Positions 1 to 64,000 of a DNA stretch of 64,000 nt are shown in pieces (position 1 is the stretch's first letter; every line of letters starts with the position of its first letter). The position numbers and the translations under genes were made by a program. The notes under the pieces are model-generated. The model did not search any database, had not been told where the DNA came from, and saw only the letters and a list, made by a program, of their open reading frames with translations. Source of the DNA: Peterkaempfera bronchialis (GTDB lineage Bacteria; Actinomycetota; Actinomycetes; Streptomycetales; Streptomycetaceae); assembly GCF_003258605.2 (NCBI RefSeq), contig NZ_CP031264.1, positions 2,728,001-2,792,000 on the forward strand, in the 5' to 3' direction.

Positions 1-512
1 CCCAGTACCACACCGGTGGTCGCCATCCCGTCGCCCTGCTCCCCCGAGCTCCGGATCTGCGTCTTGGCGATATGGCCGAGGATCGCGGCCGGCACCGAGG
101 CGATACCGAACGGCATGAAGCCCAGAAGGCTCAGCACCAGCGAGGCCACCGCCATGGAGTTGGTCGGCGGCACCGCTCGGGGCGGCGGGGGCATGAAGGC
201 CACCGGGGGCCCAAAGGTCTGCGGGGGCATGAAGGACGGCGGCACCTGCTGCACCGTCGGCTGCACCATCGGACCGCTGGGCAGATCCCGCACCAGCCCC
301 GCGAGCTCGCCATAGGTCAGCGCCCGGTACGCCGCCTCGACCCGCTGGCCGTACTCGTCCGGCGTCAGCCGGCCCTCCGCGTACGCCGCCTTGAGCACAT
401 CCACCGTGCGATCCCGGTCCGTGTGCGCAGCGCGCATCGCCGCCTGCGACGTCTGCGCGGGCTGCCAGGGCTCCCACGGCTGGGGCGCCCCCCGCCACGG
501 CTGTACGGCCAT
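1..512 (-). CDS. DUF1707-DUF4190 membrane protein, C-terminus cut by window edge
   Basis: Translating the minus strand from ATG at 512 gives an open frame that runs off the window start. The start has GGAGGTGGCGG directly upstream. After a Pro/Trp/Gln-rich opening of about 25 residues comes a DUF1707-like segment (AAHTDRDRTVDVLKAAY, then EGRLTPDEYGQRVEAAYRAL), a short helical domain common at the N-terminus of actinobacterial membrane proteins. A Pro-rich linker follows, and then a DUF4190-like membrane start (LVLSLLGFMPFGIASVPAAI). These proteins are anchored in the cytoplasmic membrane and have no known biochemical role. It diverges from the ABC transporter genes at 707. Confidence 0.8.
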   Translation of the reverse strand, partial: MAVQPWRGAPQPWEPWQPAQTSQAAMRAAHTDRDRTVDVLKAAYAEGRLTPDEYGQRVEAAYRALTYGELAGLVRDLPSGPMVQPTVQQVPPSFMPPQTFGPPVAFMPPPPRAVPPTNSMAVASLVLSLLGFMPFGIASVPAAILGHIAKTQIRSSGEQGDGMATTGVVL

Positions 513-706
513 CCGCCACCTCCCGAGCTGTGCACCGCGTCCCTCTCCATAGTGGAGGACGAACCACGGCCGCGAGTAGTTGCCCGGGAGTTCCGTGGAC
601 GACCTGTGACACGCGGCGTGCCGATCGGCGAGGATGAGCCGGATGTTCCGCATACCGGTCGGGCACTGTGTCCGGGCCGGACGCGTATTCGGGGAGGACG
701 CACGAC

Positions 707-1492
707 GTGACCACGCCACCGCCGGCAGCCGTGGAGATACAGGACCTCTGGAAGCGCTTCGGCCAGCAGATCGCCGTCGCCGGACTCACCCTGAGGCTGC
801 CGTCCGGCAGCTTCATCGGCCTGGTCGGGCCGAACGGCGCCGGCAAGACCACCACGCTCTCCATGGTCACCGGGCTGCTCCGGCCCGACCACGGCCGCAT
901 CCTGGTGCACGGCACGGACGTCTGGCAGGACCCGGTCGAGGTGAAGGCCAGGATCGGGGTGCTGCCCGAGGGGCTGCGGATGTTCGAGCGGCTGAGCGGG
1001 CGGGAGCTGCTCCAGTACAACGGCCGGCTGCGGGGCATGCCCGGCGCCGAGGTGGACCGGCGGGCCGACGAGCTGCTGCGGGTCCTCGACCTGGCCGGCG
1101 CCGGGGCCAAGCTGGTCGCCGACTACTCCACCGGTATGCGCAAGAAGATCGGGCTGGCCGCGGCGCTGCTGCACAACCCCGATGTGCTCTTCCTCGACGA
1201 GCCCTTCGAGGGCGTGGACCCGGTCTCCGCGCAGACCATCCGGGGCGTACTGAAGCGGTATGCCGAGACCGGCAGCACCGTGGTCTTCTCCAGCCATGTG
1301 ATGGAGCTGGTGGAGCAGCTCTGCGACTGGGTGGCGGTGATGAACGCCGGGCAGGTCGTCGCCCAGGGGCCGCTGGACACCGTGCGCGGCGACCGCAGTC
1401 TGCACCAGGCGTTCCTGGAGCTGGTCGGGGTGCGGGACGATGCCGCCGCCAGCCTGGACTGGCTCGGCGCCCACCCCGGGGGTGCCCAGTGA
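707..1492 (+). CDS. ABC transporter ATP-binding protein
   Basis: This is a 261-residue cytoplasmic ATPase that would energise the permease encoded immediately downstream. Walker A GPNGAGKTT lies at about residues 41-49, the signature region reads YSTGMRKKIGLAAAL (a CcmA/NatA-type variant of LSGGQ), Walker B is LFLDEPFEG at about residue 160, and the switch His is in FSSHVMEL. GTG at 707 was chosen because GGGGAGGACG sits 6-7 nt upstream; an upstream GTG at 668 would add a non-homologous extension. Its stop overlaps the permease start (GTGA), so the pair is translationally coupled. The substrate cannot be told; this subclass often serves drug, peptide or lantibiotic exporters. Confidence 0.93.
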   Translation: MTTPPPAAVEIQDLWKRFGQQIAVAGLTLRLPSGSFIGLVGPNGAGKTTTLSMVTGLLRPDHGRILVHGTDVWQDPVEVKARIGVLPEGLRMFERLSGRELLQYNGRLRGMPGAEVDRRADELLRVLDLAGAGAKLVADYSTGMRKKIGLAAALLHNPDVLFLDEPFEGVDPVSAQTIRGVLKRYAETGSTVVFSSHVMELVEQLCDWVAVMNAGQVVAQGPLDTVRGDRSLHQAFLELVGVRDDAAASLDWLGAHPGGAQ

Positions 1493-3159
1493 CCAGCCCG
1501 ACCGCCACCGCCGACCGGGACGTGGTGCGGGCCCTGGTCTCCCTCAAGCTGCGGCTGCTGCGCAATGGACTGCGGCGCAGCGGCGGGCGGGCCGCGGTCT
1601 ATGCCATCGGCTCCCTGGTGGGCCTGGCGATGGCCGCCGGGCTGGCGGTGGCCCTGGGGGCGCTGCACGGCCACCGGGGGGCGGCCGACGCGGCGGTGGT
1701 GCTCGCCGCCGGGCTGACCGTGGCCTGGGCCGCGCTGCCGCTCTTCCTCTTCTCCTCGGACGAGAGCGCCGACCCGACCCGGCTCACCATGCTGCCGCTG
1801 CGGCCCGCGCCGCTGCTGCGCGGCATGCTGCTGGCGGCGCTGGTGGGCCCCGGCCCGCTGGTCAGCCTGGTGCTGCTGTCCGGGGCGGGGGTGGCCGCGA
1901 CGTCCGGTGCGGGGGCCTCCGGTGCCTCCGGTGCGTCTGGCAGTGCGGCGGCGGCCGTGGTGGCGGTGGTGGCGGTGCCGCTGGCGGCGCTGACCCTGGT
2001 GGTGCTCTGCCGGGCGGTTGCGGCGGGCAACGCCCGGCTGCTCTCCAGTCGGCGCGGCCGGGACTTCGCGATCCTCGGCGGGCTGCTCTTCGCCTTTCTG
2101 ATCCAGGGTGCCAATCTGCTGGTGCAGAGCACCTTCGGCTCCGTCGGGCCCGACGGCGGCATCGACCTGTCGGGGCTGGCCCCGGCGGCGGCCGTGCTCC
2201 GCTGGATCCCGCCGGTGAGCGCGGTGGGGGCGGTGCACTCCACGGCCGACGGGGCGTACGCGGTGGCGGCGGTGCAGCTGCTGGCTGCGGCCGGGCTGCT
2301 GGCGGTGCTGCTGCGGTGGTGGCTGACGTCCCTGGTCCGGCTGATGGTGACCGCCGACTCCTCCACCCTCGCCGCCGCGCCCAGCGCGGAGCGGCGCTCC
2401 GGGAAGGGCCCGGGGCGGCTGGCCCGGCTGCTGCCGGAGGGCCGGGTCGGGGCCGTGGTGCAGCGGCAGCTGCGGTACGTCTGGCGGGAGCCCCGGGCCA
2501 AGGTGGCGGTCTTCTCCGGGGTCGGCATGACCCTGGTGGTCTGTGTGCTCTCCGCCGTGCAGGGGTGGGCCAGCGTCTATGTGGTGCTGGTCGGCGGCCT
2601 GCTGCTGGGGTGGCAGACGCTCAATCTGTTCGGTATGGACGGCTCGGCGTTCTGGATGGTCGCGACCACCGTCGGTACGCGGTCCGATGCGCGGGCCGAG
2701 CTGCGCGGCCGGAGCCTGGCGGTGGCCGGGTACGCGGTGCCGTTCACGGCGCTGCTGGGGCTGGCGGCGGCTGCGGCCGGCGGAGGCTGGGCCGACCTGC
2801 CGGAGGCCGTGGGGCTGTCCTGGGGTGTGCTGGGCACCGGGATCGGTGTCGGGCTGGTGCTGAGTGTGCTGGTGCCGTATGCGATGCCGGCGGACGGCAG
2901 CCCGATGCAGAATGCGGCGCCCGGCCAGTCGGCGCTGGTGATGGGGAACATGCTGGGGTCGATGGTGGGCGTGCTGGCGCTCTGCGTCCCGCTCGGCGTG
3001 CTGGCGCTGGTGCTGCATCTGGCGGACGGGCCGACCTGGGTGATGCTCGCCGTGGGGCCGCTCTACGGCCTCGGCATGGCCGTGCTCGGTATCCGTTTCG
3101 CCGCGCGGCGCATGGTGGACCGGCTGCCGGAGATCCTGGTCTCGGTGATCGAGCGCTGA
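1489..3159 (+). CDS. ABC-2-type transporter permease
   Basis: The protein has 556 residues and many hydrophobic segments (for example around residues 40-60, 70-90, 115-135 and 350-400, and a final set near the C-terminus). It is the membrane partner of the ATPase it overlaps by four bases. GTG at 1489 is used because it lies in the GTGA overlap. An Ala/Gly/Ser-rich stretch (residues about 135-160, repeated GAS steps) is a low-complexity loop between membrane segments. A cytoplasmic region around residues 290-330 is charged. No substrate-specific motif was seen, and family assignment rests on topology plus context. Confidence 0.85.
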   Translation: MTSPTATADRDVVRALVSLKLRLLRNGLRRSGGRAAVYAIGSLVGLAMAAGLAVALGALHGHRGAADAAVVLAAGLTVAWAALPLFLFSSDESADPTRLTMLPLRPAPLLRGMLLAALVGPGPLVSLVLLSGAGVAATSGAGASGASGASGSAAAAVVAVVAVPLAALTLVVLCRAVAAGNARLLSSRRGRDFAILGGLLFAFLIQGANLLVQSTFGSVGPDGGIDLSGLAPAAAVLRWIPPVSAVGAVHSTADGAYAVAAVQLLAAAGLLAVLLRWWLTSLVRLMVTADSSTLAAAPSAERRSGKGPGRLARLLPEGRVGAVVQRQLRYVWREPRAKVAVFSGVGMTLVVCVLSAVQGWASVYVVLVGGLLLGWQTLNLFGMDGSAFWMVATTVGTRSDARAELRGRSLAVAGYAVPFTALLGLAAAAAGGGWADLPEAVGLSWGVLGTGIGVGLVLSVLVPYAMPADGSPMQNAAPGQSALVMGNMLGSMVGVLALCVPLGVLALVLHLADGPTWVMLAVGPLYGLGMAVLGIRFAARRMVDRLPEILVSVIER

Positions 3160-3180
3160 GCGCCCGGCGCGCCACGCAGG

Positions 3181-3831
3181 TCAGCGCACGCCGTTGAGAT
3201 GGGCCAGCACGGCCTGGACGCGGCGGTTGGCGTCATCGGTGGGGGCCAGCTCCAGCTTGGCGAAGATATTGGCGATGTGCTTGGCCACGGCGCCGTCGCT
3301 GACCGTCAGCCGGGCGGCGATGGCCGAGTTGGAGCACCCCTCCGCCATCAGCTCCAGCACCTCACGCTCACGGGGGGTGAGGCGGCCCAGCGGCTCGGAG
3401 CGCACCCCGCGCTGGAGCAGCTTGGCGATGACGTCCGGGTCCATGGCGGTGCCGCCCGCCGCCACCCGGCGGACCGCGTCGATGAACTGCTCGGCGTTGA
3501 AGACCCGGTCCTTGAGCAGGTAGCCCACCCCGCCCGAGCCGTCCGCCAGCAGCTCCCGCGCATAGAGCTGCTGGACGTGCTGGGAGAGCACCAGCACCGG
3601 CAGCCCGGGGATCTCCCGGCGGGCCGCCAGCGCCGCCTGGAGGCCCTCGTCGGTGAGGGTGGGGGGCAGCCGGACGTCCACCACGGCGACGTCCGGCCGC
3701 TGCTCCAGCAGCGCCTTCAGCAGGTCGGGGCCGCTCTCCACGGCGGCGGCGATGGTGAAGCCATGGGCTTCCAGCAGCCGGATCAGACCTTCCCGAAGGA
3801 GATAGAGGTCCTCGGCGAGGACGACACGCAC
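3181..3831 (-). CDS. LuxR/NarL-family response regulator
   Basis: This 216-residue DNA-binding regulator has an N-terminal receiver with acidic pocket E7/D8, probable phosphoacceptor Asp52 in VAVVDVRLP, and a conserved Lys in GYLLKDRVF. The C-terminal LuxR helix-turn-helix opens LTPREREVLELMAEG and ends VAKHIANIFAKL. The GTG start at 3831 (RVVLAED) lies inside the 3' end of the kinase gene, a 49-nt overlap that argues for coupled translation and a cognate pair. It converges with the ABC permease gene at 3159, whose products are a possible but unproven target. No target promoter is identifiable from the window. Confidence 0.93.
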   Translation of the reverse strand: MRVVLAEDLYLLREGLIRLLEAHGFTIAAAVESGPDLLKALLEQRPDVAVVDVRLPPTLTDEGLQAALAARREIPGLPVLVLSQHVQQLYARELLADGSGGVGYLLKDRVFNAEQFIDAVRRVAAGGTAMDPDVIAKLLQRGVRSEPLGRLTPREREVLELMAEGCSNSAIAARLTVSDGAVAKHIANIFAKLELAPTDDANRRVQAVLAHLNGVR

Positions 3832-5192
3832 GGCAGCTCCATGGTCACGGTGGTCGGTCCGCCCGGAACACTGCTGAGGGCGAGGACACCGTCGAAGGTA
3901 CCCAGTCGGCGCTCGATGCCGCGCAGCCCGCTGCCGCGCGCGGGGTCGGCGCCGCCGCAGCCGTCGTCGGTGACGGTGATCCGCAGCATTCCGGCCCGGT
4001 GCAGGATGTCCACCCAGACCTGCTCGGCGGCGGAGTGCTTGGCGGCGTTGGCCAGCAGTTCGCAGACGGAGAAGTAGGCGGCGGCCTCCACCGGCGCCGG
4101 CGGCCGGTCGGGCAGGTCCACGCAGACCTCCACGGGCAGCGGGCTGTCCAGCGCCAGCGCCCGTACGGCGTCGCCGAGACCGCGCTCGGCCAGCACCGGC
4201 GGGTGGATGCCGCGCACCAGGTCGCGCAGTTCCTGGAGCGCCTTGTGGGATGACTGCCGGGCCTCGGCCAGCAGGGCGCGGGCGGCGGGCGCGTCGGTCT
4301 CCATCAGGTGCTCGATGGTGCCCAGGGTCATCCCGATGGCCACCAGCCGGGCCTGCGCGCCGTCGTGCAGGTCCCGCTCGATCCGGCGCAGCTCGGCCGC
4401 CTGGTTGCCGACGGCGTCGGCGCGGGTGGTGGTGAGGTGCTGCACCCGCTCGGCGAGCCGCGCCCTGGAGGCGCCGTTCCCGGGGTCCAGGACCCGCCGC
4501 ATGCACCGGGTGTGGGAGCGCAGCGCGTACGGGGCCAGCACCAGGCCGGCGGCGGCTGCGCTCAGGCTCAGTACGAGGGCCTGCATGTCCCCGGGGACGC
4601 CGAACGGATAGCCGACGACCAGCTTTTGGGCGGAGAGTACGGCGTTTCCCGCCCCGACGACGAAGAGGGCGACGACGGGCCCGACCGTCACGGCGGCGGC
4701 AGCCGGGTTGACCAGCAGCCACAGCTGGTCGCGCCAGGTCTCCGGGTCGCGGACGGCCCAGTTGGCATAGCGGGAGACCTCGGCCGTGGAGCGGCGGCGG
4801 CGGTAGTCGTAGCCGGTCCACCAGTGGCCCCGGTCGCTCTGCTCCAGGGCGGGGAGCGGGCGGTAGCGCTTGGCGATGCGGACGCCGGACCACTCTGCGG
4901 CCTGCCGCCGGGACCAGGCGGCGTTCAGCCGTCCCAGGCCGAAGGCGGCCACCGCCAGGGCGCAGCAGCCCGCCGCCAGGAAGGGCAGCGTGACCGGCTG
5001 CTTGACATAGCCCGTGGCCACCAGTCCCAGCACCGCGAAGGAGCCGAAGAGCAGCGCCGCCGGCGCCACCCAGGCCCGTACGCCGAGCAGAGTGCCGCGC
5101 CACAGGGCGGTCAGCCGCTCCAGCAGCCAGCCCCGGATCCGTTCCAACTCGGCCCACGACCGTCCCGTGGTCATCGGCTCTCCGACGCTCAT
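3783..5192 (-). CDS. NarL-type sensor histidine kinase
   Basis: The kinase has 469 residues. The N-terminal half carries several membrane segments (hydrophobic runs near residues 30-85 and 150-215). It is followed by a HisKA_3 dimerisation domain with the phosphoacceptor in ERDLHDGAQARL (His276). The HATPase_c domain shows the N-box ELLANAAKHSAA and the G-boxes DDGCGG and GSGLRGIERRL. ATG at 5192 is preceded by a GAGGAG ribosome site; a second ATG at 5174 is also possible. It phosphorylates the overlapping NarL-type regulator downstream. No extracytoplasmic sensory domain is obvious, so the signal may be sensed within the membrane. Confidence 0.92.
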   Translation of the reverse strand: MSVGEPMTTGRSWAELERIRGWLLERLTALWRGTLLGVRAWVAPAALLFGSFAVLGLVATGYVKQPVTLPFLAAGCCALAVAAFGLGRLNAAWSRRQAAEWSGVRIAKRYRPLPALEQSDRGHWWTGYDYRRRRSTAEVSRYANWAVRDPETWRDQLWLLVNPAAAAVTVGPVVALFVVGAGNAVLSAQKLVVGYPFGVPGDMQALVLSLSAAAAGLVLAPYALRSHTRCMRRVLDPGNGASRARLAERVQHLTTTRADAVGNQAAELRRIERDLHDGAQARLVAIGMTLGTIEHLMETDAPAARALLAEARQSSHKALQELRDLVRGIHPPVLAERGLGDAVRALALDSPLPVEVCVDLPDRPPAPVEAAAYFSVCELLANAAKHSAAEQVWVDILHRAGMLRITVTDDGCGGADPARGSGLRGIERRLGTFDGVLALSSVPGGPTTVTMELPCVSSSPRTSISFGKV

Positions 5193-5331
5193 GCACCGCT
5201 CCTCGACCGCACCATCCCGACCGTGCCAGTCTTTCCCACCCGTGCCGTCCGGGTCACTGGCCCTGAGGCCCGTCTCCGGGGGTGGTGCTAGGTCCACCTT
5301 CGGGGGCGCGGGCTTCCCCTAGGCTTCTCCC

Positions 5332-7692
5332 ATGCACAGCTCCACCGCGCTCAGGGACTGGCTCGCCACCCGGACCCCCGACCAGTTGGCGGAGCTGCTC
5401 CGGCAGCGCGACCTGCCCGCCGCCGCGTCCGGCGCCCGGGAGGTCGGCTCGCTCGGCGGGCTCGCCGAGCATCTGCTGGGCGACCGGTCCGCCGCCCGGG
5501 CGCTGGGCCTGCTCGACCTGGCCGAGTTGCAGGTGGTCACCTCGGTGGCGCAGCTGGCGGACCAGCGGTACGGGCCGCTGCCCGAGCCCGCGCCGGGGGT
5601 CGATCCGGCGGACCGCGCGGTCGGCCGTGCGGAGCTGCTGGACGCGCTGGCCGGTCAGGACGCCGACCGTCGGCGGGCCGCGGAGGGCTGCCTGGAACGG
5701 CTGGCCGAGCGGGCGCTGATCCTGCCCCCGCACGGGTCGCGGCTGGCGGTGCCGCTGGTGCTGCACCGCCGCTCCGCCCGGCTGCGGGGGCTGGGACGGC
5801 CCGTCGACCAGCTGCTCACCGATGCCTTCAACGCCGCCGAGATCCACCGCATCGCGGCCGGGCTTGAGCTGCCGGCCGCCCGTTCCCGGGATGCGGCGCA
5901 GCGCGCGGTCGTGGAGCTGCTGGCCGATCCCGCCCGGGTGCGGGCCCTGGTGGCGGACGCGCCGCAGGACGCCCGGGACCTGCTGGCGGCGCTGGTGCCG
6001 GGGCCGCCGCTGCTGGCCACGCACTGCTTCACCGCGCAGTACGGCTACTACACGGCGGGGCGCACCAAGTACCTGTTCCGGGCGGCCGGTTCCGGGGACC
6101 CGGGGACGGACTGGCTGGCGGAGCGCGGAATGCTGGTGCCGGTCGGCACCGAGGTCGCGGAGCTGCCCCGGGAGGTGGGCACGGCGCTGCGCCCGGAGGG
6201 CGACCGGCCGGTGTTCACCCCCGCTCCGCCGCCCCTGGAAGGGTCGGTGGAGCTGCCTCGCGGCGCGGTGGGCGAGGCCGAGGCGGCGGCTGCTGCTGCG
6301 GTCTCGCGGGCCGAGCTGCTGCTGCGGGCGGTGGCCGCCCGGCCGCCGGCGCTGCGCAAGGCCGGGGGCGTCGCGGTCCGGGACATCGGGCGGCTGGTCA
6401 AGGCCACCGGGCTGCCGGAGGTGCACGTCCGGTTCTGGCTCGACCTGGCGGCCAACGCTGACCTGGTCGCACCGCTGCCCGACGAGGTGCCCGCGCCGCG
6501 CGGGCGGAGCCGCCGACCGGCGCCGCAGCCGGCGGCCCGGCTGGTGCCCACCGAGCGGTACGACGGCTGGCTGGCCGGTACGCCCGCCGACCGGCTGCTC
6601 CCGCTGCTGGCCACCTGGGCGGTGACGCCGGAGGTGTTCACCTACTGGCCGGACGAGGACGAGACGCCGGTCGCGCTGGTCGCCGCGCAGGACCCGGGCG
6701 CGGTCCCCCTGCGGGGAGCGCTGCTGGAGGCCCTGGCCGACCTGCCGCCGGGCCGGGGCATCGGGCCCGGCCCGGTCTCGTCGGCGTCGCTGCTGGAGGC
6801 CGCCTCCTGGCACCGTCCGCTGGAGGTCGTCCCCGGCGAGGAGGCCGCCTCGCGGGCGCTGGCCACGCTCGCCGAGGCCGAGCTGCTGGGTGTGGTCGCC
6901 CATGGGGCGCTCACTCCGGTCGGGCACGCCCTGCGTGCGCTGCTGCGCTCCGGCGCCTGGCGCTACTTCCCGGCCGTTCCCGGCGCCGGACCCCGGCTGC
7001 ACTCCCATCCGGCGGTCGCCGCCGCGGTGCGGCAGCTGTCGGACGCCCTCGCCGAGCTGCTGCCGCCGCCCAGGACCACGGCCCGCTTCCAGGCCGACCT
7101 GACGGCGGTGGTCACCGGCGCTCCCGCGCCCGAGCTGACCGAACTGCTCTCCTGCTGCGCGGTCCGCGAGTCCGAGGGCCATGCCGTGGTCTGGCGGATC
7201 ACCGCCTCCTCGGTACGCCGGGCGCTGGACAGCGGCCTGGACGCGGCCGACCTGCTTCAGCGGCTCAGCGAGGCGTCCGCCGACGGGCTGCCGCTGCCGC
7301 AGCCGCTGGAGTACCTGGTCAAGGACACGGCCAGGACCCACGGCCGGATGCGGGTGGTCCGCTCGGCCTGCTGCATCCGCTCGGACGACGAGGCCCTGGT
7401 CCTGGAACTCTCCAGGGCCCGCGCGCTGGCCAGGCTGGACCTGCGCCGGATCGCCCCGACCGTCCTGGTCAGCACCGCCGACCCGGACACCGCCCTGGCC
7501 GCCCTGCGCGCCGCCGGGTACGCGCCGGTCCTGGAAGCCGCCTCCGGCACCACCGTCGTGGAACGCGCCGCCGCCGAGCGCGCCCCGTCCGCCATGCCCC
7601 CGCTCAGCCACGCCGAACACCCCGCCGGACCCGGCCCCCGCACGGCCGCCGCCCTGGCCGCCAGGCTGCTGGGCTCCGCCCAGGGGCGGTGA
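5332..7692 (+). CDS. XPB/Ssl2-like helicase-associated domain protein
   Basis: This 786-residue protein opens with a helical module (STALRDWLATRTPDQLAELL) and ends with a region resembling the XPB/Ssl2-like N-terminal domain (Helicase_C_3), including LEYLVKDTARTHGRMRV at about residue 660. No Walker A or DEAH ATPase motif is visible, so it is not itself an active helicase. It is a common actinobacterial protein and may bind DNA or regulate a helicase. A basic Pro/Ala linker near residue 390 may join a winged-helix-like segment. It is monocistronic, starting at ATG 5332. Confidence 0.8.
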   Translation: MHSSTALRDWLATRTPDQLAELLRQRDLPAAASGAREVGSLGGLAEHLLGDRSAARALGLLDLAELQVVTSVAQLADQRYGPLPEPAPGVDPADRAVGRAELLDALAGQDADRRRAAEGCLERLAERALILPPHGSRLAVPLVLHRRSARLRGLGRPVDQLLTDAFNAAEIHRIAAGLELPAARSRDAAQRAVVELLADPARVRALVADAPQDARDLLAALVPGPPLLATHCFTAQYGYYTAGRTKYLFRAAGSGDPGTDWLAERGMLVPVGTEVAELPREVGTALRPEGDRPVFTPAPPPLEGSVELPRGAVGEAEAAAAAAVSRAELLLRAVAARPPALRKAGGVAVRDIGRLVKATGLPEVHVRFWLDLAANADLVAPLPDEVPAPRGRSRRPAPQPAARLVPTERYDGWLAGTPADRLLPLLATWAVTPEVFTYWPDEDETPVALVAAQDPGAVPLRGALLEALADLPPGRGIGPGPVSSASLLEAASWHRPLEVVPGEEAASRALATLAEAELLGVVAHGALTPVGHALRALLRSGAWRYFPAVPGAGPRLHSHPAVAAAVRQLSDALAELLPPPRTTARFQADLTAVVTGAPAPELTELLSCCAVRESEGHAVVWRITASSVRRALDSGLDAADLLQRLSEASADGLPLPQPLEYLVKDTARTHGRMRVVRSACCIRSDDEALVLELSRARALARLDLRRIAPTVLVSTADPDTALAALRAAGYAPVLEAASGTTVVERAAAERAPSAMPPLSHAEHPAGPGPRTAAALAARLLGSAQGR

Positions 7693-7693
7693 C

Positions 7694-7988
7694 TCAGCGG
7701 TCCCAGCGGGCGAACGCCCCGTTCAGGGCGTGGAGCATGCGGGTGGCGACCCGGGCGGTGCACGTGCTGCCGTCCACCAGCGCGTGGTCCGGTCCAGCAG
7801 TCCCTTGTCTTCAGCCATGATCGACGGCGCTGCTGAACAGCTCGGTCCGCCGGGTCGGACAGAGGCGGACGGCCTCGGCTGCGATCTCCGGCTTGGAGCG
7901 CTTCCCCGGCCTCGCCCGCTCGCTGGGCGGCTTGTCGACGGTACGGCGTGACACCACGCGATACCAGGCGTCTCCCGTGCCCGTCGGG
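7694..7988 (-). pseudogene. Degenerate coding remnants next to the tail island
   Basis: Two minus-strand fragments are visible. The first ends at 7811 and contains KPEIAAEAVRLCPTRRTELF. The second begins at ATG 7818, overlapping the first stop, and reads MAEDKGLLD before losing frame. In the other frame an open stretch (RVATRMLHALNGAFARWDR) ends at 7694. This looks like one or two short genes broken by a frameshift. Nothing identifies the family. A lost integrase or regulator of the neighbouring island is only a guess. Confidence 0.3.
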
Positions 7989-8477
7989 TCAGTCCGACGC
8001 GCGTGAAGCCTTTCCCGCCGCGTCCGCGTCGGCGTCCGCCTCCGCGCCCAGGGCCACCTCCTCGTCGCGGGGCAGGAACTGCCCCACCACCCTGACGAAC
8101 ATGTCGCGCCGCTCGGCGGGCACCGCGAGCACCTCCGCCAGCTCCTCCAGCGTCGGGGGCCGGTCCACGTCGACCTCCGGGGCCGGTCCGGCTTCGGGCA
8201 GCCCGATCGGAAGCGGAAGCTCCTCGGCGGTGAGCCGGCCCGAGCGGATGAGCATGTCGCGGACCGGCACCCCAAGAACCCGTGCGAGGCGTCGGGTGGT
8301 CTCCAGGTCGGGCATGCTCTGCCGCTGCAACAGGCGGGTGACGGCGGCGCGGTGCACACCGGCCTCGTCCGCGATCCGGGACTTGCCTCCCCCGCGCGGG
8401 TTGTCGATGTCATATCCGCGCCGACGCATCAGGTCTTCGACCCAGGCCGCGAAGGCGTCCAGTTCATGAGCGGTCAT
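7989..8477 (-). CDS. XRE-like helix-turn-helix regulator of the tail island
   Basis: This 162-residue protein has an N-terminal helix-turn-helix (ADEAGVHRAAVTRLLQRQSM, about residues 36-55) followed by ARVLGVPVRDMLIRSG, as in lambda-repressor/XRE-fold proteins. A C-terminal helical segment (PTLEELAEVLAVP) leads to a short acidic Ala/Asp tail. ATG at 8477 has GGAGGG upstream. It is transcribed divergently from the WhiB gene and the tail genes, the usual place for a phage-type repressor. It probably binds the inverted motifs in the intergenic region 8478-8675 and sets when the island is expressed, which is inference. Confidence 0.8.
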   Translation of the reverse strand: MTAHELDAFAAWVEDLMRRRGYDIDNPRGGGKSRIADEAGVHRAAVTRLLQRQSMPDLETTRRLARVLGVPVRDMLIRSGRLTAEELPLPIGLPEAGPAPEVDVDRPPTLEELAEVLAVPAERRDMFVRVVGQFLPRDEEVALGAEADADADAAGKASRASD

Positions 8478-8517
8478 GGCTGCCGGCTCCCTCCATAGGA
8501 GGGCAAGGATAGCGCGC

Positions 8518-8553
8518 TTGCGCGCACAGAATTATGTGCTAACGAGCACGCAA
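8518..8553. promoter_or_regulatory. Inverted-repeat operator candidate between repressor and tail genes
   Basis: The segment starts TTGCG and ends CGCAA, and contains the perfect inverted repeat GTGCT-AACG-AGCAC at 8536-8549. It lies between the divergent HTH regulator and the WhiB gene. The half-motif TTGCGC...GCAC recurs at 8606 and 9961, ahead of island genes, which suggests a shared regulator site. Confidence 0.45.
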
Positions 8554-8605
8554 CGGGAAGATGGCGCAAAGGTGCGACAAAGAAGCAGGATCTACCTTCA
8601 CTGGT

Positions 8606-8620
8606 TGCGCACGCGCACGC
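8606..8620 (+). promoter_or_regulatory. TTGCGC-type motif, copy upstream of the WhiB-like gene
   Basis: TTGCGCACGCGCACG lies 56 nt before the WhiB-like start and differs at one base from the copy at 9961. It may be an operator or an extended -35 element of the promoter for the first island transcript. Confidence 0.4.
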
Positions 8621-8675
8621 ACCATGGGAACGTGTGTGCCCGCACGATCTGCACCCGCCGCCCCCGGAGATCCCC

Positions 8676-8957
8676 ATGCCCGCCTCCGCCGCACCCCTGC
8701 CGGACGACGCCGGCTTCTTCAGCTGGCAGGCCACCGCCGCCTGCGCAGGGCTCCCGCCGCACGTCGTGTTCGCCAGACGCCCCCAGGACGCCGCCCCCGC
8801 GCTGCGCGCCTGCGCCGCCTGCCTCGTCCAGCGCGAGTGCGAAGAGGTCGTCGCTCCGGCCGACACCTGGTTCGACGGCGTCAGCTCCGGTCGGCTGTGG
8901 CGCAACGGCCGACCTGTCGCCACCCTCTCCGACCTGCACAGGAGCCCACGTGACTGA
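8676..8957 (+). CDS. WhiB-like iron-sulfur protein, variant
   Basis: The protein has 93 residues. The cysteine pattern (one Cys in ACAGLPPH, then CAACLVQREC) gives four cysteines spaced as in Wbl proteins, which hold a [4Fe-4S] cluster and act as transcription cofactors. The usual turn motif GVWGG is replaced by GVSSGRLW, and there is no strongly basic C-terminal DNA-binding tail. ATG at 8676 has GGAG eight bases upstream; an earlier GTG at 8634 is less likely. It overlaps the next gene by 8 nt. Wbl proteins are also found in actinophages. Here it probably controls the island, but this is inferred from position. Confidence 0.8.
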   Translation: MPASAAPLPDDAGFFSWQATAACAGLPPHVVFARRPQDAAPALRACAACLVQRECEEVVAPADTWFDGVSSGRLWRNGRPVATLSDLHRSPRD

Positions 8958-9699
8958 CCGGCCCACCATGGACGCCGCGCTGTGGATCGACATACTGATC
9001 CGCCAGTTCCCGGAGCTCACCGAAGAGCTGGCACCCGGCTCCAGGACGGCCGGCGACGCCCCGGCCGCTGCCCCCGGAGTCAGCCGCCACCAGGGCGAAC
9101 GCCTCCGGCAGGAGCGCCGCGACGCCCTGCTACTCGAACAGCACCACGGCCTCACCGCCCCCGGCCACAGCGCCGCTCCGCTGCGGCTGCACATCTCCGA
9201 CACCATCCGCGACATCACCGACGGCGTACTGGAACTGGAGGAAGCGGTGCGCTCCCGGCTCGGCCTGCCCCAGCCGGGCCGCGCCCGGGTCCCGCAGCGG
9301 CTGCGGCGCATCGCCGCCCTGCTGGACGACATCGCCGCGCACCCCGTGCTCGCCGCGCACGTCCGCGACGAGACCCGCCGGATGGCCCGCCGCTGCGCAC
9401 GGGCGCTCGGCGACACCGAGTCGGTGGTACGGATCTCCGGCCGCTGCCCGTGGTGCGACTCGGTGTCGCTGCGGGCCTTCCCCGCCCGCCGCGCGATCCT
9501 CTGCGTCAACCCGGCCTGCCGGTGCGCGGACCCGGACTGCGGCTGCCGGGACGACCCCGCGTACCGCCACCTCTGGCCGGAGGACGGGTGGGCGCGGCTG
9601 GCCGACGCCACCGGCCACTCGATGGACGAGATCAGCGCCGCCGTACAGAGCGACCTCCCCCCGTCCGCACCGAACGCCACCCGGAGGGCGTCCTCGTGA
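8950..9699 (+). CDS. Hypothetical protein with cysteine-rich C-terminal cluster
   Basis: The product has 249 residues and starts at a GTG that overlaps the WhiB-like stop. The N-terminal 150 residues are helical and charged (LRQERRDALLLEQHHGL; LRRIAALLDDIAAHP). A cysteine cluster follows: CPWCDS, then 19 residues later CVNPACRCADPDCGC, a likely zinc-binding knuckle. The last part (WARLADATGHSMDEISAAV) resembles a small helix-turn-helix. I do not recognise the family. It sits in an overlapping string with the WhiB-like and small HTH genes, so it is probably part of the island's regulatory or early unit rather than a structural protein. Confidence 0.7.
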   Translation: MTDRPTMDAALWIDILIRQFPELTEELAPGSRTAGDAPAAAPGVSRHQGERLRQERRDALLLEQHHGLTAPGHSAAPLRLHISDTIRDITDGVLELEEAVRSRLGLPQPGRARVPQRLRRIAALLDDIAAHPVLAAHVRDETRRMARRCARALGDTESVVRISGRCPWCDSVSLRAFPARRAILCVNPACRCADPDCGCRDDPAYRHLWPEDGWARLADATGHSMDEISAAVQSDLPPSAPNATRRASS

Positions 9700-10019
9700 A
9701 GCTGCCGACCCTGATCCCCGGAGCGCTGGCCGCCCGGGAGGTCGACGTGGCACCGGCCACCATCCGCAAGTGGGTCCAGCTGGGCCACCTCTCCCCGGCC
9801 GGGAAGGCGGGCCGCGCCCAGCTCTTCCGCCTGGAGGACGTCTTCGCCGCCGAACGCGCCACCCGCCGCAGGCCCTCCCCTGAGCCGCCTCCCCCGCTCC
9901 CCCGCCACCGCCCCGTCGCGCCGCCCAGCGCGATGGGGCGGTCCGCGTTTTCCCTGCAAGTTGCGCGCGCGCACGATCTCAATCACACTAGGTGCAGCGG
10001 CGGAGCTGTGCCCGGGTGA
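9696..10019 (+). CDS. Small MerR/excisionase-like helix-turn-helix protein
   Basis: This 107-residue protein starts at a GTG in a GTGA overlap with the preceding stop. Residues about 8-50 (LAAREVDVAPATIRKWVQLG, then LFRLEDVFAAE) match the winged-helix 'helix-turn-helix 17'/MerR style of small DNA-binding proteins, where the recognition helix reads PATIRKW. The remainder is Pro/Arg-rich and probably disordered. Its end overlaps a TTGCGC-type motif at 9961. It could be a recombination directionality factor left from an ancestral prophage or an activator of the tail transcript; the sequence does not decide. Confidence 0.65.
   Translation: MKLPTLIPGALAAREVDVAPATIRKWVQLGHLSPAGKAGRAQLFRLEDVFAAERATRRRPSPEPPPPLPRHRPVAPPSAMGRSAFSLQVARAHDLNHTRCSGGAVPG
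9961..9975 (+). promoter_or_regulatory. TTGCGC-type motif ahead of the structural tail genes
   Basis: TTGCGCGCGCGCACG is followed by the only AT-rich patch nearby (ATCTCAATCACACTAGG) and lies 160 nt before the tail terminator gene. It matches the motif at 8606, so the early and structural genes may share one regulator. Confidence 0.4.
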
Positions 10020-10134
10020 CCGGTCACAGCCCCGCCGTTCGCCGTCGGGCGGCACCGCCGCTGCCTCCGCTCCCTTCCCGGCGCTGCCGCCCGACTTCCC
10101 AGCCCCCGCCCGTCAGCCATGAGGTGGAACCGTC

Positions 10135-10542
10135 ATGACCACTCCCCCGAGTGCCTTCCCCGACGTCGAGGCGCTGGTCGTCGACGTCCTCCGAGCCGAT
10201 CCCGGCCTGGCCACGGCCACCGTCTCCGTCGACCCGCCCAGCGGCTTCGACGGCACTCAGCGGGCCGTCCTCGTCTCCCGCCGAGGCGGCGCCTGGACCG
10301 GCGACCGCCATGTCGACCAGCCGCTGATCGAGCTGGAGGTCTACGGGCCGGACAAGGCCACCGCCCACATCCTGGCCAACGCGGCGCGGCGCGCACTGCT
10401 CGCCGCGATGGACCACAGCTACGGCGGCACGACCGTCACCGATGTGACGGAGCAGGACGGCCCGCGCTGGATGCCCGACTACCTCTACCGAGCGGCCAAC
10501 CGCTATGTGTGCGTCCTCGCGGTCTCCCTGAGCGTCTTCTGA
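10135..10542 (+). CDS. Phage tail terminator-like protein
   Basis: The 135-residue product resembles actinophage tail terminator proteins, which cap the head-proximal end of the tail tube and fix its length. It has an N-terminal helix (PDVEALVVDVLRADPGL), a central beta strand set with LIELEVYGPDKATAHILA, a helix (AARRALLAAM), and a terminal strand (VCVLAVSLSVF). Position directly before the tube gene is canonical. GAGGTGG precedes the ATG at 10135. In a particle without a head this protein would close the tube end. Assignment is by fold pattern and synteny, not by conserved catalytic residues. Confidence 0.72.
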   Translation: MTTPPSAFPDVEALVVDVLRADPGLATATVSVDPPSGFDGTQRAVLVSRRGGAWTGDRHVDQPLIELEVYGPDKATAHILANAARRALLAAMDHSYGGTTVTDVTEQDGPRWMPDYLYRAANRYVCVLAVSLSVF

Positions 10543-10658
10543 CCGCACCGCCGACGCACCGCACCCCCACAGACCAGGCCCTGCCACCGGCGGGGCCTTT
10601 GCCGTATCCGCACCGAGCGGACCACGGCAGCCGTGTCACCCCAACCCAAGGAGAATCC

Positions 10659-11234
10659 ATGGCAGGCAACAACTCGTCCGAGATCCGCGTCGCCGGCTCC
10701 GGCCGCATCCTGGTGGCCGCGGCCGGTGCGGAGGCGCCGACCGACTTCACCACCGACTGGGACCCCGCCGTCTGGACGGACCTCGGCTACACCTCCACCG
10801 ACGGTGTCACCTTCGGCAAGAAGGACAAGCTCGACCCGATCGAGACCTGGCAGTCCATCAGCCCGGCCCGCTACGTCTACGAGAGCCGGGACCTGACACT
10901 GAAGTTCTCGCTGCTCCAGTTCAACGAGGACACGCTGCCGTTCTTCATGGGCGGCAGCACCGTCGCCACGGTGGACGCCGCGAACAGCGTCTACTCCTAC
11001 GACGTGCTGGACGACCCGCAGGTCGACGAGCGGGCGCTCGGCCTGGAGTTCACCGACAGCGCCAGCGTCAGCTACCGCTTCGTCATCCCGCGCGGCCTGG
11101 TCACCGCCTCCGACGACATCAAGCTGGTCCGCAAGTCCGCCGCGATGCTCGGCGTCACCTTCACGGCGGTGTCGTCCGGCGACAGCACCCCGCTGGCCAC
11201 CTTCGTGATGAAGGACCCGGCCTACGCCTCCTGA
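10659..11234 (+). CDS. Major tail (tube) protein
   Basis: This 191-residue protein has the composition and layout of siphovirus tube subunits: a flexible start (MAGNNSSEIRVAGSGRILVA), acidic mid-region, alternating beta strands (YESRDLTLKFSLLQF; VSYRFVIPRGLVT) and a C-terminal strand ending VTFTAV...ATFVMKDPAYAS. It would polymerise in stacked hexameric rings around the tape-measure protein. The ATG at 10659 follows AAGGAG. It lies between the terminator and the assembly chaperone, the conserved place for this gene. It should be the most abundant protein of any particle made by the island. Confidence 0.85.
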   Translation: MAGNNSSEIRVAGSGRILVAAAGAEAPTDFTTDWDPAVWTDLGYTSTDGVTFGKKDKLDPIETWQSISPARYVYESRDLTLKFSLLQFNEDTLPFFMGGSTVATVDAANSVYSYDVLDDPQVDERALGLEFTDSASVSYRFVIPRGLVTASDDIKLVRKSAAMLGVTFTAVSSGDSTPLATFVMKDPAYAS

Positions 11235-11317
11235 CCCACCGGCGAACCGCGGGGCGGCGGCCACACCCGCCGCCCCGCACCACCCACCCACCCGTCCCCC
11301 TCCCCGGAAGGAACCCC

Positions 11318-11608
11318 ATGCCCCGGTTCGACATCAACGCCGCCCGCGCCCAGCGCCTGGAGGCCCTCGGCCGCACCTGGTCCTTCGACCTGGACGGCGA
11401 CACCTTCGAGCTCCCCACCGAGCTCTCCCGCACCACGGCCAAGGCGCTGCGCAGGCTGGACGACAACGACATCGACGGCCTGCTCCGGCTGCTCCTCGGC
11501 GAGCAGCAGTTCGAGCGCTTCAACCGCCACGAGGTCACCATGCAGGACGTGGCCGCGGTACTGGAGGCGTACGGCAAGGAGACCGGGCTCGGCCTGGGGG
11601 AAGGCTGA
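11318..11608 (+). CDS. Tail assembly chaperone, short form (gpG-like)
   Basis: The 96-residue protein begins MPRFDINAARAQRLEALG and has a predicted beta/helix core (DTFELPTELSRTTAKALRRL) and a C-terminal helix (QDVAAVLEAYGKETG). Chaperones of this kind hold the tape-measure protein during tube assembly and are absent from the finished tail. The gene ends with a TGA at 11606 just after a run of five G and AA. The -1 frame remains open for another 430 nt, giving the long form. GGAAGG precedes the ATG at 11318. Confidence 0.85.
   Translation: MPRFDINAARAQRLEALGRTWSFDLDGDTFELPTELSRTTAKALRRLDDNDIDGLLRLLLGEQQFERFNRHEVTMQDVAAVLEAYGKETGLGLGEG
11596..11602 (+). promoter_or_regulatory. Probable -1 programmed frameshift site
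   Basis: GGGGGAA is read in frame 0 as (CT)G GGG GAA, two codons before the short-form stop TGA. Slipping one base back re-pairs GGG on GGG in the P site. The downstream -1 frame continues as AGG CTG AGC CTC. G-tetrads and pentads followed by A are found at tail chaperone frameshift sites of many actinophages. Confidence 0.75.
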
Positions 11609-12036
11609 GCCTCGACGCGTTCGCCGAAGAACACGCCGAGGCTCTCGAAGCCGACCTGATCCGCTTCTACGGCGTGGACCTGCTCGACTGGCACCGTGGC
11701 CGGCTCTCCAGCCGCCGGCTCGCGGTGCTGGTCAAGCATCTGCCACGGGAGAGCGCGATCACCCGCGAACTCCAGGGCGAGGGCGCCGACTGGACGGTCG
11801 GCGACTACCTGCTGGCCGCTGCGGTGGACCACCTGGCGGCGGCCAACTGGATGTTCGCCTGCGTCAACACCGCCGAGGACTCCGAACCGCCCGAGCCTCC
11901 CGCTCCGGTCCCCCGCCCCGGCGACCCGCCGGAGCAGGAAGCGGACGAGGCGAACGAGGGGGAGCAGGCGGGCGACCTCGCGACCGCGTCTGCGGACCGC
12001 CCCTCGGCCGCCGAACTGGTCCGCTTCTTCACCTGA
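11596..12036 (+). CDS. Tail assembly chaperone frameshift extension (T domain of gpGT)
   Basis: This frame is read only after the -1 shift; it has no start codon of its own that fits. The fused product is about 239 residues. The extension reads RLSLDAFAEEHAEALEADL, then RFYGVDLLDWHRGRL, RLAVLVKHLPRES and an acidic Pro/Glu tail ending ELVRFFT. The RFYGVDLLDWH / VLVKHLP pattern is typical of the second chaperone frame in actinophages. The long form recruits the tape-measure protein, the short form coats it. An independent start at ATG 11674 exists, but it would remove the conserved N-terminal part. Confidence 0.8.
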   Translation, partial: GGRLSLDAFAEEHAEALEADLIRFYGVDLLDWHRGRLSSRRLAVLVKHLPRESAITRELQGEGADWTVGDYLLAAAVDHLAAANWMFACVNTAEDSEPPEPPAPVPRPGDPPEQEADEANEGEQAGDLATASADRPSAAELVRFFT

Positions 12037-12072
12037 CGGACCACCACCACCCTCCCGGTGGGGCGCGGCCGT

Positions 12073-12720
12073 TCAGTCGGCCGCGTCCCCCGGGGTCTCA
12101 CCGGCGGGCCGGGGCTTGCGGGTGGGCGGGGCCAGTCGGGGGATCGTCGGGGACTTCGACCGGCGGCTCTTCGGTGACAGCGACGGCTTCACCGACGGCG
12201 TACGGGGCGGGGCGCCGCGCTGCGGTGCCCGCTGCTCCTCCGCCGCCTCCCCGGCGTCGGCACCGCCGGTGGGGACCCCGTTCGGCTCCTCCAGCCGGCG
12301 TCCCGCCGGAAAAGGGATGACATCGCCAGGACCGCCGACCACCCGCAGTGGCCGCCACCGGCCGAGCCACCCCTCCCACCGCGCGGCGGCTATGTGCTGC
12401 CGGTGCTCCTCCGCCGCGTCCTGCCACCCGCCGGCGTAGGCCGCAGCCTCCCTGCGGTCGTACTCCTCACGCGACATGACGACCACATCGCCGGGGTCGT
12501 ACTGCTCCAGCAGCCGGCCGAACCGGGCCATCAGCCGCGGCAGTTCCTCCCCCGGAGGAAGCGGATCGAGGTCGAGGTGCTGCTCACCGTCCGTCTCGTG
12601 GTCCGGCGATACCTCCCGCTCGCCTTCCCGCTCCCGGCTTCTGCCCCCGCTCAGCTCAATCACCCTTGCCTGGATCGTCCCGTGGCCACATGCATCCCGT
12701 TCATCCAGGACCTCACGCAT
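12073..12720 (-). CDS. Hypothetical protein encoded against the tail operon
   Basis: The 215-residue product is on the opposite strand within the tail module. Its middle contains EEYDRREAAAYAGGWQDAAEEHR, a motif shared with the small plus-strand gene at 12924. The C-terminal third is Pro/Arg/Lys-rich and disordered-looking (SLSPKSRRSKSPTIPRLAPP). There is no signal peptide or membrane segment. The start at ATG 12720 is not well supported by a ribosome site, and a shorter form is possible. I do not recognise the family. Location and orientation suggest an accessory (moron-like) gene with its own promoter. Confidence 0.6.
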   Translation of the reverse strand: MREVLDERDACGHGTIQARVIELSGGRSREREGEREVSPDHETDGEQHLDLDPLPPGEELPRLMARFGRLLEQYDPGDVVVMSREEYDRREAAAYAGGWQDAAEEHRQHIAAARWEGWLGRWRPLRVVGGPGDVIPFPAGRRLEEPNGVPTGGADAGEAAEEQRAPQRGAPPRTPSVKPSLSPKSRRSKSPTIPRLAPPTRKPRPAGETPGDAAD

Positions 12721-12923
12721 GCCTGCCCCCGCTGCGGCGGGCCATCCGGCACGGACCCGTCCGCCCCCGGATCACTGTCGGCCTATCGGCCTGACCTGCG
12801 ATTTTGCGGGTGAGAACAGGACTCTGCAGTTTACCCCACCCAGCTGATCCCTCCTCAGCCGCCCGACCCCACAACCCCTCGCCGATCCAGCACAGCCACA
12901 CCGAGAGAGCGGTGAACCGCACG

Positions 12924-13145
12924 ATGACCGAGCAGACCCAGCAGACGACCGGCCCGGCACCGGACTCCCTGCTGCGCACCCGCCGCACCGAACTCGACGC
13001 CCGCGAGGCCCGCGCCTACGCCAGCGGCTGGCAGGACGCGATGGAGGCCCTCCAGCAGCATCCCCGGAGCGGTCGGCCAAGGGCTTGGAGAGTCGCAGAC
13101 GGCATGAACCGATCCCGACCCGCCCGGCAAGCAGAAGCAAGGTGA
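12924..13145 (+). CDS. Small protein sharing a REAxAYAxGWQDA motif with its neighbour
   Basis: The product has 73 residues. Residues about 18-43 (RRTELDAREARAYASGWQDA, followed by MEAL) match the centre of the divergent gene at 12073-12720. The C-terminus is basic. A GTG at 12912 with GAGAGAGCG upstream would add four residues. It ends 9 nt before the next gene. The duplicated motif on opposite strands suggests an old duplication. No function is known. Confidence 0.55.
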   Translation: MTEQTQQTTGPAPDSLLRTRRTELDAREARAYASGWQDAMEALQQHPRSGRPRAWRVADGMNRSRPARQAEAR

Positions 13146-13154
13146 TGAACGCAG

Positions 13155-13847
13155 ATGACGGACAAGGAAAAAGACCTCGCCAATGAGATCGATACCCTCA
13201 GGAAAGACCTGTCGACATCACGCCTGAAAATCAACGGGCTGATCGCACAGCAGGCGAGCCACAACACCAGTATAAGCAATATCAGCGAAAGAATACCGCT
13301 GGAACCCGGAAAGCTGGCGACCCAGGAATTCGTCGAGAAGAAGACCGCACCACCGGGCGAACCGGTGGGCACCTGGAAGCCCTTGGGCGGCTCGACGCTC
13401 ACCGGAGTCTCCGGCGGGTCACACTTCCTTGCCGGAATCCCCGAATGGGGACTGTTCAAGCTGGGGCTCCCCTCTCTCTTCAATCTTGAGAAACCCATTG
13501 AAGGGTTTCTCGAGAAGCGCGGGATAGGACTCAAGTCAAACGGGTTCGTCTGGAAGCTCAACGAGGAGGAGAAAAAGGCGAGGGAGGAGCAGAGCAGTAT
13601 CCCGAGGCGAGTCGGGGGCCTGGAGAACGACCTCAGGACGATCAGAGAGAAGCTCGGCAGGACCGGAGATGCCCTGGATCGGGCGAGGAGAGATCCCGAC
13701 AACCGATTCATCGGGAGCCCGGCGCAGGCAAGGAGAGCCTCCGGGGGCGTCGACAGTGTGTCGCCGACAGTCAGGGGAATAGCCCCGGAAATCAAGGCTC
13801 TTCGGTCCGCCGTCAATGAGCTCGCCCAGGTCCTGGGCGGTCTGTGA
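13155..13847 (+). CDS. Low-GC coiled-coil protein in the cassette before the tape measures
   Basis: The 230-residue product has a clear N-terminal coiled coil (KEKDLANEIDTLRKDLSTSR), a Gly/Pro-rich centre (GGSTLTGVSGGSHFLAGIPE), and C-terminal coiled segments (VGGLENDLRTIREKLGR; IKALRSAVNELAQVLGGL). Base composition is visibly poorer in GC than in all neighbours and uses A/T-ending codons (AAA, AAT, ATA), a sign of recent transfer. It lies directly before the first tape-measure gene, so it may be a tail fibre, a tape-measure-associated protein or a cargo. Nothing in the sequence marks an enzyme or toxin fold. Confidence 0.65.
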   Translation: MTDKEKDLANEIDTLRKDLSTSRLKINGLIAQQASHNTSISNISERIPLEPGKLATQEFVEKKTAPPGEPVGTWKPLGGSTLTGVSGGSHFLAGIPEWGLFKLGLPSLFNLEKPIEGFLEKRGIGLKSNGFVWKLNEEEKKAREEQSSIPRRVGGLENDLRTIREKLGRTGDALDRARRDPDNRFIGSPAQARRASGGVDSVSPTVRGIAPEIKALRSAVNELAQVLGGL

Positions 13848-13893
13848 CAGGGCGCCGCCGAGCGGCCATCCGAAAGAACAGGAAGTGGCGCAT

Positions 13894-14958
13894 ATGTCTC
13901 TTGTTGCAGCGCTAGGCAGGTCTTCAACGGCTCTGGAGCGGTTCAAGTCCCAGGCGGAAGCCGCCGGGAAGGCCGCGAAGGGGGTAGGTGACAAGGCCAA
14001 GAACGGCGATGGCGACCTCAAGAAGTTCAAGGGCTCGGCGAAGGACTCCGCGAAGGAGCTGAAGGGGCTCCAGACCGCCGCCGATCAGGCGGAGAAGTCG
14101 GTCGGGAAGGCCGGGAAGACCGGCCAGGGCAGTGGCGGGCTGCTGGGGAAGTTCAAGTCGGGGGCGGACGGCGCCGGGAAGGGGATGAGCGGCCTGAACA
14201 AGTCGATGAAGGGCAACCTCATCGGCGTGCTGCTCGGCCTGCTGGCTCCATTGATCGCCATGGTCGTCGACATGGCGATGCAGTCCAAGACCATGCAGAA
14301 GATCATGAAGATCGCGTTCGACGCCATCCAGACCGCGATCAGCACGACCATGAAGGTCGTCGGCCCGATCATGAAGAAGGCCGGCGATCTGATCAAGGGG
14401 ATCTTCAAGGGCATCATGACCGCCATCTCGCCGGTCATCGACTGGATCAGGACGAAGATTCCCGCCGCCTTCCAGAAGGTCAGGGACAAGCTGTCCAGCG
14501 CCTGGGGCGGACTCCAGGCCATCGCCAAGGAGAAGTTCGATGCGCTCATCGGTCCGGTCAAGGGGCCGCTGAACACCATCATCGATGTCATCAACTCAGC
14601 CATCGGCAAGCTCAACGGCATCAAGGTGACGATCCCCGGCTGGGTGCCGTTCGTCGGCGGAAAGACGTTCGGGGTCAGCCTGCCGACCATCCCCAGGCTG
14701 GCCGAGGGCGGCCTGGTCATGCCCCGGTCGGGCGGCGTGCCCGCGATCCTGGCCGAAGCCGGTGAGGCCGAGGCGGTGCTGCCGCTGAGCAAGCTCGACC
14801 AGCTGCTGACGCGTACCGCCGTCCAGGCACGGCTGGCCGGCGCGGGCGCCGCCGGGGTCGGGACCGGTTTCCACATCGAGAACTACTACGCCGCCTCCGA
14901 CAGCAGTGCCCAGCAGACCGCCGACGCGCTGACGTTCCTGTCGAAGGCGCGCGGATGA
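13894..14958 (+). CDS. Short tape-measure protein 1
   Basis: The 354-residue product starts at ATG 13894 behind GGAAG. The N-terminal part is Lys/Ala/Gly-rich and helical (KSQAEAAGKAAKGVGDKAKN). A hydrophobic stretch (NLIGVLLGLLAPLIAMVVDM) lies at about residue 110. The C-terminus shows the tape-measure signature IPRLAEGGLVMPRSGG followed by LAEAGEAEAVLPLSKLD. Tape measures set tail length at roughly 1.5 angstrom per residue, so this protein would give a tail near 50 nm, much shorter than normal siphovirus tails. Its stop overlaps the next start (ATGA). Length and the second paralog are unusual. Confidence 0.82.
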   Translation: MSLVAALGRSSTALERFKSQAEAAGKAAKGVGDKAKNGDGDLKKFKGSAKDSAKELKGLQTAADQAEKSVGKAGKTGQGSGGLLGKFKSGADGAGKGMSGLNKSMKGNLIGVLLGLLAPLIAMVVDMAMQSKTMQKIMKIAFDAIQTAISTTMKVVGPIMKKAGDLIKGIFKGIMTAISPVIDWIRTKIPAAFQKVRDKLSSAWGGLQAIAKEKFDALIGPVKGPLNTIIDVINSAIGKLNGIKVTIPGWVPFVGGKTFGVSLPTIPRLAEGGLVMPRSGGVPAILAEAGEAEAVLPLSKLDQLLTRTAVQARLAGAGAAGVGTGFHIENYYAASDSSAQQTADALTFLSKARG

Positions 14959-16073
14959 GTACCCCGGCGGATCCGCTCGCCGGGGCGTCAGAACCCCTGA
15001 GACGCCTCAGCAGCCGGAGCGGGCAGGCCACCCGGACACTGCGGAACGCGCTTTCCGGGATCAGGGACGCGGCAGCCGCCGCCGACCGCATCAAGGACGC
15101 CGCCGACCAGAGCGGCATCCCCCTGCGCGACGCCCAGTCGAAGGCGGAGGCCGCCGACCGCTCGCTGACCCGGGCCGGACGCAGCGCTTCGGGTGCCGCC
15201 ACCGGCATCCGGTCCGCAGCCGGCGGCGCCAAGGGCGCCAAGGGGGCCCTGGGCAAGCTGAAATCCGGGGTCGGCGGCGTCACCTCGATGCTCGGCGCAC
15301 TCGGCACCGGAACCGGCCCCCTCGCGAAGCTGATGGGCGTCTTCGGCGTGGCGCTGACCGCCGGCTCCCTGGCGATGACCGCGGTGAACGTGGCCATGCG
15401 GGCCAACCCGCTGGGCTTCGCCCTCGGGCTGCTGGTGCCGATCCTCGCCTATCTGATCGACCTCGCGCTGAGCTCCGAGACCGGCCAGCGGATCATCCAG
15501 CAGGTCTTCGGCCAGACGGCGAAGTACCTCAGTGCCGCCTTCACGGCCATCGGTCCGTTGATCGAGCCCCTGGGAGGGATGGTCTCCAGCGCGTGGAACC
15601 GCCTCATGGACGCGGTGGGGCCCGTGAAGAGGTGGATCACCGAAGACATCCCGGGGGCCTTCAAGCGGGTCAAGGACGCCATGACCCGCGCCCTCGGCGG
15701 CATGGGGGGCTTCATCACCAGCGGGCTACAGGCATTCCTCGGCGTGCTCAAGGGCCCGCTCAGCGGCCTGATCGGCTTCACCAACTGGGTGATCGACGGT
15801 CTCAACTCCCTCAGCTTCTCCGCCCTCGGCAAGAAGTTCGGCGTCCATCTGACGAAGATCCCGATGCTCGCCGAGGGCGGTATCGCCCTGCCCGGCACCG
15901 CACGGCAGCCCGGCCGAGTCCTGCCGCTGGACCGCCTCGGCGGACGGCCGGCGGTCCGCCGCGCCCACCGGACGGCCGCCCCCACCCGCATCCGGGACTA
16001 CCACGAGAGCCCCGCCACGGGCGCCCGGGGCACCGCCGAGGACCTGCTCTTCCTGGCAACCGCTCACATATGA
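14955..16073 (+). CDS. Short tape-measure protein 2 (tandem paralog)
   Basis: This 372-residue product repeats the plan of its neighbour: an Ala/Arg/Lys helical N-terminus (SSRSGQATRTLRNALSGI), a hydrophobic segment (GFALGLLVPILAYLIDLAL) near residue 160, and the C-terminal signature KIPMLAEGGIALPGTA. Both proteins also share a KxFGV-x-L step just before that signature. It begins within the ATGA overlap of the first gene. Two tape measures in tandem could give two tail lengths, pack side by side, or supply a membrane-channel component; which one acts cannot be told here. Confidence 0.78.
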   Translation: MSTPADPLAGASEPLRRLSSRSGQATRTLRNALSGIRDAAAAADRIKDAADQSGIPLRDAQSKAEAADRSLTRAGRSASGAATGIRSAAGGAKGAKGALGKLKSGVGGVTSMLGALGTGTGPLAKLMGVFGVALTAGSLAMTAVNVAMRANPLGFALGLLVPILAYLIDLALSSETGQRIIQQVFGQTAKYLSAAFTAIGPLIEPLGGMVSSAWNRLMDAVGPVKRWITEDIPGAFKRVKDAMTRALGGMGGFITSGLQAFLGVLKGPLSGLIGFTNWVIDGLNSLSFSALGKKFGVHLTKIPMLAEGGIALPGTARQPGRVLPLDRLGGRPAVRRAHRTAAPTRIRDYHESPATGARGTAEDLLFLATAHI

Positions 16074-16090
16074 GACGAGGTGACGGCCCC

Positions 16091-17023
16091 ATGGCCGAGA
16101 GCATCAGCACCTTCACCCGAGACGACCCACCCGGCTCACTCATCACCCGCGACGGGCAGATGCAGTGGGCCGGACTGCTGATCGGCCCCGGTACCCCGTA
16201 CCGGATCGACCGGCAGGGCATCACCGGCTGGGAGGACCTCCCCGACATCGACCTGAGCGACGCCGAACGGCCCACCGGCCATGGCGCCTGGCCCGGCGCC
16301 GGCTATGCCAAGTCGCGCAAGGTCGGCGGGCAGATCTGGCTGCTGCCCCAGCCCGACCCCGACAACCCCGACACCGCCGAGGCGGCTCTGGCCACCGTAC
16401 GGATGCTGCGTCAGGCCCTGGCGCAGCAGGACGAGGAGCGCTGGCTCGCCATCCGGCTGCACGGCGAGACCCTGGCCGTACGGGCCCGGGTCAACCAGCG
16501 TGTCCTCACCAGTGACCGGCAGTTCGCCACCCAGGGTGTGGCCAAGGCGACCGTGCAGTGGCTGGCCTCCGACCCTCGCCGCTATCTGACCACCCCGCAG
16601 TCCACCTCGACCGGCGCCCCGGTGTGGGAGAGCGGCCTGACCTGGCCGCTGACCTGGCCGCTGTACTGGGGCGAGGCGGCGAGCACCGGCGACGTGGCGG
16701 TGGACAACCGCGGGTCGGCCCCCACCCATCCGGTGATCACCTTCCGGGGGCCGTGCAGCAATCCCTCGTTGACCGAGCGGACCAGCGGTCAGCGGCTGCG
16801 GTACGAGATCGACCTGGGCGCCGACGAGGAGCTGGTCGTCGACACGGCGGCCGGCACCGTCACCCTCAACGGCACCGCCGCACGGCGTCACACCGCGGCG
16901 TCGGACAGCAGCCCGGAGGAGCTGTTCACCTTCGCTCCCGGACGGTCGGAGCTGTCCTTCCGACCCGGGCAGGCGGACGCCGGGGCCGAGGTGTCCGTCA
17001 GTTGGCGCTCTGCGGAGTGGTGA
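16091..17023 (+). CDS. Distal tail (Dit-like) protein
   Basis: The 310-residue product lies immediately after the tape-measure genes, the canonical place of the distal tail protein that forms the ring joining tube and baseplate. An N-terminal beta-rich domain (QMQWAGLLIGPGTPYRIDRQ) is followed by a segment with a helix (LATVRMLRQALAQQDEERW) and a central Trp-rich linker (SGLTWPLTWPLYWGEA). The C-terminal domain resembles a galectin-like beta sandwich (VITFRGPCSNPSLTE; ELVVDTAAGTVTLNGTA). This layout fits siphovirus-type tail components of actinophages. ATG at 16091 follows GAGGTGA. Confidence 0.75.
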   Translation: MAESISTFTRDDPPGSLITRDGQMQWAGLLIGPGTPYRIDRQGITGWEDLPDIDLSDAERPTGHGAWPGAGYAKSRKVGGQIWLLPQPDPDNPDTAEAALATVRMLRQALAQQDEERWLAIRLHGETLAVRARVNQRVLTSDRQFATQGVAKATVQWLASDPRRYLTTPQSTSTGAPVWESGLTWPLTWPLYWGEAASTGDVAVDNRGSAPTHPVITFRGPCSNPSLTERTSGQRLRYEIDLGADEELVVDTAAGTVTLNGTAARRHTAASDSSPEELFTFAPGRSELSFRPGQADAGAEVSVSWRSAEW

Positions 17024-17109
17024 CCGCCGCGCACCGGGCCCGCATCCGCTGATCCCACCCGGACGACCATCCGTATCCCCCGCTCCCCCTCATCCGAAGG
17101 AGAACCACC

Positions 17110-18210
17110 ATGACCGTACGCAGCGCATGGCTGACCGCGACCGGCCAGACCCGCGAGGACACCCGCCTCACCCCGCTCGGGGCGGTGACCCCGGTGAACA
17201 CCGTCCAGGGCCAGTCCGGCATCCTGCCCGGATCGTCGGAGGGCCGCAGCCGGGTCTCCGGCTTCCAGCTGAGCGGTACTTCGGCGCTGAGCGCCACCAT
17301 GTCCCCGGGTCGGGCCGTGATCCAGGGCCTGGGCACCCAGGGCGCGTACCCGGTGACCCTCGCCGAGAACGAGACGCTCACCTTCAGCGCCGGCCACCCG
17401 CAGTTCGCCCGGATCGACCTGGTCTGCCTGCGGGTCTACGACGATCTGTACGACAGCTCCAACTCCGGTCGCACCGAGGCTGTGATCGAGGTCGTCGAGG
17501 GCAAGGCGGAGACCGCTCCCACCGCGCCCGCCACCCCGGACCTGGCGCTGCCGCTGTACCGGGTGACCGTCCCGGCCGGGGCTTCGGCCGGCAGCGGCGG
17601 CATCCCCTGGACCACCGCACTCACCGACCTGCGCACCGCCACCGTCGCGGTCGGCGGCATCCTGCCGGTCTACAACAACACCGCCAATGGCGCCTATGTG
17701 GGCCAGTACCGGGACTCCGCCAACGGGTTGCAGCGCTGGGACGGCTCGGCCTGGACCGCGTACCCGGCGGTGCCCGGCTGGCAGAACTGGACGCCGACCT
17801 GGACCACCGTCACCGGCAACGCCAAGCCGTCGTTCGGCAACGCCACCCTGAACTGCCGCTATATCCAGATGGGCCCGACGGTCCATCTCATCTTCAACAT
17901 CGCCTTCGGCACCACCACCAATTTCGGCGCCGGTGCGACGGGTGCCGACAACTGGGCGTTCGCCCTGCCCGTCGCCGCCACGTCGGCGCTCCAGTGCATC
18001 GGCTTCGCCGAACTCACCTACTCCGGGGGCGGACGTGTCGTGGGGCGCCTCCACTGCTCCAGCAAGGACGCCTTCGGGATCGAGGTCAGCACGGGCAGGC
18101 CCGACGCGGTCGCCGTGACCAACAACGGCCTCATCGACGCCATCACCCCCTGGACCTGGGCGAACACCCACGCCATCCGTGGCACGGCCACCTATGAGGT
18201 CGCCGGATGA
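17110..18210 (+). CDS. Baseplate/receptor-binding-type minor tail protein
   Basis: The 366-residue product starts at ATG 17110 behind AAGGAG. The first 180 residues resemble upper-baseplate/tail-spike attachment domains (GFQLSGTSALSATMSPGRAV; LPLYRVTVPAGASAGS). The C-terminal 150 residues (PGWQNWTPTWTTVTGNAKPS; YIQMGPTVHLIFNIAFGTTT) form a beta-rich head of the kind that ends phage fibres and binds cell-surface polymers. In a tailocin this is the protein that decides which bacteria are hit. Its stop overlaps the next start by four bases. The receptor cannot be predicted. Confidence 0.65.
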   Translation: MTVRSAWLTATGQTREDTRLTPLGAVTPVNTVQGQSGILPGSSEGRSRVSGFQLSGTSALSATMSPGRAVIQGLGTQGAYPVTLAENETLTFSAGHPQFARIDLVCLRVYDDLYDSSNSGRTEAVIEVVEGKAETAPTAPATPDLALPLYRVTVPAGASAGSGGIPWTTALTDLRTATVAVGGILPVYNNTANGAYVGQYRDSANGLQRWDGSAWTAYPAVPGWQNWTPTWTTVTGNAKPSFGNATLNCRYIQMGPTVHLIFNIAFGTTTNFGAGATGADNWAFALPVAATSALQCIGFAELTYSGGGRVVGRLHCSSKDAFGIEVSTGRPDAVAVTNNGLIDAITPWTWANTHAIRGTATYEVAG

Positions 18211-19307
18211 CGACACCGGCCGGCACCCCCTACCGCGCGATCTTCTGCGATCTGCGCACCGACCAGACCATCGACGTCCTGCCGCTCCAGGACGTCGGCT
18301 TCGACGACTACCTCGGCAAGCCCGGCTCGCTGTCCGGCACCATCCCGGTCCCCAACGCCGCACTCGCCGAGCGGGTCCGCCGGATCGAGGAGGGCCGTAC
18401 CTCCGTCTACCTGGAGCGGGGCGGCGACCTGTGGTGGGGCGGCATCATCTGGACGAGCACCCTGCAGAGCAGCGACCGGGGCGTGCTGACGCTGGGCATC
18501 CAGGCAGCCACCTTCGACTCCTACGCGAACCGCCGCCTGATCCGCAGGTACCTCCCGTACAAGCACATCGAACAACTGGAGCTGGTGCGGACGCTGTGGC
18601 GGGAGTTGCAGTCCGACAAGGGCGGCGACATCGGCGTCAGCTACGGCGACGAGACCTCCGACGTGTTCCGGGACGCCTCCTGGCTGGACGGCGACGAGAC
18701 CTCCTACTACGACGCGATCACCCAGCTCGCAGCCATGGAGGACGGCTTTGAGCACTGGATCGCCGTCTACCGCGATCCGGCCACCGGTCGGCGGGTCCGC
18801 CGGCTGAGGCTCGGCAGCACGCGGATCCAGAACGGGGCGACCGACCTGGTGCTGGACCGGCCCGGTGCGGTGCTGTCGTACTCCTTCCCGCGCGATGCGA
18901 CCCGTGGCGGCACCACGGCGCGGGCGCGCGGCGACGCCGTCGACGACGGGCAGAGCGAGTCCCGGCCGGTGTTCTCGGAGGAGAAGGTCGCCACCGACCT
19001 GATCGACGGCGGCTACCCCCGGGTCGACCTGTCCGCCGACTACACCGGGGTCACCGATGCCCGCACGCTCGCCTCGCTGGCCGCCGCAACGCTGGCGGCG
19101 GCCCGGGGCGCGGTGGTGATCCCCGCCGTCACCATCCGGCTGGACGACATGGTGCCCCCCACGCTGCTGGGTCAGACCGTGCGCATCCGGATCACCGACG
19201 AGTGGTTCCAGGGCCTGGACGCCCGCTACCGGATCGTCGGCCTCAAAGTCAGCCCGTCGCAGCGGGGCCGCGCGGACACCGCCGAGCTCTATCTGGAGGA
19301 TGCCTGA
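18207..19307 (+). CDS. Baseplate hub protein, ReqiPepy6 gp37-like
   Basis: The 366-residue product matches the pattern of the Siphovirus ReqiPepy6 Gp37-like family: an N-terminal half with a beta-barrel (IDVLPLQDVGFDDYLGKPGS; LERGGDLWWGGIIWTS), a middle helix set (YKHIEQLELVRTLWRELQ), and a C-terminal half of repeated strands (TIRLDDMVPPTLLGQTVRIR; RYRIVGLKVSPSQ). These proteins form the central hub below the distal tail ring. It overlaps both neighbours by a few bases (ATGA and TGATG), which indicates coupled translation. No lysozyme motif is visible, so wall digestion is left to the amidase downstream. Confidence 0.72.
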   Translation: MTTPAGTPYRAIFCDLRTDQTIDVLPLQDVGFDDYLGKPGSLSGTIPVPNAALAERVRRIEEGRTSVYLERGGDLWWGGIIWTSTLQSSDRGVLTLGIQAATFDSYANRRLIRRYLPYKHIEQLELVRTLWRELQSDKGGDIGVSYGDETSDVFRDASWLDGDETSYYDAITQLAAMEDGFEHWIAVYRDPATGRRVRRLRLGSTRIQNGATDLVLDRPGAVLSYSFPRDATRGGTTARARGDAVDDGQSESRPVFSEEKVATDLIDGGYPRVDLSADYTGVTDARTLASLAAATLAAARGAVVIPAVTIRLDDMVPPTLLGQTVRIRITDEWFQGLDARYRIVGLKVSPSQRGRADTAELYLEDA

Positions 19308-19852
19308 TGGCCGCCCTGCCCGAGGACATCATCGACCGGCTGGACGCCATGGAACGCCGGCTCCAGCGGCTGTCCACCGCGGTGGTCACCCGGCCTGCGG
19401 GCGGCCGGACCGGTACCACGGTGCAGCGGCTGTACGACGCCAAGGGCCATGAGGTGGTCTCCGGCGACCCCGTCATCGGGGGCCTGGGCCGCCCCTGGCT
19501 GGCGATGCTGCCGCCGCAGGACAGCGCCTCGGCCCGCTGGCCGCAGACCACCGCCACGGTCTGGACGACCATCGCGCGCTCCTTCAACCCGGTCTGGCAG
19601 CCGGGGCTGCGGCTGTACATGGCGACCTCGGTCAGCTCCGGCTGCACCGGTGCGGTCCGGGTCCTGCTCAACGGCACCCCGTGGGGCGACCCCGTCGCGG
19701 CCGGCAGCACCTTCGACCGCACCGGCCCGGTCGCCGCCGACTTCAACGCCGTCTTCGGCACCCTGCTGCGGGTCGAGGTGCAGGCGCAGGTCACCGACGG
19801 CACCGGGACGGTCCACGCCCAGCCGCAGCTGATGTACGGCACCCAGATCTGA
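19307..19852 (+). CDS. Minor tail protein with N-terminal coiled coil
   Basis: The 181-residue product begins in a TGATG overlap with the hub gene. Residues 1-25 form a short coiled coil (DIIDRLDAMERRLQRLST). The rest is beta-rich (LRLYMATSVSSGCTGAVRVL; FGTLLRVEVQAQV), as in trimeric baseplate appendages. It is likely an accessory fibre or baseplate component. Family unknown; the call rests on position and fold pattern. Confidence 0.6.
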   Translation: MAALPEDIIDRLDAMERRLQRLSTAVVTRPAGGRTGTTVQRLYDAKGHEVVSGDPVIGGLGRPWLAMLPPQDSASARWPQTTATVWTTIARSFNPVWQPGLRLYMATSVSSGCTGAVRVLLNGTPWGDPVAAGSTFDRTGPVAADFNAVFGTLLRVEVQAQVTDGTGTVHAQPQLMYGTQI

Positions 19853-19867
19853 GCAGAGAGGCACCGT

Positions 19868-20269
19868 ATGGAGATCGACACCGCCCAGCCCTGGGGCATC
19901 GCCCTCGACTACGCCGGCCGGGCCACCGTGGTGGAGCGCGGCCACAGCATCGACGTCCGGGTCTATGACACGACCTTCGGAGCGCCGCTGGAGCCGGACC
20001 CCGCCACCGGCGACTACCCGGTGGTGTACGTGACCGCCCAGTTCAACGAGGCCGGAGCGCTCGGCTCGGTACCGCGCGGCTTCGGCCAGGTGATCCTCAC
20101 CCCGGCCGGAGGCCGCCCGGTGGGCCCCGACCGGGAGGCCGTGCGGTCGGCGGTGGCGGCTGCCCTCGTCGACTTCGACGACCGGGTGGCGGCCTACCTG
20201 GCGCTCTGCACCTGCTGGACGGCGGGCGGTCCGGCGCCCGGCGACGACCACGCGGAGGAGGGTGGCTGA
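19868..20269 (+). CDS. Small tail-module protein of unknown function
   Basis: The 133-residue product lies between the minor tail protein and the amidase. The first half is beta-rich (GRATVVERGHSIDVRVYDTT) with the conserved-looking segment YPVVYVTAQFNEAGA; the second half has a helix (REAVRSAVAAALVDFDDRVA) and an acidic tail. Two cysteines lie in LALCTCWTA. An AGAGAGG site precedes the ATG. It may be a baseplate accessory or chaperone. I do not recognise the family. Confidence 0.5.
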   Translation: MEIDTAQPWGIALDYAGRATVVERGHSIDVRVYDTTFGAPLEPDPATGDYPVVYVTAQFNEAGALGSVPRGFGQVILTPAGGRPVGPDREAVRSAVAAALVDFDDRVAAYLALCTCWTAGGPAPGDDHAEEGG

Positions 20270-20367
20270 CCCCGCGCCCCCGCCGCACCGCAACCGCTCG
20301 CCCCGTGCCCCCAGGGCCGGGGCGTCCGCATGTCAGGAGAGACCGGAGAGACTGGAGCATCCCACCC

Positions 20368-21258
20368 ATGGCGAACCCGCTGTCCGCCGACGCCCTCGTC
20401 ACCGCGCTCCGGGACGAGGGCGTCACAGTCGTCGAACACGACGGCTGGCGCACCCACAACCGCAACCACAAGGGCCCCTGGGGCCCGGTCAACGGCGTGG
20501 TGATCCATCACACCGTCAGCGAGGGCACCGCCCACTCCGTGGCCATGTGCCACGACGGCTACGCCGACCTGCCCGGCCCGCTCTGCCATGGGGTCGTCGC
20601 CAAGGACGGCACCGTGCACCTGGTCGGCAACGGTCGGGCCAACCACGCCGGGAGCGGCGACCCGGACGTCCTCCAGGCCGTCATCGCCGAGCGCGACCCG
20701 CTGCCCGCACCCGTCCGGAACACCGTGGACGGCAATCCGCACTTCTACGGGTTCGAGTGCGTGAACCTCGGCGACGGCAAGGACCCCTGGCCCGAGGCCC
20801 AGCTCGAAGCCATCGCGCGGGTCTCCGCCGCGATCTGCCGCGCGCACGGCTGGCACGCCGCCAGCGTCATCGGACACAAGGAGTGGACCAACACCAAGAT
20901 CGACCCGCGTGGCTTCGGCATGGCCGAGATGCGCGCTCGGATCGCCGCGCGCCTCGCGGCCCCGGCGGCTCCGGCAGCCCCGGCAGCCGGTGCCCCGGCC
21001 GCACCCCGCTACCAGCCGTACCCGGGGGCGGCGTGGTTCGCCGGGCAGCCCCGGTCGGAGATCGTCACCGCCGTGGGCCGCCGGCTGGTGGCCGAGGGCT
21101 GCTCCGCATACACCGCGGGGCCGGGCCCGCAGTGGACCGAGGCCGACCGCCGCAGCTATGCCAACTGGCAGCGCAAGCTCGGGTATCGCGGTGCGGACGC
21201 CGACGGCGTGCCCGGCCGCGCCTCCTGGGAGGCGCTGAAGGTGCCGTACACCCCGTGA
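20368..21258 (+). CDS. N-acetylmuramoyl-L-alanine amidase (endolysin)
   Basis: The 296-residue enzyme would cleave the amide between muramic acid and the stem peptide. The amidase_2 (T7-lysozyme-like, zinc) fold is shown by VVIHHTVSEG (His47/His48), YGFECVNLGDGKDPWPEAQL and the second His/Lys in VIGHKEWTNTKIDPRGF. An Ala/Pro linker (AAPAAPAAPAAGAPAAP) leads to a C-terminal peptidoglycan-binding-like domain (RRSYANWQRKLGYRGADADG...PGRASWEALK). There is no signal peptide, so release would depend on the two membrane proteins encoded next, as in phage lysis cassettes. ATG at 20368 lies 10 nt after GGAG. Confidence 0.88.
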   Translation: MANPLSADALVTALRDEGVTVVEHDGWRTHNRNHKGPWGPVNGVVIHHTVSEGTAHSVAMCHDGYADLPGPLCHGVVAKDGTVHLVGNGRANHAGSGDPDVLQAVIAERDPLPAPVRNTVDGNPHFYGFECVNLGDGKDPWPEAQLEAIARVSAAICRAHGWHAASVIGHKEWTNTKIDPRGFGMAEMRARIAARLAAPAAPAAPAAGAPAAPRYQPYPGAAWFAGQPRSEIVTAVGRRLVAEGCSAYTAGPGPQWTEADRRSYANWQRKLGYRGADADGVPGRASWEALKVPYTP

Positions 21259-21292
21259 CCCGCTCCTCGCCCCCGCCGACGAAAGACCTTCC

Positions 21293-21565
21293 ATGTCACC
21301 AGCCACCAAGCATTCCCTGCGCACCGTCATCCAGACCGCCGTCTCGCTCTGCCTGCTGCTGCCGGCGGTCATCGATACGGCGGACCTCCCGGGCTCCCTG
21401 CCCTGGGCCACCGGGGCCCTGGCCGTGGCCGGCTGCCTCGCCCGGGTGATGGCGCTGCCCGGCGTCCAGGCCCTGCTGCCGTCCTGGTTGAGCACCGAGG
21501 CATCCCCCAACGGCGACGACGCGCTGCGGGCGCTCGCCGACGCCCCGGAAGGAGGCGGTGCATGA
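21293..21565 (+). CDS. Holin-like small membrane protein
   Basis: The 90-residue protein has two hydrophobic segments (VIQTAVSLCLLLPAVID and WATGALAVAGCLARVMAL) and a short charged C-terminus. Size, topology and position directly after the amidase fit a holin that permeabilises the membrane to let the endolysin out. Its stop overlaps the start of the next gene (ATGA). Confidence 0.65.
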   Translation: MSPATKHSLRTVIQTAVSLCLLLPAVIDTADLPGSLPWATGALAVAGCLARVMALPGVQALLPSWLSTEASPNGDDALRALADAPEGGGA

Positions 21566-21825
21566 GCGAACCGCCCCTCTCCGACCCGGCCGCCGTCGCG
21601 CTGGAACTGGAGCGGCTACGCGGCACCGTCGAGGCCGGTTTCGCCCGGATCGACGGCGCCCTGGCCCTGCTGGTCCAGCGCAGTGACCAGACCGACAGAC
21701 GGCTCGCCGACCATGAGAGCCGACTGGGCACCCTGGAGCGGGCCCGCTGGCCGCTGGCCAGCGTGGGCGCCCTGGCCGCCGTCGCCACGGTCACGGCGGC
21801 GGTCTGGGAACTGACCGCCCGGTGA
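21562..21825 (+). CDS. Small coiled-coil protein with C-terminal membrane anchor
   Basis: The 87-residue product has an N-terminal coiled coil (LELERLRGTVEAGFARID; RSDQTDRRLADHESRLGT) and one C-terminal membrane segment (LASVGALAAVATVTAAVWEL). Proteins of this shape accompany holins in actinophage lysis cassettes, for example XhlA-like or second holin components. It is the last gene of the island, and the terminator begins 4 nt after its stop. Confidence 0.6.
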   Translation: MSEPPLSDPAAVALELERLRGTVEAGFARIDGALALLVQRSDQTDRRLADHESRLGTLERARWPLASVGALAAVATVTAAVWELTAR

Positions 21826-21828
21826 GAA

Positions 21829-21872
21829 CGCCGCAGGGCGGCCGCCCCGTCCGGGGTGGCCGCCCTGCGGCG
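21829..21872. terminator. Perfect bidirectional terminator between the tail island and rpoC
   Basis: Two perfect 15-bp arms (CGCCGCAGGGCGGCC and its complement) enclose a 14-nt loop that itself contains CCCC/GGGG. It lies between convergent stops at 21825 and 21887, so it can end both transcripts. No U-tract is present, as is common in streptomycetes. Confidence 0.85.
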
Positions 21873-21886
21873 TCACAGCATCGACG

Positions 21887-25804
<3,918 letters not shown>

Positions 25805-25865
25805 TTTTCGTCAAGCCCTCTTTCAGGGGTCGAGTCTTTCGTCTGGTCTGAGGGGGCCTGGGGGT

Positions 25866-25894
25866 GGTGGGCCTCACCGGGGGTGAGGCCCACC
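25866..25894 (-). other. Intercistronic hairpin between rpoB and rpoC
   Basis: A perfect 13-bp stem (GGTGGGCCTCACC with its complement, three-base loop) lies in the 98-nt rpoB-rpoC spacer. It may be a processing site or partial attenuator that tunes the beta'/beta ratio. No U-tract follows, so full termination is unlikely. Confidence 0.6.
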
Positions 25895-25902
25895 GACCTC
25901 CG

Positions 25903-29379
<3,477 letters not shown>

Positions 29380-29587
29380 GAGGGGGTCCTTCCGAGGGCT
29401 CGGACTCACTACGCGCGTACCGGGCCCGACCTTCGCAGGACCGGCGCCCCCGCCGTTGCGAGACCTCTTCCGGCAGGAGGTTTCTCCTGGTCGGAACGGG
29501 TGCTCGGACGGGGTGCCGCCCCTGTTCAGGGCAGTGCGAACTCCGGGCGACGAGTCACGGAGCAGCTAACAGGCAGCGCAAAGGGAC

Positions 29588-29616
29588 AGTGTAGCCATTC
29601 GGCACACTGCTGTCCA
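29588..29616 (-). promoter_or_regulatory. Vegetative-type promoter of rpoBC
   Basis: On the minus strand TGGACA (29611-29616) and TACACT (29588-29593) are spaced by exactly 17 bp, a good HrdB-type promoter. Transcription would begin near 29580, giving a leader of about 200 nt before the rpoB TTG start. Confidence 0.7.
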
Positions 29617-30007
29617 GCTCTGATTCGGAGACCGAATCGGAGACTCCCCTCCCTCATGCCGACCGCCCCCGTCGGGGCGGTCCGCAGGGCGGTTCCTGCC
29701 TGTCGTACGGCCCCTCACGAAGCCATACATCTCACGCCGTGTTCACTTCCCGTCACGAGCCCGGTTCATGCATCGCGGGCCGTACGGAGTGAACGCGCGA
29801 CCTGAGAATCGCGCGATGCGTGCGGTTCGTCAAGGGCCGGATGCCGCGGAGACCTCCGCGAACGCCGCCCGACGGCGCTGCTGTGCCGGCAGAGAACCCG
29901 TGGTGAGGGCGGTGCGGCGACAACAGCGCTCACCCTACCGGGCCCCGCCGACAGAGCCGAGCATCCGACCCCGTTCGCCGGAACACACTGCGCCATCGAA
30001 GCGAAAA
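29617..30007. other. Non-coding stretch between the rplL terminator and the rpoB promoter
   Basis: About 390 nt hold no convincing gene on either strand. Just upstream of the rpoB promoter is an inverted repeat, GATTCGG-AGA-CCGAATC. Other promoters or regulator sites may exist, but I could not define any. GC content is lower than in coding DNA around 29570-29800. Confidence 0.5.
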
Positions 30008-30045
30008 GGCCGGGGCGGCCACCCGTTCGGGTGGCCGCCCCGGCC
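30008..30045 (-). terminator. Terminator after rplJ-rplL
   Basis: A perfect 17-bp stem (GGCCGGGGCGGCCACCC and complement) with loop GAAC on the minus strand is followed by TTTTCG. It should separate rplJL transcription from the rpoBC promoter downstream. Confidence 0.88.
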
Positions 30046-30093
30046 CACCGCCCGCGAGGGGCGGCGCAGCAGACTGCGGTCAGGAGACCAGGG

Positions 30094-30477
30094 TCACTTG
30101 ACGGTGACCTTGGCGCCGGCGGCCTCAAGGGCAGCCTTGGCCTTCTCCGCGTCCTCCTTCTTGACCTTCTCCAGGACCGGCTTCGGGGTGCCGTCCACCA
30201 AGTCCTTGGCCTCCTTCAGGCCGAGCGAGGTCAGGCTGCGGACCTCCTTGATGACCTGGATCTTCTTGTCACCGGCGGACTCGAGGATGACGTCGAACTC
30301 GTCCTGCTCCTCGGCGGCCTCGGCCGGGGCGGCAGCGGCGGCGATGCCGGCCACGGCGACCGGGGCGGCGGCCTCGACGTCGAACTTCTCCTCGAAGGCC
30401 TTCACGAACTCGGAGAGCTCGATCAGGGTCATCTCACCGAAGACCTCGAGCAGCTCGTCCTGCGACAGCTTCGCCAT
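30094..30477 (-). CDS. rplL: Ribosomal protein L7/L12
   Basis: The 127-residue protein is the stalk subunit that binds elongation factors. The N-terminal dimerisation domain ([20 protein letters not shown]) is followed by the Ala-rich hinge ([20 protein letters not shown]) and the C-terminal factor-binding domain ([32 protein letters not shown]). It is normal in length and intact. It lies 85 nt after rplJ in the same transcript and is followed by the strong terminator at 30008. Confidence 0.98.
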
Positions 30478-30562
30478 GATGGCGTCCTTCCACTAATTCG
30501 GCGGGTGCCGGATGTACATAACGGCGGGCGTACGGGCCCGCTGCGAGGCGTGAGCCTGCCGA

Positions 30563-31126
30563 CTACTCGGCGGCCGCGTCCTCGGCGGCGGGAGCCGGCG
30601 TACCGGCACCGCCCTGCTCGACCTTGCTGCGAAGCGCGTCCGCGGTGCGGGCGAACTTCGTGAGCGGGGCCTGGAAGGTCGCCGCGGCCTTGGCCATGGA
30701 CGCCTTCAGGCCACCCGCCAGCTTGGCGAGCAGCACCTCGCGGGACTCGAGGTCCGCGAGCTTCTTGATCTCATCGGCGGACAGCGCCTTGCCGTCAAGG
30801 ACACCGCCCTTGATGATGAGAGCCGGGTTCTCCTTGGCGAAGTCACGCAGACCCTTGGCCGACTCCACCGGGTCACCGGTGACGAAGGCCACAGCCGTCG
30901 GACCCGCGAACAGGTCGTCCAGCTCGGTGATCCCGGCCTCATTGGCAGCGATCTTGGTCAGCGTGTTCTTCACCACGGCGTACTGGGCGTTCTCACCCAG
31001 CGAACGGCGCAGCGTCTTGAGCTGCGCCACGGTCAGACCGCGGTACTCGGTCAGCACGGCCGCGTTGGAGCTGCGGAACTTGTCCGTGAGCTCCGCGACA
31101 GCGGCAGACTTGTCGGGCCTCGCCAT
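30563..31126 (-). CDS. rplJ: Ribosomal protein L10
   Basis: This 187-residue protein anchors the L7/L12 stalk on 23S rRNA. The start [20 protein letters not shown] at ATG 31126 matches the family, and a GGAGG site lies upstream. It has the rRNA-binding N-terminal domain ([19 protein letters not shown]), the conserved [14 protein letters not shown] segment, and a C-terminal helix for L12 dimers with an acidic Ala tail. Expression of rplJL is usually limited by L10-L12 complex binding its own leader, and such a leader is visible just upstream. Confidence 0.97.
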
Positions 31127-31400
31127 AGGCTTACGCCTCCTTCCGTGATGTCGATGCTCGGCCGACCGTTCGAGAGTCGACCTGGTGCGCCGGTCCCGCA
31201 GGAAGGGGGCTGGGAGAACGAGAAGAGCCCCGGCGCGCAGGCGCACGGGGCTCGCGGCGATCTCGACGGCTTCACGGGGAAGCCGGAGATCAAGCTCCAG
31301 TCACACCTGCGCAGGCCGTCTGCACTTCGTTCGCAGATCCTTCGGCCGCCATGGCACCCTCGCGGGCACACGGCGACAACCAGCGGTCTTTGGCAAGCCA
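31127..31400 (-). promoter_or_regulatory. L10-type leader RNA upstream of rplJ
   Basis: About 270 nt before rplJ hold no gene. On the minus strand a stem GAGCCCC...GGGGCTC (31225-31253) is followed by a U/C-rich run (TTCTCGTTCTCCC), an attenuator-like arrangement. L10 leaders (Rfam L10_leader) sit at this place in many bacteria and bind the L10-L12 complex. The exact kink-turn was not verified. The 66 nt from 31401 to the neighbouring lipoprotein stop show nothing further. Confidence 0.6.
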
Positions 31401-31466
31401 CAGCGTAGGTGACGGGGGCGGCCCCGGGCAAATCGCCCCTCAGGGGCCGCGCGCCGAGCCGGCCGG

Positions 31467-32309
31467 TCAGCCCTGCGCCTTCAGCTTCTTCATCAGATCG
31501 ACCAGGTCCGCCGTGTCGGAGGCCGGTGGGACGGTGACCTTGAGCGGCGTCCCGTAGTCGGCGAAGTCGGTCGTCACGGTCATGGTGCCCTGCTCGGTGG
31601 GCGTCGTCCGGACCACCCGGACCGGCAGCTGCTCGGCGTCCACCCAGAGGTCGACGGCGGTGTCGCCGATGCCCGCCGCCTGCAACGCCCTGAGCAGGCG
31701 CTTCCGCTGCTGCGCGGTGAGTCCGGAGCCGGCGGCGACCAGCTTCGCCACCGGCACCGAGCCGGAGTAGCGGGTGGTCTCGGCGGCGGCGACGGTCTCC
31801 TTGCCGACCTCCCTGAGGTCGCCGGAGGCCGTAAGGGCCTTGGCGACGGCCGACGGGTCCTGGTAGAGCTGCGCCTCCGTGGCGCCGCCGCCCTGGGCGC
31901 CCGTCCCGGCGGACAGGTCCATCCTCATCCAGTGCTTGCCGCCGAACCGGCTGATCGCCGGGCCGTGCAGCTCGTAGTAGATGGTCGCCCCCTTGGCCAC
32001 CGCGTGCACCGAGCCGTCCGGGTCCAGCCCCTTCATGGCCTCGTTGCCGCCGTACTGGATGTCCATGCCGATCTGGTCGCCCCACCCCATCACGCCGTCG
32101 ACGGTGAAGGCCCCGCTGATGCCCGGGATGCGCATCGTCATGGAGACCCGGGCGGTACCGGCCGCGGCGGCGTTCCGGCCGACCAGGTCGAGCACCGCAG
32201 CCGGGGCGGGCTCGGCGGTCTTCGGCGAGCCCGCCCCGGCTGCGGGGGAGCAGGCGGCGGCGGCCAGCACCGCGACGGTGCCGGCGGCTCTCAGGCGGCG
32301 CTGCTGCAC
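31467..32309 (-). CDS. Secreted lipoprotein, LppX/LprAFG-like
   Basis: The 280-residue protein has an N-terminal signal peptide with a probable lipidation Cys (VAVLAAAACSPAAGAG, Cys20; the lipobox is weak at -3). The mature part has alternating beta strands that line a hydrophobic cavity in LppX/LprG-type lipid carriers (RVSMTMRIPGISGAFTVDGV; LWVDAEQLPVRVV). It would be anchored to the outer face of the membrane. A second lipoprotein with the same plan is encoded upstream at 32381-33190, a pair also remembered between rplA and rplJ in S. coelicolor. The ligand is unknown. Confidence 0.82.
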   Translation of the reverse strand: MQQRRLRAAGTVAVLAAAACSPAAGAGSPKTAEPAPAAVLDLVGRNAAAAGTARVSMTMRIPGISGAFTVDGVMGWGDQIGMDIQYGGNEAMKGLDPDGSVHAVAKGATIYYELHGPAISRFGGKHWMRMDLSAGTGAQGGGATEAQLYQDPSAVAKALTASGDLREVGKETVAAAETTRYSGSVPVAKLVAAGSGLTAQQRKRLLRALQAAGIGDTAVDLWVDAEQLPVRVVRTTPTEQGTMTVTTDFADYGTPLKVTVPPASDTADLVDLMKKLKAQG

Positions 32310-32380
32310 AGGGCTCCCCCTCGGTTTGCGGACCGCGCTCTCCCTTCGGACCGCGCCTTCCGGTAGTGCCGGGCCCCGGC

Positions 32381-33190
32381 TCAGCCGGTTGCGTTCCCGG
32401 GGTCGGCGTCCGCGAGGTCGAAGGTGTCGTCCGGCAGCGGAGCCTGGATGTTCACCTCGGTGCCGATCTCGGAGTAGCGGGTCGAGGTGATCGCCTCCCC
32501 CTTGGCGACCTTGCAGGTCTTCCGCTCCTGCACGACCTCGTCCTTGTCGTTGATCCAGATGTCGGCGGTGACACTGGTGGCGCCCTGCCGCAGATAGGCC
32601 CCGAGCACCGAGACCCGCTGTGCGGCCGTGAGGTCGCCGGTCGCCCCCACCAGGGCGCGGATCGTCGCGGTGCCCCGGTAGTGGACGGTGTGGACGTCGC
32701 CCAGCCTCTCCTCACCCAGCCGCTGGAGCGTGCCCACCTCCGCCAGGGCGGCCAGGTCGGACACCGGGTCGAGCTGCTCGCTCCAGGTCGAGTACCCGGC
32801 CGCCTCCGAGTTGCCGCCCGAGGACTTCTCGGGGTCGAACTTCATCCACCGCCGGCCGCCCATCCGCACCGTCTGCGCGGCGTCGGCCCCCAGGTAGACC
32901 ACTCCGTCCAGGGTCCGCACGGCGACCTCGCCGGACCCCCGGTCCAGTACCAGGTCCAGGGCGGGCTTGCTCCCCCAGGAGAGCACCCCGCTGCCGCTGC
33001 TCGGGCCGTCCGCCGGGTCCTGCCGCACCAGGGCGACCTTGGCAGCTCCGGCCGCCGCCATGACCTTCGCCGAGGCTTGGAACGCCTCCTGCGGCGTCCG
33101 CTCCCGGCCCCCGTCCCCGCCGCAGGCCGTGGCACCGCCGAGGAGCGCCGCAGCGGCGGCTACGGCGACAGCGGTGCGTATACGGCGCAT
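32381..33190 (-). CDS. Secreted lipoprotein, paralog of the downstream lipoprotein
   Basis: The 269-residue protein has a signal peptide (RRIRTAVAVAAAAALLGGA) and a good lipobox ending GATAC at about residue 23. The mature part shares features with its neighbour: an early helix (AFQASAKVMAAAGAAKVALV), strands such as DLVLDRGSGEVAVRTLDGVV, a LTAAQR motif before a helix, and a IWINDKDEVVQE strand parallel to LWVDAEQLPV in the neighbour. The LTAQQR/LTAAQR match supports tandem duplication. It is transcribed separately from rplA, behind the terminator at 33253. Confidence 0.82.
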   Translation of the reverse strand: MRRIRTAVAVAAAAALLGGATACGGDGGRERTPQEAFQASAKVMAAAGAAKVALVRQDPADGPSSGSGVLSWGSKPALDLVLDRGSGEVAVRTLDGVVYLGADAAQTVRMGGRRWMKFDPEKSSGGNSEAAGYSTWSEQLDPVSDLAALAEVGTLQRLGEERLGDVHTVHYRGTATIRALVGATGDLTAAQRVSVLGAYLRQGATSVTADIWINDKDEVVQERKTCKVAKGEAITSTRYSEIGTEVNIQAPLPDDTFDLADADPGNATG

Positions 33191-33252
33191 GGATGTCCTC
33201 GGTCGGTCCCGGAGCGGCGTCAGTCCCGGACTCTACCGAGCCCGGAACGACA

Positions 33253-33291
33253 GCGGGCCCGCACCCCTGATGACCAGGAGTGCGGGCCCGC
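33253..33291 (-). terminator. Terminator after rplK-rplA
   Basis: A perfect 12-bp outer stem (GCGGGCCCGCAC and complement) with a further short inner stem lies between rplA and the lipoprotein genes. It should end the ribosomal transcript. Confidence 0.8.
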
Positions 33292-33325
33292 CGACAGGTT
33301 TCCCCGGGGGGTCGGACCGCAGGCG

Positions 33326-34048
33326 TCAGACCGCCGCGGGGTCCTCCTCCACGAGAAGGTTCCGGGTGCGGTTCGGGTCGACCGGGACGCCGGGGCCCAT
33401 GGTGGTCGACACGGTGGCCTTCTTGATGTAGCGGCCCTTGGCGGCGGACGGCTTGGCCCGCAGCACCTCCTCAAGGGCGGCGGCGTAGTTCTCGACGAGC
33501 TGCTCGTCGGAGAAGGACGACTTGCCGATGATGAAGTGCAGGTTCGAGTGCTTGTCGACGCGGAACTCGATCTTGCCGCCCTTGATCTCGGTCACGGCCT
33601 TGGCCACGTCCGGGGTCACGGTGCCGGTCTTCGGGTTCGGCATCAGGCCACGGGGACCGAGCACCCGGCCCAGGCGGCCGACCTTGCCCATGAGGTCCGG
33701 GGTGGCGACGACGGCGTCGAAGTCCAGACGGCCCTTCGACACCTCGTCGATCAGCTCGTCGGCGCCCACGATGTCGGCGCCCGCAGCCTCCGCGGCCGCC
33801 GCACGCTCACCGGTCGCGAAGACCAGGACCCGAGCGGTCTTGCCGGTGCCGTGCGGCAGGTTCACGGTGCTGCGGACCATCTGGTCGGCCTTGCGCGGGT
33901 CGACACCCAGGCGCATGGCGATCTCGACGGTCGAGTCGAACTTGGTGGTGGAGGTCGCCTTGGCGAGGCGGATGGCCTCCAGGGGGGCGTAGAGACGCTC
34001 GCGGTCGATCTTGGCGGCCGCGGCAGTCAGAGCCTTGCTGCGCTTCAC
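33326..34048 (-). CDS. rplA: Ribosomal protein L1
   Basis: The 240-residue protein binds 23S rRNA at the L1 stalk and, in many bacteria, represses its own operon. GTG at 34048 is the start ([19 protein letters not shown]) with AGGAGC nine bases upstream. Family landmarks are [36 protein letters not shown], and [16 protein letters not shown]. The length is normal. It follows rplK by 83 nt in the same transcript and precedes a strong terminator. Confidence 0.98.
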
Positions 34049-34131
34049 TGCTGCTCCTGAGTCTTGTACGGAGTCGTGGTGGCTGCGGGCCAGCGCGGGC
34101 CCTACCACAGGGAACGAACCTCGGGGGAGGT

Positions 34132-34566
34132 TCAGCCCTCGACGGTGACGCCCATCGACCGGGCGGTGCCGGCGATGATCTTCTCGGCCTGGTCCAGGTC
34201 GTTGGCGTTCAGGTCGGGCATCTTGGTGGTGGCGATCTCACGGACCTGGTCGCGGGTGATCTTGGCGACCTTGGTCTTGTGCGGCTCGCCGGAGCCCTTG
34301 TCCACGCCCGCGGCCTTCAGGATCAGCTTGGCGGCCGGCGGAGTCTTGGTGACGAACGTGAAGGTACGGTCCTCGTAGACCGTGATCTCCACCGGCACCA
34401 CCATGCCGCGCTGCGACTCGGTGGCGGCGTTGTACGCCTTGCAGAACTCCATGATGTTGACGCCGTGCTGGCCCAGCGCGGGGCCGACCGGCGGCGCCGG
34501 GTTGGCGGCGCCGGCGTTGATCTGGAGCTTGATGAGCCCCGTGACCTTCTTCTTCTTGGGAGGCAT
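34132..34566 (-). CDS. rplK: Ribosomal protein L11
   Basis: The 144-residue protein binds the GTPase-associated centre of 23S rRNA and is required for stringent-response signalling through RelA. The N-terminal domain is clear ([39 protein letters not shown]), as is the RNA-binding C-terminal domain ([34 protein letters not shown]). The Lys-rich start [10 protein letters not shown] is usual in actinobacteria. Thiopeptide-resistance changes were not seen in the proline-rich N-terminal helix. Confidence 0.98.
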
Positions 34567-34710
34567 GTCTCTCCGGGTCCTTCTGAGAGGTGTTTCCCGA
34601 CACGCCGCGCCGGATGCTGCCAGGCGTCAGGAGCGGCCGTCAGGGCCTTGGGTGGCAGTGTGTGCGGGGTACGGGACACTGCCCGGGTCACGCACACACA
34701 TCGCACCAGA

Positions 34711-34935
34711 CTAACGTGAACCGGCGCCTGGCCCAAAACGCCGGTGGCGGAGCAGGTCGCGGTAGAGGGCGTACAGCGCCCACAGCACCAGCAGGGCACC
34801 CACCACCGGCCACAGCAGCGAGGCGCCGTTCCGGTGGTTCGCCATGCCGCTGACCAGGAGCGCAATGGCGAGCAGCAAGGACATCACCGGCCTCGCCCTG
34901 TCGAGCGGCCCACCATCCCTGAACGGATTCTGCAT
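34711..34935 (-). CDS. Small two-segment membrane protein between nusG and rplK
   Basis: The 74-residue product starts at ATG 34935 with GGGGAGGGGA about 8 nt upstream, and its codon use is coding-like. Two hydrophobic segments (VMSLLLAIALLVSGMA; LLWPVVGALLVLWALYALY) are followed by a basic tail (RDLLRHRRFG). It lies between the nusG terminator and rplK, a spacer that is usually empty or variable. No function is known. Confidence 0.55.
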   Translation of the reverse strand: MQNPFRDGGPLDRARPVMSLLLAIALLVSGMANHRNGASLLWPVVGALLVLWALYALYRDLLRHRRFGPGAGSR

Positions 34936-34990
34936 GTGCCTGTCCCCTCCCCGACGGAAAGGGAAAGCGTAGCGCTCCCCCCGAAGGCAT

Positions 34991-35036
34991 GAAGGAGCCC
35001 CCGGCCGACGGGAAACCGTCGGCCGGGGGCTCCTTC
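34991..35036 (-). terminator. Very strong terminator after nusG
   Basis: A perfect 21-bp stem (GAAGGAGCCCCCGGCCGACGG and complement) closed by a four-base loop lies 15 nt after the nusG stop. It separates secE-nusG from the rplK-rplA transcript. Confidence 0.9.
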
Positions 35037-35051
35037 GGGGCCTTGGTACGG

Positions 35052-35930
35052 CTAGTTCTTCTGGATCTGGTCGAAGGAGAGCTCGACCGGGGTCTCCCGA
35101 CCGAAGATCTCGACCAGGCCCTTGACCTTCTTGGAGTCGGGGTTGATCTCGTTGATGGTCGCCTGGAGGGTGGCGAAGGGGCCGTCGGTGACGGTGACCG
35201 AGTCGCCCACCTCGAAGTCCAGCACCTGGACCTCGACCGGGCGGGACGGGGAGGGCTTGCCGGCCTCCTTGGCCGCAGCGCGCTCCACGTCGGGGGCGAG
35301 CATCTTGACGACCTCGTCCAGGGTCAGCGGGTACGGGTCGTAGGCGTTGCCCACGAAGCCGGTGACACCGGGAGTGTTGCGGACCACGCCCCAGGACTCG
35401 TTGGTGAGGTCCATCCGCACCAGGACATAGCCGGGGAGCTTGTTCTGGCGGATGGTCTTGCGGTCGCCGTTCTTGATCTGGACGACCTCTTCCTGGGGCA
35501 CCTCGGCCTGGTAGATGTACTCCTCGACGTTCAGCGAGACGGCGCGCTGCTCCAGGTTGGCCTTCACGCGGTTCTCATAGCCCGCGTAGGTGTGGATGAC
35601 GTACCACTCGCCGGGAGCGAGCCGCAGCTCCTCGCGGAACTTGGCGACGGGGTCCACGTCCTCGGCTTCTTCAGCCTCCTCGGCGCCGCCCTCGAAGGCC
35701 TCCTGGGCCTCGGACTCGGCGTCGTCGGTGACGTGCAGCGCGGCCTCCTCGGCCGGGGCGCCCGCCTCGGCCTCGGCAGCCTCGACCTCGTCCACGTCCG
35801 CATCGGCCGCGTCGACGATCTGCTCCGCGGTGTCGCCCTCGGCCTCGGCCGAGGAGGCCGCGTCGCGCTCCACGGCGTCGTCCGCCGCGCGGACGGTCTC
35901 GTCGGCGTCGTACAGGGGGGACTCAGACAC
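35052..35930 (-). CDS. nusG: Transcription elongation/antitermination factor NusG
   Basis: The 292-residue protein has an acidic N-terminal extension of about 95 residues (rich in Ala, Glu, Asp), typical of streptomycete NusG. It is followed by the NGN domain ([40 protein letters not shown]) and the C-terminal KOW domain ([19 protein letters not shown]). It binds RNA polymerase and modulates pausing, and links to Rho and ribosomal S10 in other bacteria. It is co-transcribed with secE 177 nt upstream. Confidence 0.97.
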
Positions 35931-36107
35931 GGTGGCTGCTTCTTCCTGGAGATGAGAGATGGAACGGTTCCGCGCCGTTTCCTTCTCCTGTCCAGTCCTC
36001 GAATCAGATCGATGCGAACAGCGTCCGTGTACGGCTCGGACCTCAACAGTACCGAGTCAACGGTAGCGGGATTGTCCGATCGGTGCCGATGACGCGGTCG
36101 CGGCGAC

Positions 36108-36410
36108 TCAGCCGAAGACCAAGAAGCTGAGCTTGGCGAAGCTCCAGTCGAGGCCCGAAACGATCGCCATGATGACCACCACGAAGACGATCACCACGGT
36201 GGTGTAGGTCACCAGGTCGTTGCGGGTAGGCCAGACGACCTTGCGCAGCTCCGCGATGATCTGGCGGTAGAAGAGGGCGAGGCGGGCGAAGACGCCCTTC
36301 CTGTCCTTCTTCGCGGCGCGCTTGCGGTCGCGGCGAGAGGGCAGCTCGCTCGGCTCTTCCTCGGGACGGCCACGCTCAGGCGTCGCGGTGGAGCCCGTGG
36401 TCTCCGTCAC
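36108..36410 (-). CDS. secE: Protein translocase subunit SecE
   Basis: The 100-residue protein has a charged N-terminus (PSRRDRKRAAKKDRKG), the conserved amphipathic helix with the family signature IIAELRKVVWPTRND, and one membrane segment (VVIVFVVVIMAIVSGLDW). It clamps SecY in the Sec channel. The one-TM form is normal for actinobacteria. It lies between tRNA-Trp and nusG on the minus strand. Confidence 0.97.
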   Translation of the reverse strand: MTETTGSTATPERGRPEEEPSELPSRRDRKRAAKKDRKGVFARLALFYRQIIAELRKVVWPTRNDLVTYTTVVIVFVVVIMAIVSGLDWSFAKLSFLVFG

Positions 36411-36510
36411 TCGTCCTCACCTGAAATCCGGTCGCAGTGCTGTCGGAGCCCTCTCCGCATCAAGCCCGCACGCTCGGGTGGAGCGCGCGGGCTCGGCGCG
36501 GATCAAGCAG

Positions 36511-36583
36511 CAGGGCCAGAGGGACTCGAACCCCCAACCGCTGGTTTTGGAGACCAGTGCTCTACCAATTGAGCTATAGCCCT
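36511..36583 (-). tRNA. tRNA-Trp (CCA)
   Basis: The 73-nt cloverleaf reads AGGGCTA at the 5' end and TGGCCCT plus discriminator G at the 3' end. The anticodon stem-loop CTGGTCTCCAAAACCAG carries CCA, and the T arm is GGGGGTTCGAGTCCCTC. No CCA end is encoded. It lies upstream of secE, as in other streptomycetes. Confidence 0.97.
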
Positions 36584-36684
36584 TCGGAACCTTGCGGCGC
36601 CGAGATGACCACCAACCTACCGCATCCGAGCCGCTGCGTGGGGTACGCGAGCCATCTGCGGTGACGGGTTGCCATCGAGCGACG

Positions 36685-36714
36685 AGTGTACGGGCTCTGG
36701 GCCGCCACGTCGAA
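36685..36714 (-). promoter_or_regulatory. Promoter for tRNA-Trp-secE-nusG
   Basis: On the minus strand TTCGAC (36709-36714) and TACACT (36685-36690) are spaced by 18 bp, about 100 nt before the tRNA. This is a plausible HrdB-type promoter in the gap to the divergent aminotransferase gene. Confidence 0.55.
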
Positions 36715-36838
36715 CTTTTTGCCGATCAACCGCCGCCCGGACCAGCGGCGCTGCCCCTCGCGAGCCGCCTTCACCCGCGCGTGCACGCATGCTGAAACCG
36801 CCGTGCCGGGGCGGGGGCGATTCTGCGACCATGCAGAC

Positions 36839-38098
36839 ATGAGCGCTGCTTCCCCCCACCCTGCTCCCCAGTCCGACCCCGCCGCGCGGCCCGCCGACCG
36901 CCGGGTCTCGGCCCGCATCGGTGCCATCGCGGAGTCCGCGACCCTGGCGGTGGACGCCAAGGCCAAGGCCCTCAAGGCGGCCGGCCGCCCGGTGATCGGC
37001 TTCGGGGCCGGCGAGCCGGACTTCCCGACCCCGGACTACATCGTCGAGGCCGCGGTGCTGGCCTGCCGCGACCCCAGGTTCCACCGCTACACCCCGGCCG
37101 GCGGCCTGCCCGAGCTCAAGAAGGCCATCGCGGAGAAGACCCTCCGCGACTCGGGGTGGCAGGTGGACCCGGCGCAGGTGCTGGTCACCAATGGCGGCAA
37201 GCAGGCCATCTACGAGGCGTTCGCCGCGATCCTGGACCCGGGCGACGAGGTCATCGTCCCCGCGCCGTACTGGACCACCTACCCGGAGTCCATCCGGCTG
37301 GCCGGCGGCGTCCCGGTGGATGTCGTCGCCGACGAGACCACCGGCTACAAGGTCTCCGTGGAGCAGCTGGAGGCGGCCCGCACCGAGCACACCAAGGTGC
37401 TGCTCTTCGTCTCCCCGTCCAACCCCACCGGCGCCGTCTACTCCCGCGCCGAGGCGGAGGCGATCGGCCGCTGGGCCGTGGAGCACGGCCTCTGGGTGCT
37501 CACCGACGAGATCTACGAGCACCTGGTCTACGGCGAGGCCGAGTTCCACTCGCTGCCGGTGCTGGTGCCCGAGCTGGCCGACCGGTGCATCGTGGTCAAC
37601 GGCGTCGCCAAGACGTACGCCATGACCGGCTGGCGGGTGGGGTGGCTGATCGGGCCCAAGGACGTCGTCAAGGCCGCGACCAACCTCCAGTCGCACGCCA
37701 CCTCCAACGTCAGCAATGTCGCCCAGGCGGCGGCGCTGGCGGCGGTGAGCGGCGACCTGTCGGCGGTGGACGCGATGAAGACCGCCTTCGACCGCCGCCG
37801 CCGCACCATCGTGCGGATGCTCAACGAGATCGACGGCGTCACCTGCCCCGAGCCGGAGGGCGCCTTCTACGCCTACCCGTCGGTGAAGGCGCTGCTGGGC
37901 AAGGAGATCCGCGGCAAGCGGCCGCAGAGCTCCATCGAGCTGGCCGCGCTGATCCTGGACGAGGCCGAGGTCGCGGTGGTGCCCGGCGAGGCGTTCGGCA
38001 CGCCCGGCTATCTGCGGCTGTCGTATGCGCTGGGCGACGACGACCTGGTGGAGGGCGTCTCCCGGGTGCAGAAGCTGCTGGGCGAGGCGCGCGACTGA
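36839..38098 (+). CDS. aspC: Pyridoxal-phosphate aspartate aminotransferase
   Basis: The 419-residue class I/II aminotransferase moves the amino group of aspartate to 2-oxoglutarate. The Schiff-base Lys258 is in [15 protein letters not shown]. Substrate and cofactor residues appear in [35 protein letters not shown] and [13 protein letters not shown] at 36839 was chosen by family length; an in-frame ATG further upstream at 36686 would add an unlikely extension. The first 20 residues are Pro/Ala-rich. It diverges from tRNA-Trp and is closed by a strong hairpin. Confidence 0.93.
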
Positions 38099-38113
38099 CA
38101 CCGTGCTTCCGTT

Positions 38114-38143
38114 CGGGGCCCGTCGCCGTGGCGACGGGCCCCG
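38114..38143 (+). terminator. Terminator after the aminotransferase gene
   Basis: A GC-rich stem of 13-14 bp (CGGGGCCCGTCGCC and complement) lies 16 nt after the stop and is followed by GACGCTTTGCC. Confidence 0.8.
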
Positions 38144-38236
38144 ACGCTTTGCCGTACGGGTTGTTGCGCTGGTGTTGTGCGGCTCGTTGCGCGGGATCGG
38201 TGTCCGCTGCGGGCGCGCACGCGGCAGAATCTCCCA

Positions 38237-39274
38237 ATGGACCACCTGCACTCCTCCGCCTCCGCACGCGACGTACGGCTGCTCCCCAAGGCCCACCTCC
38301 ATCTGCACTTCACCGGTTCCATGCGCCCCTCGACGCTGCGGGAACTGGCCGCCAAGCACGGAGTGCACCTCCCCGAAGCGCTGAGTTCCGGCGAGCCGCC
38401 GAGGCTGCGGGCGACCGATGAGCGCGGCTGGTTCCGCTTCCAGCGGCTGTACGACATGGCCCGGTCGGTGCTGCGCGACGAGGACGACATCCGGCGGCTG
38501 GTCCGGGAGACGGCGGAGGACGAGCGGGCGGAGGGCTCCCGCTGGCTGGAGATCCAGGTGGACCCCACGTCGTACGCTCCCCGGCTGGGCGGTCTGATCC
38601 CGGCGCTGGAGCTCATCCTGGACGCGGTGCGGGACGCCTCCGAGGCCACCGGGGTGGGGATCAGGGTGCTGGTCGCGGCCAACCGGATGCGCAGCCCCAT
38701 GGACGCCCGAACGCTGGCCCGGCTGGCGGTCCGCTACGCCGACCAGGGCGTGATCGGGTTCGGCCTCTCCAACGACGAGCGGCGCGGACTGGCCCGCGAC
38801 TTCGACCGGGCCTTCGACATCGCCCGGCGGGGCGGGCTGCTGGCCGCGCCGCACGGCGGGGAGCTGTCCGGGCCGGAGAGCGTCCGCGACTGCCTGGACG
38901 ACCTCGGCGCTGGCCGCATCGGGCACGGGGTGCGGGCGGCGGAAGACGAGCGGCTGATGCGGCGGCTGGCCGACCGGCAGATCACCTGCGAGGTCTGCCC
39001 GGCGTCCAATGTGGCGCTCGGCGTCTATGAGAAGCCCGAGGACGTGCCGCTGCGCCGGCTCTTCGACGCGGGGGTGCCGATGGCGCTGGGCGCGGACGAC
39101 CCGCTGCTCTTCGGGGCCCGGCTGGTCGCCCAGTACGACCTGGCCCGGGACGCCCATGGCTTCACCGACGCCGAGCTGGCCGAACTGGCCCGCCAGTCGG
39201 TCCGGTCCTCCCGCGCCCCGGACGACGTACGGGCCCGGCTGCTGGCCGAGATCGACGCCTGGCTGGTCTCCTGA
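38237..39274 (+). CDS. add: Adenosine deaminase
   Basis: The 345-residue zinc enzyme converts adenosine to inosine. Metal and catalytic motifs are HLHLHF (first zinc pair, with KAHLHLH at residues 19-25), the Glu in HGGELSGPES, GRIGHGVRAAED, and the aspartate pair in LGADDPLLFG, where most family members have TDDP or SDDP. CPASNVALG is also conserved. ATG at 38237 gives a family-sized protein. It is convergent with murB, with 73 nt between the stops. Confidence 0.88.
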   Translation: MDHLHSSASARDVRLLPKAHLHLHFTGSMRPSTLRELAAKHGVHLPEALSSGEPPRLRATDERGWFRFQRLYDMARSVLRDEDDIRRLVRETAEDERAEGSRWLEIQVDPTSYAPRLGGLIPALELILDAVRDASEATGVGIRVLVAANRMRSPMDARTLARLAVRYADQGVIGFGLSNDERRGLARDFDRAFDIARRGGLLAAPHGGELSGPESVRDCLDDLGAGRIGHGVRAAEDERLMRRLADRQITCEVCPASNVALGVYEKPEDVPLRRLFDAGVPMALGADDPLLFGARLVAQYDLARDAHGFTDAELAELARQSVRSSRAPDDVRARLLAEIDAWLVS

Positions 39275-39304
39275 AGGCGGGGGCCGGCGCCGGCAGGCCC
39301 CCGC

Positions 39305-39347
39305 CCTCACGGGCCAGCGCCAGCAGATCCTCGGTAGTGGCCCGGCC
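39305..39347. repeat. Duplicated 3' piece of murB (outside copy)
   Basis: These 43 bases match 39422-39464 at all but one position. The inner copy encodes part of the MurB C-terminus (GRATTEDLLALARE). The outer copy lies directly after the murB stop, exactly 117 nt (39 codons) away and in the same frame, so it is a relic of a short tandem duplication. Confidence 0.9.
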
Positions 39348-40403
39348 TCACAACTCCACGCCCACCATCACCGGCTCACACACCAGCTCCACCCCGAACA
39401 CCCCCCACACCCCGTCCCGCACCTCACGGGCCAGCGCCAGCAGATCCTCGGTGGTGGCCCGGCCCCGGTTGGTCAGGGCCAGGGTGTGCTTGGTGGAGAT
39501 GCGGGCCGGGCCGGAGCCCCAGCCCTTGGTGAAGCCGGCCCGGTCGATGAGCCAGGCCGCCGACGTCTTCGTCAGCCCGTCGCCGGCCGGGTAGGCGGGC
39601 GGGGCGGTGTCGGGGCCGAGCCGGTCGCGGGCCCGGTCGAGGAAGGCGGCGTACGCGGCCCCGTCCAGGATCGGGTTGGTGAAGAAGGACCCCGCCGACC
39701 AGGTGTCATGGTCGTCCGGGTCGAGCACCATGCCCTTCCCGGCCCGCAGCGCCAGCACGGTCTCGCGGGCGGTGCCGAGCGGCACCCGCGCGCCCTGCTC
39801 CACGCCGAGCGTGCGGGCGACCTCCGCGTACTTCACCGGCGCGGAGAGCCCACCCGCGTCCTCCAGGCCGAACCGCACCCGGAGCACCACATACCGGCCG
39901 GGGTCGGCCTTGAAGCGGCTGTTCCGGTAGGAGAAGCCGCACTCGGCGCCCGGGAGGGTGACGGTCTGCTCGGCCCGCCGGTCATAGGCGACGACCTCGG
40001 TGACGGTGGCGGAGACCTCCTGGCCGTATGCGCCGACGTTCTGGACCGGGGTGGCACCGGCTGAGCCGGGGATACCGGCCAGGAACTCGATCCCGGCCAG
40101 GCCCAGCTCGACGGTGCGGGCGACGGCGTCGGTCCAGACCTCGCCGGCCGCCAGCTCCAGCACGGTGCCGTCGACGGTGAAGCCGGTGGTGGCGATGCGC
40201 AGTGCGGTGCCGTCGAACCCCTTGTCGCCGATGACCAGGTTGGAGCCGCCGCCCAGCAGCAGCAGCGGTTCCCCGGCGCGGTCGGCGGCCCGTACGGTCT
40301 CGACGACCTCGGCGTCGGTGGTGGCGGTGACCAGCCGACGGGCCGGGCCGCCGAGGCGGAAGGTGGTCAGCGGGGCGAGCGGGGCGTCCTGGAGTACCTG
40401 CAC
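39348..40403 (-). CDS. murB: UDP-N-acetylenolpyruvoylglucosamine reductase
   Basis: The 351-residue flavoenzyme makes UDP-N-acetylmuramic acid, the second step of peptidoglycan precursor synthesis. FAD-binding motifs are LLLLGGGSNLVIGDKGFDG and AGIEFLAGIPGSAGATPVQN, with the VGAYGQEV turn. Catalytic Ser lies in WSAGSFFTNP, and the terminal Glu in ELVCEPVMVG. GTG at 40403 gives the usual start (QVLQDAPLAPLTTFRLGG). The length is normal. A duplicated piece of its 3' end follows the stop. Confidence 0.96.
   Translation of the reverse strand: MQVLQDAPLAPLTTFRLGGPARRLVTATTDAEVVETVRAADRAGEPLLLLGGGSNLVIGDKGFDGTALRIATTGFTVDGTVLELAAGEVWTDAVARTVELGLAGIEFLAGIPGSAGATPVQNVGAYGQEVSATVTEVVAYDRRAEQTVTLPGAECGFSYRNSRFKADPGRYVVLRVRFGLEDAGGLSAPVKYAEVARTLGVEQGARVPLGTARETVLALRAGKGMVLDPDDHDTWSAGSFFTNPILDGAAYAAFLDRARDRLGPDTAPPAYPAGDGLTKTSAAWLIDRAGFTKGWGSGPARISTKHTLALTNRGRATTEDLLALAREVRDGVWGVFGVELVCEPVMVGVEL
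39422..39464. repeat. Duplicated 3' piece of murB (coding copy)
   Basis: This is the inner member of the 43-bp pair with 39305-39347 and is part of the murB coding sequence. The single difference is G here against A at the matching base outside. Confidence 0.9.
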
Positions 40404-40500
40404 GGGAACAGCGTACGGGCACGCCGCCGCCCCGCTCAGGACGGAGCGGGGCGGCGGCAGGGTGGACGGCAGAGTGGTCGGCAGAGTGGTCGGCGGGGGC

Positions 40501-41916
40501 TCAGGCGACCGGTTCCAGGACGGGCTCCCGGCCCGCCTCGGCCGGGGCGGCGGGCCGCCTGCGCGGCACCAGCAGCGCGGCGACGGCGGCCAGGGCGATG
40601 GCGCCGGCACCGGTCCACAGGGCGGGGACCAGGCCGTCGGTGAAGGACTGGGCGGAGGTGTAGCCGCCACGGGCGGCGAAGACGGAGGAGAGCACGGCCA
40701 CACCGAGGGCCCCGCCGAGTTCGCGCAGGGCGTTGTTGGCGCCGGAGGCGATGCCCTGCTCCTCGGGGCGGACGCTGGTCATCACCAGGTTGGCGGTGGG
40801 GGCGAAGAAGAGCGCCATGCCGACCCCGCAGACGATCAGCGCGGGCACCTGCGCGGCGTAGGAGACGCCGGGCGCGACCACCAGGGCGAACATGGCCAGG
40901 CCCAGGGCCTGGAGGGCGAGTCCGGTGGCGACCACGGGCCGACCGCCGATGCGGTCGCTGAGGATGCCGGCGATGGGCGCGACCAGCATCGGCATGGCGG
41001 TCCAGGGCAGCATCCGGATTCCGGCCTGCATCGGGGTGTAGCCGCCGACGCCCTGGAGGAACTGGCTGAGCAGGAAGATCGAGCCGAACATGCCGAGGAA
41101 CATCAGCAGGCTGGCGGCGTTGACGGCGCTGAAGGCGCGGCTGCGGAAGAGCCGCATGGGGAGCATGGGGACAGCGCTGCGCAGTTCCCAGCCGACGAAG
41201 GCGGCCAGCAGCGCGCCGCCGGCGATCAGGCCGGAGAGGACGGGGGCGCTGGTCCAGCCGTCGGAGTTGCCCCGGACCAGGGCGTAGACGATGCCGAAGA
41301 GACCGGCGCTGGCCAGCAGGGTGCCGGGGATGTCCAGTCGGCCGGCCGGGCCGTGGCTCTCGGCGAGGCGGAGCCGGGCGAGCGGCAGCAGGACGAGGCC
41401 GACCGGGACGTTCAGCCAGAAGATCCACTGCCAGGAGATGTGCTCGACCACGGTGCCGCCGATCAGCGGGCCGGTGGCGACGGCCAGACCGTTGACGGCG
41501 CCCCAGATGCCGTACGCCAGGCCACGGCGCTCGGCGGGGACGGCGGCGGTGAGCAGGGTGAGGGTGAGCGGCATCAGGAGCGCCGCGCCGACGCCCTGGA
41601 GGGCGCGGGCGGCGATGAGTTCGCCCATGCCGGGGGCGAGGGCGGCGGCTGCGGATCCGGCGGTGAAGACGGCCACGCCGATGAGGAGCATACGGCGGCG
41701 GCCGAAGCGGTCGCCGAGGGCGGCGCCGGTCATCAGCAGCACCGCGAAGGTCAGGGTGTAGGCGCTGACGGTCCACTCCAGCTCCTCCAGGCCGCCGCCG
41801 AGGTCCTTGCGGATGGCGGGGAGGGCGGTGGTGACGACGAGGTTGTCGAGGGCGGCCATGAAGCCGGCGACGCTGGTGATGACCAGCGCCCAGATCGCGG
41901 TGCGCGTGGTGCGCAT
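40501..41916 (-). CDS. DHA2-family MFS multidrug exporter
   Basis: The 471-residue proton antiporter has about 14 membrane segments. Motif A is seen as GDRFGRRRML, and the DHA-type motif C as GAVNGLAVATGPLIGG. The N-terminal LDNLVVTTALPAIRKDL is typical of EmrB/QacA proteins. It exports drugs or other lipophilic compounds, substrate unknown. A perfect 18-bp palindrome lies 20 nt before its start, and a similar sequence precedes the TetR gene at 42024, which points to direct repression. Confidence 0.93.
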   Translation of the reverse strand: MRTTRTAIWALVITSVAGFMAALDNLVVTTALPAIRKDLGGGLEELEWTVSAYTLTFAVLLMTGAALGDRFGRRRMLLIGVAVFTAGSAAAALAPGMGELIAARALQGVGAALLMPLTLTLLTAAVPAERRGLAYGIWGAVNGLAVATGPLIGGTVVEHISWQWIFWLNVPVGLVLLPLARLRLAESHGPAGRLDIPGTLLASAGLFGIVYALVRGNSDGWTSAPVLSGLIAGGALLAAFVGWELRSAVPMLPMRLFRSRAFSAVNAASLLMFLGMFGSIFLLSQFLQGVGGYTPMQAGIRMLPWTAMPMLVAPIAGILSDRIGGRPVVATGLALQALGLAMFALVVAPGVSYAAQVPALIVCGVGMALFFAPTANLVMTSVRPEEQGIASGANNALRELGGALGVAVLSSVFAARGGYTSAQSFTDGLVPALWTGAGAIALAAVAALLVPRRRPAAPAEAGREPVLEPVA

Positions 41917-41936
41917 GGGTGGTTTCCCCCTGGATT

Positions 41937-41954
41937 AGTTATTGATCAATAACT
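41937..41954. promoter_or_regulatory. Palindromic operator before the MFS exporter
   Basis: AGTTATTGATCAATAACT is a perfect 18-bp palindrome in an otherwise GC-rich spacer. Nearly the same sequence lies before the TetR gene. Confidence 0.85.
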
Positions 41955-42023
41955 TCTGCGGACAGACGGAGGCCCGCCGGGCCCCTGTCGGCTGGATCGG
42001 ACGGAACGGATGGAACGGATGGA

Positions 42024-42581
42024 TCAGAGACAGTCGGGATCGAGCCCGGCCCAGACGCGGTGGTCGGCCGGGAACCCCATCGAGACCAGGACGTTGACCA
42101 GCATTCCGTGCGCCATGAAGTCGGTGGTCACCCTCGGATCGGCGCCCAGCCGAAGCTGGAGCCAGTCCCACAGCTCCGCCCAACCGGCCCGGACGGCATC
42201 GCCGACCTCAGACTCACCCGAGGCGTCGGCGGTGGCGACCGCGACATACATCTGCATCTGCATCAGCAGCACGTCGCGGTCGTCGATGAGCCTGCCGTAC
42301 GCGGTGCCCATGGCCTCGGCGACCTGGTCGTCCGGGACGCCCTCGACGGCCTCCTCGAACGCGCGGCGGGTCCGCTCCAGGCAGCGGGTGGCCGCCGCCA
42401 GGAAGATCGCCTGCTTGTTGGGGAAGAGCCGGAAGAGGTACGGCTGGGAGACGCCGACCCGGCGCGCGATGGCCTCCGTGGAGGTACCGATGTAGCCACC
42501 GCGGGCGAACTCGGTCATCGCCGCGCGGATGACGCTCTCGCGCCGCTCCTCGGCCGACATCCGGGCACTGGTCTTCGCCAT
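42024..42581 (-). CDS. TetR-family repressor of the MFS exporter
   Basis: The 185-residue regulator has the TetR helix-turn-helix at residues about 13-55 (RRESVIRAAMTEFARGGYIG; STEAIARRVGVSQPYLFRLF). The C-terminal ligand domain is helical with Met-rich segments (VLLMQMQMYVAVATADAS). It stands just upstream of the exporter gene in the same direction, and both starts have an AGTTATTG-type palindrome, so it likely represses itself and the exporter until a drug-like ligand binds. It resembles the large class of TetR proteins that control DHA2 pumps. Confidence 0.92.
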   Translation of the reverse strand: MAKTSARMSAEERRESVIRAAMTEFARGGYIGTSTEAIARRVGVSQPYLFRLFPNKQAIFLAAATRCLERTRRAFEEAVEGVPDDQVAEAMGTAYGRLIDDRDVLLMQMQMYVAVATADASGESEVGDAVRAGWAELWDWLQLRLGADPRVTTDFMAHGMLVNVLVSMGFPADHRVWAGLDPDCL

Positions 42582-42588
42582 GGAAATA

Positions 42589-42606
42589 AGTTATTGAGCA
42601 ATTACT
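42589..42606. promoter_or_regulatory. Operator before the TetR gene
   Basis: AGTTATTGAGCAATTACT is an imperfect version of the palindrome at 41937 and ends 8 nt before the tetR start, where bound repressor would block translation-proximal transcription. Confidence 0.8.
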
Positions 42607-42685
42607 AACTATGTCAAGCCCCTGCGGGGAGGGACCGCTTCCGGCCCCTCCCCCCGTTCGGCCCCTCCCCCGTCCGGCTGGGCCG

Positions 42686-43114
42686 TCAGGCCAGCTGGAC
42701 CACGGCCCGGGACATCCCCAGCACCTTCTGCCCGGCGCTGGTGGCCACCAGGTCCACCCGCACCCGGCGGCCCTCCAGCTTGGCGGCGACCTTGCCGGCC
42801 ACCTCGACCAGGGCGCCGGTGCCGTCGTCGGGCACCACCACCGGCTTGGTGAAGCGCACGCCGTACTCGACCAGCGCACCCGGGTCGCCCAGCCAGTCGG
42901 TGACCACCCGGGCCGCCTCGGCCATGGTGAACATGCCGTGGGCGATCACGTCCGGCAGACCGACCTCGCGGGCGAACCGCTCGTTCCAGTGGATCGGGTT
43001 GAAGTCACCGGAGGCGCCCGCGTACTGGACCAGGGTGGCCCGGGTCACCGGGAAGGACTGGGCCGGCAGCGCGGTACCGACCTCGACCTCGTCGTAGTTG
43101 ATGCTTGTCGCCAT
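42686..43114 (-). CDS. MaoC-like hotdog dehydratase, HadB-like subunit
   Basis: The 142-residue protein has the (R)-hydratase signature with catalytic Asp/His in GDFNPIHWNERFAREVGLPD and the following VIAHGMFTMAEA. Such subunits pair with an HadA-like partner to dehydrate 3-hydroxyacyl thioesters. The partner is encoded 8 nt upstream. ATG at 43114 has GGGGAG upstream. In S. coelicolor the same pair is remembered next to rpmG and murB. The precise acyl substrate is not indicated by the sequence. Confidence 0.9.
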   Translation of the reverse strand: MATSINYDEVEVGTALPAQSFPVTRATLVQYAGASGDFNPIHWNERFAREVGLPDVIAHGMFTMAEAARVVTDWLGDPGALVEYGVRFTKPVVVPDDGTGALVEVAGKVAAKLEGRRVRVDLVATSAGQKVLGMSRAVVQLA

Positions 43115-43122
43115 CGCTCCCC

Positions 43123-43575
43123 TCACTCCCCCGCCGTGCCGCGCGCGACCAGCGTCATCAGCGCCGTCACCACATGCTCACCGGATGCCTCGTGGACCTC
43201 GCCGCGCACCGTCAGGATGTCGTTGCCGACCATCGACTTGATGGCGTCGATCGTCACGGTGACGGCCAGCCGGTCGCCGGCCCGCACCGGGCGGGTGTAG
43301 GTGAACTTCTGGTCGCCGTGCACCACCCGGGTGAAGTCCAGCCCCAGCTCGGGGTCCTCCACCACCTGGCCGGCGGCCCGGTAGGTGATCAGGAACGGGA
43401 AGGTCGGCGGCGCGACCACGTCGGGGTGGCCGAGCGCCTTGGCTGCCTCCGGGTCGCGGAAGGCGGGGTTGGCGTCACCGATGGCGTCGGCGAACTCGCG
43501 GATCTTCTCCCGGCCGACCTCGTACGGGGCGGTGGGCGGATAGGACCGCCCGATGAAGGAGGGGTCCAGCGGCAT
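43123..43575 (-). CDS. MaoC-N hotdog protein, HadA-like subunit
   Basis: The 150-residue protein starts at ATG 43575 behind AAAGGAG (PLDPSFIGRSYPPTAPYEVG). It has the N-terminal MaoC-like fold with IREFADAIGDANPAF and FPFLITYRAAG, but lacks the His/Asp pair of the active subunit. It is followed at once by the HadB-like gene, so the two probably form an alpha-beta dehydratase heterodimer. Its transcript is separated from rpmG by the hairpin at 43613. Confidence 0.9.
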   Translation of the reverse strand: MPLDPSFIGRSYPPTAPYEVGREKIREFADAIGDANPAFRDPEAAKALGHPDVVAPPTFPFLITYRAAGQVVEDPELGLDFTRVVHGDQKFTYTRPVRAGDRLAVTVTIDAIKSMVGNDILTVRGEVHEASGEHVVTALMTLVARGTAGE

Positions 43576-43612
43576 GGGCAGCTCCTTTGCGGTACGGGAA
43601 GGCGTCAAACAG

Positions 43613-43647
43613 CTCCAGGCCGTCCCCGCTGGGGGGACGGCCTGGAG
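43613..43647 (-). terminator. Terminator after rpmG
   Basis: A perfect 15-bp stem (CTCCAGGCCGTCCCC and complement) with a five-base loop lies between the rpmG stop and the hotdog gene pair. Confidence 0.88.
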
Positions 43648-43669
43648 CCGAAGAGCCTGACGACGAGCG

Positions 43670-43834
43670 TCAGCGGGTCTCGCGGTGCGCGGTGTGCGCG
43701 TTGCAGCGGGGGCAGTGCTTCTTCATCTCAAGACGGTCCGGGTCATTACGCCGGTTCTTCTTGGTGATGTAGTTCCGCTCCTTGCACTCCACGCAGGCCA
43801 GCGTGATCTTCGGGCGGACGTCAGTGGCAGCCAC
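43670..43834 (-). CDS. rpmG: Ribosomal protein L33
   Basis: The 54-residue protein is encoded from GTG 43834 and reads [20 protein letters not shown], then [19 protein letters not shown] and [15 protein letters not shown]. The pairs CVEC and CPRC make this the zinc-containing (C+) form, the one used in zinc-sufficient cells; the zinc-free paralog is elsewhere. GGAAGG lies upstream. It is downstream of two tRNA genes, and the three may be one transcript. Confidence 0.95.
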
Positions 43835-43916
43835 AGGAGTGCCTTCCTCGGACAGACGAATGAACGCAACAAGAGTAGCCGATCGGGAGTGCGTCCCCCC
43901 GACCGGCTACGCGGGG

Positions 43917-43989
43917 TAGCGGTGACCGGACTTGAACCGGTGACACAGCGATTATGAGCCGCTTGCTCTACCGACTGAGCTACACCGCT
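43917..43989 (-). tRNA. tRNA-Met (CAT)
   Basis: The 73-nt cloverleaf has acceptor AGCGGTG/CACCGCT plus A, D arm GCTCAGTCGGTAGAGC, anticodon stem-loop with CAT (GCGGCTCATAATCGC) and T arm CCGGTTCAAGTCCGG. It is not an initiator (no CGCGGGG start). A tRNA-Ile2 with modified CAT is an alternative that needs scoring. No CCA end is encoded. Confidence 0.9.
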
Positions 43990-44018
43990 TGGATGACCAG
44001 GACGGGCCTGACCACCAG

Positions 44019-44091
44019 AGCCCCAATACGGAATCGAACCGTAGACCTTCTCCTTACCATGGAGACGCTCTGCCGACTGAGCTATTGGGGC
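44019..44091 (-). tRNA. tRNA-Thr (GGT)
   Basis: The 73-nt cloverleaf has acceptor GCCCCAA/TTGGGGC plus T, anticodon loop ATGGTAA with GGT, and T arm ACGGTTCGATTCCGT. It is the first gene after the promoter at 44104 and lies 29 nt before tRNA-Met. Confidence 0.95.
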
Positions 44092-44103
44092 GGGCCGAAG
44101 AAG

Positions 44104-44132
44104 AGATTACACGGTTCCGGGCCGAAGGTGAA
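44104..44132 (-). promoter_or_regulatory. Promoter of the tRNA-Thr/tRNA-Met(/rpmG) unit
   Basis: On the minus strand TTCACC (44127-44132) and TAATCT (44104-44109) have a 17-bp spacer and lie about 12 nt before the tRNA-Thr 5' end, an excellent vegetative promoter for a tRNA. Confidence 0.75.
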
Positions 44133-44289
44133 ATCCGTATCCCGCGTGGAAGATCGCAGGCCAGAGAGGTGCCGCGCGCCCCCTGCGGCCCGCGCCGGTA
44201 CGACTAATCCCCGCCTCCCGCCCCTGGCGCCCATGGACGCCTAGGCTCCACCCATCGATCTGGCGGCGGACGGCGGGAAGGAGCCGCAG

Positions 44290-45546
44290 ATGCCATCGGA
44301 CGGCGCACCGCCCGTCCTGCTGCTGACCGGCGCCCGGCTGCTGGACGGCCGCGTGGTGGACGTCAGCATCAGCGGGGACCGCATCCAGGCGGTGGGCACC
44401 GCCGGCAGCCTCCGCTGCCCGCCGCCCGCCGCCGGTGACCAGCCCGGACTCCGTATCGACCTGGGCGGCTATCTGCTGCTGCCCGCCCCGGCCGAGCCGC
44501 ACGCCCATCTGGACGCCGCCTTCTCCGCCGCGCTGCCCGGCCCGCCGCCGGAGGACGGCCGGGACCTGCTGCGCCGGGTCTCCGAGGCCGCGCTGACCGG
44601 CCTCGGCTACGGCGCCACCGCCCAGCGCACCCACGTCCGGATCGGCGATGTGCACGGCCTGGCGCGGCTGGAGACGGTGCTCCAGGCCCGCCGGGCGCTG
44701 CGCGGCCTGGTGGACCTCCAGGCGGTGGCGATGCCCCGGCTGCTGACCGGCGCGGCGGGCGCGGCGGCGCGGGAGCTGCTGCGGGAGGCGCTCAAGATGG
44801 GCGCGTACGCCGTGGGCGGCTGCCCCGACCTGGACCCCGACCCCGCCGGGTATGCGGAGGAGCTGGTCGGGATCGCCGGCGAGTTCGGCTGCCCGGTGGA
44901 TCTGCACACCGACGGCGCCGACCCGGCGCGGCTGGCCCGGCTGACCGGCGTGCTGGGCACGGTGCGGCCCCGCGCCGCCATCGGGCCGTGCACCCGGCTC
45001 GGCCTGCTGCCGGACGAGACGGCGGCCCGCTGCGCGGACCGGCTGGCCGCCGCCGGGGTGGCGGTGGTCTGCCTGCCGCAGAGCGGCACCTGCACCGGCT
45101 CCGCCGAGCCGCCCGGCGCGGGCGGGGCGCAGCCGCCCGCGCTGCGGCCCTCGCCGGCGCGGCTGCTGCGCCGGGCCGGGGTGGCGGTGGCGGCGGGCAG
45201 CGGGGCGCTGCGCGACCTCAGCAACCCGGTCGGCCGGGCCGACCCGCTGGAGGCCGCCTTTCTGCTCTCGGCGACGGGCACGCTGGAGGCGGAGGCGGCG
45301 TACGAGGCGGTGAGCTCGGGCGCCCGGGCGGTGCTGGGGCTGCCCGAGGTGCGGGTGGAGGCGGGGTTCCCGGCGGAGCTGCTGGCGGTGCGCGGGGACA
45401 GCCTGGCGGGCGTCTTGGCGGGCGGCCAGAGCCGCCTGGTGGTGCACGCCGGGCGGGTGGCGAGCCGGACCAGCGCGGTCCGCGAGTTCGCCGACACCAC
45501 CACCCTTCCGCTGCCCCGGCAGGCCCGCTCGGCGCCCCCGGAGTGA
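44290..45546 (+). CDS. Cytosine-deaminase-like amidohydrolase, probably inactive
   Basis: The 418-residue TIM-barrel protein aligns by eye along its length with cytosine deaminase (CodA). The first metal pair is kept in EPHAHLDAAF, as is a His in VDLHTDG. However, the CodA catalytic Glu (HCDE) is Gly (HTDG), the next metal-side His (ASHTTA) is replaced in IGPCTRLG, and the metal Asp (GHDDVFDPW) is replaced in GSGALRDLSNP. It is thus probably a pseudoenzyme or has another activity. It has N-terminal and C-terminal composite beta parts as in active members. It stands alone, divergent from the tRNA genes. Confidence 0.75.
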   Translation: MPSDGAPPVLLLTGARLLDGRVVDVSISGDRIQAVGTAGSLRCPPPAAGDQPGLRIDLGGYLLLPAPAEPHAHLDAAFSAALPGPPPEDGRDLLRRVSEAALTGLGYGATAQRTHVRIGDVHGLARLETVLQARRALRGLVDLQAVAMPRLLTGAAGAAARELLREALKMGAYAVGGCPDLDPDPAGYAEELVGIAGEFGCPVDLHTDGADPARLARLTGVLGTVRPRAAIGPCTRLGLLPDETAARCADRLAAAGVAVVCLPQSGTCTGSAEPPGAGGAQPPALRPSPARLLRRAGVAVAAGSGALRDLSNPVGRADPLEAAFLLSATGTLEAEAAYEAVSSGARAVLGLPEVRVEAGFPAELLAVRGDSLAGVLAGGQSRLVVHAGRVASRTSAVREFADTTTLPLPRQARSAPPE

Positions 45547-45693
45547 CCCACGCGCCGCGCCCCTGAGCGGCCTGCGGCCCGCTCGGCCCGCGTCGGCCGC
45601 ACCACCCGCATGGCCCGCACCACCCACACCGCCAGCGCCGCCCGGACGCTCTGCGCCGGGCGGGAATGGCCGACCGCCGCTTAGGCTCGGCCC

Positions 45694-46356
45694 ATGCGTA
45701 TCGTCATCGCCGGTGGACACGGCAAGATCGCCCTGCGGCTGGAACGGCTGCTCTCCGCGCGCGGCGACTCGGCGGCCGGGATCATCCGCAATCCGGCGCA
45801 GGCCGACGATCTGCGCGCGGTGGGCGCCGACCCGCTGGTGCTGGACCTGGAGAAGGCATCGGTCGAGGAGGTGGCCGCGCTGCTGGGCGGCGCGGACGCG
45901 GTGGTCTTCGCGGCCGGCGCCGGGCCGGGCAGCGGGGCGGCCCGCAAGAAGACGGTGGACCGGGACGCGGCGGTGCTGCTGGCGGACGGAGCCGAGCGGG
46001 CCGGGGTGCGGCGGTATCTGACGGTCTCCTCGATGGGCGCGGACGCGGCGGCGGCCGATGGCGCCGACCCGGTCTTCGGCGCCTATCTGCGGGCCAAGGG
46101 CGCCGCCGACGACGTGGTCCGGAGCCGGGCGGCGCTGGACTGGACGGTGCTGCGGCCGGGGCGGCTCACCGACGGCCCCGGTACCGGGCGGGTGCGGCTG
46201 GCCGGTTCCACCGGGCGCGGGGAGGTGCCGCGTGACGATGTCGCGGCGGTGCTGGCGGCGCTGCTGGACACGCCGGGTACGGCGGGGCTGACGCTGGAGC
46301 TGGTGGGCGGCGCGACCCCGGTGGCGGAGGCGGTGGCCTCGGTCGCCGGTCGGTGA
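45694..46356 (+). CDS. NAD(P)-binding sugar-epimerase/NmrA-like protein
   Basis: The 220-residue protein has a Rossmann start MRIVIAGGHGKIALRLERLL (GxxGxI variant), an Asp in LVLDLEKAS, and the segment RRYLTVSSMGADAAA followed by YLRAKGAADDVVR, where Tyr and Lys resemble the YxxxK pair. DWTVLRPGRLTDGPG is typical of atypical SDR 'NAD(P)H-binding' proteins (YwnB/YhfK type). It probably binds NADPH and may be a reductase or redox sensor. No partner is encoded nearby. Confidence 0.85.
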   Translation: MRIVIAGGHGKIALRLERLLSARGDSAAGIIRNPAQADDLRAVGADPLVLDLEKASVEEVAALLGGADAVVFAAGAGPGSGAARKKTVDRDAAVLLADGAERAGVRRYLTVSSMGADAAAADGADPVFGAYLRAKGAADDVVRSRAALDWTVLRPGRLTDGPGTGRVRLAGSTGRGEVPRDDVAAVLAALLDTPGTAGLTLELVGGATPVAEAVASVAGR

Positions 46357-46378
46357 CCGGGCCGGGGCCGGTGGCGCA

Positions 46379-46990
46379 TCACCCGGACGGGTGATCCTGG
46401 ACGCTTCGCTGGTAGTGCACGACGAATTCACCCCATTGGTCGATATGGGCACGGCCGGTGCGGCGGAAGCCGGTGGCCCGGTAGAGGCGGTTGGCGCGGG
46501 TGTTGTCGGCGTGCGCCCACAGCTGCGCGTGCCGGTAGCCGAGGGCGGGGGCCCGGTCGAGCAGCGCCTCCAGCAGCAGACGTCCCACATGCTGCCCCCA
46601 GCGGTCGGGGTGCACCGAGACCAGCGCGATATGCAGCAGTCCGGGCACCGGAGGCCCGGCGCCGTCGTCCTCCCGACCGGGCTCGCCGAGGACGGAGCCG
46701 ACCACGGGCGGCGGTACGGCGTGCCCAGGCCCAGGCCCAGCGGCGTGGGACCCAGCAGCGTGGGGCCCCCCGGCTTGGGAGCCGCCGGGCTCCGGGCCGT
46801 CCGGGGTCCCGAACTCCTCGGCGATCAGCAGGAGTCCGTCCGGCGCGGCCATCCGCTCATGGGCCAGGTCATGCCGCTCCTTGGGTAACGCCCGGCCTCC
46901 CCGGCGGGCCAGGTGGGAGGCGTACCAGATCTCGGCGGCGGCCGCGATGTCCTCGGGCCCCGCCTGCCGCACCACAACGGTCTCCCCCAC
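46379..46990 (-). CDS. GNAT-family N-acetyltransferase
   Basis: The 203-residue enzyme has the acetyl-CoA signature in VSVHPDRWGQHVGRLLLEALLD, with the R/QxxGxG/A step read as WGQHVG, and the downstream ADNTRANRLYRATGFRRTGR. An insert of about 35 residues rich in Gly, Ala, Pro and His (GGSQAGGPHAAGSHAAGPGP) splits the sheet after LLLIAEEFG and is probably a flexible loop. GTG at 46990 is chosen with GGAGGGGAG upstream. The acceptor substrate is unknown. Confidence 0.85.
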   Translation of the reverse strand: MGETVVVRQAGPEDIAAAAEIWYASHLARRGGRALPKERHDLAHERMAAPDGLLLIAEEFGTPDGPEPGGSQAGGPHAAGSHAAGPGPGHAVPPPVVGSVLGEPGREDDGAGPPVPGLLHIALVSVHPDRWGQHVGRLLLEALLDRAPALGYRHAQLWAHADNTRANRLYRATGFRRTGRAHIDQWGEFVVHYQRSVQDHPSG

Positions 46991-47229
46991 CCCGGACTCC
47001 CCTCCGAGCGTGCGCTGCCCTCGCGTGCCGTGCTTTCTACCATGCCGCGCCGTCATCTGCGGCGGGAACGTTCGGCGAAGGGCCGGTCGGCCCTGCCGTA
47101 CGCGGCGGGGCCCGGCCACCGTACCGGCCGGGGTCCCCGGACGCCCGTCGGCACGACCGCCGTTCAGCCCCGCTGCGGTACGCGGTTGACGCCCCGCCAT
47201 CGGACCGGTGCGTACCCAGGCGGCCAAGC

Positions 47230-49266
47230 TCAGCGGTACCCGGCCGAGTGGTGCCGGGACTGGTCCGGCGAGGGCTCGCCGCGCCGCACCGCGCCCGGCG
47301 CGCGGGGCACCGGGTGGTCGGCCAGCGCGGAGGAGGTGAGCTGCCACGGCACGCTGGTCACCATCACGCCGGGGGTGAAGAGCAGCCGGCTCTTCAGCCA
47401 GAGCGCGGTCTGGTTGTGGAGCAGGTTCTCCCACCAGTGGCCGACCACATACTCGGGGATGAAGACCGCGACCACGTCGCGCGGGCTGCTGCGCCGGAGC
47501 GTGCGCACATACTCCACCACCGGCTTGGTGATCTCCCGGAAGGGCGAGTCCAGCACCTTGAGCGGCACCGGGATCTCGAACTGCCGCCACTGCTCCTCCA
47601 GCGTGGCGACCTCGTCGCGGTCCACGGCGACGGTGACCGCCTCCAGGCTGTCCGGCCGGAAGGCGCGGGCGTAGGCCAGGGCGCGCAGCGTCGGCTTGTG
47701 CAGCTTGGAGACCAGCACCACCGCCTGTACCCGGGAGGGCGGCTGATAGGTGTCGCGCGGTTCGATGACGGCCAGTTCGGCCGCGAAGGTGTCGTAGTGG
47801 CGGCGGATGCCGCGCATCGTGGTCCAGAGCACCACGGCGGCGAGCACCGCCAGCCAGGCGCCCTGGAGGAACTTGGTGAGCAGCACGATCACCAGCACCA
47901 GTCCGGTGACCACGGCACCGGCCCCGTTGACCACCCGGGCGACCTGGTGGCGGCGGCGCAGCGGGGGGTCGGTGACGGTGGCCAGTTCGCGGTTCCAGTG
48001 CCGCACCATGCCGGTTTGGGAGAGGGTGAAGGAGGTGAAGACGCCCAGGATGTAGAGGTGGATCAGGTTGGTGACGTTGGCTCGGAAGACCGCCAGCAGG
48101 ACGCCCGCCACCACGGCCAGCGCCAGGATGCCGTTGGAGAAGGCCAGCCGGTCGCCGCGGGTGTGCAGTTGGCGGGGCAGATAGCGGTGCTGGGCGAGGA
48201 TCGACGCCAGCAGCGGAAAGCCGTTGAAGGCGGTGTTCGCGGCGAGGATCAGCACCAGCGCGGTGGCCGTCTGGATGAGGTAGAAGGGGAAGGTGTCCGT
48301 GCCGCCGAAGACGGCGGCGGCGATCTGCGCGATCACGGTGCGCTGGGTGAAGTGCGCGCAGTTGCCGGGGAGGCCGGTGAGCTGGCAGGCGTCATTGGTG
48401 ATGTGCACCTTGGCGACCAGCGCGAGGGTGGTGACGCCCGCGAACATGACCACTGCGATCAGGCCCATCGCCGCCAGGGTGGCCGCCGCGTTCTTCGGCT
48501 TGGGCCTGCGGAAGGCGGGCACTCCGTTGGAGATCGCCTCCACGCCGGTCAGCGCGGTACAGCCGCTGGAGAAGGCCCGCAGGCAGAGCATCAGCAGCGC
48601 CAGACCGGCCAGCGCCTGGCTGCCGGGTTCCGGTCGGATTCCGTACGCGGCGCTCTCGGCCACCGGGGCGGTACCCAGCAGATAGCGGACCAGCCCGGTG
48701 CCGACCATGATCAACATGCAGCCGATGAAGAGGTACGTCGGCGTGGCGAACGCCGCTCCGGCCTCGCGCACGCCCCGCAGGTTGATCGCGGCGAGCACGG
48801 CGACGAAGGCCACGGCCATCAGCACCCGGTGCTCGGCCAGCGCGGGGACCGCCGAGATGACGTTGTCCACCCCGGACGCCACCGACACCGCCACGGTCAT
48901 CACATAGTCGACCAGCAGCGCCGCCGCCACCACCAGCCCGGCGGAGGCCCCCAGGTTGGTGGAGACCACCTCGTATGACCCGCCGCCGCTGGGGTAGGCC
49001 CGCACCACCTGGCGGTAGGAGAGCACCACCACCGCCATCAGGCAGACCACCGCCGCCCCGATCCACGGCGTGAAGTGCAGATAGGCGAGCCCGCCGACGG
49101 TCAGCACCAGCAGGATCTCCTGGGTGGCGTAGGCCACCGAGGAGAGCGGGTCGGAGGCGAAGATCGGCAGCGCCAGGCGTTTGGGAAGCAGCGTCTCGTG
49201 CAGCTCCTCGCTGCGCATGGCCCGGCCGATCACCAGGCGCTTGAGCGCTGCGGTCAGATTGAACAC
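47230..49266 (-). CDS. KimA-like APC-superfamily permease
   Basis: The 678-residue membrane protein resembles the Bacillus potassium importer KimA in long stretches: LASDPLSSVAYATQEILL-like start, VLSYRQVVRAYPSGGGSYEV, AFSSGCTALTGVEAISNGVP and PKPKNAAATLAAMGL. About 12 membrane segments are followed by a soluble C-terminal domain of about 190 residues (from QPPSRVQAVVLVSKLHKPTL), where c-di-AMP binds in KimA. It may import potassium or an amino acid. GTG at 49266 starts MFNLTAALKRLVIGRAMRSE. No ydaO-type riboswitch was recognised upstream. Confidence 0.85.
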   Translation of the reverse strand: MFNLTAALKRLVIGRAMRSEELHETLLPKRLALPIFASDPLSSVAYATQEILLVLTVGGLAYLHFTPWIGAAVVCLMAVVVLSYRQVVRAYPSGGGSYEVVSTNLGASAGLVVAAALLVDYVMTVAVSVASGVDNVISAVPALAEHRVLMAVAFVAVLAAINLRGVREAGAAFATPTYLFIGCMLIMVGTGLVRYLLGTAPVAESAAYGIRPEPGSQALAGLALLMLCLRAFSSGCTALTGVEAISNGVPAFRRPKPKNAAATLAAMGLIAVVMFAGVTTLALVAKVHITNDACQLTGLPGNCAHFTQRTVIAQIAAAVFGGTDTFPFYLIQTATALVLILAANTAFNGFPLLASILAQHRYLPRQLHTRGDRLAFSNGILALAVVAGVLLAVFRANVTNLIHLYILGVFTSFTLSQTGMVRHWNRELATVTDPPLRRRHQVARVVNGAGAVVTGLVLVIVLLTKFLQGAWLAVLAAVVLWTTMRGIRRHYDTFAAELAVIEPRDTYQPPSRVQAVVLVSKLHKPTLRALAYARAFRPDSLEAVTVAVDRDEVATLEEQWRQFEIPVPLKVLDSPFREITKPVVEYVRTLRRSSPRDVVAVFIPEYVVGHWWENLLHNQTALWLKSRLLFTPGVMVTSVPWQLTSSALADHPVPRAPGAVRRGEPSPDQSRHHSAGYR

Positions 49267-49479
49267 AGCGCGAGCGTATGCCGCCGGGGGCCGCCGCCCG
49301 GGGGCTTCACCCAGCCGCGCGCGGTGGGCCCCCGAGTCCCTGCCGATGGGCTGTTTCCGCAGGTGGGGACGGGTGCGGGGGTACGGCGCCATGCCGTGGG
49401 CGGCTCGGTTGCGGCAGCCTGGCGGCCTGGCGGCCTCTCCGGTGAATCACCCGGACAGGCCAGTGCGGGCTCACCACCG

Positions 49480-49953
49480 TCACCTCGGCCGCGTGCCGCC
49501 CGCGCTTCCTGCGCCCCGCGCTCCGCCGCTGCGCGGGGGGCTTCCCGCAGCGGGCCCGGCGCCGACCGGGGCGTCCGGTACGGGCGCCCGCTCCCGGGCC
49601 TCCTGCTGCGGCGGCGTGGCGGCCGACGGGTCCAGGGCGGGCAGCACCGCCACCACCTCGGCCACCCGGGTCAGCGTCAGCAGCCTCAGCAGCCGGGGTT
49701 CGGTGACCATGGCCGTCACCGTGCCGCCCCGCTCACGCGCCCGGCGGGCCGCCCGCACCAGCGGCCCCAGCCCCGCGCAGTCCGCGAAGGTCACCTCCCG
49801 CAGGTCGACCAGCAGATCGCACCCGGGATGGCTGTCGGCCGCCTCCGCCAGCAGCCGGTCGGCGCCCGGCGCGGTCAGCAGATCCAGCTCACCCCGCAGG
49901 ACCACCACCGACCCGAAGCAGAGGGGGCGGGCGGAGGAAGGAGTGTGGTGCAT
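49480..49953 (-). CDS. STAS-domain anti-sigma-factor antagonist
   Basis: The 157-residue protein has a STAS fold over residues about 10-105: VVVLRGELDLLTAPGADRLL, CDLLVDLREVTFADCAGLGP. The Cys in FADCAGLG occupies the place of the phosphorylated Ser (usually DSSGL), so this antagonist may be insensitive to a Ser kinase. A Pro/Ala/Gly-rich disordered tail follows. Antagonists of this type release sigma factors from HATPase anti-sigma proteins; one such HATPase is encoded at 55401, but pairing is not shown. Confidence 0.82.
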   Translation of the reverse strand: MHHTPSSARPLCFGSVVVLRGELDLLTAPGADRLLAEAADSHPGCDLLVDLREVTFADCAGLGPLVRAARRARERGGTVTAMVTEPRLLRLLTLTRVAEVVAVLPALDPSAATPPQQEARERAPVPDAPVGAGPAAGSPPRSGGARGAGSAGGTRPR

Positions 49954-50031
49954 GGTCGACTCCTCTCACGGGAGCGACCCCGGCCGAGTACCACCCGGGG
50001 TTCCGATCGTGTGCTCAACGGGACCGCCCCG

Positions 50032-50760
50032 TCAAGGCACCCGCCGCCCCGGGCCCTCCCGGGCCGCCCGGGGCCGCACCGGCGCCTCCAGGTCGGGCAC
50101 GAGCGCGGCCACCTCCTCCGGACGCCAGCGGCCGGCCGCCCCCGGACGGCTGCTGAGGTAGCGGGCGACCCTCCCCACCTCCCAGCCGTGCGCCTCCACC
50201 AGCCCCGACGCCAGATACCGCAGATACGCGGCGGCCGGCCGCCGCCACTCCACCTCGGAGCTGCGCCACGGCGCCGTGAAGGTCAGCACCGGGTACCCGT
50301 CGAGCACCCCGCAGCAGACCAGCGTCTCGTACCGCCCGGGCCCCAGCTCCGCACGGCCGTCCGCCAGCACCCCGGCCAGCTCCAGATCCGCCCCCGGCTC
50401 CCGGTACATCTCCTGCGCCGCGATGTCCGAGAACTGCGCGGCGGTCACCAGGTAGGCCCGCGCCGGCATCTCCCCGGGATCGCCCGGGTCGTGGAACGCC
50501 ATGCCGCCGGTCCACGCCCCGGACTCCATCGCGAAGTACAGCCGCCCCGGCAGCATCACCGGCACCATCCGCCCCGGCCGCCGCGTGTCCCGGCACCCTG
50601 GATACCGCCGCGCCCCATCCGGCGGCCTGCCCCCGGCCAGGTAGTACAGCAGCCGGTGGAGATGCATGTTCGATCCGTAGGCGGCGTACCACACATGGTG
50701 CGCGGTGGCCGCCCGCGCGCCACGGCGCTCGGGTCTGCGCGGGGTGGTCATGGTCCCCAT
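50032..50760 (-). CDS. Gamma-glutamylcyclotransferase-like fold protein
   Basis: The 242-residue protein has the GGCT-fold entry [18 protein letters not shown] (YGSN binds the substrate carboxylate), then a cyclotransferase-like core ([40 protein letters not shown]). It would act on gamma-glutamyl compounds, but the catalytic Glu position could not be verified. Start codon is ATG 50760 or 50751. Streptomycete homologs are often mislabelled as histone deacetylases. Confidence 0.72.
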
Positions 50761-50804
50761 CCATACCCACCCGAGACCGCCCACCCGGGAAGCCGGACGC
50801 AAAA

Positions 50805-50842
50805 GAGGCCCGCCACCTGCGTTTCCGCAGGTGGCGGGCCTC
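50805..50842 (-). terminator. Terminator after tRNA-Tyr
   Basis: A perfect 17-bp stem (GAGGCCCGCCACCTGCG and complement) with a four-base loop is followed on the minus strand by TTTTGCG. It lies 12 nt after the tRNA 3' end. Confidence 0.92.
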
Positions 50843-50854
50843 TTGGCGATGCTG

Positions 50855-50936
50855 TGGCGGGTGTAGGGTTCGAACCTACGTAGGCATAGCCGGCAGATTT
50901 ACAGTCTGCTCCCTTTGGCCGCTCGGGCAACCCGCC
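50855..50936 (-). tRNA. tRNA-Tyr (GTA)
   Basis: The 82-nt class II tRNA has acceptor GGCGGGT/ACCCGCC plus A, anticodon stem-loop GCAGACTGTAAATCTGC with GTA, a long variable arm, and T arm TAGGTTCGAACCTA. No CCA end is encoded. It stands alone with its own terminator. Confidence 0.96.
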
Positions 50937-51125
50937 GGGTCATCTCACCGGGCCGGGGCCCCGCTCGACGTCGTAAACAATACCCGATCCCCGGGGGTGG
51001 TCCGCCACCCGGTTGATCACAGTTGGATCATCCGGGAGGCAGGCTTGCGCGGCGACCGCCGCCGGGCCGGGTGGATAGGGTGGGCGGCAGCCAGTGCCGT
51101 ACCAGCGTCAAGGAGAACCGACAGC

Positions 51126-51614
51126 ATGGCCGACTCCAGTTTCGACATCGTTTCGAAGGTCGAGCGGCAGGAGGTCGACAACGCCCTCAACCAGGCTGCC
51201 CGCGAGATCGCCACCCGCTTCGACTTCAAGAACGTGGGCGCGTCCATCGCCTGGTCGGGCGAGAAGATCGAGATGAAGGCCAACTCCGAGGAGCGCGTCA
51301 AGGCGATCCTCGACGTCTTCGAGACCAAGCTGGTGAAGCGGAGCATCTCGCTGAAGGCGCTGGACGCCGGCGAGCCGCAGCTCTCCGGCAAGGAGTACCG
51401 GATCTCCGCCTCCATCAAGGAGGGCATCTCCCAGGAGGACGCCAAGAAGGTCTCGAAGATCATCCGGGACGAGGGCCCCAAGGGCGTCAAGGCGCAGATC
51501 CAGGGCGACGAACTCCGGGTCTCCTCCAAGAGCCGCGACGACCTCCAGGCCGTCCAGGCCCTGCTCAAGGGCAAGGACCTGGACTTCGCCCTCCAGTTTG
51601 TGAACTACCGCTAG
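51126..51614 (+). CDS. yajQ: YajQ-family nucleotide-binding protein
   Basis: The 162-residue protein has the double ferredoxin-like fold of UPF0234: [38 protein letters not shown], and [20 protein letters not shown]. YajQ proteins bind nucleotides, including cyclic di-GMP in some bacteria, and tRNA-like RNA in vitro. AAGGAG lies about 10 nt before the ATG. It is monocistronic, opposite to tRNA-Tyr, and followed by a long hairpin. Confidence 0.95.
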
Positions 51615-51631
51615 GGCGATAGTCCGCCGCA

Positions 51632-51687
51632 GGGCACACGAGGGCACCGCGCCGAGAACCGACTCGATCGCGGCCCTCGTCGTGCCC
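51632..51687 (+). terminator. Terminator after yajQ
   Basis: A long near-perfect stem pairs GGGCACACGAGGGC with GCCCTCGTCGTGCCC, extended by CGCG/CGCG inside. It lies 18 nt after the yajQ stop. Confidence 0.75.
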
Positions 51688-51736
51688 GTCTCGCCCGCCT
51701 CGCCTGTCTCGTCATGGCCTGAGGCGAGTGCAGAGT

Positions 51737-52768
51737 TCAGGTGATCGTCGCGGCGCGCTGGTCGAGCTGCCGGGCCGCGGGGACGTCGCGCAGCCGGCCG
51801 AGGCGGGCCCGCATCTCCGCCACGGCCTCGGTGACCCTGACGGAGCGGACGCCCTCGGCGGTGTCGAGGAAGTCGCTCCAGGTGGCGAGCGCGGCGTCGG
51901 TGTCCTCACGGCGGAGGTGGACCTGGCCGAGGTCGGCCAGGACGATGGCGCGGGTGCGGCGGCGGTCCAGGCCGTGGATGTCGAGGGCGTGGCGGAGGTG
52001 GTCCCGGGCCGCGTCCAGATCGCCCAGCCGGACCAGGATCATCCCGGACTCATGGGCCCACCGTCCGGCGTCGTAGTGGGCGGCCCAGGACTCCCCCGGG
52101 GTCTTCGGGGCGTTCTCGATCGCGCTCTGGGAGGCCGAGAGCGCGATGGCGGCGGCACGGTGGTCGCCGTCCAGCGCGGCGGCGTTGGCACGTGTGGCCT
52201 GGTAGTACGCAACCGCCCGGGGGTCCTCGACACCGCGTGCGTAGTGGACGCACTCCTCCGCCAGGCGGACGGCGGCGGCGCGGTGGCCCAGTTCGATGGC
52301 CTGCACCGCCATGCCGCGCAGGGCAGTGGCGGCCAGTTCGGGGTCGTCGGCTTCGGCAGCCAGGCGGAAGGAGTGGGCGTAGTACTGCTGAGCCAGTCCC
52401 TGGTCGCCCTCGTCGCCCGCCATCCACCCGGCCAGGTGGACCAGCTGCGAGGTCGCCGCGAACAGCTCCCGCCCGGTCTCCTCCGAGTAGGTGCCGTGCA
52501 GCCAGGGGGCGACGTCCTGGGTCAGGTAGCGCACGGCCAGGTGACGGGCGTGGCCGCCGCCGATCTCGGAAGCGGCGTCGCCGAGCACCGAGGTCATCTG
52601 CCGGATCGCCATCACCTCCCCCCAGCCGACGTCGACCGGCCTTCCCGAGGCGACGGCGCGGGTTCGGCGGGTGACCGCGTCCAGGTCGGGGAGGGACAGG
52701 GCGGCGAGCGCATAGGCGCCGGTGGCGGCGGCGAGGAACTGTCGACGTTCCAAGTCCAACCCTCCCAA
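51737..52768 (-). CDS. TPR-type regulator lacking its DNA-binding domain
   Basis: The 343-residue protein begins MGGLDLERRQFLAAATGAYA, a sequence that in streptomycete regulators usually follows an N-terminal XRE helix-turn-helix. The rest is an array of helical TPR-like repeats (YYAHSFRLAAEADDPELAAT; DHLRHALDIHGLDRRRTRAI). No helix-turn-helix is found in this frame or in the 255 nt upstream, so the gene is either 5'-truncated or a free-standing sensor domain. The full regulator at 53707 has a similar TPR-type architecture. A twin-arginine-like RRQFL start is probably coincidental. Confidence 0.7.
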   Translation of the reverse strand: MGGLDLERRQFLAAATGAYALAALSLPDLDAVTRRTRAVASGRPVDVGWGEVMAIRQMTSVLGDAASEIGGGHARHLAVRYLTQDVAPWLHGTYSEETGRELFAATSQLVHLAGWMAGDEGDQGLAQQYYAHSFRLAAEADDPELAATALRGMAVQAIELGHRAAAVRLAEECVHYARGVEDPRAVAYYQATRANAAALDGDHRAAAIALSASQSAIENAPKTPGESWAAHYDAGRWAHESGMILVRLGDLDAARDHLRHALDIHGLDRRRTRAIVLADLGQVHLRREDTDAALATWSDFLDTAEGVRSVRVTEAVAEMRARLGRLRDVPAARQLDQRAATIT

Positions 52769-53023
52769 GCGGATGACTGAGGCGACGCTATCGCCGCACA
52801 GGCCCGGTACGGCACCGCAAGCAGGCCATGCCGTCGCCGCGTCATCCGGCCACTCCTGGCTCCGGTGGCGGCGGCGAGGTCGGCCAGTCGTTGCGAACGG
52901 CCGGGCCGAGCCACTGCCGCTGGTCGGGGCGTGAAGAGTGGCGAGGCAAGTCGTCGCGGCGGGTGGGCTGGACGTCGTGGAGGGCGATCCGGTAGTCCGC
53001 CGCGTGCGGCTGAGGGTAGTGGC

Positions 53024-53692
53024 TCAGATCGCCAGGAGGCGGTTGGTGAAGCCGTCGCGAACCAGGGCTTGGTAGGCGTCATGGACGTCCCCCGGAACGT
53101 CCTGCTCGATGGCGAAGCCGAGCTTCGGGTACTCGATCACCCGCTGGAGGTCGCCGACGAGCATCTCGGCGACCCGGCACTCGTCGCCCATGGCCTTGAG
53201 GTAGTCGTCGAAGTCCGTGGGCTGAGAGGCGCAGATGATCCGGGCCTCGGGCCAGACCTTGCGGGCGGTGGCGTAGGAGCGGCGTTCCATGTACGGCATG
53301 GCGATCAGCATCACCGTGCTGGGCTCGATCCCGGCCTCGGCCATGACCTGCCGCGACAGGGTGATGTTCTGGCCGGTGTTGGTGGCGTTGGGCTCCACCA
53401 GGATCGCCGCCTCAGGCACGCCGAGGGCGGTGGCGTGCTCGCGGAAGTGGACCGCCTCGCCGCGTGGGAACCGCTCGGGAGCGGTGGGATTGGGTCCGCC
53501 TGAGAAGACGAGCACGGGGAAGAGGCCGGCGCGGTACAGCTCGGCGCAGTAGGCGGGCACACCGAAGTCGTGGCTGCCCAAGCCGATCGCGGCGTCGGCG
53601 GGGCGCAGGTCGTGGTGCATCTGGTGGTAGTCCCAGAGCAGCTTGGCCTGCTGCCGCTGCTCCTCGTCCAGGCCCGGTCTGTTGTCCGCCAC
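53024..53692 (-). CDS. YdcF/DUF218-like protein
   Basis: The 222-residue protein has the DUF218 fold: DAAIGLGSHDFGVPAYCAEL, LVFSGGPNPTAPERFPRGEA, and the conserved acidic/Asn step LVEPNATNTGQNITLSRQVM. No signal peptide or membrane segment is present, unlike the SanA/YdcF envelope proteins, so it is a cytoplasmic member. GTG at 53692 has GGGAGACG upstream. It begins 14 nt after the HTH/TPR regulator stop and is likely co-transcribed with it. Members of the family bind S-adenosylmethionine or act on envelope in other bacteria; role here is unknown. Confidence 0.82.
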   Translation of the reverse strand: MADNRPGLDEEQRQQAKLLWDYHQMHHDLRPADAAIGLGSHDFGVPAYCAELYRAGLFPVLVFSGGPNPTAPERFPRGEAVHFREHATALGVPEAAILVEPNATNTGQNITLSRQVMAEAGIEPSTVMLIAMPYMERRSYATARKVWPEARIICASQPTDFDDYLKAMGDECRVAEMLVGDLQRVIEYPKLGFAIEQDVPGDVHDAYQALVRDGFTNRLLAI

Positions 53693-53706
53693 GCGCGTCT
53701 CCCTGG

Positions 53707-54798
53707 TCACCGTCGCCCGGAGCAGGGCAGCCCCCGGCTGGAGGTCCGGATGCCCTCGATGGAACGAAGCTGGTGGCACAGGCCGTACCGCGCGGCCGCC
53801 TTCGCCGCCTGGTCGAGGACGCGGAGTCCATCATCCACGGTCGCAGGGTCCGACAGCAGGATGTGCCCGTGAGCGGTGTCCAGGCGGACGCGCTGCATGG
53901 GCGTGTCGGTGGTGCCGGTCGCGCGCGCGGTGTCGATGAAGTGCAGAGCACGGGTCAGGTCACCAGCACCGCGATAGGCCAGGGCGAGTTTCTGCTGGGC
54001 GACCGACCAGTCGTCGGGCTCGGTCAGGTCTTCGAAGTCTCGGCTGGCGGCGAGCATGACGCGGGCCGCGTACTCCTGGTTGCCCTCCTTGCTGAGCGCG
54101 GTGCCGACCCACAGCCGGGCGCGGGCACGGTCGCGGTGCGAGAGCCGCTCGTCCATGGCCAGAAGTTCGTAGCGGCGCGCGGCGGCGTCGAGCTTGCCGC
54201 TCATCTCGGCGACCACGGCTTGGGACAGTTCGACCTGCGCGATCCGGCGGGGCACGTCGAGCCGGGTGAAGATCTGCTGAGCCCTGGCGTAGGAGTGCTG
54301 GGCGGACAGCGGACCCAGCAGTAGGCCTTGGTCACGTTGCAGGTCGGCTTCGAGGAGAGTGGAGCGGCCGAGCAGGTACAGGCCGCGCTCGTCCAGTTCG
54401 CCAGGTGTCCACCGGCTGGTCCAGCGGCCGAGCAGGCTGTGGGCGAAGGGAAAGTTCTGGCGGCTGAGTGCGATGACTGTGCGGTCCAGGTCCTCGGTCC
54501 AGGTCTCGTACTCCCACAGCCGGGGGCCGGCCGTCGTGACACGTGGGGCAGCGCTCACGCCGGCTTCAGAGAGCGCCACCTCGAAGCGCAGGTGCACGGC
54601 CACGTCGCCGCGTGCGAGAGCGGTGTCCAGGATGGCCTGGGTGTCAGGCTGTGGCCGGGTACTGGTGCCGAGCTTCTCCCACTTGGCCACCGTACGGGGC
54701 GCGACGCCCAAGTGCTCGGCGAAGGCCCGGATGCTCATGCGCAGGGCAGCGCGCAGGGCCTTGGCCTCAAGGCCGGTCCATTGGTGCACGGTCGCCAC
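53707..54798 (-). CDS. XRE-family regulator with TPR-like C-terminal domain
   Basis: The 363-residue protein has an N-terminal helix-turn-helix (ALRMSIRAFAEHLGVAPRTV, then AKWEKLG; about residues 16-43) of the type MHQWTGxEAxALRxAL common in streptomycetes. A linker leads to helical repeats (AQQIFTRLDVPRRIAQVELS; ARLWVGTALSKEGNQEYAAR). GTG at 54798 is chosen because AAGGGAGG is 7 nt upstream. Regulators of this build sense a small ligand through the TPR part. It probably controls the downstream ydcF-like gene and itself. Confidence 0.85.
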   Translation of the reverse strand: MATVHQWTGLEAKALRAALRMSIRAFAEHLGVAPRTVAKWEKLGTSTRPQPDTQAILDTALARGDVAVHLRFEVALSEAGVSAAPRVTTAGPRLWEYETWTEDLDRTVIALSRQNFPFAHSLLGRWTSRWTPGELDERGLYLLGRSTLLEADLQRDQGLLLGPLSAQHSYARAQQIFTRLDVPRRIAQVELSQAVVAEMSGKLDAAARRYELLAMDERLSHRDRARARLWVGTALSKEGNQEYAARVMLAASRDFEDLTEPDDWSVAQQKLALAYRGAGDLTRALHFIDTARATGTTDTPMQRVRLDTAHGHILLSDPATVDDGLRVLDQAAKAAARYGLCHQLRSIEGIRTSSRGLPCSGRR

Positions 54799-54990
54799 GA
54801 GTCGCCTCCCTTCGCAGCCATGGAAGCACCCGGCACTGACAGAGGGAGGCGAAAGTGCATCAAAAGTGCAACAGGAGACCATTCCCGCCACATCGGCCCG
54901 CCCGGCACGCTCGAAGCAACCGATTCCCCGGACTACCAGCTGTAGCTGACGTCTCATCAGTCAGGCTGGCCAAAGGATGGTCGAGCACCC

Positions 54991-55404
54991 ATGGAACCGC
55001 TGACCGAGCACCGCCCGCTCCACAGTCCCGTCGTCTACGGATTCCTCCACCTGGTCAGGGCGCCGGTATCCCGGCACGCCGCCCTGGCCCAGGCGTTGGC
55101 CGAGTACTGCCGACGGCACGAGCTGCTGCTCGCCGGGGTCTTCACGGAACGCCATCGTCCCGAGGACGCATCCTCTCCGGCGTTCACCGGACTGCTGGAC
55201 GTACTGGCCATGTCCGGGACCTACGGGGTCGTGCTGCCCACGGCTTCCCACCTCGGCCCGAGGCCCGTCGTACGCGCCAGAAGCGACCGGATCGCCGCCG
55301 CCGGAACCCGGCTCCTGCTGGTGCGCCGCTGCGGGCCCGGCCACCGCATCGGACCGAGCTACACGGACCCGGGGCAGTCCGCACCGCGCGGGAGCTCGAT
55401 GTGA
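54991..55404 (+). CDS. Resolvase-fold-like small protein
   Basis: The 137-residue protein has an alpha/beta pattern like the N-terminal domain of serine recombinases (VVYGFLHLVRAPVSRHAALA; LAEYCRRHELLLAGVFTERH; MSGTYGVVLPTASHLGPRP), but the catalytic Ser and the recombinase DNA-binding domain are missing. It cannot recombine DNA. Its end overlaps the HATPase gene (GTGA), so the two are coupled. Such pairs are frequent in streptomycetes, and the fold may serve as a protein-interaction module for the kinase-like partner. Confidence 0.6.
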   Translation: MEPLTEHRPLHSPVVYGFLHLVRAPVSRHAALAQALAEYCRRHELLLAGVFTERHRPEDASSPAFTGLLDVLAMSGTYGVVLPTASHLGPRPVVRARSDRIAAAGTRLLLVRRCGPGHRIGPSYTDPGQSAPRGSSM

Positions 55405-55832
55405 CCGTGCTCAAGCCCTCCGCATCGACCTTGCGGTTGACGCTTCCGGCGGTCTCGGCATCGGTACCGCAGCTTCGGCGGGAGGCAATCGGCGCGCTCG
55501 CCGCCCATGGCCTGAGCCGCGAACACCCCATCGTGGACACGGCGTTGATCACGCTGAACGAGCTGGCCACCAACTGCGTTCGGCACGCGGCCGTCGCCTC
55601 CCCCACCTTCGATGTCCGGCTCACGGTCGAGCCGGGCCAACTGGTCCTGGCCGTCCACGACCGGCATCCCTACCGGCCCCGCGCGCTGCCGGTGCCGCAC
55701 GCAGACGACAGCGGCGGCTGGGGCCTCTACCTGGTCTGCCGGCTTGTCGAGGAAGCCGGGGGCGGCGTGGAGGTTCCGTCGGACCGGGACGGCCGGGGCA
55801 AGACCGTGATCGTCCGGCTGCCCCTGTGCTGA
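55401..55832 (+). CDS. RsbW-like HATPase (anti-sigma/regulatory kinase)
   Basis: The 143-residue protein is an HATPase_c_2 domain: N-box LITLNELATNCVRHAAVA, G1 VLAVHDRHPYRP and G2-like DDSGGWGLYLVCRLVEEAGG. Isolated domains of this sort bind ATP and act as anti-sigma factors or Ser kinases of STAS antagonists. It begins with GTG in the GTGA overlap with the resolvase-like gene. Streptomycetes carry dozens of these, and the target here is unknown; the STAS protein at 49480 is one candidate. Confidence 0.85.
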   Translation: MTVLKPSASTLRLTLPAVSASVPQLRREAIGALAAHGLSREHPIVDTALITLNELATNCVRHAAVASPTFDVRLTVEPGQLVLAVHDRHPYRPRALPVPHADDSGGWGLYLVCRLVEEAGGGVEVPSDRDGRGKTVIVRLPLC

Positions 55833-55872
55833 GGGGCGTGGTGCCCGGCCGGAGCGGTCCGGGTGGCGGTGG

Positions 55873-56265
55873 TCAGCGGGTGGCGAAGGGTTGGTCGGTG
55901 GGGACGATCTCGCGGCCGAGGGGGAGGAGGGAGATGGGGATCAGCTTGAAGTTGGCGATGCCCAGGGGGATGCCGATGATCGTGAGGCAGAGGGCGATGC
56001 CGGTGGTGATGTGGGCGAGGGCCAGCCACCAGCCGGCGACGATGATCCAGATGACATTGCCGATCAGGGACCCCGCGCCCGCGTCGCGCCGCTCGACGGT
56101 GGTGCGGCCGAACGGCCAGAGGGCGTAGGAGGCGATCCGGAAGGAGGCGATGCCGAAGGGGATGGTGATGATCAGGATGCAGCAGATGAGGCCCGCGATG
56201 ACATAGCCGATCGCCATCCAGAAGCCGCAGAGCACCAGCCAGATCAGGTTCAGAACGGTTCTCAT
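55873..56265 (-). CDS. YccF-domain membrane protein
   Basis: The 130-residue protein has two YccF repeats, each with a membrane segment: [20 protein letters not shown]...[12 protein letters not shown] and [20 protein letters not shown]...[13 protein letters not shown]. The repeated IPxGIAxFKL/RI step is the family mark. Role unknown; it lies in the inner membrane. Its ATG overlaps the htpX stop (ATGA), so they are translationally coupled. Confidence 0.92.
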
Positions 56266-57125
56266 GATCGGTACCCTGCCATGCGTTCGAGCCGGGCGAT
56301 ACGTTCCGCCATCGGCGGGTGGGTGGAGAAGAGCCTGGCGCCGACCTCTCCAGGGCGGAAGGGGCTGGCGATCATCATGTGGCTGGCGGTCTGGAGCTGC
56401 GGCTCGGGCGGCAGCGGGAGCTGCCTGGTACCGGCGTCCAGTTTGCGCAGGGCGCTGGCGAGGGCGAGGGGGTCACCGGTGATGCGGGCGCCGTCGGCGT
56501 CGGCCTGGTACTCGCGGGAGCGGCTGACGGCGAGCTGGATCAGGGAGGCCGCCACCGGGCCGAGGATCATGATCAGCAGCAGCCCGGCAATGCCGGGACC
56601 GTCGTCGTCCTCGCTGCGGCCGAAGGGGATCAGCCAGGCGAAGTTGACCAGGAACATCACCACGGAGGCGAGTGCGCCGGCCACCGACGAGATCAGGATG
56701 TCGCGGTTGTAGACGTGGCTGAGCTCATGGCCGAGTACGCCGCGCAGTTCGCGCTCGTCCAGGATGCCGAGGATGCCCTCGGTGCAGCAGACCGCCGCGT
56801 TGCGCGGGTTGCGGCCGGTGGCGAAGGCGTTGGGGGCGGCGGTGGGCGAGATGTAGAGGCTGGGCATCGGCTGGCGGGCGGCGGTGGAGAGCTCGCGGAC
56901 GATGCGGTAGAGCCCGGGGGCCTCGATCTCGCTGACCGGGCGGGCGCGCATCGCCCGCAGGGCCATCTTGTCGCTGTTCCAGTAGGCGTAGGCGTTGGTG
57001 CCCAGGGCCACGACGACGGCGACCAGCAGGCCGGTGCGGCCGAAGAAGCTGCCGATCAGGACGATCAGCGCGGACAGGACGCCGATCAGTACGGCGGTCC
57101 TCAGCCCGTTGTGCTGGCGGTGCAC
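56262..57125 (-). CDS. htpX: Membrane zinc metalloprotease HtpX
   Basis: The 287-residue M48 protease has two N-terminal membrane segments ([35 protein letters not shown]), the zinc motif HELSH at about residue 131 in [14 protein letters not shown], and the third ligand Glu in [33 protein letters not shown] is highly conserved. It degrades damaged membrane proteins. GTG at 57125 gives [12 protein letters not shown] after a GGAGGG site. In S. coelicolor htpX also lies next to the second nuo cluster. Confidence 0.96.
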
Positions 57126-57237
57126 GGCCGGCCCTCCAAGACGTGCGACGGGAAGCCTTCTCGTCCGGTCAACGCGGGGACGAACGGCGCTGGTTCCCTT
57201 CTCCCCCGCCCGCCGGGTGCGCGCAACCCGTACGCGG

Positions 57238-58887
57238 TCAGAAGAGGGTGGTGGAGACCACCTGGAGGACCAGTTGCGGGGCCAGCGAGAGGACGACCGC
57301 GCCGACGGCGGTGAGGGCGACGGCGGCGCTGAGCGGGGCGGGCATCCGGTGCGCCTGCGGCTGGGGCTCGGGCTGCGCCTGGGCCTGCGCCTGGGGCTGC
57401 GGCGTGGCCTGGGGCGTGAACAGCTTGGCCGTCCACACCAGGTAGTAGTACAGCGCGACCACGACATTGGCGGCCATCACCACGGCCAGCCAGCCCAGCC
57501 CGGCGTCGACGGCGGCGCGGAAGACCACGACCTTGGCGAAGACGCCGACCACGCCCGGCGGCAGGCCGGCCAGGCAGAGCAGGGCGAAGCCGAGCGCCAG
57601 GGCCGAGGCGGGGCGGCGGGAGAAGAGGGCGCGGTAGTCGTCCAGCCGGTTCTCGGCGGCGGTGCGGCCGACGGCGGCGACCACCGCGAAGGCGCCCAGG
57701 TTCACCACGGCGTAGATCAGGGCGTAGGCGGCGGTGGCGCCCAGCGGATTGCCGTCGTGCCCGTACCCGGCGGCGGCCAGCGGCACCAGCAGATAGCCGG
57801 CCTGGGCGATGGAGGACCAGGCGAGCAGCCGTACCGCGCTGCGCGGGGTGTCGGGGCGCTGGCGCAGCGCCGCGACATTGCCGACCGTCATGGTGGCGGC
57901 GGCCAGGATGGCGAGCAGCAGGCCCCAGGTGTGGGCGTAGGGGCGGAAGGCGAGGGTGGTGACCAGGGCGATACCGGCCAGTCCGGCGGCCTTGGAGACC
58001 ACCGAGAGGTACGCGGCGACGGGGACGGGGGCGCCGGTGTAGGTGTCGGGCAGCCAGAAGTGGAAGGGGACGGCGGCGACCTTGAAGGCGAAGCCGACCA
58101 GGGTGAGCGCCGCGCCGGCCTGGGCCAGGTGCCGGAGCTGGGCGGGGGCGTGGTCCAGGCCGTCGGCGAGGGCGGCGAGGTGGAGGGAGCCGCCGGCGGC
58201 GTAGACGAAGCTGACGCCGAGCAGCATCACGGCGGTGGCGGTGACCGAGGAGAGGAAGAACTTCAGGGCGGCCTCGCCGCCGAGCCGGTCGCGGCGGAGT
58301 CCGACCAGCGCGAAGGCGGGGAGGGAGACCACCTCCAGGGCGATGATCAGCGTGGCCAGGTCGCGGGAGGCGGGCAGCAGGGCGGCGCCGGTGGCGCTGC
58401 CGAGCAGCAGGAACCAGTACTCGCCGGCGGGCATCCGCTGCTCGTCCACGGTGTGCACCGAGAGCAGGGCGGTGAGCAGGGCGCCGCCGAGGGCGATCAG
58501 CTGGAAGACCAGGGTGAAGTGGTCGGCGACATAGGAGCAGCCCCCGTTGTCAGTGGTGGCCGCTACGGTTTTCAGGCAGAAGGTAGCGCGGTCGCCGTGG
58601 CGCAGGGGGATGAGGGCGAGCAGGGCGAGGGCGAGGGCGGCGACGGCGGCCCAGCCGAGCAGTGGCTTGCGACGGGCGGGCAGCAGCAGGTCGGCGACGA
58701 GGATGCCGAGGGCGGCGACGGCGGCGATGAGCGGTGGGGCGATGGCGACCCAGTCGACCGACTGGATGAGTGCGCCCGGGTTGGCCACGGCGAGGTCGGC
58801 CAGCTGGTGGGGGGTGGTCGTCGCGGTCATGGCGGTCATGGCGGGCTGCCCGGGGGTGGGAGAGGTGAGGAGGCTGGTGAGCGGCAT
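57238..58887 (-). CDS. nuoN: NADH-quinone oxidoreductase subunit N
   Basis: The 549-residue antiporter-like subunit has about 14 membrane segments. Proton-channel residues are seen in the conserved stretches [20 protein letters not shown]-like (TM5 region), [16 protein letters not shown] (Lys/His/Trp/Leu-Pro-Asp) and [18 protein letters not shown] Gln/Ala/Pro-rich loop lies near the C-terminus ([15 protein letters not shown]). It starts 3 nt after nuoM. This is the last gene of the operon. Confidence 0.96.
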
Positions 58888-58890
58888 GGG

Positions 58891-60489
58891 TCAGCCGCCT
58901 CCCAGGAGGCTCTTGACCGCAGGGTCGGAGAGGCCGAGGAGGACGGCGGGCCACAGCCCGGCGAGGACGGTGAGGGCGGCGAGCGGGGTCCAGGCGGCCG
59001 CCTCGTAGGGCTTGATGTCGGCGATGGCCGGCTGCTGCGTCGTACCGGCGGGCTCTGCGGCGAGGCGGGGGGCGTCGGCGGGGTCGCCCATGCAGACGCG
59101 GCGTACGACGGTCAGCAGATAGCCGGCGGTGAGGAGGGTGCCGAGGCCCGCCAGGGCCATGAAGACCAGGTAGGCGGGGCGGGAGAGCCCTGCGGCGGGA
59201 TGGAAGGAGCCGAACATGGCGAGCAGTTCGCCCCAGAACCCGGCCAGTCCGGGCAGTCCGAGGCTGGCGACGGCGGCGAAGGCGAGGAGTCCGCCGAGGC
59301 GGGGGGCGCGTCCGTAGAGGGCTGCGCCGGTGGCGGTGGTGGCTCCGGCCAGGTGGTCGAGGTCGGCGGTGCCGTAGCGGTCCTTGATGGCGCCGACGAG
59401 GAAGAACAGCAGGCCGGTGATCAGGCCGTGGCCGATGTTGGCGAAGAGTGCGCCGTTGATGCCGGTGGGGGTGAGGGTGGCGATGCCGAGCAGCACAAAG
59501 CCCATGTGGCCGACGGAGGAGTAGGCGATCAGCCGCTTGAGGTCGCCCTTGGCGCCGGGGCGGGCCAGGGCGAGGCAGGCGAGGGAGCCGTAGACGATGC
59601 CGACGGCGGCCAGCGCCCCGAGGTAGGGGGCGAGGGTGGCGGCGCCGTCGGGGGTGGCGGGCAGCACGACGCGGACGAAGCCGTAGGTGCCCATCTTGAG
59701 CAGCACTCCGGCCAGCAGGACGGAGCCGACGGTGGGCGCGGCGGTGTGGGCGTCGGGCAGCCAGCTGTGCAGCGGCCACATGGGGGCCTTGACCGCCAGG
59801 CCGAGGCCGATGGCGAGGACGGCGATGACCTGGGTGGTGTGGGAGAGGCCGGCGCCGTGGCGGGTGGCGAGGGCGGTCATGTCGAAGGTGCCGGCCTTGC
59901 TGCCGAGCAGCAGCAGGCCGAGCAGCATCACGGCGGAGCCGAGCAGCGTGTAGAGGATGAAGCGGTTGGCGGCGGGGCCGCGTCCCTCGCCGCCCCAGCG
60001 GGCGATGAGGAAGTACATCGGGATCAGCACGACCTCGAAGGCGAGGAAGAAGAGCAGCAGGTCAAGTACGGCGAAGGTGCCGAGCATGCCGACTTCTAGG
60101 AGCAGCAGCAGGCCGGTGAAGGCCAGCGGGGAGGGGGTGCCGGGGCCGTCGGGGAGGCGGCGGGTGGAGTAGAGCGCGCAGAGGAAGGTGAGCAGTGCGG
60201 TGAGTACCAGCAGCGGGAGGGAGATGCCGTCGACGCCGAGGTGGAGCCGTACGTCCAGGGCGGGGATCCAGCGGACGTCGGTGACGGCCTGCATCCGGCC
60301 GGGGTTGCCGTGGTCGAAGCCGGCGGCGAGGGCGACGGCGAGCAGCAGGACCAGGCCGGTGACGGCGGTGGCGAAGCGCAGGGCGCGGCGGTCCCGGACC
60401 GCCGGGTCGGCGCCGAAGGCGCGCGGGACCAGGGTGGCGGCGGCGCCGAGCAGCGGCAGCAGGAGGAGGGCGATGAGGACTGCGTTCAT
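58891..60489 (-). CDS. nuoM: NADH-quinone oxidoreductase subunit M
   Basis: The 532-residue antiporter-like subunit shows LGVDGISLPLLVLTALLTFL, FLAFEVVLIPMYFLIARWGG (channel Glu), VKAPMWPLHSWLPDAHTAAP and YSSVGHMGFVLLGIATLTP, all hallmarks of NuoM. About 14 membrane segments fill the sequence. It pumps protons as complex I oxidises NADH or another donor. It is separated by 67 nt from nuoL. Confidence 0.97.
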   Translation of the reverse strand: MNAVLIALLLLPLLGAAATLVPRAFGADPAVRDRRALRFATAVTGLVLLLAVALAAGFDHGNPGRMQAVTDVRWIPALDVRLHLGVDGISLPLLVLTALLTFLCALYSTRRLPDGPGTPSPLAFTGLLLLLEVGMLGTFAVLDLLLFFLAFEVVLIPMYFLIARWGGEGRGPAANRFILYTLLGSAVMLLGLLLLGSKAGTFDMTALATRHGAGLSHTTQVIAVLAIGLGLAVKAPMWPLHSWLPDAHTAAPTVGSVLLAGVLLKMGTYGFVRVVLPATPDGAATLAPYLGALAAVGIVYGSLACLALARPGAKGDLKRLIAYSSVGHMGFVLLGIATLTPTGINGALFANIGHGLITGLLFFLVGAIKDRYGTADLDHLAGATTATGAALYGRAPRLGGLLAFAAVASLGLPGLAGFWGELLAMFGSFHPAAGLSRPAYLVFMALAGLGTLLTAGYLLTVVRRVCMGDPADAPRLAAEPAGTTQQPAIADIKPYEAAAWTPLAALTVLAGLWPAVLLGLSDPAVKSLLGGG

Positions 60490-60556
60490 CGGGCGGTCTC
60501 CGGGAGGGGGGCTGGTGCTGCCGCAGGGGTGCCGGTGGCGAGGGGGGTGACGGGGG

Positions 60557-62680
60557 TCATGCGCCCACCGCCACGGCGACGGCGATGATCACGGCACCGG
60601 CGAGCAGCGCGCTGAGGTAGGTCTGGGCGTTGCCGGTCTGGGCGCGGCGGACGGCGGCGCCCAGCCAGCGGGCGCCGAGGCCGGTCCCGTTGACATAGCC
60701 CTCGACGACCTCCCGGTCCAGGAAGTGGACCAGGCGGGCGGCGGCGGTGAAGGGGAGGACGAAGAGCGCGCCGTAGGCCCGGTCGACGCCGAAGCCGCGG
60801 GTGGCCGGGGTGAGCAGCGGGCCGAGCAGGGTGCGGGCCGGGTCGGGGGTGAGCGGGACGGCCTCGGCGGCGGCCGCCGCTGCGGCGATGGCCTCATGGG
60901 TGGGCGGTACGCCGACGGGGTGCGGGTGCAGGTCGGCGGCGAGGTCGGCCGGGGTCTCCTCGGGCGTGGACTCGGTGCCGGCGGGCCGCACGGCGTGCCC
61001 GGCGGCGCGTTCCAGGACGGCGTTGGCGGCGTGCGCCTGGGCCTGGGCGACCCGCTGGGAGGCGGTGCGCCAGGCGGTGTACGCGACCAGGATGCCGACC
61101 ACGGCCAGGCCGGTGCCGAGGATGGTGGTGGTGAGGGCGGGGCGGAGCGAGCCGCCGTCCAGCAGGGAGGGGAGCCAGTCCTGGCGGAGCCCGGCGACGC
61201 CGAAGGCGATGGTGGGCACGGCGAGCACCCAGAGCGGCCAGCGCATGGCGTGCGGCTCGGCGGGGTGGGATGCGGGGTCCTCGCGGGTGACGGCGGCGAC
61301 GACGGGGCGTGCGGTGGGGGCGTGGAAGGCGAGCAGCCAGAGCCGGGTGGCGTAGGCGGCGGTGAGCAGGGCGGTGACGGCGGCGGCGACCAGCACGATC
61401 CAGCCTGCGGAGGCGGGTACCTGGCCGGCCGGGGCGAGGCCGCGGGTGAGGGCGTCGCCGGTGGCGGCGTGCTCGGCGGCGGTGAGCACCGACTCCTTGC
61501 TGAAGAACCCGGCGAAGGGCGGCAGGCCGACCAGGGCGACCAGGGCGATGCCCATGGTCCAGTAGGCGTCGGGGACGCGGCGGCGCAGCCCCGGCATGCG
61601 GGACATGGCGGTGAGCGAGTTGGTGTGGGCGGCGTGGATGACGACACCGGCGGCGAGGAAGAGCAGCGCCTTGAAGAAGCCGTGGCTGAGGAGGTGGAAG
61701 ACGGCGGCGTCGCGGTCGCCGGAGGCGAGGGCTCCGGCCATGTAGCCGAGCTGGCCGACCGTGGAGTAGGCGAGGACCCGTTTGATGTCGTCCTGGGCGA
61801 GCGCGCAGAGTCCGGAGCCGATCATGGTGACGGCGGCCATCACGGCGAGCACGACCAGGGCGGCGCCGGAGAGCAGGAAGACCGGGAGGAGGCGGGCGAC
61901 CAGGTAGATGCCGGCCGCGACCATGGTGGCGGCGTGGATCAGCGCGGAGACCGGGGTGGGGCCGGCCATGGCGTCCGGGAGCCAGGTGTGCAGCGGGAAC
62001 TGGGCGGACTTGCCGGCGACCCCGGCGAGCAGCAGCAGGGCCACCAGCGTGGGGTGGCCCAGGTGTCCGTGGGCGGCGGCGTCCAGCACGCCGCTGATGC
62101 GGAAGGTGCCGGCGTCGGCGCCGAGGGCGAAGATGCCGAAGAGGAACGGCACATCGCCGAGCTTGGTGACCAGGAACGCCTTGAGGGAGGCGGAGCGGGC
62201 GTCGGCGGTCTCCCAGTGGTGGCCGATCAGGAAGTACGAGCAGATGCCCATGATCTCCCAGCCGACCAGCAGCACGATCAGGTCGCCGGAGTAGACGACC
62301 AGCAGCATGGCGGAGGTGAAGAGGGAGACCAGGGCGGCGTAGGAGGGGTAGCGCGGGTCGTCGCGCAGATAGGCGGTGGAGTAGACCTGCACACAGGTGG
62401 CGACGATGCCGACCAGGACGGCGATGGCGATGGCGAAGCCGTCCAGGTGGAGGGCGAGGTCGATGGCCGGTCCGCCGGTGGGGGTGAGCCGGGTGGCGGC
62501 GTCCAGGGCCTTGCCGGTGCCCAGGTCCAGCGCGACCAGCAGGGCGAGGACGGCGGAGGCGGCGACGGGGAGGACGGCGAGCGGCCGTACGAAGCCGGGG
62601 GCGCGGCGGCCGGCGGCGAGCCCGGCGGCGGCGCCGAGCGCGGGCAGCACGGGGACGAGCACGGCGAGGGTGACGGTCAT
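60557..62680 (-). CDS. nuoL: NADH-quinone oxidoreductase subunit L
   Basis: The 707-residue subunit has the NuoL antiporter core ([60 protein letters not shown]) and the long C-terminal amphipathic part that clamps NuoM and NuoN. An extra loop near residue 540-610 is Ala-rich ([20 protein letters not shown]) and polar. The start ATG overlaps the nuoK stop. The protein is longer than E. coli NuoL because of the loop. Confidence 0.97.
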
Positions 62681-63075
62681 GCGGCGGCCTTGCCCTTCAC
62701 CGGGTCGGCGTCCTGGGAGGGGGGACTGTCGGGGGCGGAGTCGGGGGTGTTGTCAGTGGGGGGTGCGATGCTGTCGGCAAGGTCGCGGAGCCGGTCGACG
62801 TCGGCGGTGCCACGGCTGCGGAAGACCATGAGGACGATGGCGAGACCGAGGCCGATCTCCGCTGCGGCGACGGTGATGGTGAAGAGGGTGAGCGCCTGGC
62901 CGGCGTGGAGGGTGTCACGCAGCCAGACGTCGAAGGCCACCAGGTTGAGGTTGACCGCGTTGAGCATCAGCTCGACGGACATCAGCATGAGGACGGCGTT
63001 GCGCCGCGCGAGCACACCGTAGAGGCCGATGCAGAAGAGCAGGGCGGCGAGGACGGCGGGATAGGCGAGGTGCAT
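62677..63075 (-). CDS. nuoK: NADH-quinone oxidoreductase subunit K
   Basis: The 132-residue protein has three membrane segments ([60 protein letters not shown]). Channel glutamates lie in [11 protein letters not shown] and [10 protein letters not shown]. It is longer than the usual 100 residues by an acidic Pro/Asp tail ([20 protein letters not shown]). The AGGAGCG site lies before ATG 63075. nuoJ, as an open frame, runs through its start. Confidence 0.95.
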
Positions 63076-63845
63076 CGGCGGTCAGCGCTCCTGCGGGGGG
63101 TTCGCGGGGGCCGCGGCGGGGGTGGGGTGGCCGTGGAGTCGGGGGCTGCGGGGCGGGGGGCGGCTGCTCGGGGTGCCGGGGGTCGGGGTGCCGGGGGTCG
63201 AGGTGCCGGGGGTCGAGGTGCCGGGGGTCGGGGTGCCGAGGTCGCCTTGCCGGGGCGGGGCCGGGACGGGCGGAGCGCGCTTCGGGCCGTCTCGCTCCGG
63301 GAGAGCACGATGGCGCCGACCAGGGCGGCGAGGAGGAGTACGGAGAGCGCCTCGAAGGGCAGCACCCAGTGGCGGAAGAGGCTCGCGCCGGTGACCTCGG
63401 CACTGCCGCCGCCCGCGCCGAGGTCGACCCAGGTGGAGCGGAAGGCGTCGACGACCAGGGTGACCAGGGTGGCCGCAGCGGCCACGGCCACCCCGAGGGC
63501 GACCGGGCGGTTGCGCGAGTCGGCGTCGGGCGAGCTGCCGATGGGTGCCTTGGTGAGCATCAGACCGAAGAGGACCAGGACGACGATCGACCCGATGTAG
63601 ATGAGGACCTGGACCCAGGCGATGAACTCGGCGGTGAGCAGCAGGAACTCGACGGCGAGCCCGCCGAGCGCCACCACCAGCCACAGCGCGGCATGGACCA
63701 GCTGCCGGGTGGTGACGGCGAGCACGGCGGAGCCGAGCACGGCAAGGCCGACCAGGACGAAGACGATCTCGACCCCGGTGGGCGAGAGGAAGGAGTGCCC
63801 TTGGGAGGAGAGCGGGCCGGCGGCGAGGTGGAGGGCGGCGGTCAC
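62982..63845 (-). CDS. nuoJ: NADH-quinone oxidoreductase subunit J, C-terminal tail uncertain
   Basis: The NuoJ part is clear from GTG 63845 ([20 protein letters not shown]) through the membrane segments [40 protein letters not shown] and [20 protein letters not shown]. After about residue 195 the frame enters a 15-bp repeat ([11 protein letters not shown]) and then runs 94 nt into nuoK. In another frame the repeat continues PGTPTPGT and stops at 63082, 6 nt before nuoK. So a frameshift (real or from sequencing) in the repeat is likely, and the natural end is probably 63082. Confidence 0.88.
63170..63245. repeat. Tandem 15-bp repeats in the nuoJ tail
   Basis: About five units of (G)GGTGCCGGGGGTC(G/GA) follow each other with few changes. 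Translated on the minus strand they give a Pro-rich pentapeptide array. Slippage in this tract would explain the nuoJ frame conflict. Confidence 0.9.
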
Positions 63846-64000
63846 GTGTCCTGCTGCTCCTCTGCGTTCTCCGCGGCGGCGGCTGCCGCTGCGGCGGCCG
63901 CGAGCTTGTCGGCGGACTTGCGGGCGGCGGCGATCTCCTTGGGCTCCTCGGCGGCGGGGTCGAGGGCGGGCGGTGCGGGCACCGTCCACATCCACTCGCG
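63842..64000 (-). CDS. nuoI: NADH-quinone oxidoreductase subunit I, C-terminal end only
   Basis: The frame enters at the window end and stops at TGA 63842, which overlaps the nuoJ start (GTGA). The 52 visible residues are the tail after the two 4Fe-4S domains: [20 protein letters not shown], then [20 protein letters not shown] and a polar end. Actinobacterial NuoI proteins often carry such Ala/Lys/Glu tails. Assignment rests on operon order. Confidence 0.75.

Follow-up and report, generated by a model that had tools for sequence, protein, structure and literature searches.

A conserved GGGGGAA heptamer and downstream hairpin at a predicted -1 frameshift junction in a headless tail-gene locus of Peterkaempfera bronchialis

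Gene content of the locus

The window, a stretch of 64,000 nucleotides from Peterkaempfera bronchialis (contig NZ_CP031264.1, positions 2,728,001 to 2,792,000), contains a tail-gene locus at 7989-21825 (Table 1). The locus is characterized by a set of regulators at its left edge, a complete non-contractile tail module and a terminal cassette with an amidase: the tail module comprises the terminator, the tube protein, the assembly chaperones, the tape measures, Dit and the tip proteins. The two tape-measure-like proteins are short paralogs. Many of the homologous loci have two tandem tape measures and others seemingly one; one of the copies could be cargo or effector-like, as in the reported tape-measure-related effectors of Streptomyces contractile systems.

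Three further ORFs of the locus deserve mention. Two of them, at 12073-12720 (minus strand) and about 12924-13145 (plus strand), have no assigned function and lie in opposite orientation; both carry an AYAxGWQDA motif, and over 47 bases they are 83% identical. For the former, relatives are found antisense at varied positions in many loci (47 sequences matched), and it is possibly a cargo or immunity gene. The third, at 13155-13847, is an orphan ORF between the chaperone and the tape measure with a lower GC3 (0.74), which was matched in only 4 of the searched sequences, a count that includes copies of the window; it looks like recent cargo.

Table 1. Features of the tail-gene locus and of its chaperone junction, in window coordinates
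Feature	Position	Strand	Evidence
XRE-type repressor, left edge	7989-8477	-	PF01381 2.6e-7; phrog_3949 transcriptional repressor 9.3e-16
WhiB-like regulator	8634-8957	+	PF02467 1.1e-5
MerR-like helix-turn-helix protein	9753-10019	+	phrog_2474 3.3e-10
Tail terminator	10135-10542	+	phrog_123 4.4e-23
Tail tube (major tail) protein	10659-11234	+	PF25681 Phage_TTP_17 7e-60
gpG-like tail assembly chaperone, short frame, 96 aa	11318-11608	+	phrog_10551 3.3e-26; phrog_5010 1.7e-8
SD-like AAGGAG, 14 nt 5' of the heptamer, possible stimulator (putative role)	11576-11581	+	sequence; spacing range of PMC5009743
Slippery heptamer G GGG GAA	11596-11602	+	sequence; same in 105/105 distinct homologous junctions
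gpT-like half, -1 frame, predicted part of a 239-aa GT fusion	11602-12036	+	phrog_5813 3.8e-30 and others; phage joined chaperones
Predicted stimulatory hairpin, 11607-11622 with 11629-11644; core common to homologs 11609-11622 with 11629-11642	11607-11644	+	folding; paired cells in homologs
Short tape-measure-like protein 1; ORF may start at 13816	13894-14958	+	phrog_3981 1.3e-30
Short tape-measure-like protein 2, paralog of 1	14955-16073	+	phrog_3981 2.1e-28; 33% identity to protein 1, E 8e-40
Distal tail protein (Dit)	16088-17023	+	PF22768 SPP1_Dit 4.3e-11; phrog_5577 7e-80
Virion structural / tail-tip protein	17110-18210	+	phrog_3398 3.9e-65; phrog_35449 minor tail protein 1.3e-5
Minor tail (tip) protein	18207-19307	+	phrog_1885 1.9e-63
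N-acetylmuramoyl-L-alanine amidase (endolysin)	20305-21258	+	PF01510 Amidase_2 1.9e-24
Small hydrophobic protein, holin candidate (from its place after the amidase)	21293-21565	+	phrog_4316 5.5e-22, family of unknown function
Small protein with hydrophobic C-terminus, cassette end	21562-21825	+	phrog_5225 8.2e-27, family of unknown function

The chaperone junction and its two frames

The short chaperone frame has the 3' end ...CTG GGG GAA GGC TGA, in which a single codon (GGC) stands between the end of the slippery heptamer and the TGA at 11606-11608. The -1 frame is open from 11212 to a TGA at 12034-12036 and thus extends for about 430 nt past the slip, encoding both RFYGVDLLDWH and VLVKHLP; its first ATG, GTG or TTG is the GTG at 11674, which lies within the conserved domain. 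A conceptual GT fusion read across the junction has 239 aa. A preliminary description of this DNA had placed the heptamer two codons before the short-frame stop, a trivial difference of wording, and had reported the length of the -1 frame and both of its peptide motifs; these observations hold in the sequence.

Two features were considered as evidence for a shift and dropped: the openness of the -1 frame, given that the +1 frame runs without a stop still further, as far as 12318; and the copy number of GGGGGAA, of which there are 4 in the window against about 11 in shuffled sequences. As this DNA is GC-rich, the heptamer and the open frame are each unconvincing when taken alone. What carries the junction beyond chance is the homology of both halves to tail assembly chaperones, together with the presence of the heptamer at the same codons in every distinct homologous junction.

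In long fused-chaperone profiles the match of the T frame falls in the second half, which is where the T domain sits, and the closest phage matches of this frame are annotated tail assembly chaperones of Arthrobacter, Curtobacterium, Microbacterium, Gordonia, Mycobacterium and Streptomyces phages. Its earlier assignment as an actinophage-type second chaperone half is borne out. For the G half, no phage homolog was found at 1e-5. Three of those phage relatives also have a tail terminator gene, a major tail protein gene, a joined chaperone and a tape measure in this order, and, as expected of a G/GT pair, the chaperone gene of the window stands between the genes for the tail tube and for the tape measures. 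The pN/pS ratio is about 0.55 for both halves, a weak indication given that the method is biased under extreme codon usage.

Conservation of the junction across homologous loci

At E <= 1e-8 the T half is matched in 99 of 395 genomes of the family, with E below 1e-43 in 58 of these. Similarity to the T half was the means of collecting the homologous loci, so that homologs without this half would be missed; 80 loci came from named genomes, in a set that overlaps with the 395-genome one. A -1 step leads from G into T in 112 of 113 loci, and the sole exception (L011) has a frame break inside G with the heptamer still in place. GGGGGAA occurs at the same position in all 105 distinct junctions, which form 59, 23 and 7 clusters at 95, 90 and 85% identity, respectively. 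Fixation of GGG GAA is not a matter of codon preference, since in the tail genes of this genome GGG makes up only 19.5% of the Gly codons and GAA only 12.1% of the Glu codons. Three loci (L015, L076 and L077) have TCA or TCG in place of the zero-frame TGA that follows the heptamer, which extends the short frame by about seven codons; they retain both heptamer and hairpin.

These data bear on an alternative reading of the frame break, as an error of sequencing or as a mutation that turned the gene of a decaying prophage into a pseudogene. The locus is devoid of head genes, as a decayed prophage might be. Recurrence of the same junction in 105 distinct sequences from many species, and a tail module order that is syntenic across loci, nevertheless leave this explanation scarcely credible.

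A second alternative is that T is a separate gene with an independent start, for example at GTG 11674, reached by reinitiation after the G stop. This GTG is in frame, and mechanical ORF calling does start an ORF there. However, a start at this codon would leave out 24 codons at the beginning of the T domain, among them many that are nearly invariant; no ribosome-binding site is obvious in the preceding stretch, GATCCGCTTCTACGGC; and the TGA is not overlapped by any start codon. A search of the homologs for an independent start of the second frame, an issue raised in the preliminary description, recovered no common one near the junction: almost all of them are without a start codon there, and eight loci have only a GTG inside G. 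An independent start of T would, moreover, leave both the invariant heptamer and the hairpin unexplained, and we consider it highly improbable.

The downstream hairpin and flanking elements

The hairpin predicted downstream of the heptamer begins 4-6 nt 3' of it, with a minimum free energy of -24 kcal/mol and a z-score of -3.24. Over 54 distinct sequences, 94.9% of the cells for its 13 core pairs are paired, as against 30-47% when the partner strand is slid, and RNAalifold recovers most of the same core. Eight of the pairs are invariant; only one shows changes on both sides, covarying from UA to CG (75 and 28 of the 105 sequences, plus one UG and one CA). Since relatedness inflates covariation, this covariation, between codons 6 and 9, was compared with the behavior of a control codon and traced over a phylogeny. 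In a tree from which the covarying columns had been left out, there were 5-6 changes, with about 3.3 of 4 independent pairs changing together and none oppositely, numbers too small for significance; the control Glu codon displayed no tendency to change together.

Synonymous change is suppressed over the heptamer and the stem: the five fourfold or sixfold degenerate codons in this region use one codon in 97-100% of the sequences, compared to a median of 71% at 68 others (p = 0.00013).

With five G and then AA at the junction, RNA polymerase slippage on the G run is another alternative, in which a mixed pool of mRNAs would give rise to the fusion. Five G is a short run for transcriptional slippage, and the invariance of the AA, the frame register and the placement of the hairpin at ribosomal spacing all fit slippage by the ribosome better; hence, we regard a transcriptional origin of the fusion as very unlikely.

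Upstream of the heptamer, the two codons that make up the AAGGAG element are the commonest in the homologs though not universal; the published spacing for SD-like stimulation of a -1 shift is 9-14 nt (PMC5009743). Separately, a GGGCUC 5' of the slip could pair with a GAGCCU at the foot of the hairpin (11585-11614), forming an alternative structure that might modulate the shift. G codons 90, 92 and 93, which lie in this region of alternative pairing, are also unusually fixed.

A model for expression of the chaperone pair

The programmed -1 frameshift proposed in the preliminary description is strongly supported by an invariant heptamer, a conserved hairpin, the suppression of synonymous change and, in nearly all homologs, a second frame without a start near the junction. 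We thus interpret the junction, on sequence evidence and with high confidence, as a probable programmed -1 ribosomal frameshift that would give a G/GT chaperone pair. Under this model most ribosomes would terminate gpG at the TGA, and a minority would pause at G GGG GAA owing to the hairpin, probably helped by the upstream AAGGAG. Two-tRNA re-pairing one base back would then place the Gly tRNA reading GGG on GGG again and tRNA-Glu on GGA via a G:U pair, and the shifted ribosomes would enter the T domain to produce the fusion. By analogy with lambda, G would coat the tape measure and GT would recruit tail tube subunits: in that phage the tape measure and the tube protein are acted on by gpG and gpGT in a 30:1 ratio (PMC5009743). 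A frameshift device of this kind is textbook from lambda G/GT, and GGGGGAA is an already documented slip motif of actinophages, being the 'fivetwo' motif of about a thousand SEA-PHAGES actinophage shift genes, with G:U re-pairing of tRNA-Glu with GGA (PMC10885494).

Chromosomal position and lack of head genes

The order regulators, terminator, tube, chaperone and tape measure is common to many of the loci. In the window the locus is followed by rpoC (21887-25804, minus strand). Across 28 genomes that were compared, 14 carry the locus between rpsL and rpoC, always convergent with rpoC; in these carriers the rpsL-rpoC distance is about 15.6-23.5 kb, as opposed to 0.7-1.7 kb in three genomes without a match. 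In one locus (L089) rpsL and fusA directly precede the regulators, with about 3.3 kb from rpsL to the tail terminator. Related loci are also situated elsewhere, as in L100 and L101, whose neighbors are genes of metabolism or of other cellular functions.

The search for head and packaging genes covered four families, and portal (PF04860 and PF05133), TerL (PF03354) and the HK97 capsid (PF05065) have no match anywhere in the whole genome. It might still be that the tail locus belongs to an intact phage, a satellite or a gene transfer agent with its head genes elsewhere. Unrelated capsids would be missed by a search confined to these four families, and the locus has kept a tail terminator, which in phages closes the tail for head joining. 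Against this, beyond the lack of matches, the sampled homologous loci are flanked by host genes and the place next to rpoC is common to 14 genomes; we therefore judge a head encoded elsewhere to be unlikely, if less so than the alternatives to ribosomal frameshifting considered above.

As the locus has tail and tip genes, an amidase endolysin with candidate partners in lysis, and no head genes, a free non-contractile tail particle is its likeliest product. From its gene content we accordingly favor, with moderate confidence, a domesticated, F-type-tailocin-like locus. That the tails are still assembled, as the preliminary description had argued from the intact frameshift, is a reasonable but indirect reading, and the syntenic headless tail locus across many species strengthens it.

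Relationship to known systems

The lambda slip heptamer is GGGAAAG. In both lambda and the present locus there is a short G frame with a slip near its end, a T domain in the -1 frame and a chaperone gene that follows the one for the major tail protein and precedes the tape measure (PMC5009743); the present junction differs in having GGGGGAA and a conserved downstream hairpin, and in lying in a locus without head genes. The joined chaperones of SEA-PHAGES actinophages are alike in the 'fivetwo' heptamer class (PMC10885494), the gene order and the homologous T domain; unlike the locus described here, they belong to complete phages, and the G half here has no match among phages at 1e-5. In three phage relatives of the T domain, GGGAAAC is found just before the stop, that is, a heptamer different from that of the window at the same position.

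The F-type tailocins, namely F-pyocin and the Listeria monocin, likewise lack head genes and have non-contractile tail genes; to their lysis genes would correspond the amidase and the holin candidate of the present locus. The locus is distinguished from them by being actinobacterial, by its rpsL-rpoC site, by its two short paralogous tape measures and by its WhiB-like and XRE regulators. The Streptomyces phage tail-like particles or contractile injection systems are also encoded by phage-tail-derived clusters conserved in Streptomyces (PMC8910223); in contrast to them, the tail-tip genes here are of the Dit-type siphovirus kind, and none for a sheath was found in the locus. We found only contractile systems, and no non-contractile Streptomyces tailocin, in the literature searched; most subscription journals and all bioRxiv preprints lay outside this search, and novelty is hence weakly supported.

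Biological implications

More interesting than the textbook shift itself is its strict retention where head genes are lacking, in a tail locus that often occupies the same chromosomal site. Invariance of the heptamer across many species would mark the headless tail locus as being under selection for tail assembly rather than in decay, and the junction, being compact, conserved and high in GC, would serve as a test case for slippage on GGGGGAA with a hairpin. Judging by the strong matches in the family genomes, the candidate non-contractile tail particle may be widespread in Streptomyces and its relatives. We give about an even chance to a broader proposal: that Streptomyces-type bacteria possess an undescribed, chromosomally fixed, headless non-contractile tail machine, often located at rpsL-rpoC and with two paralogous short tape measures, whose assembly ratio would be set by a lineage-specific GGGGGAA-plus-hairpin frameshift that is selected in the absence of phage head genes. 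The retention of the same signal in dozens of headless, tail-gene-bearing Streptomyces-type bacteria suggests that they may still build these tails for their own use.
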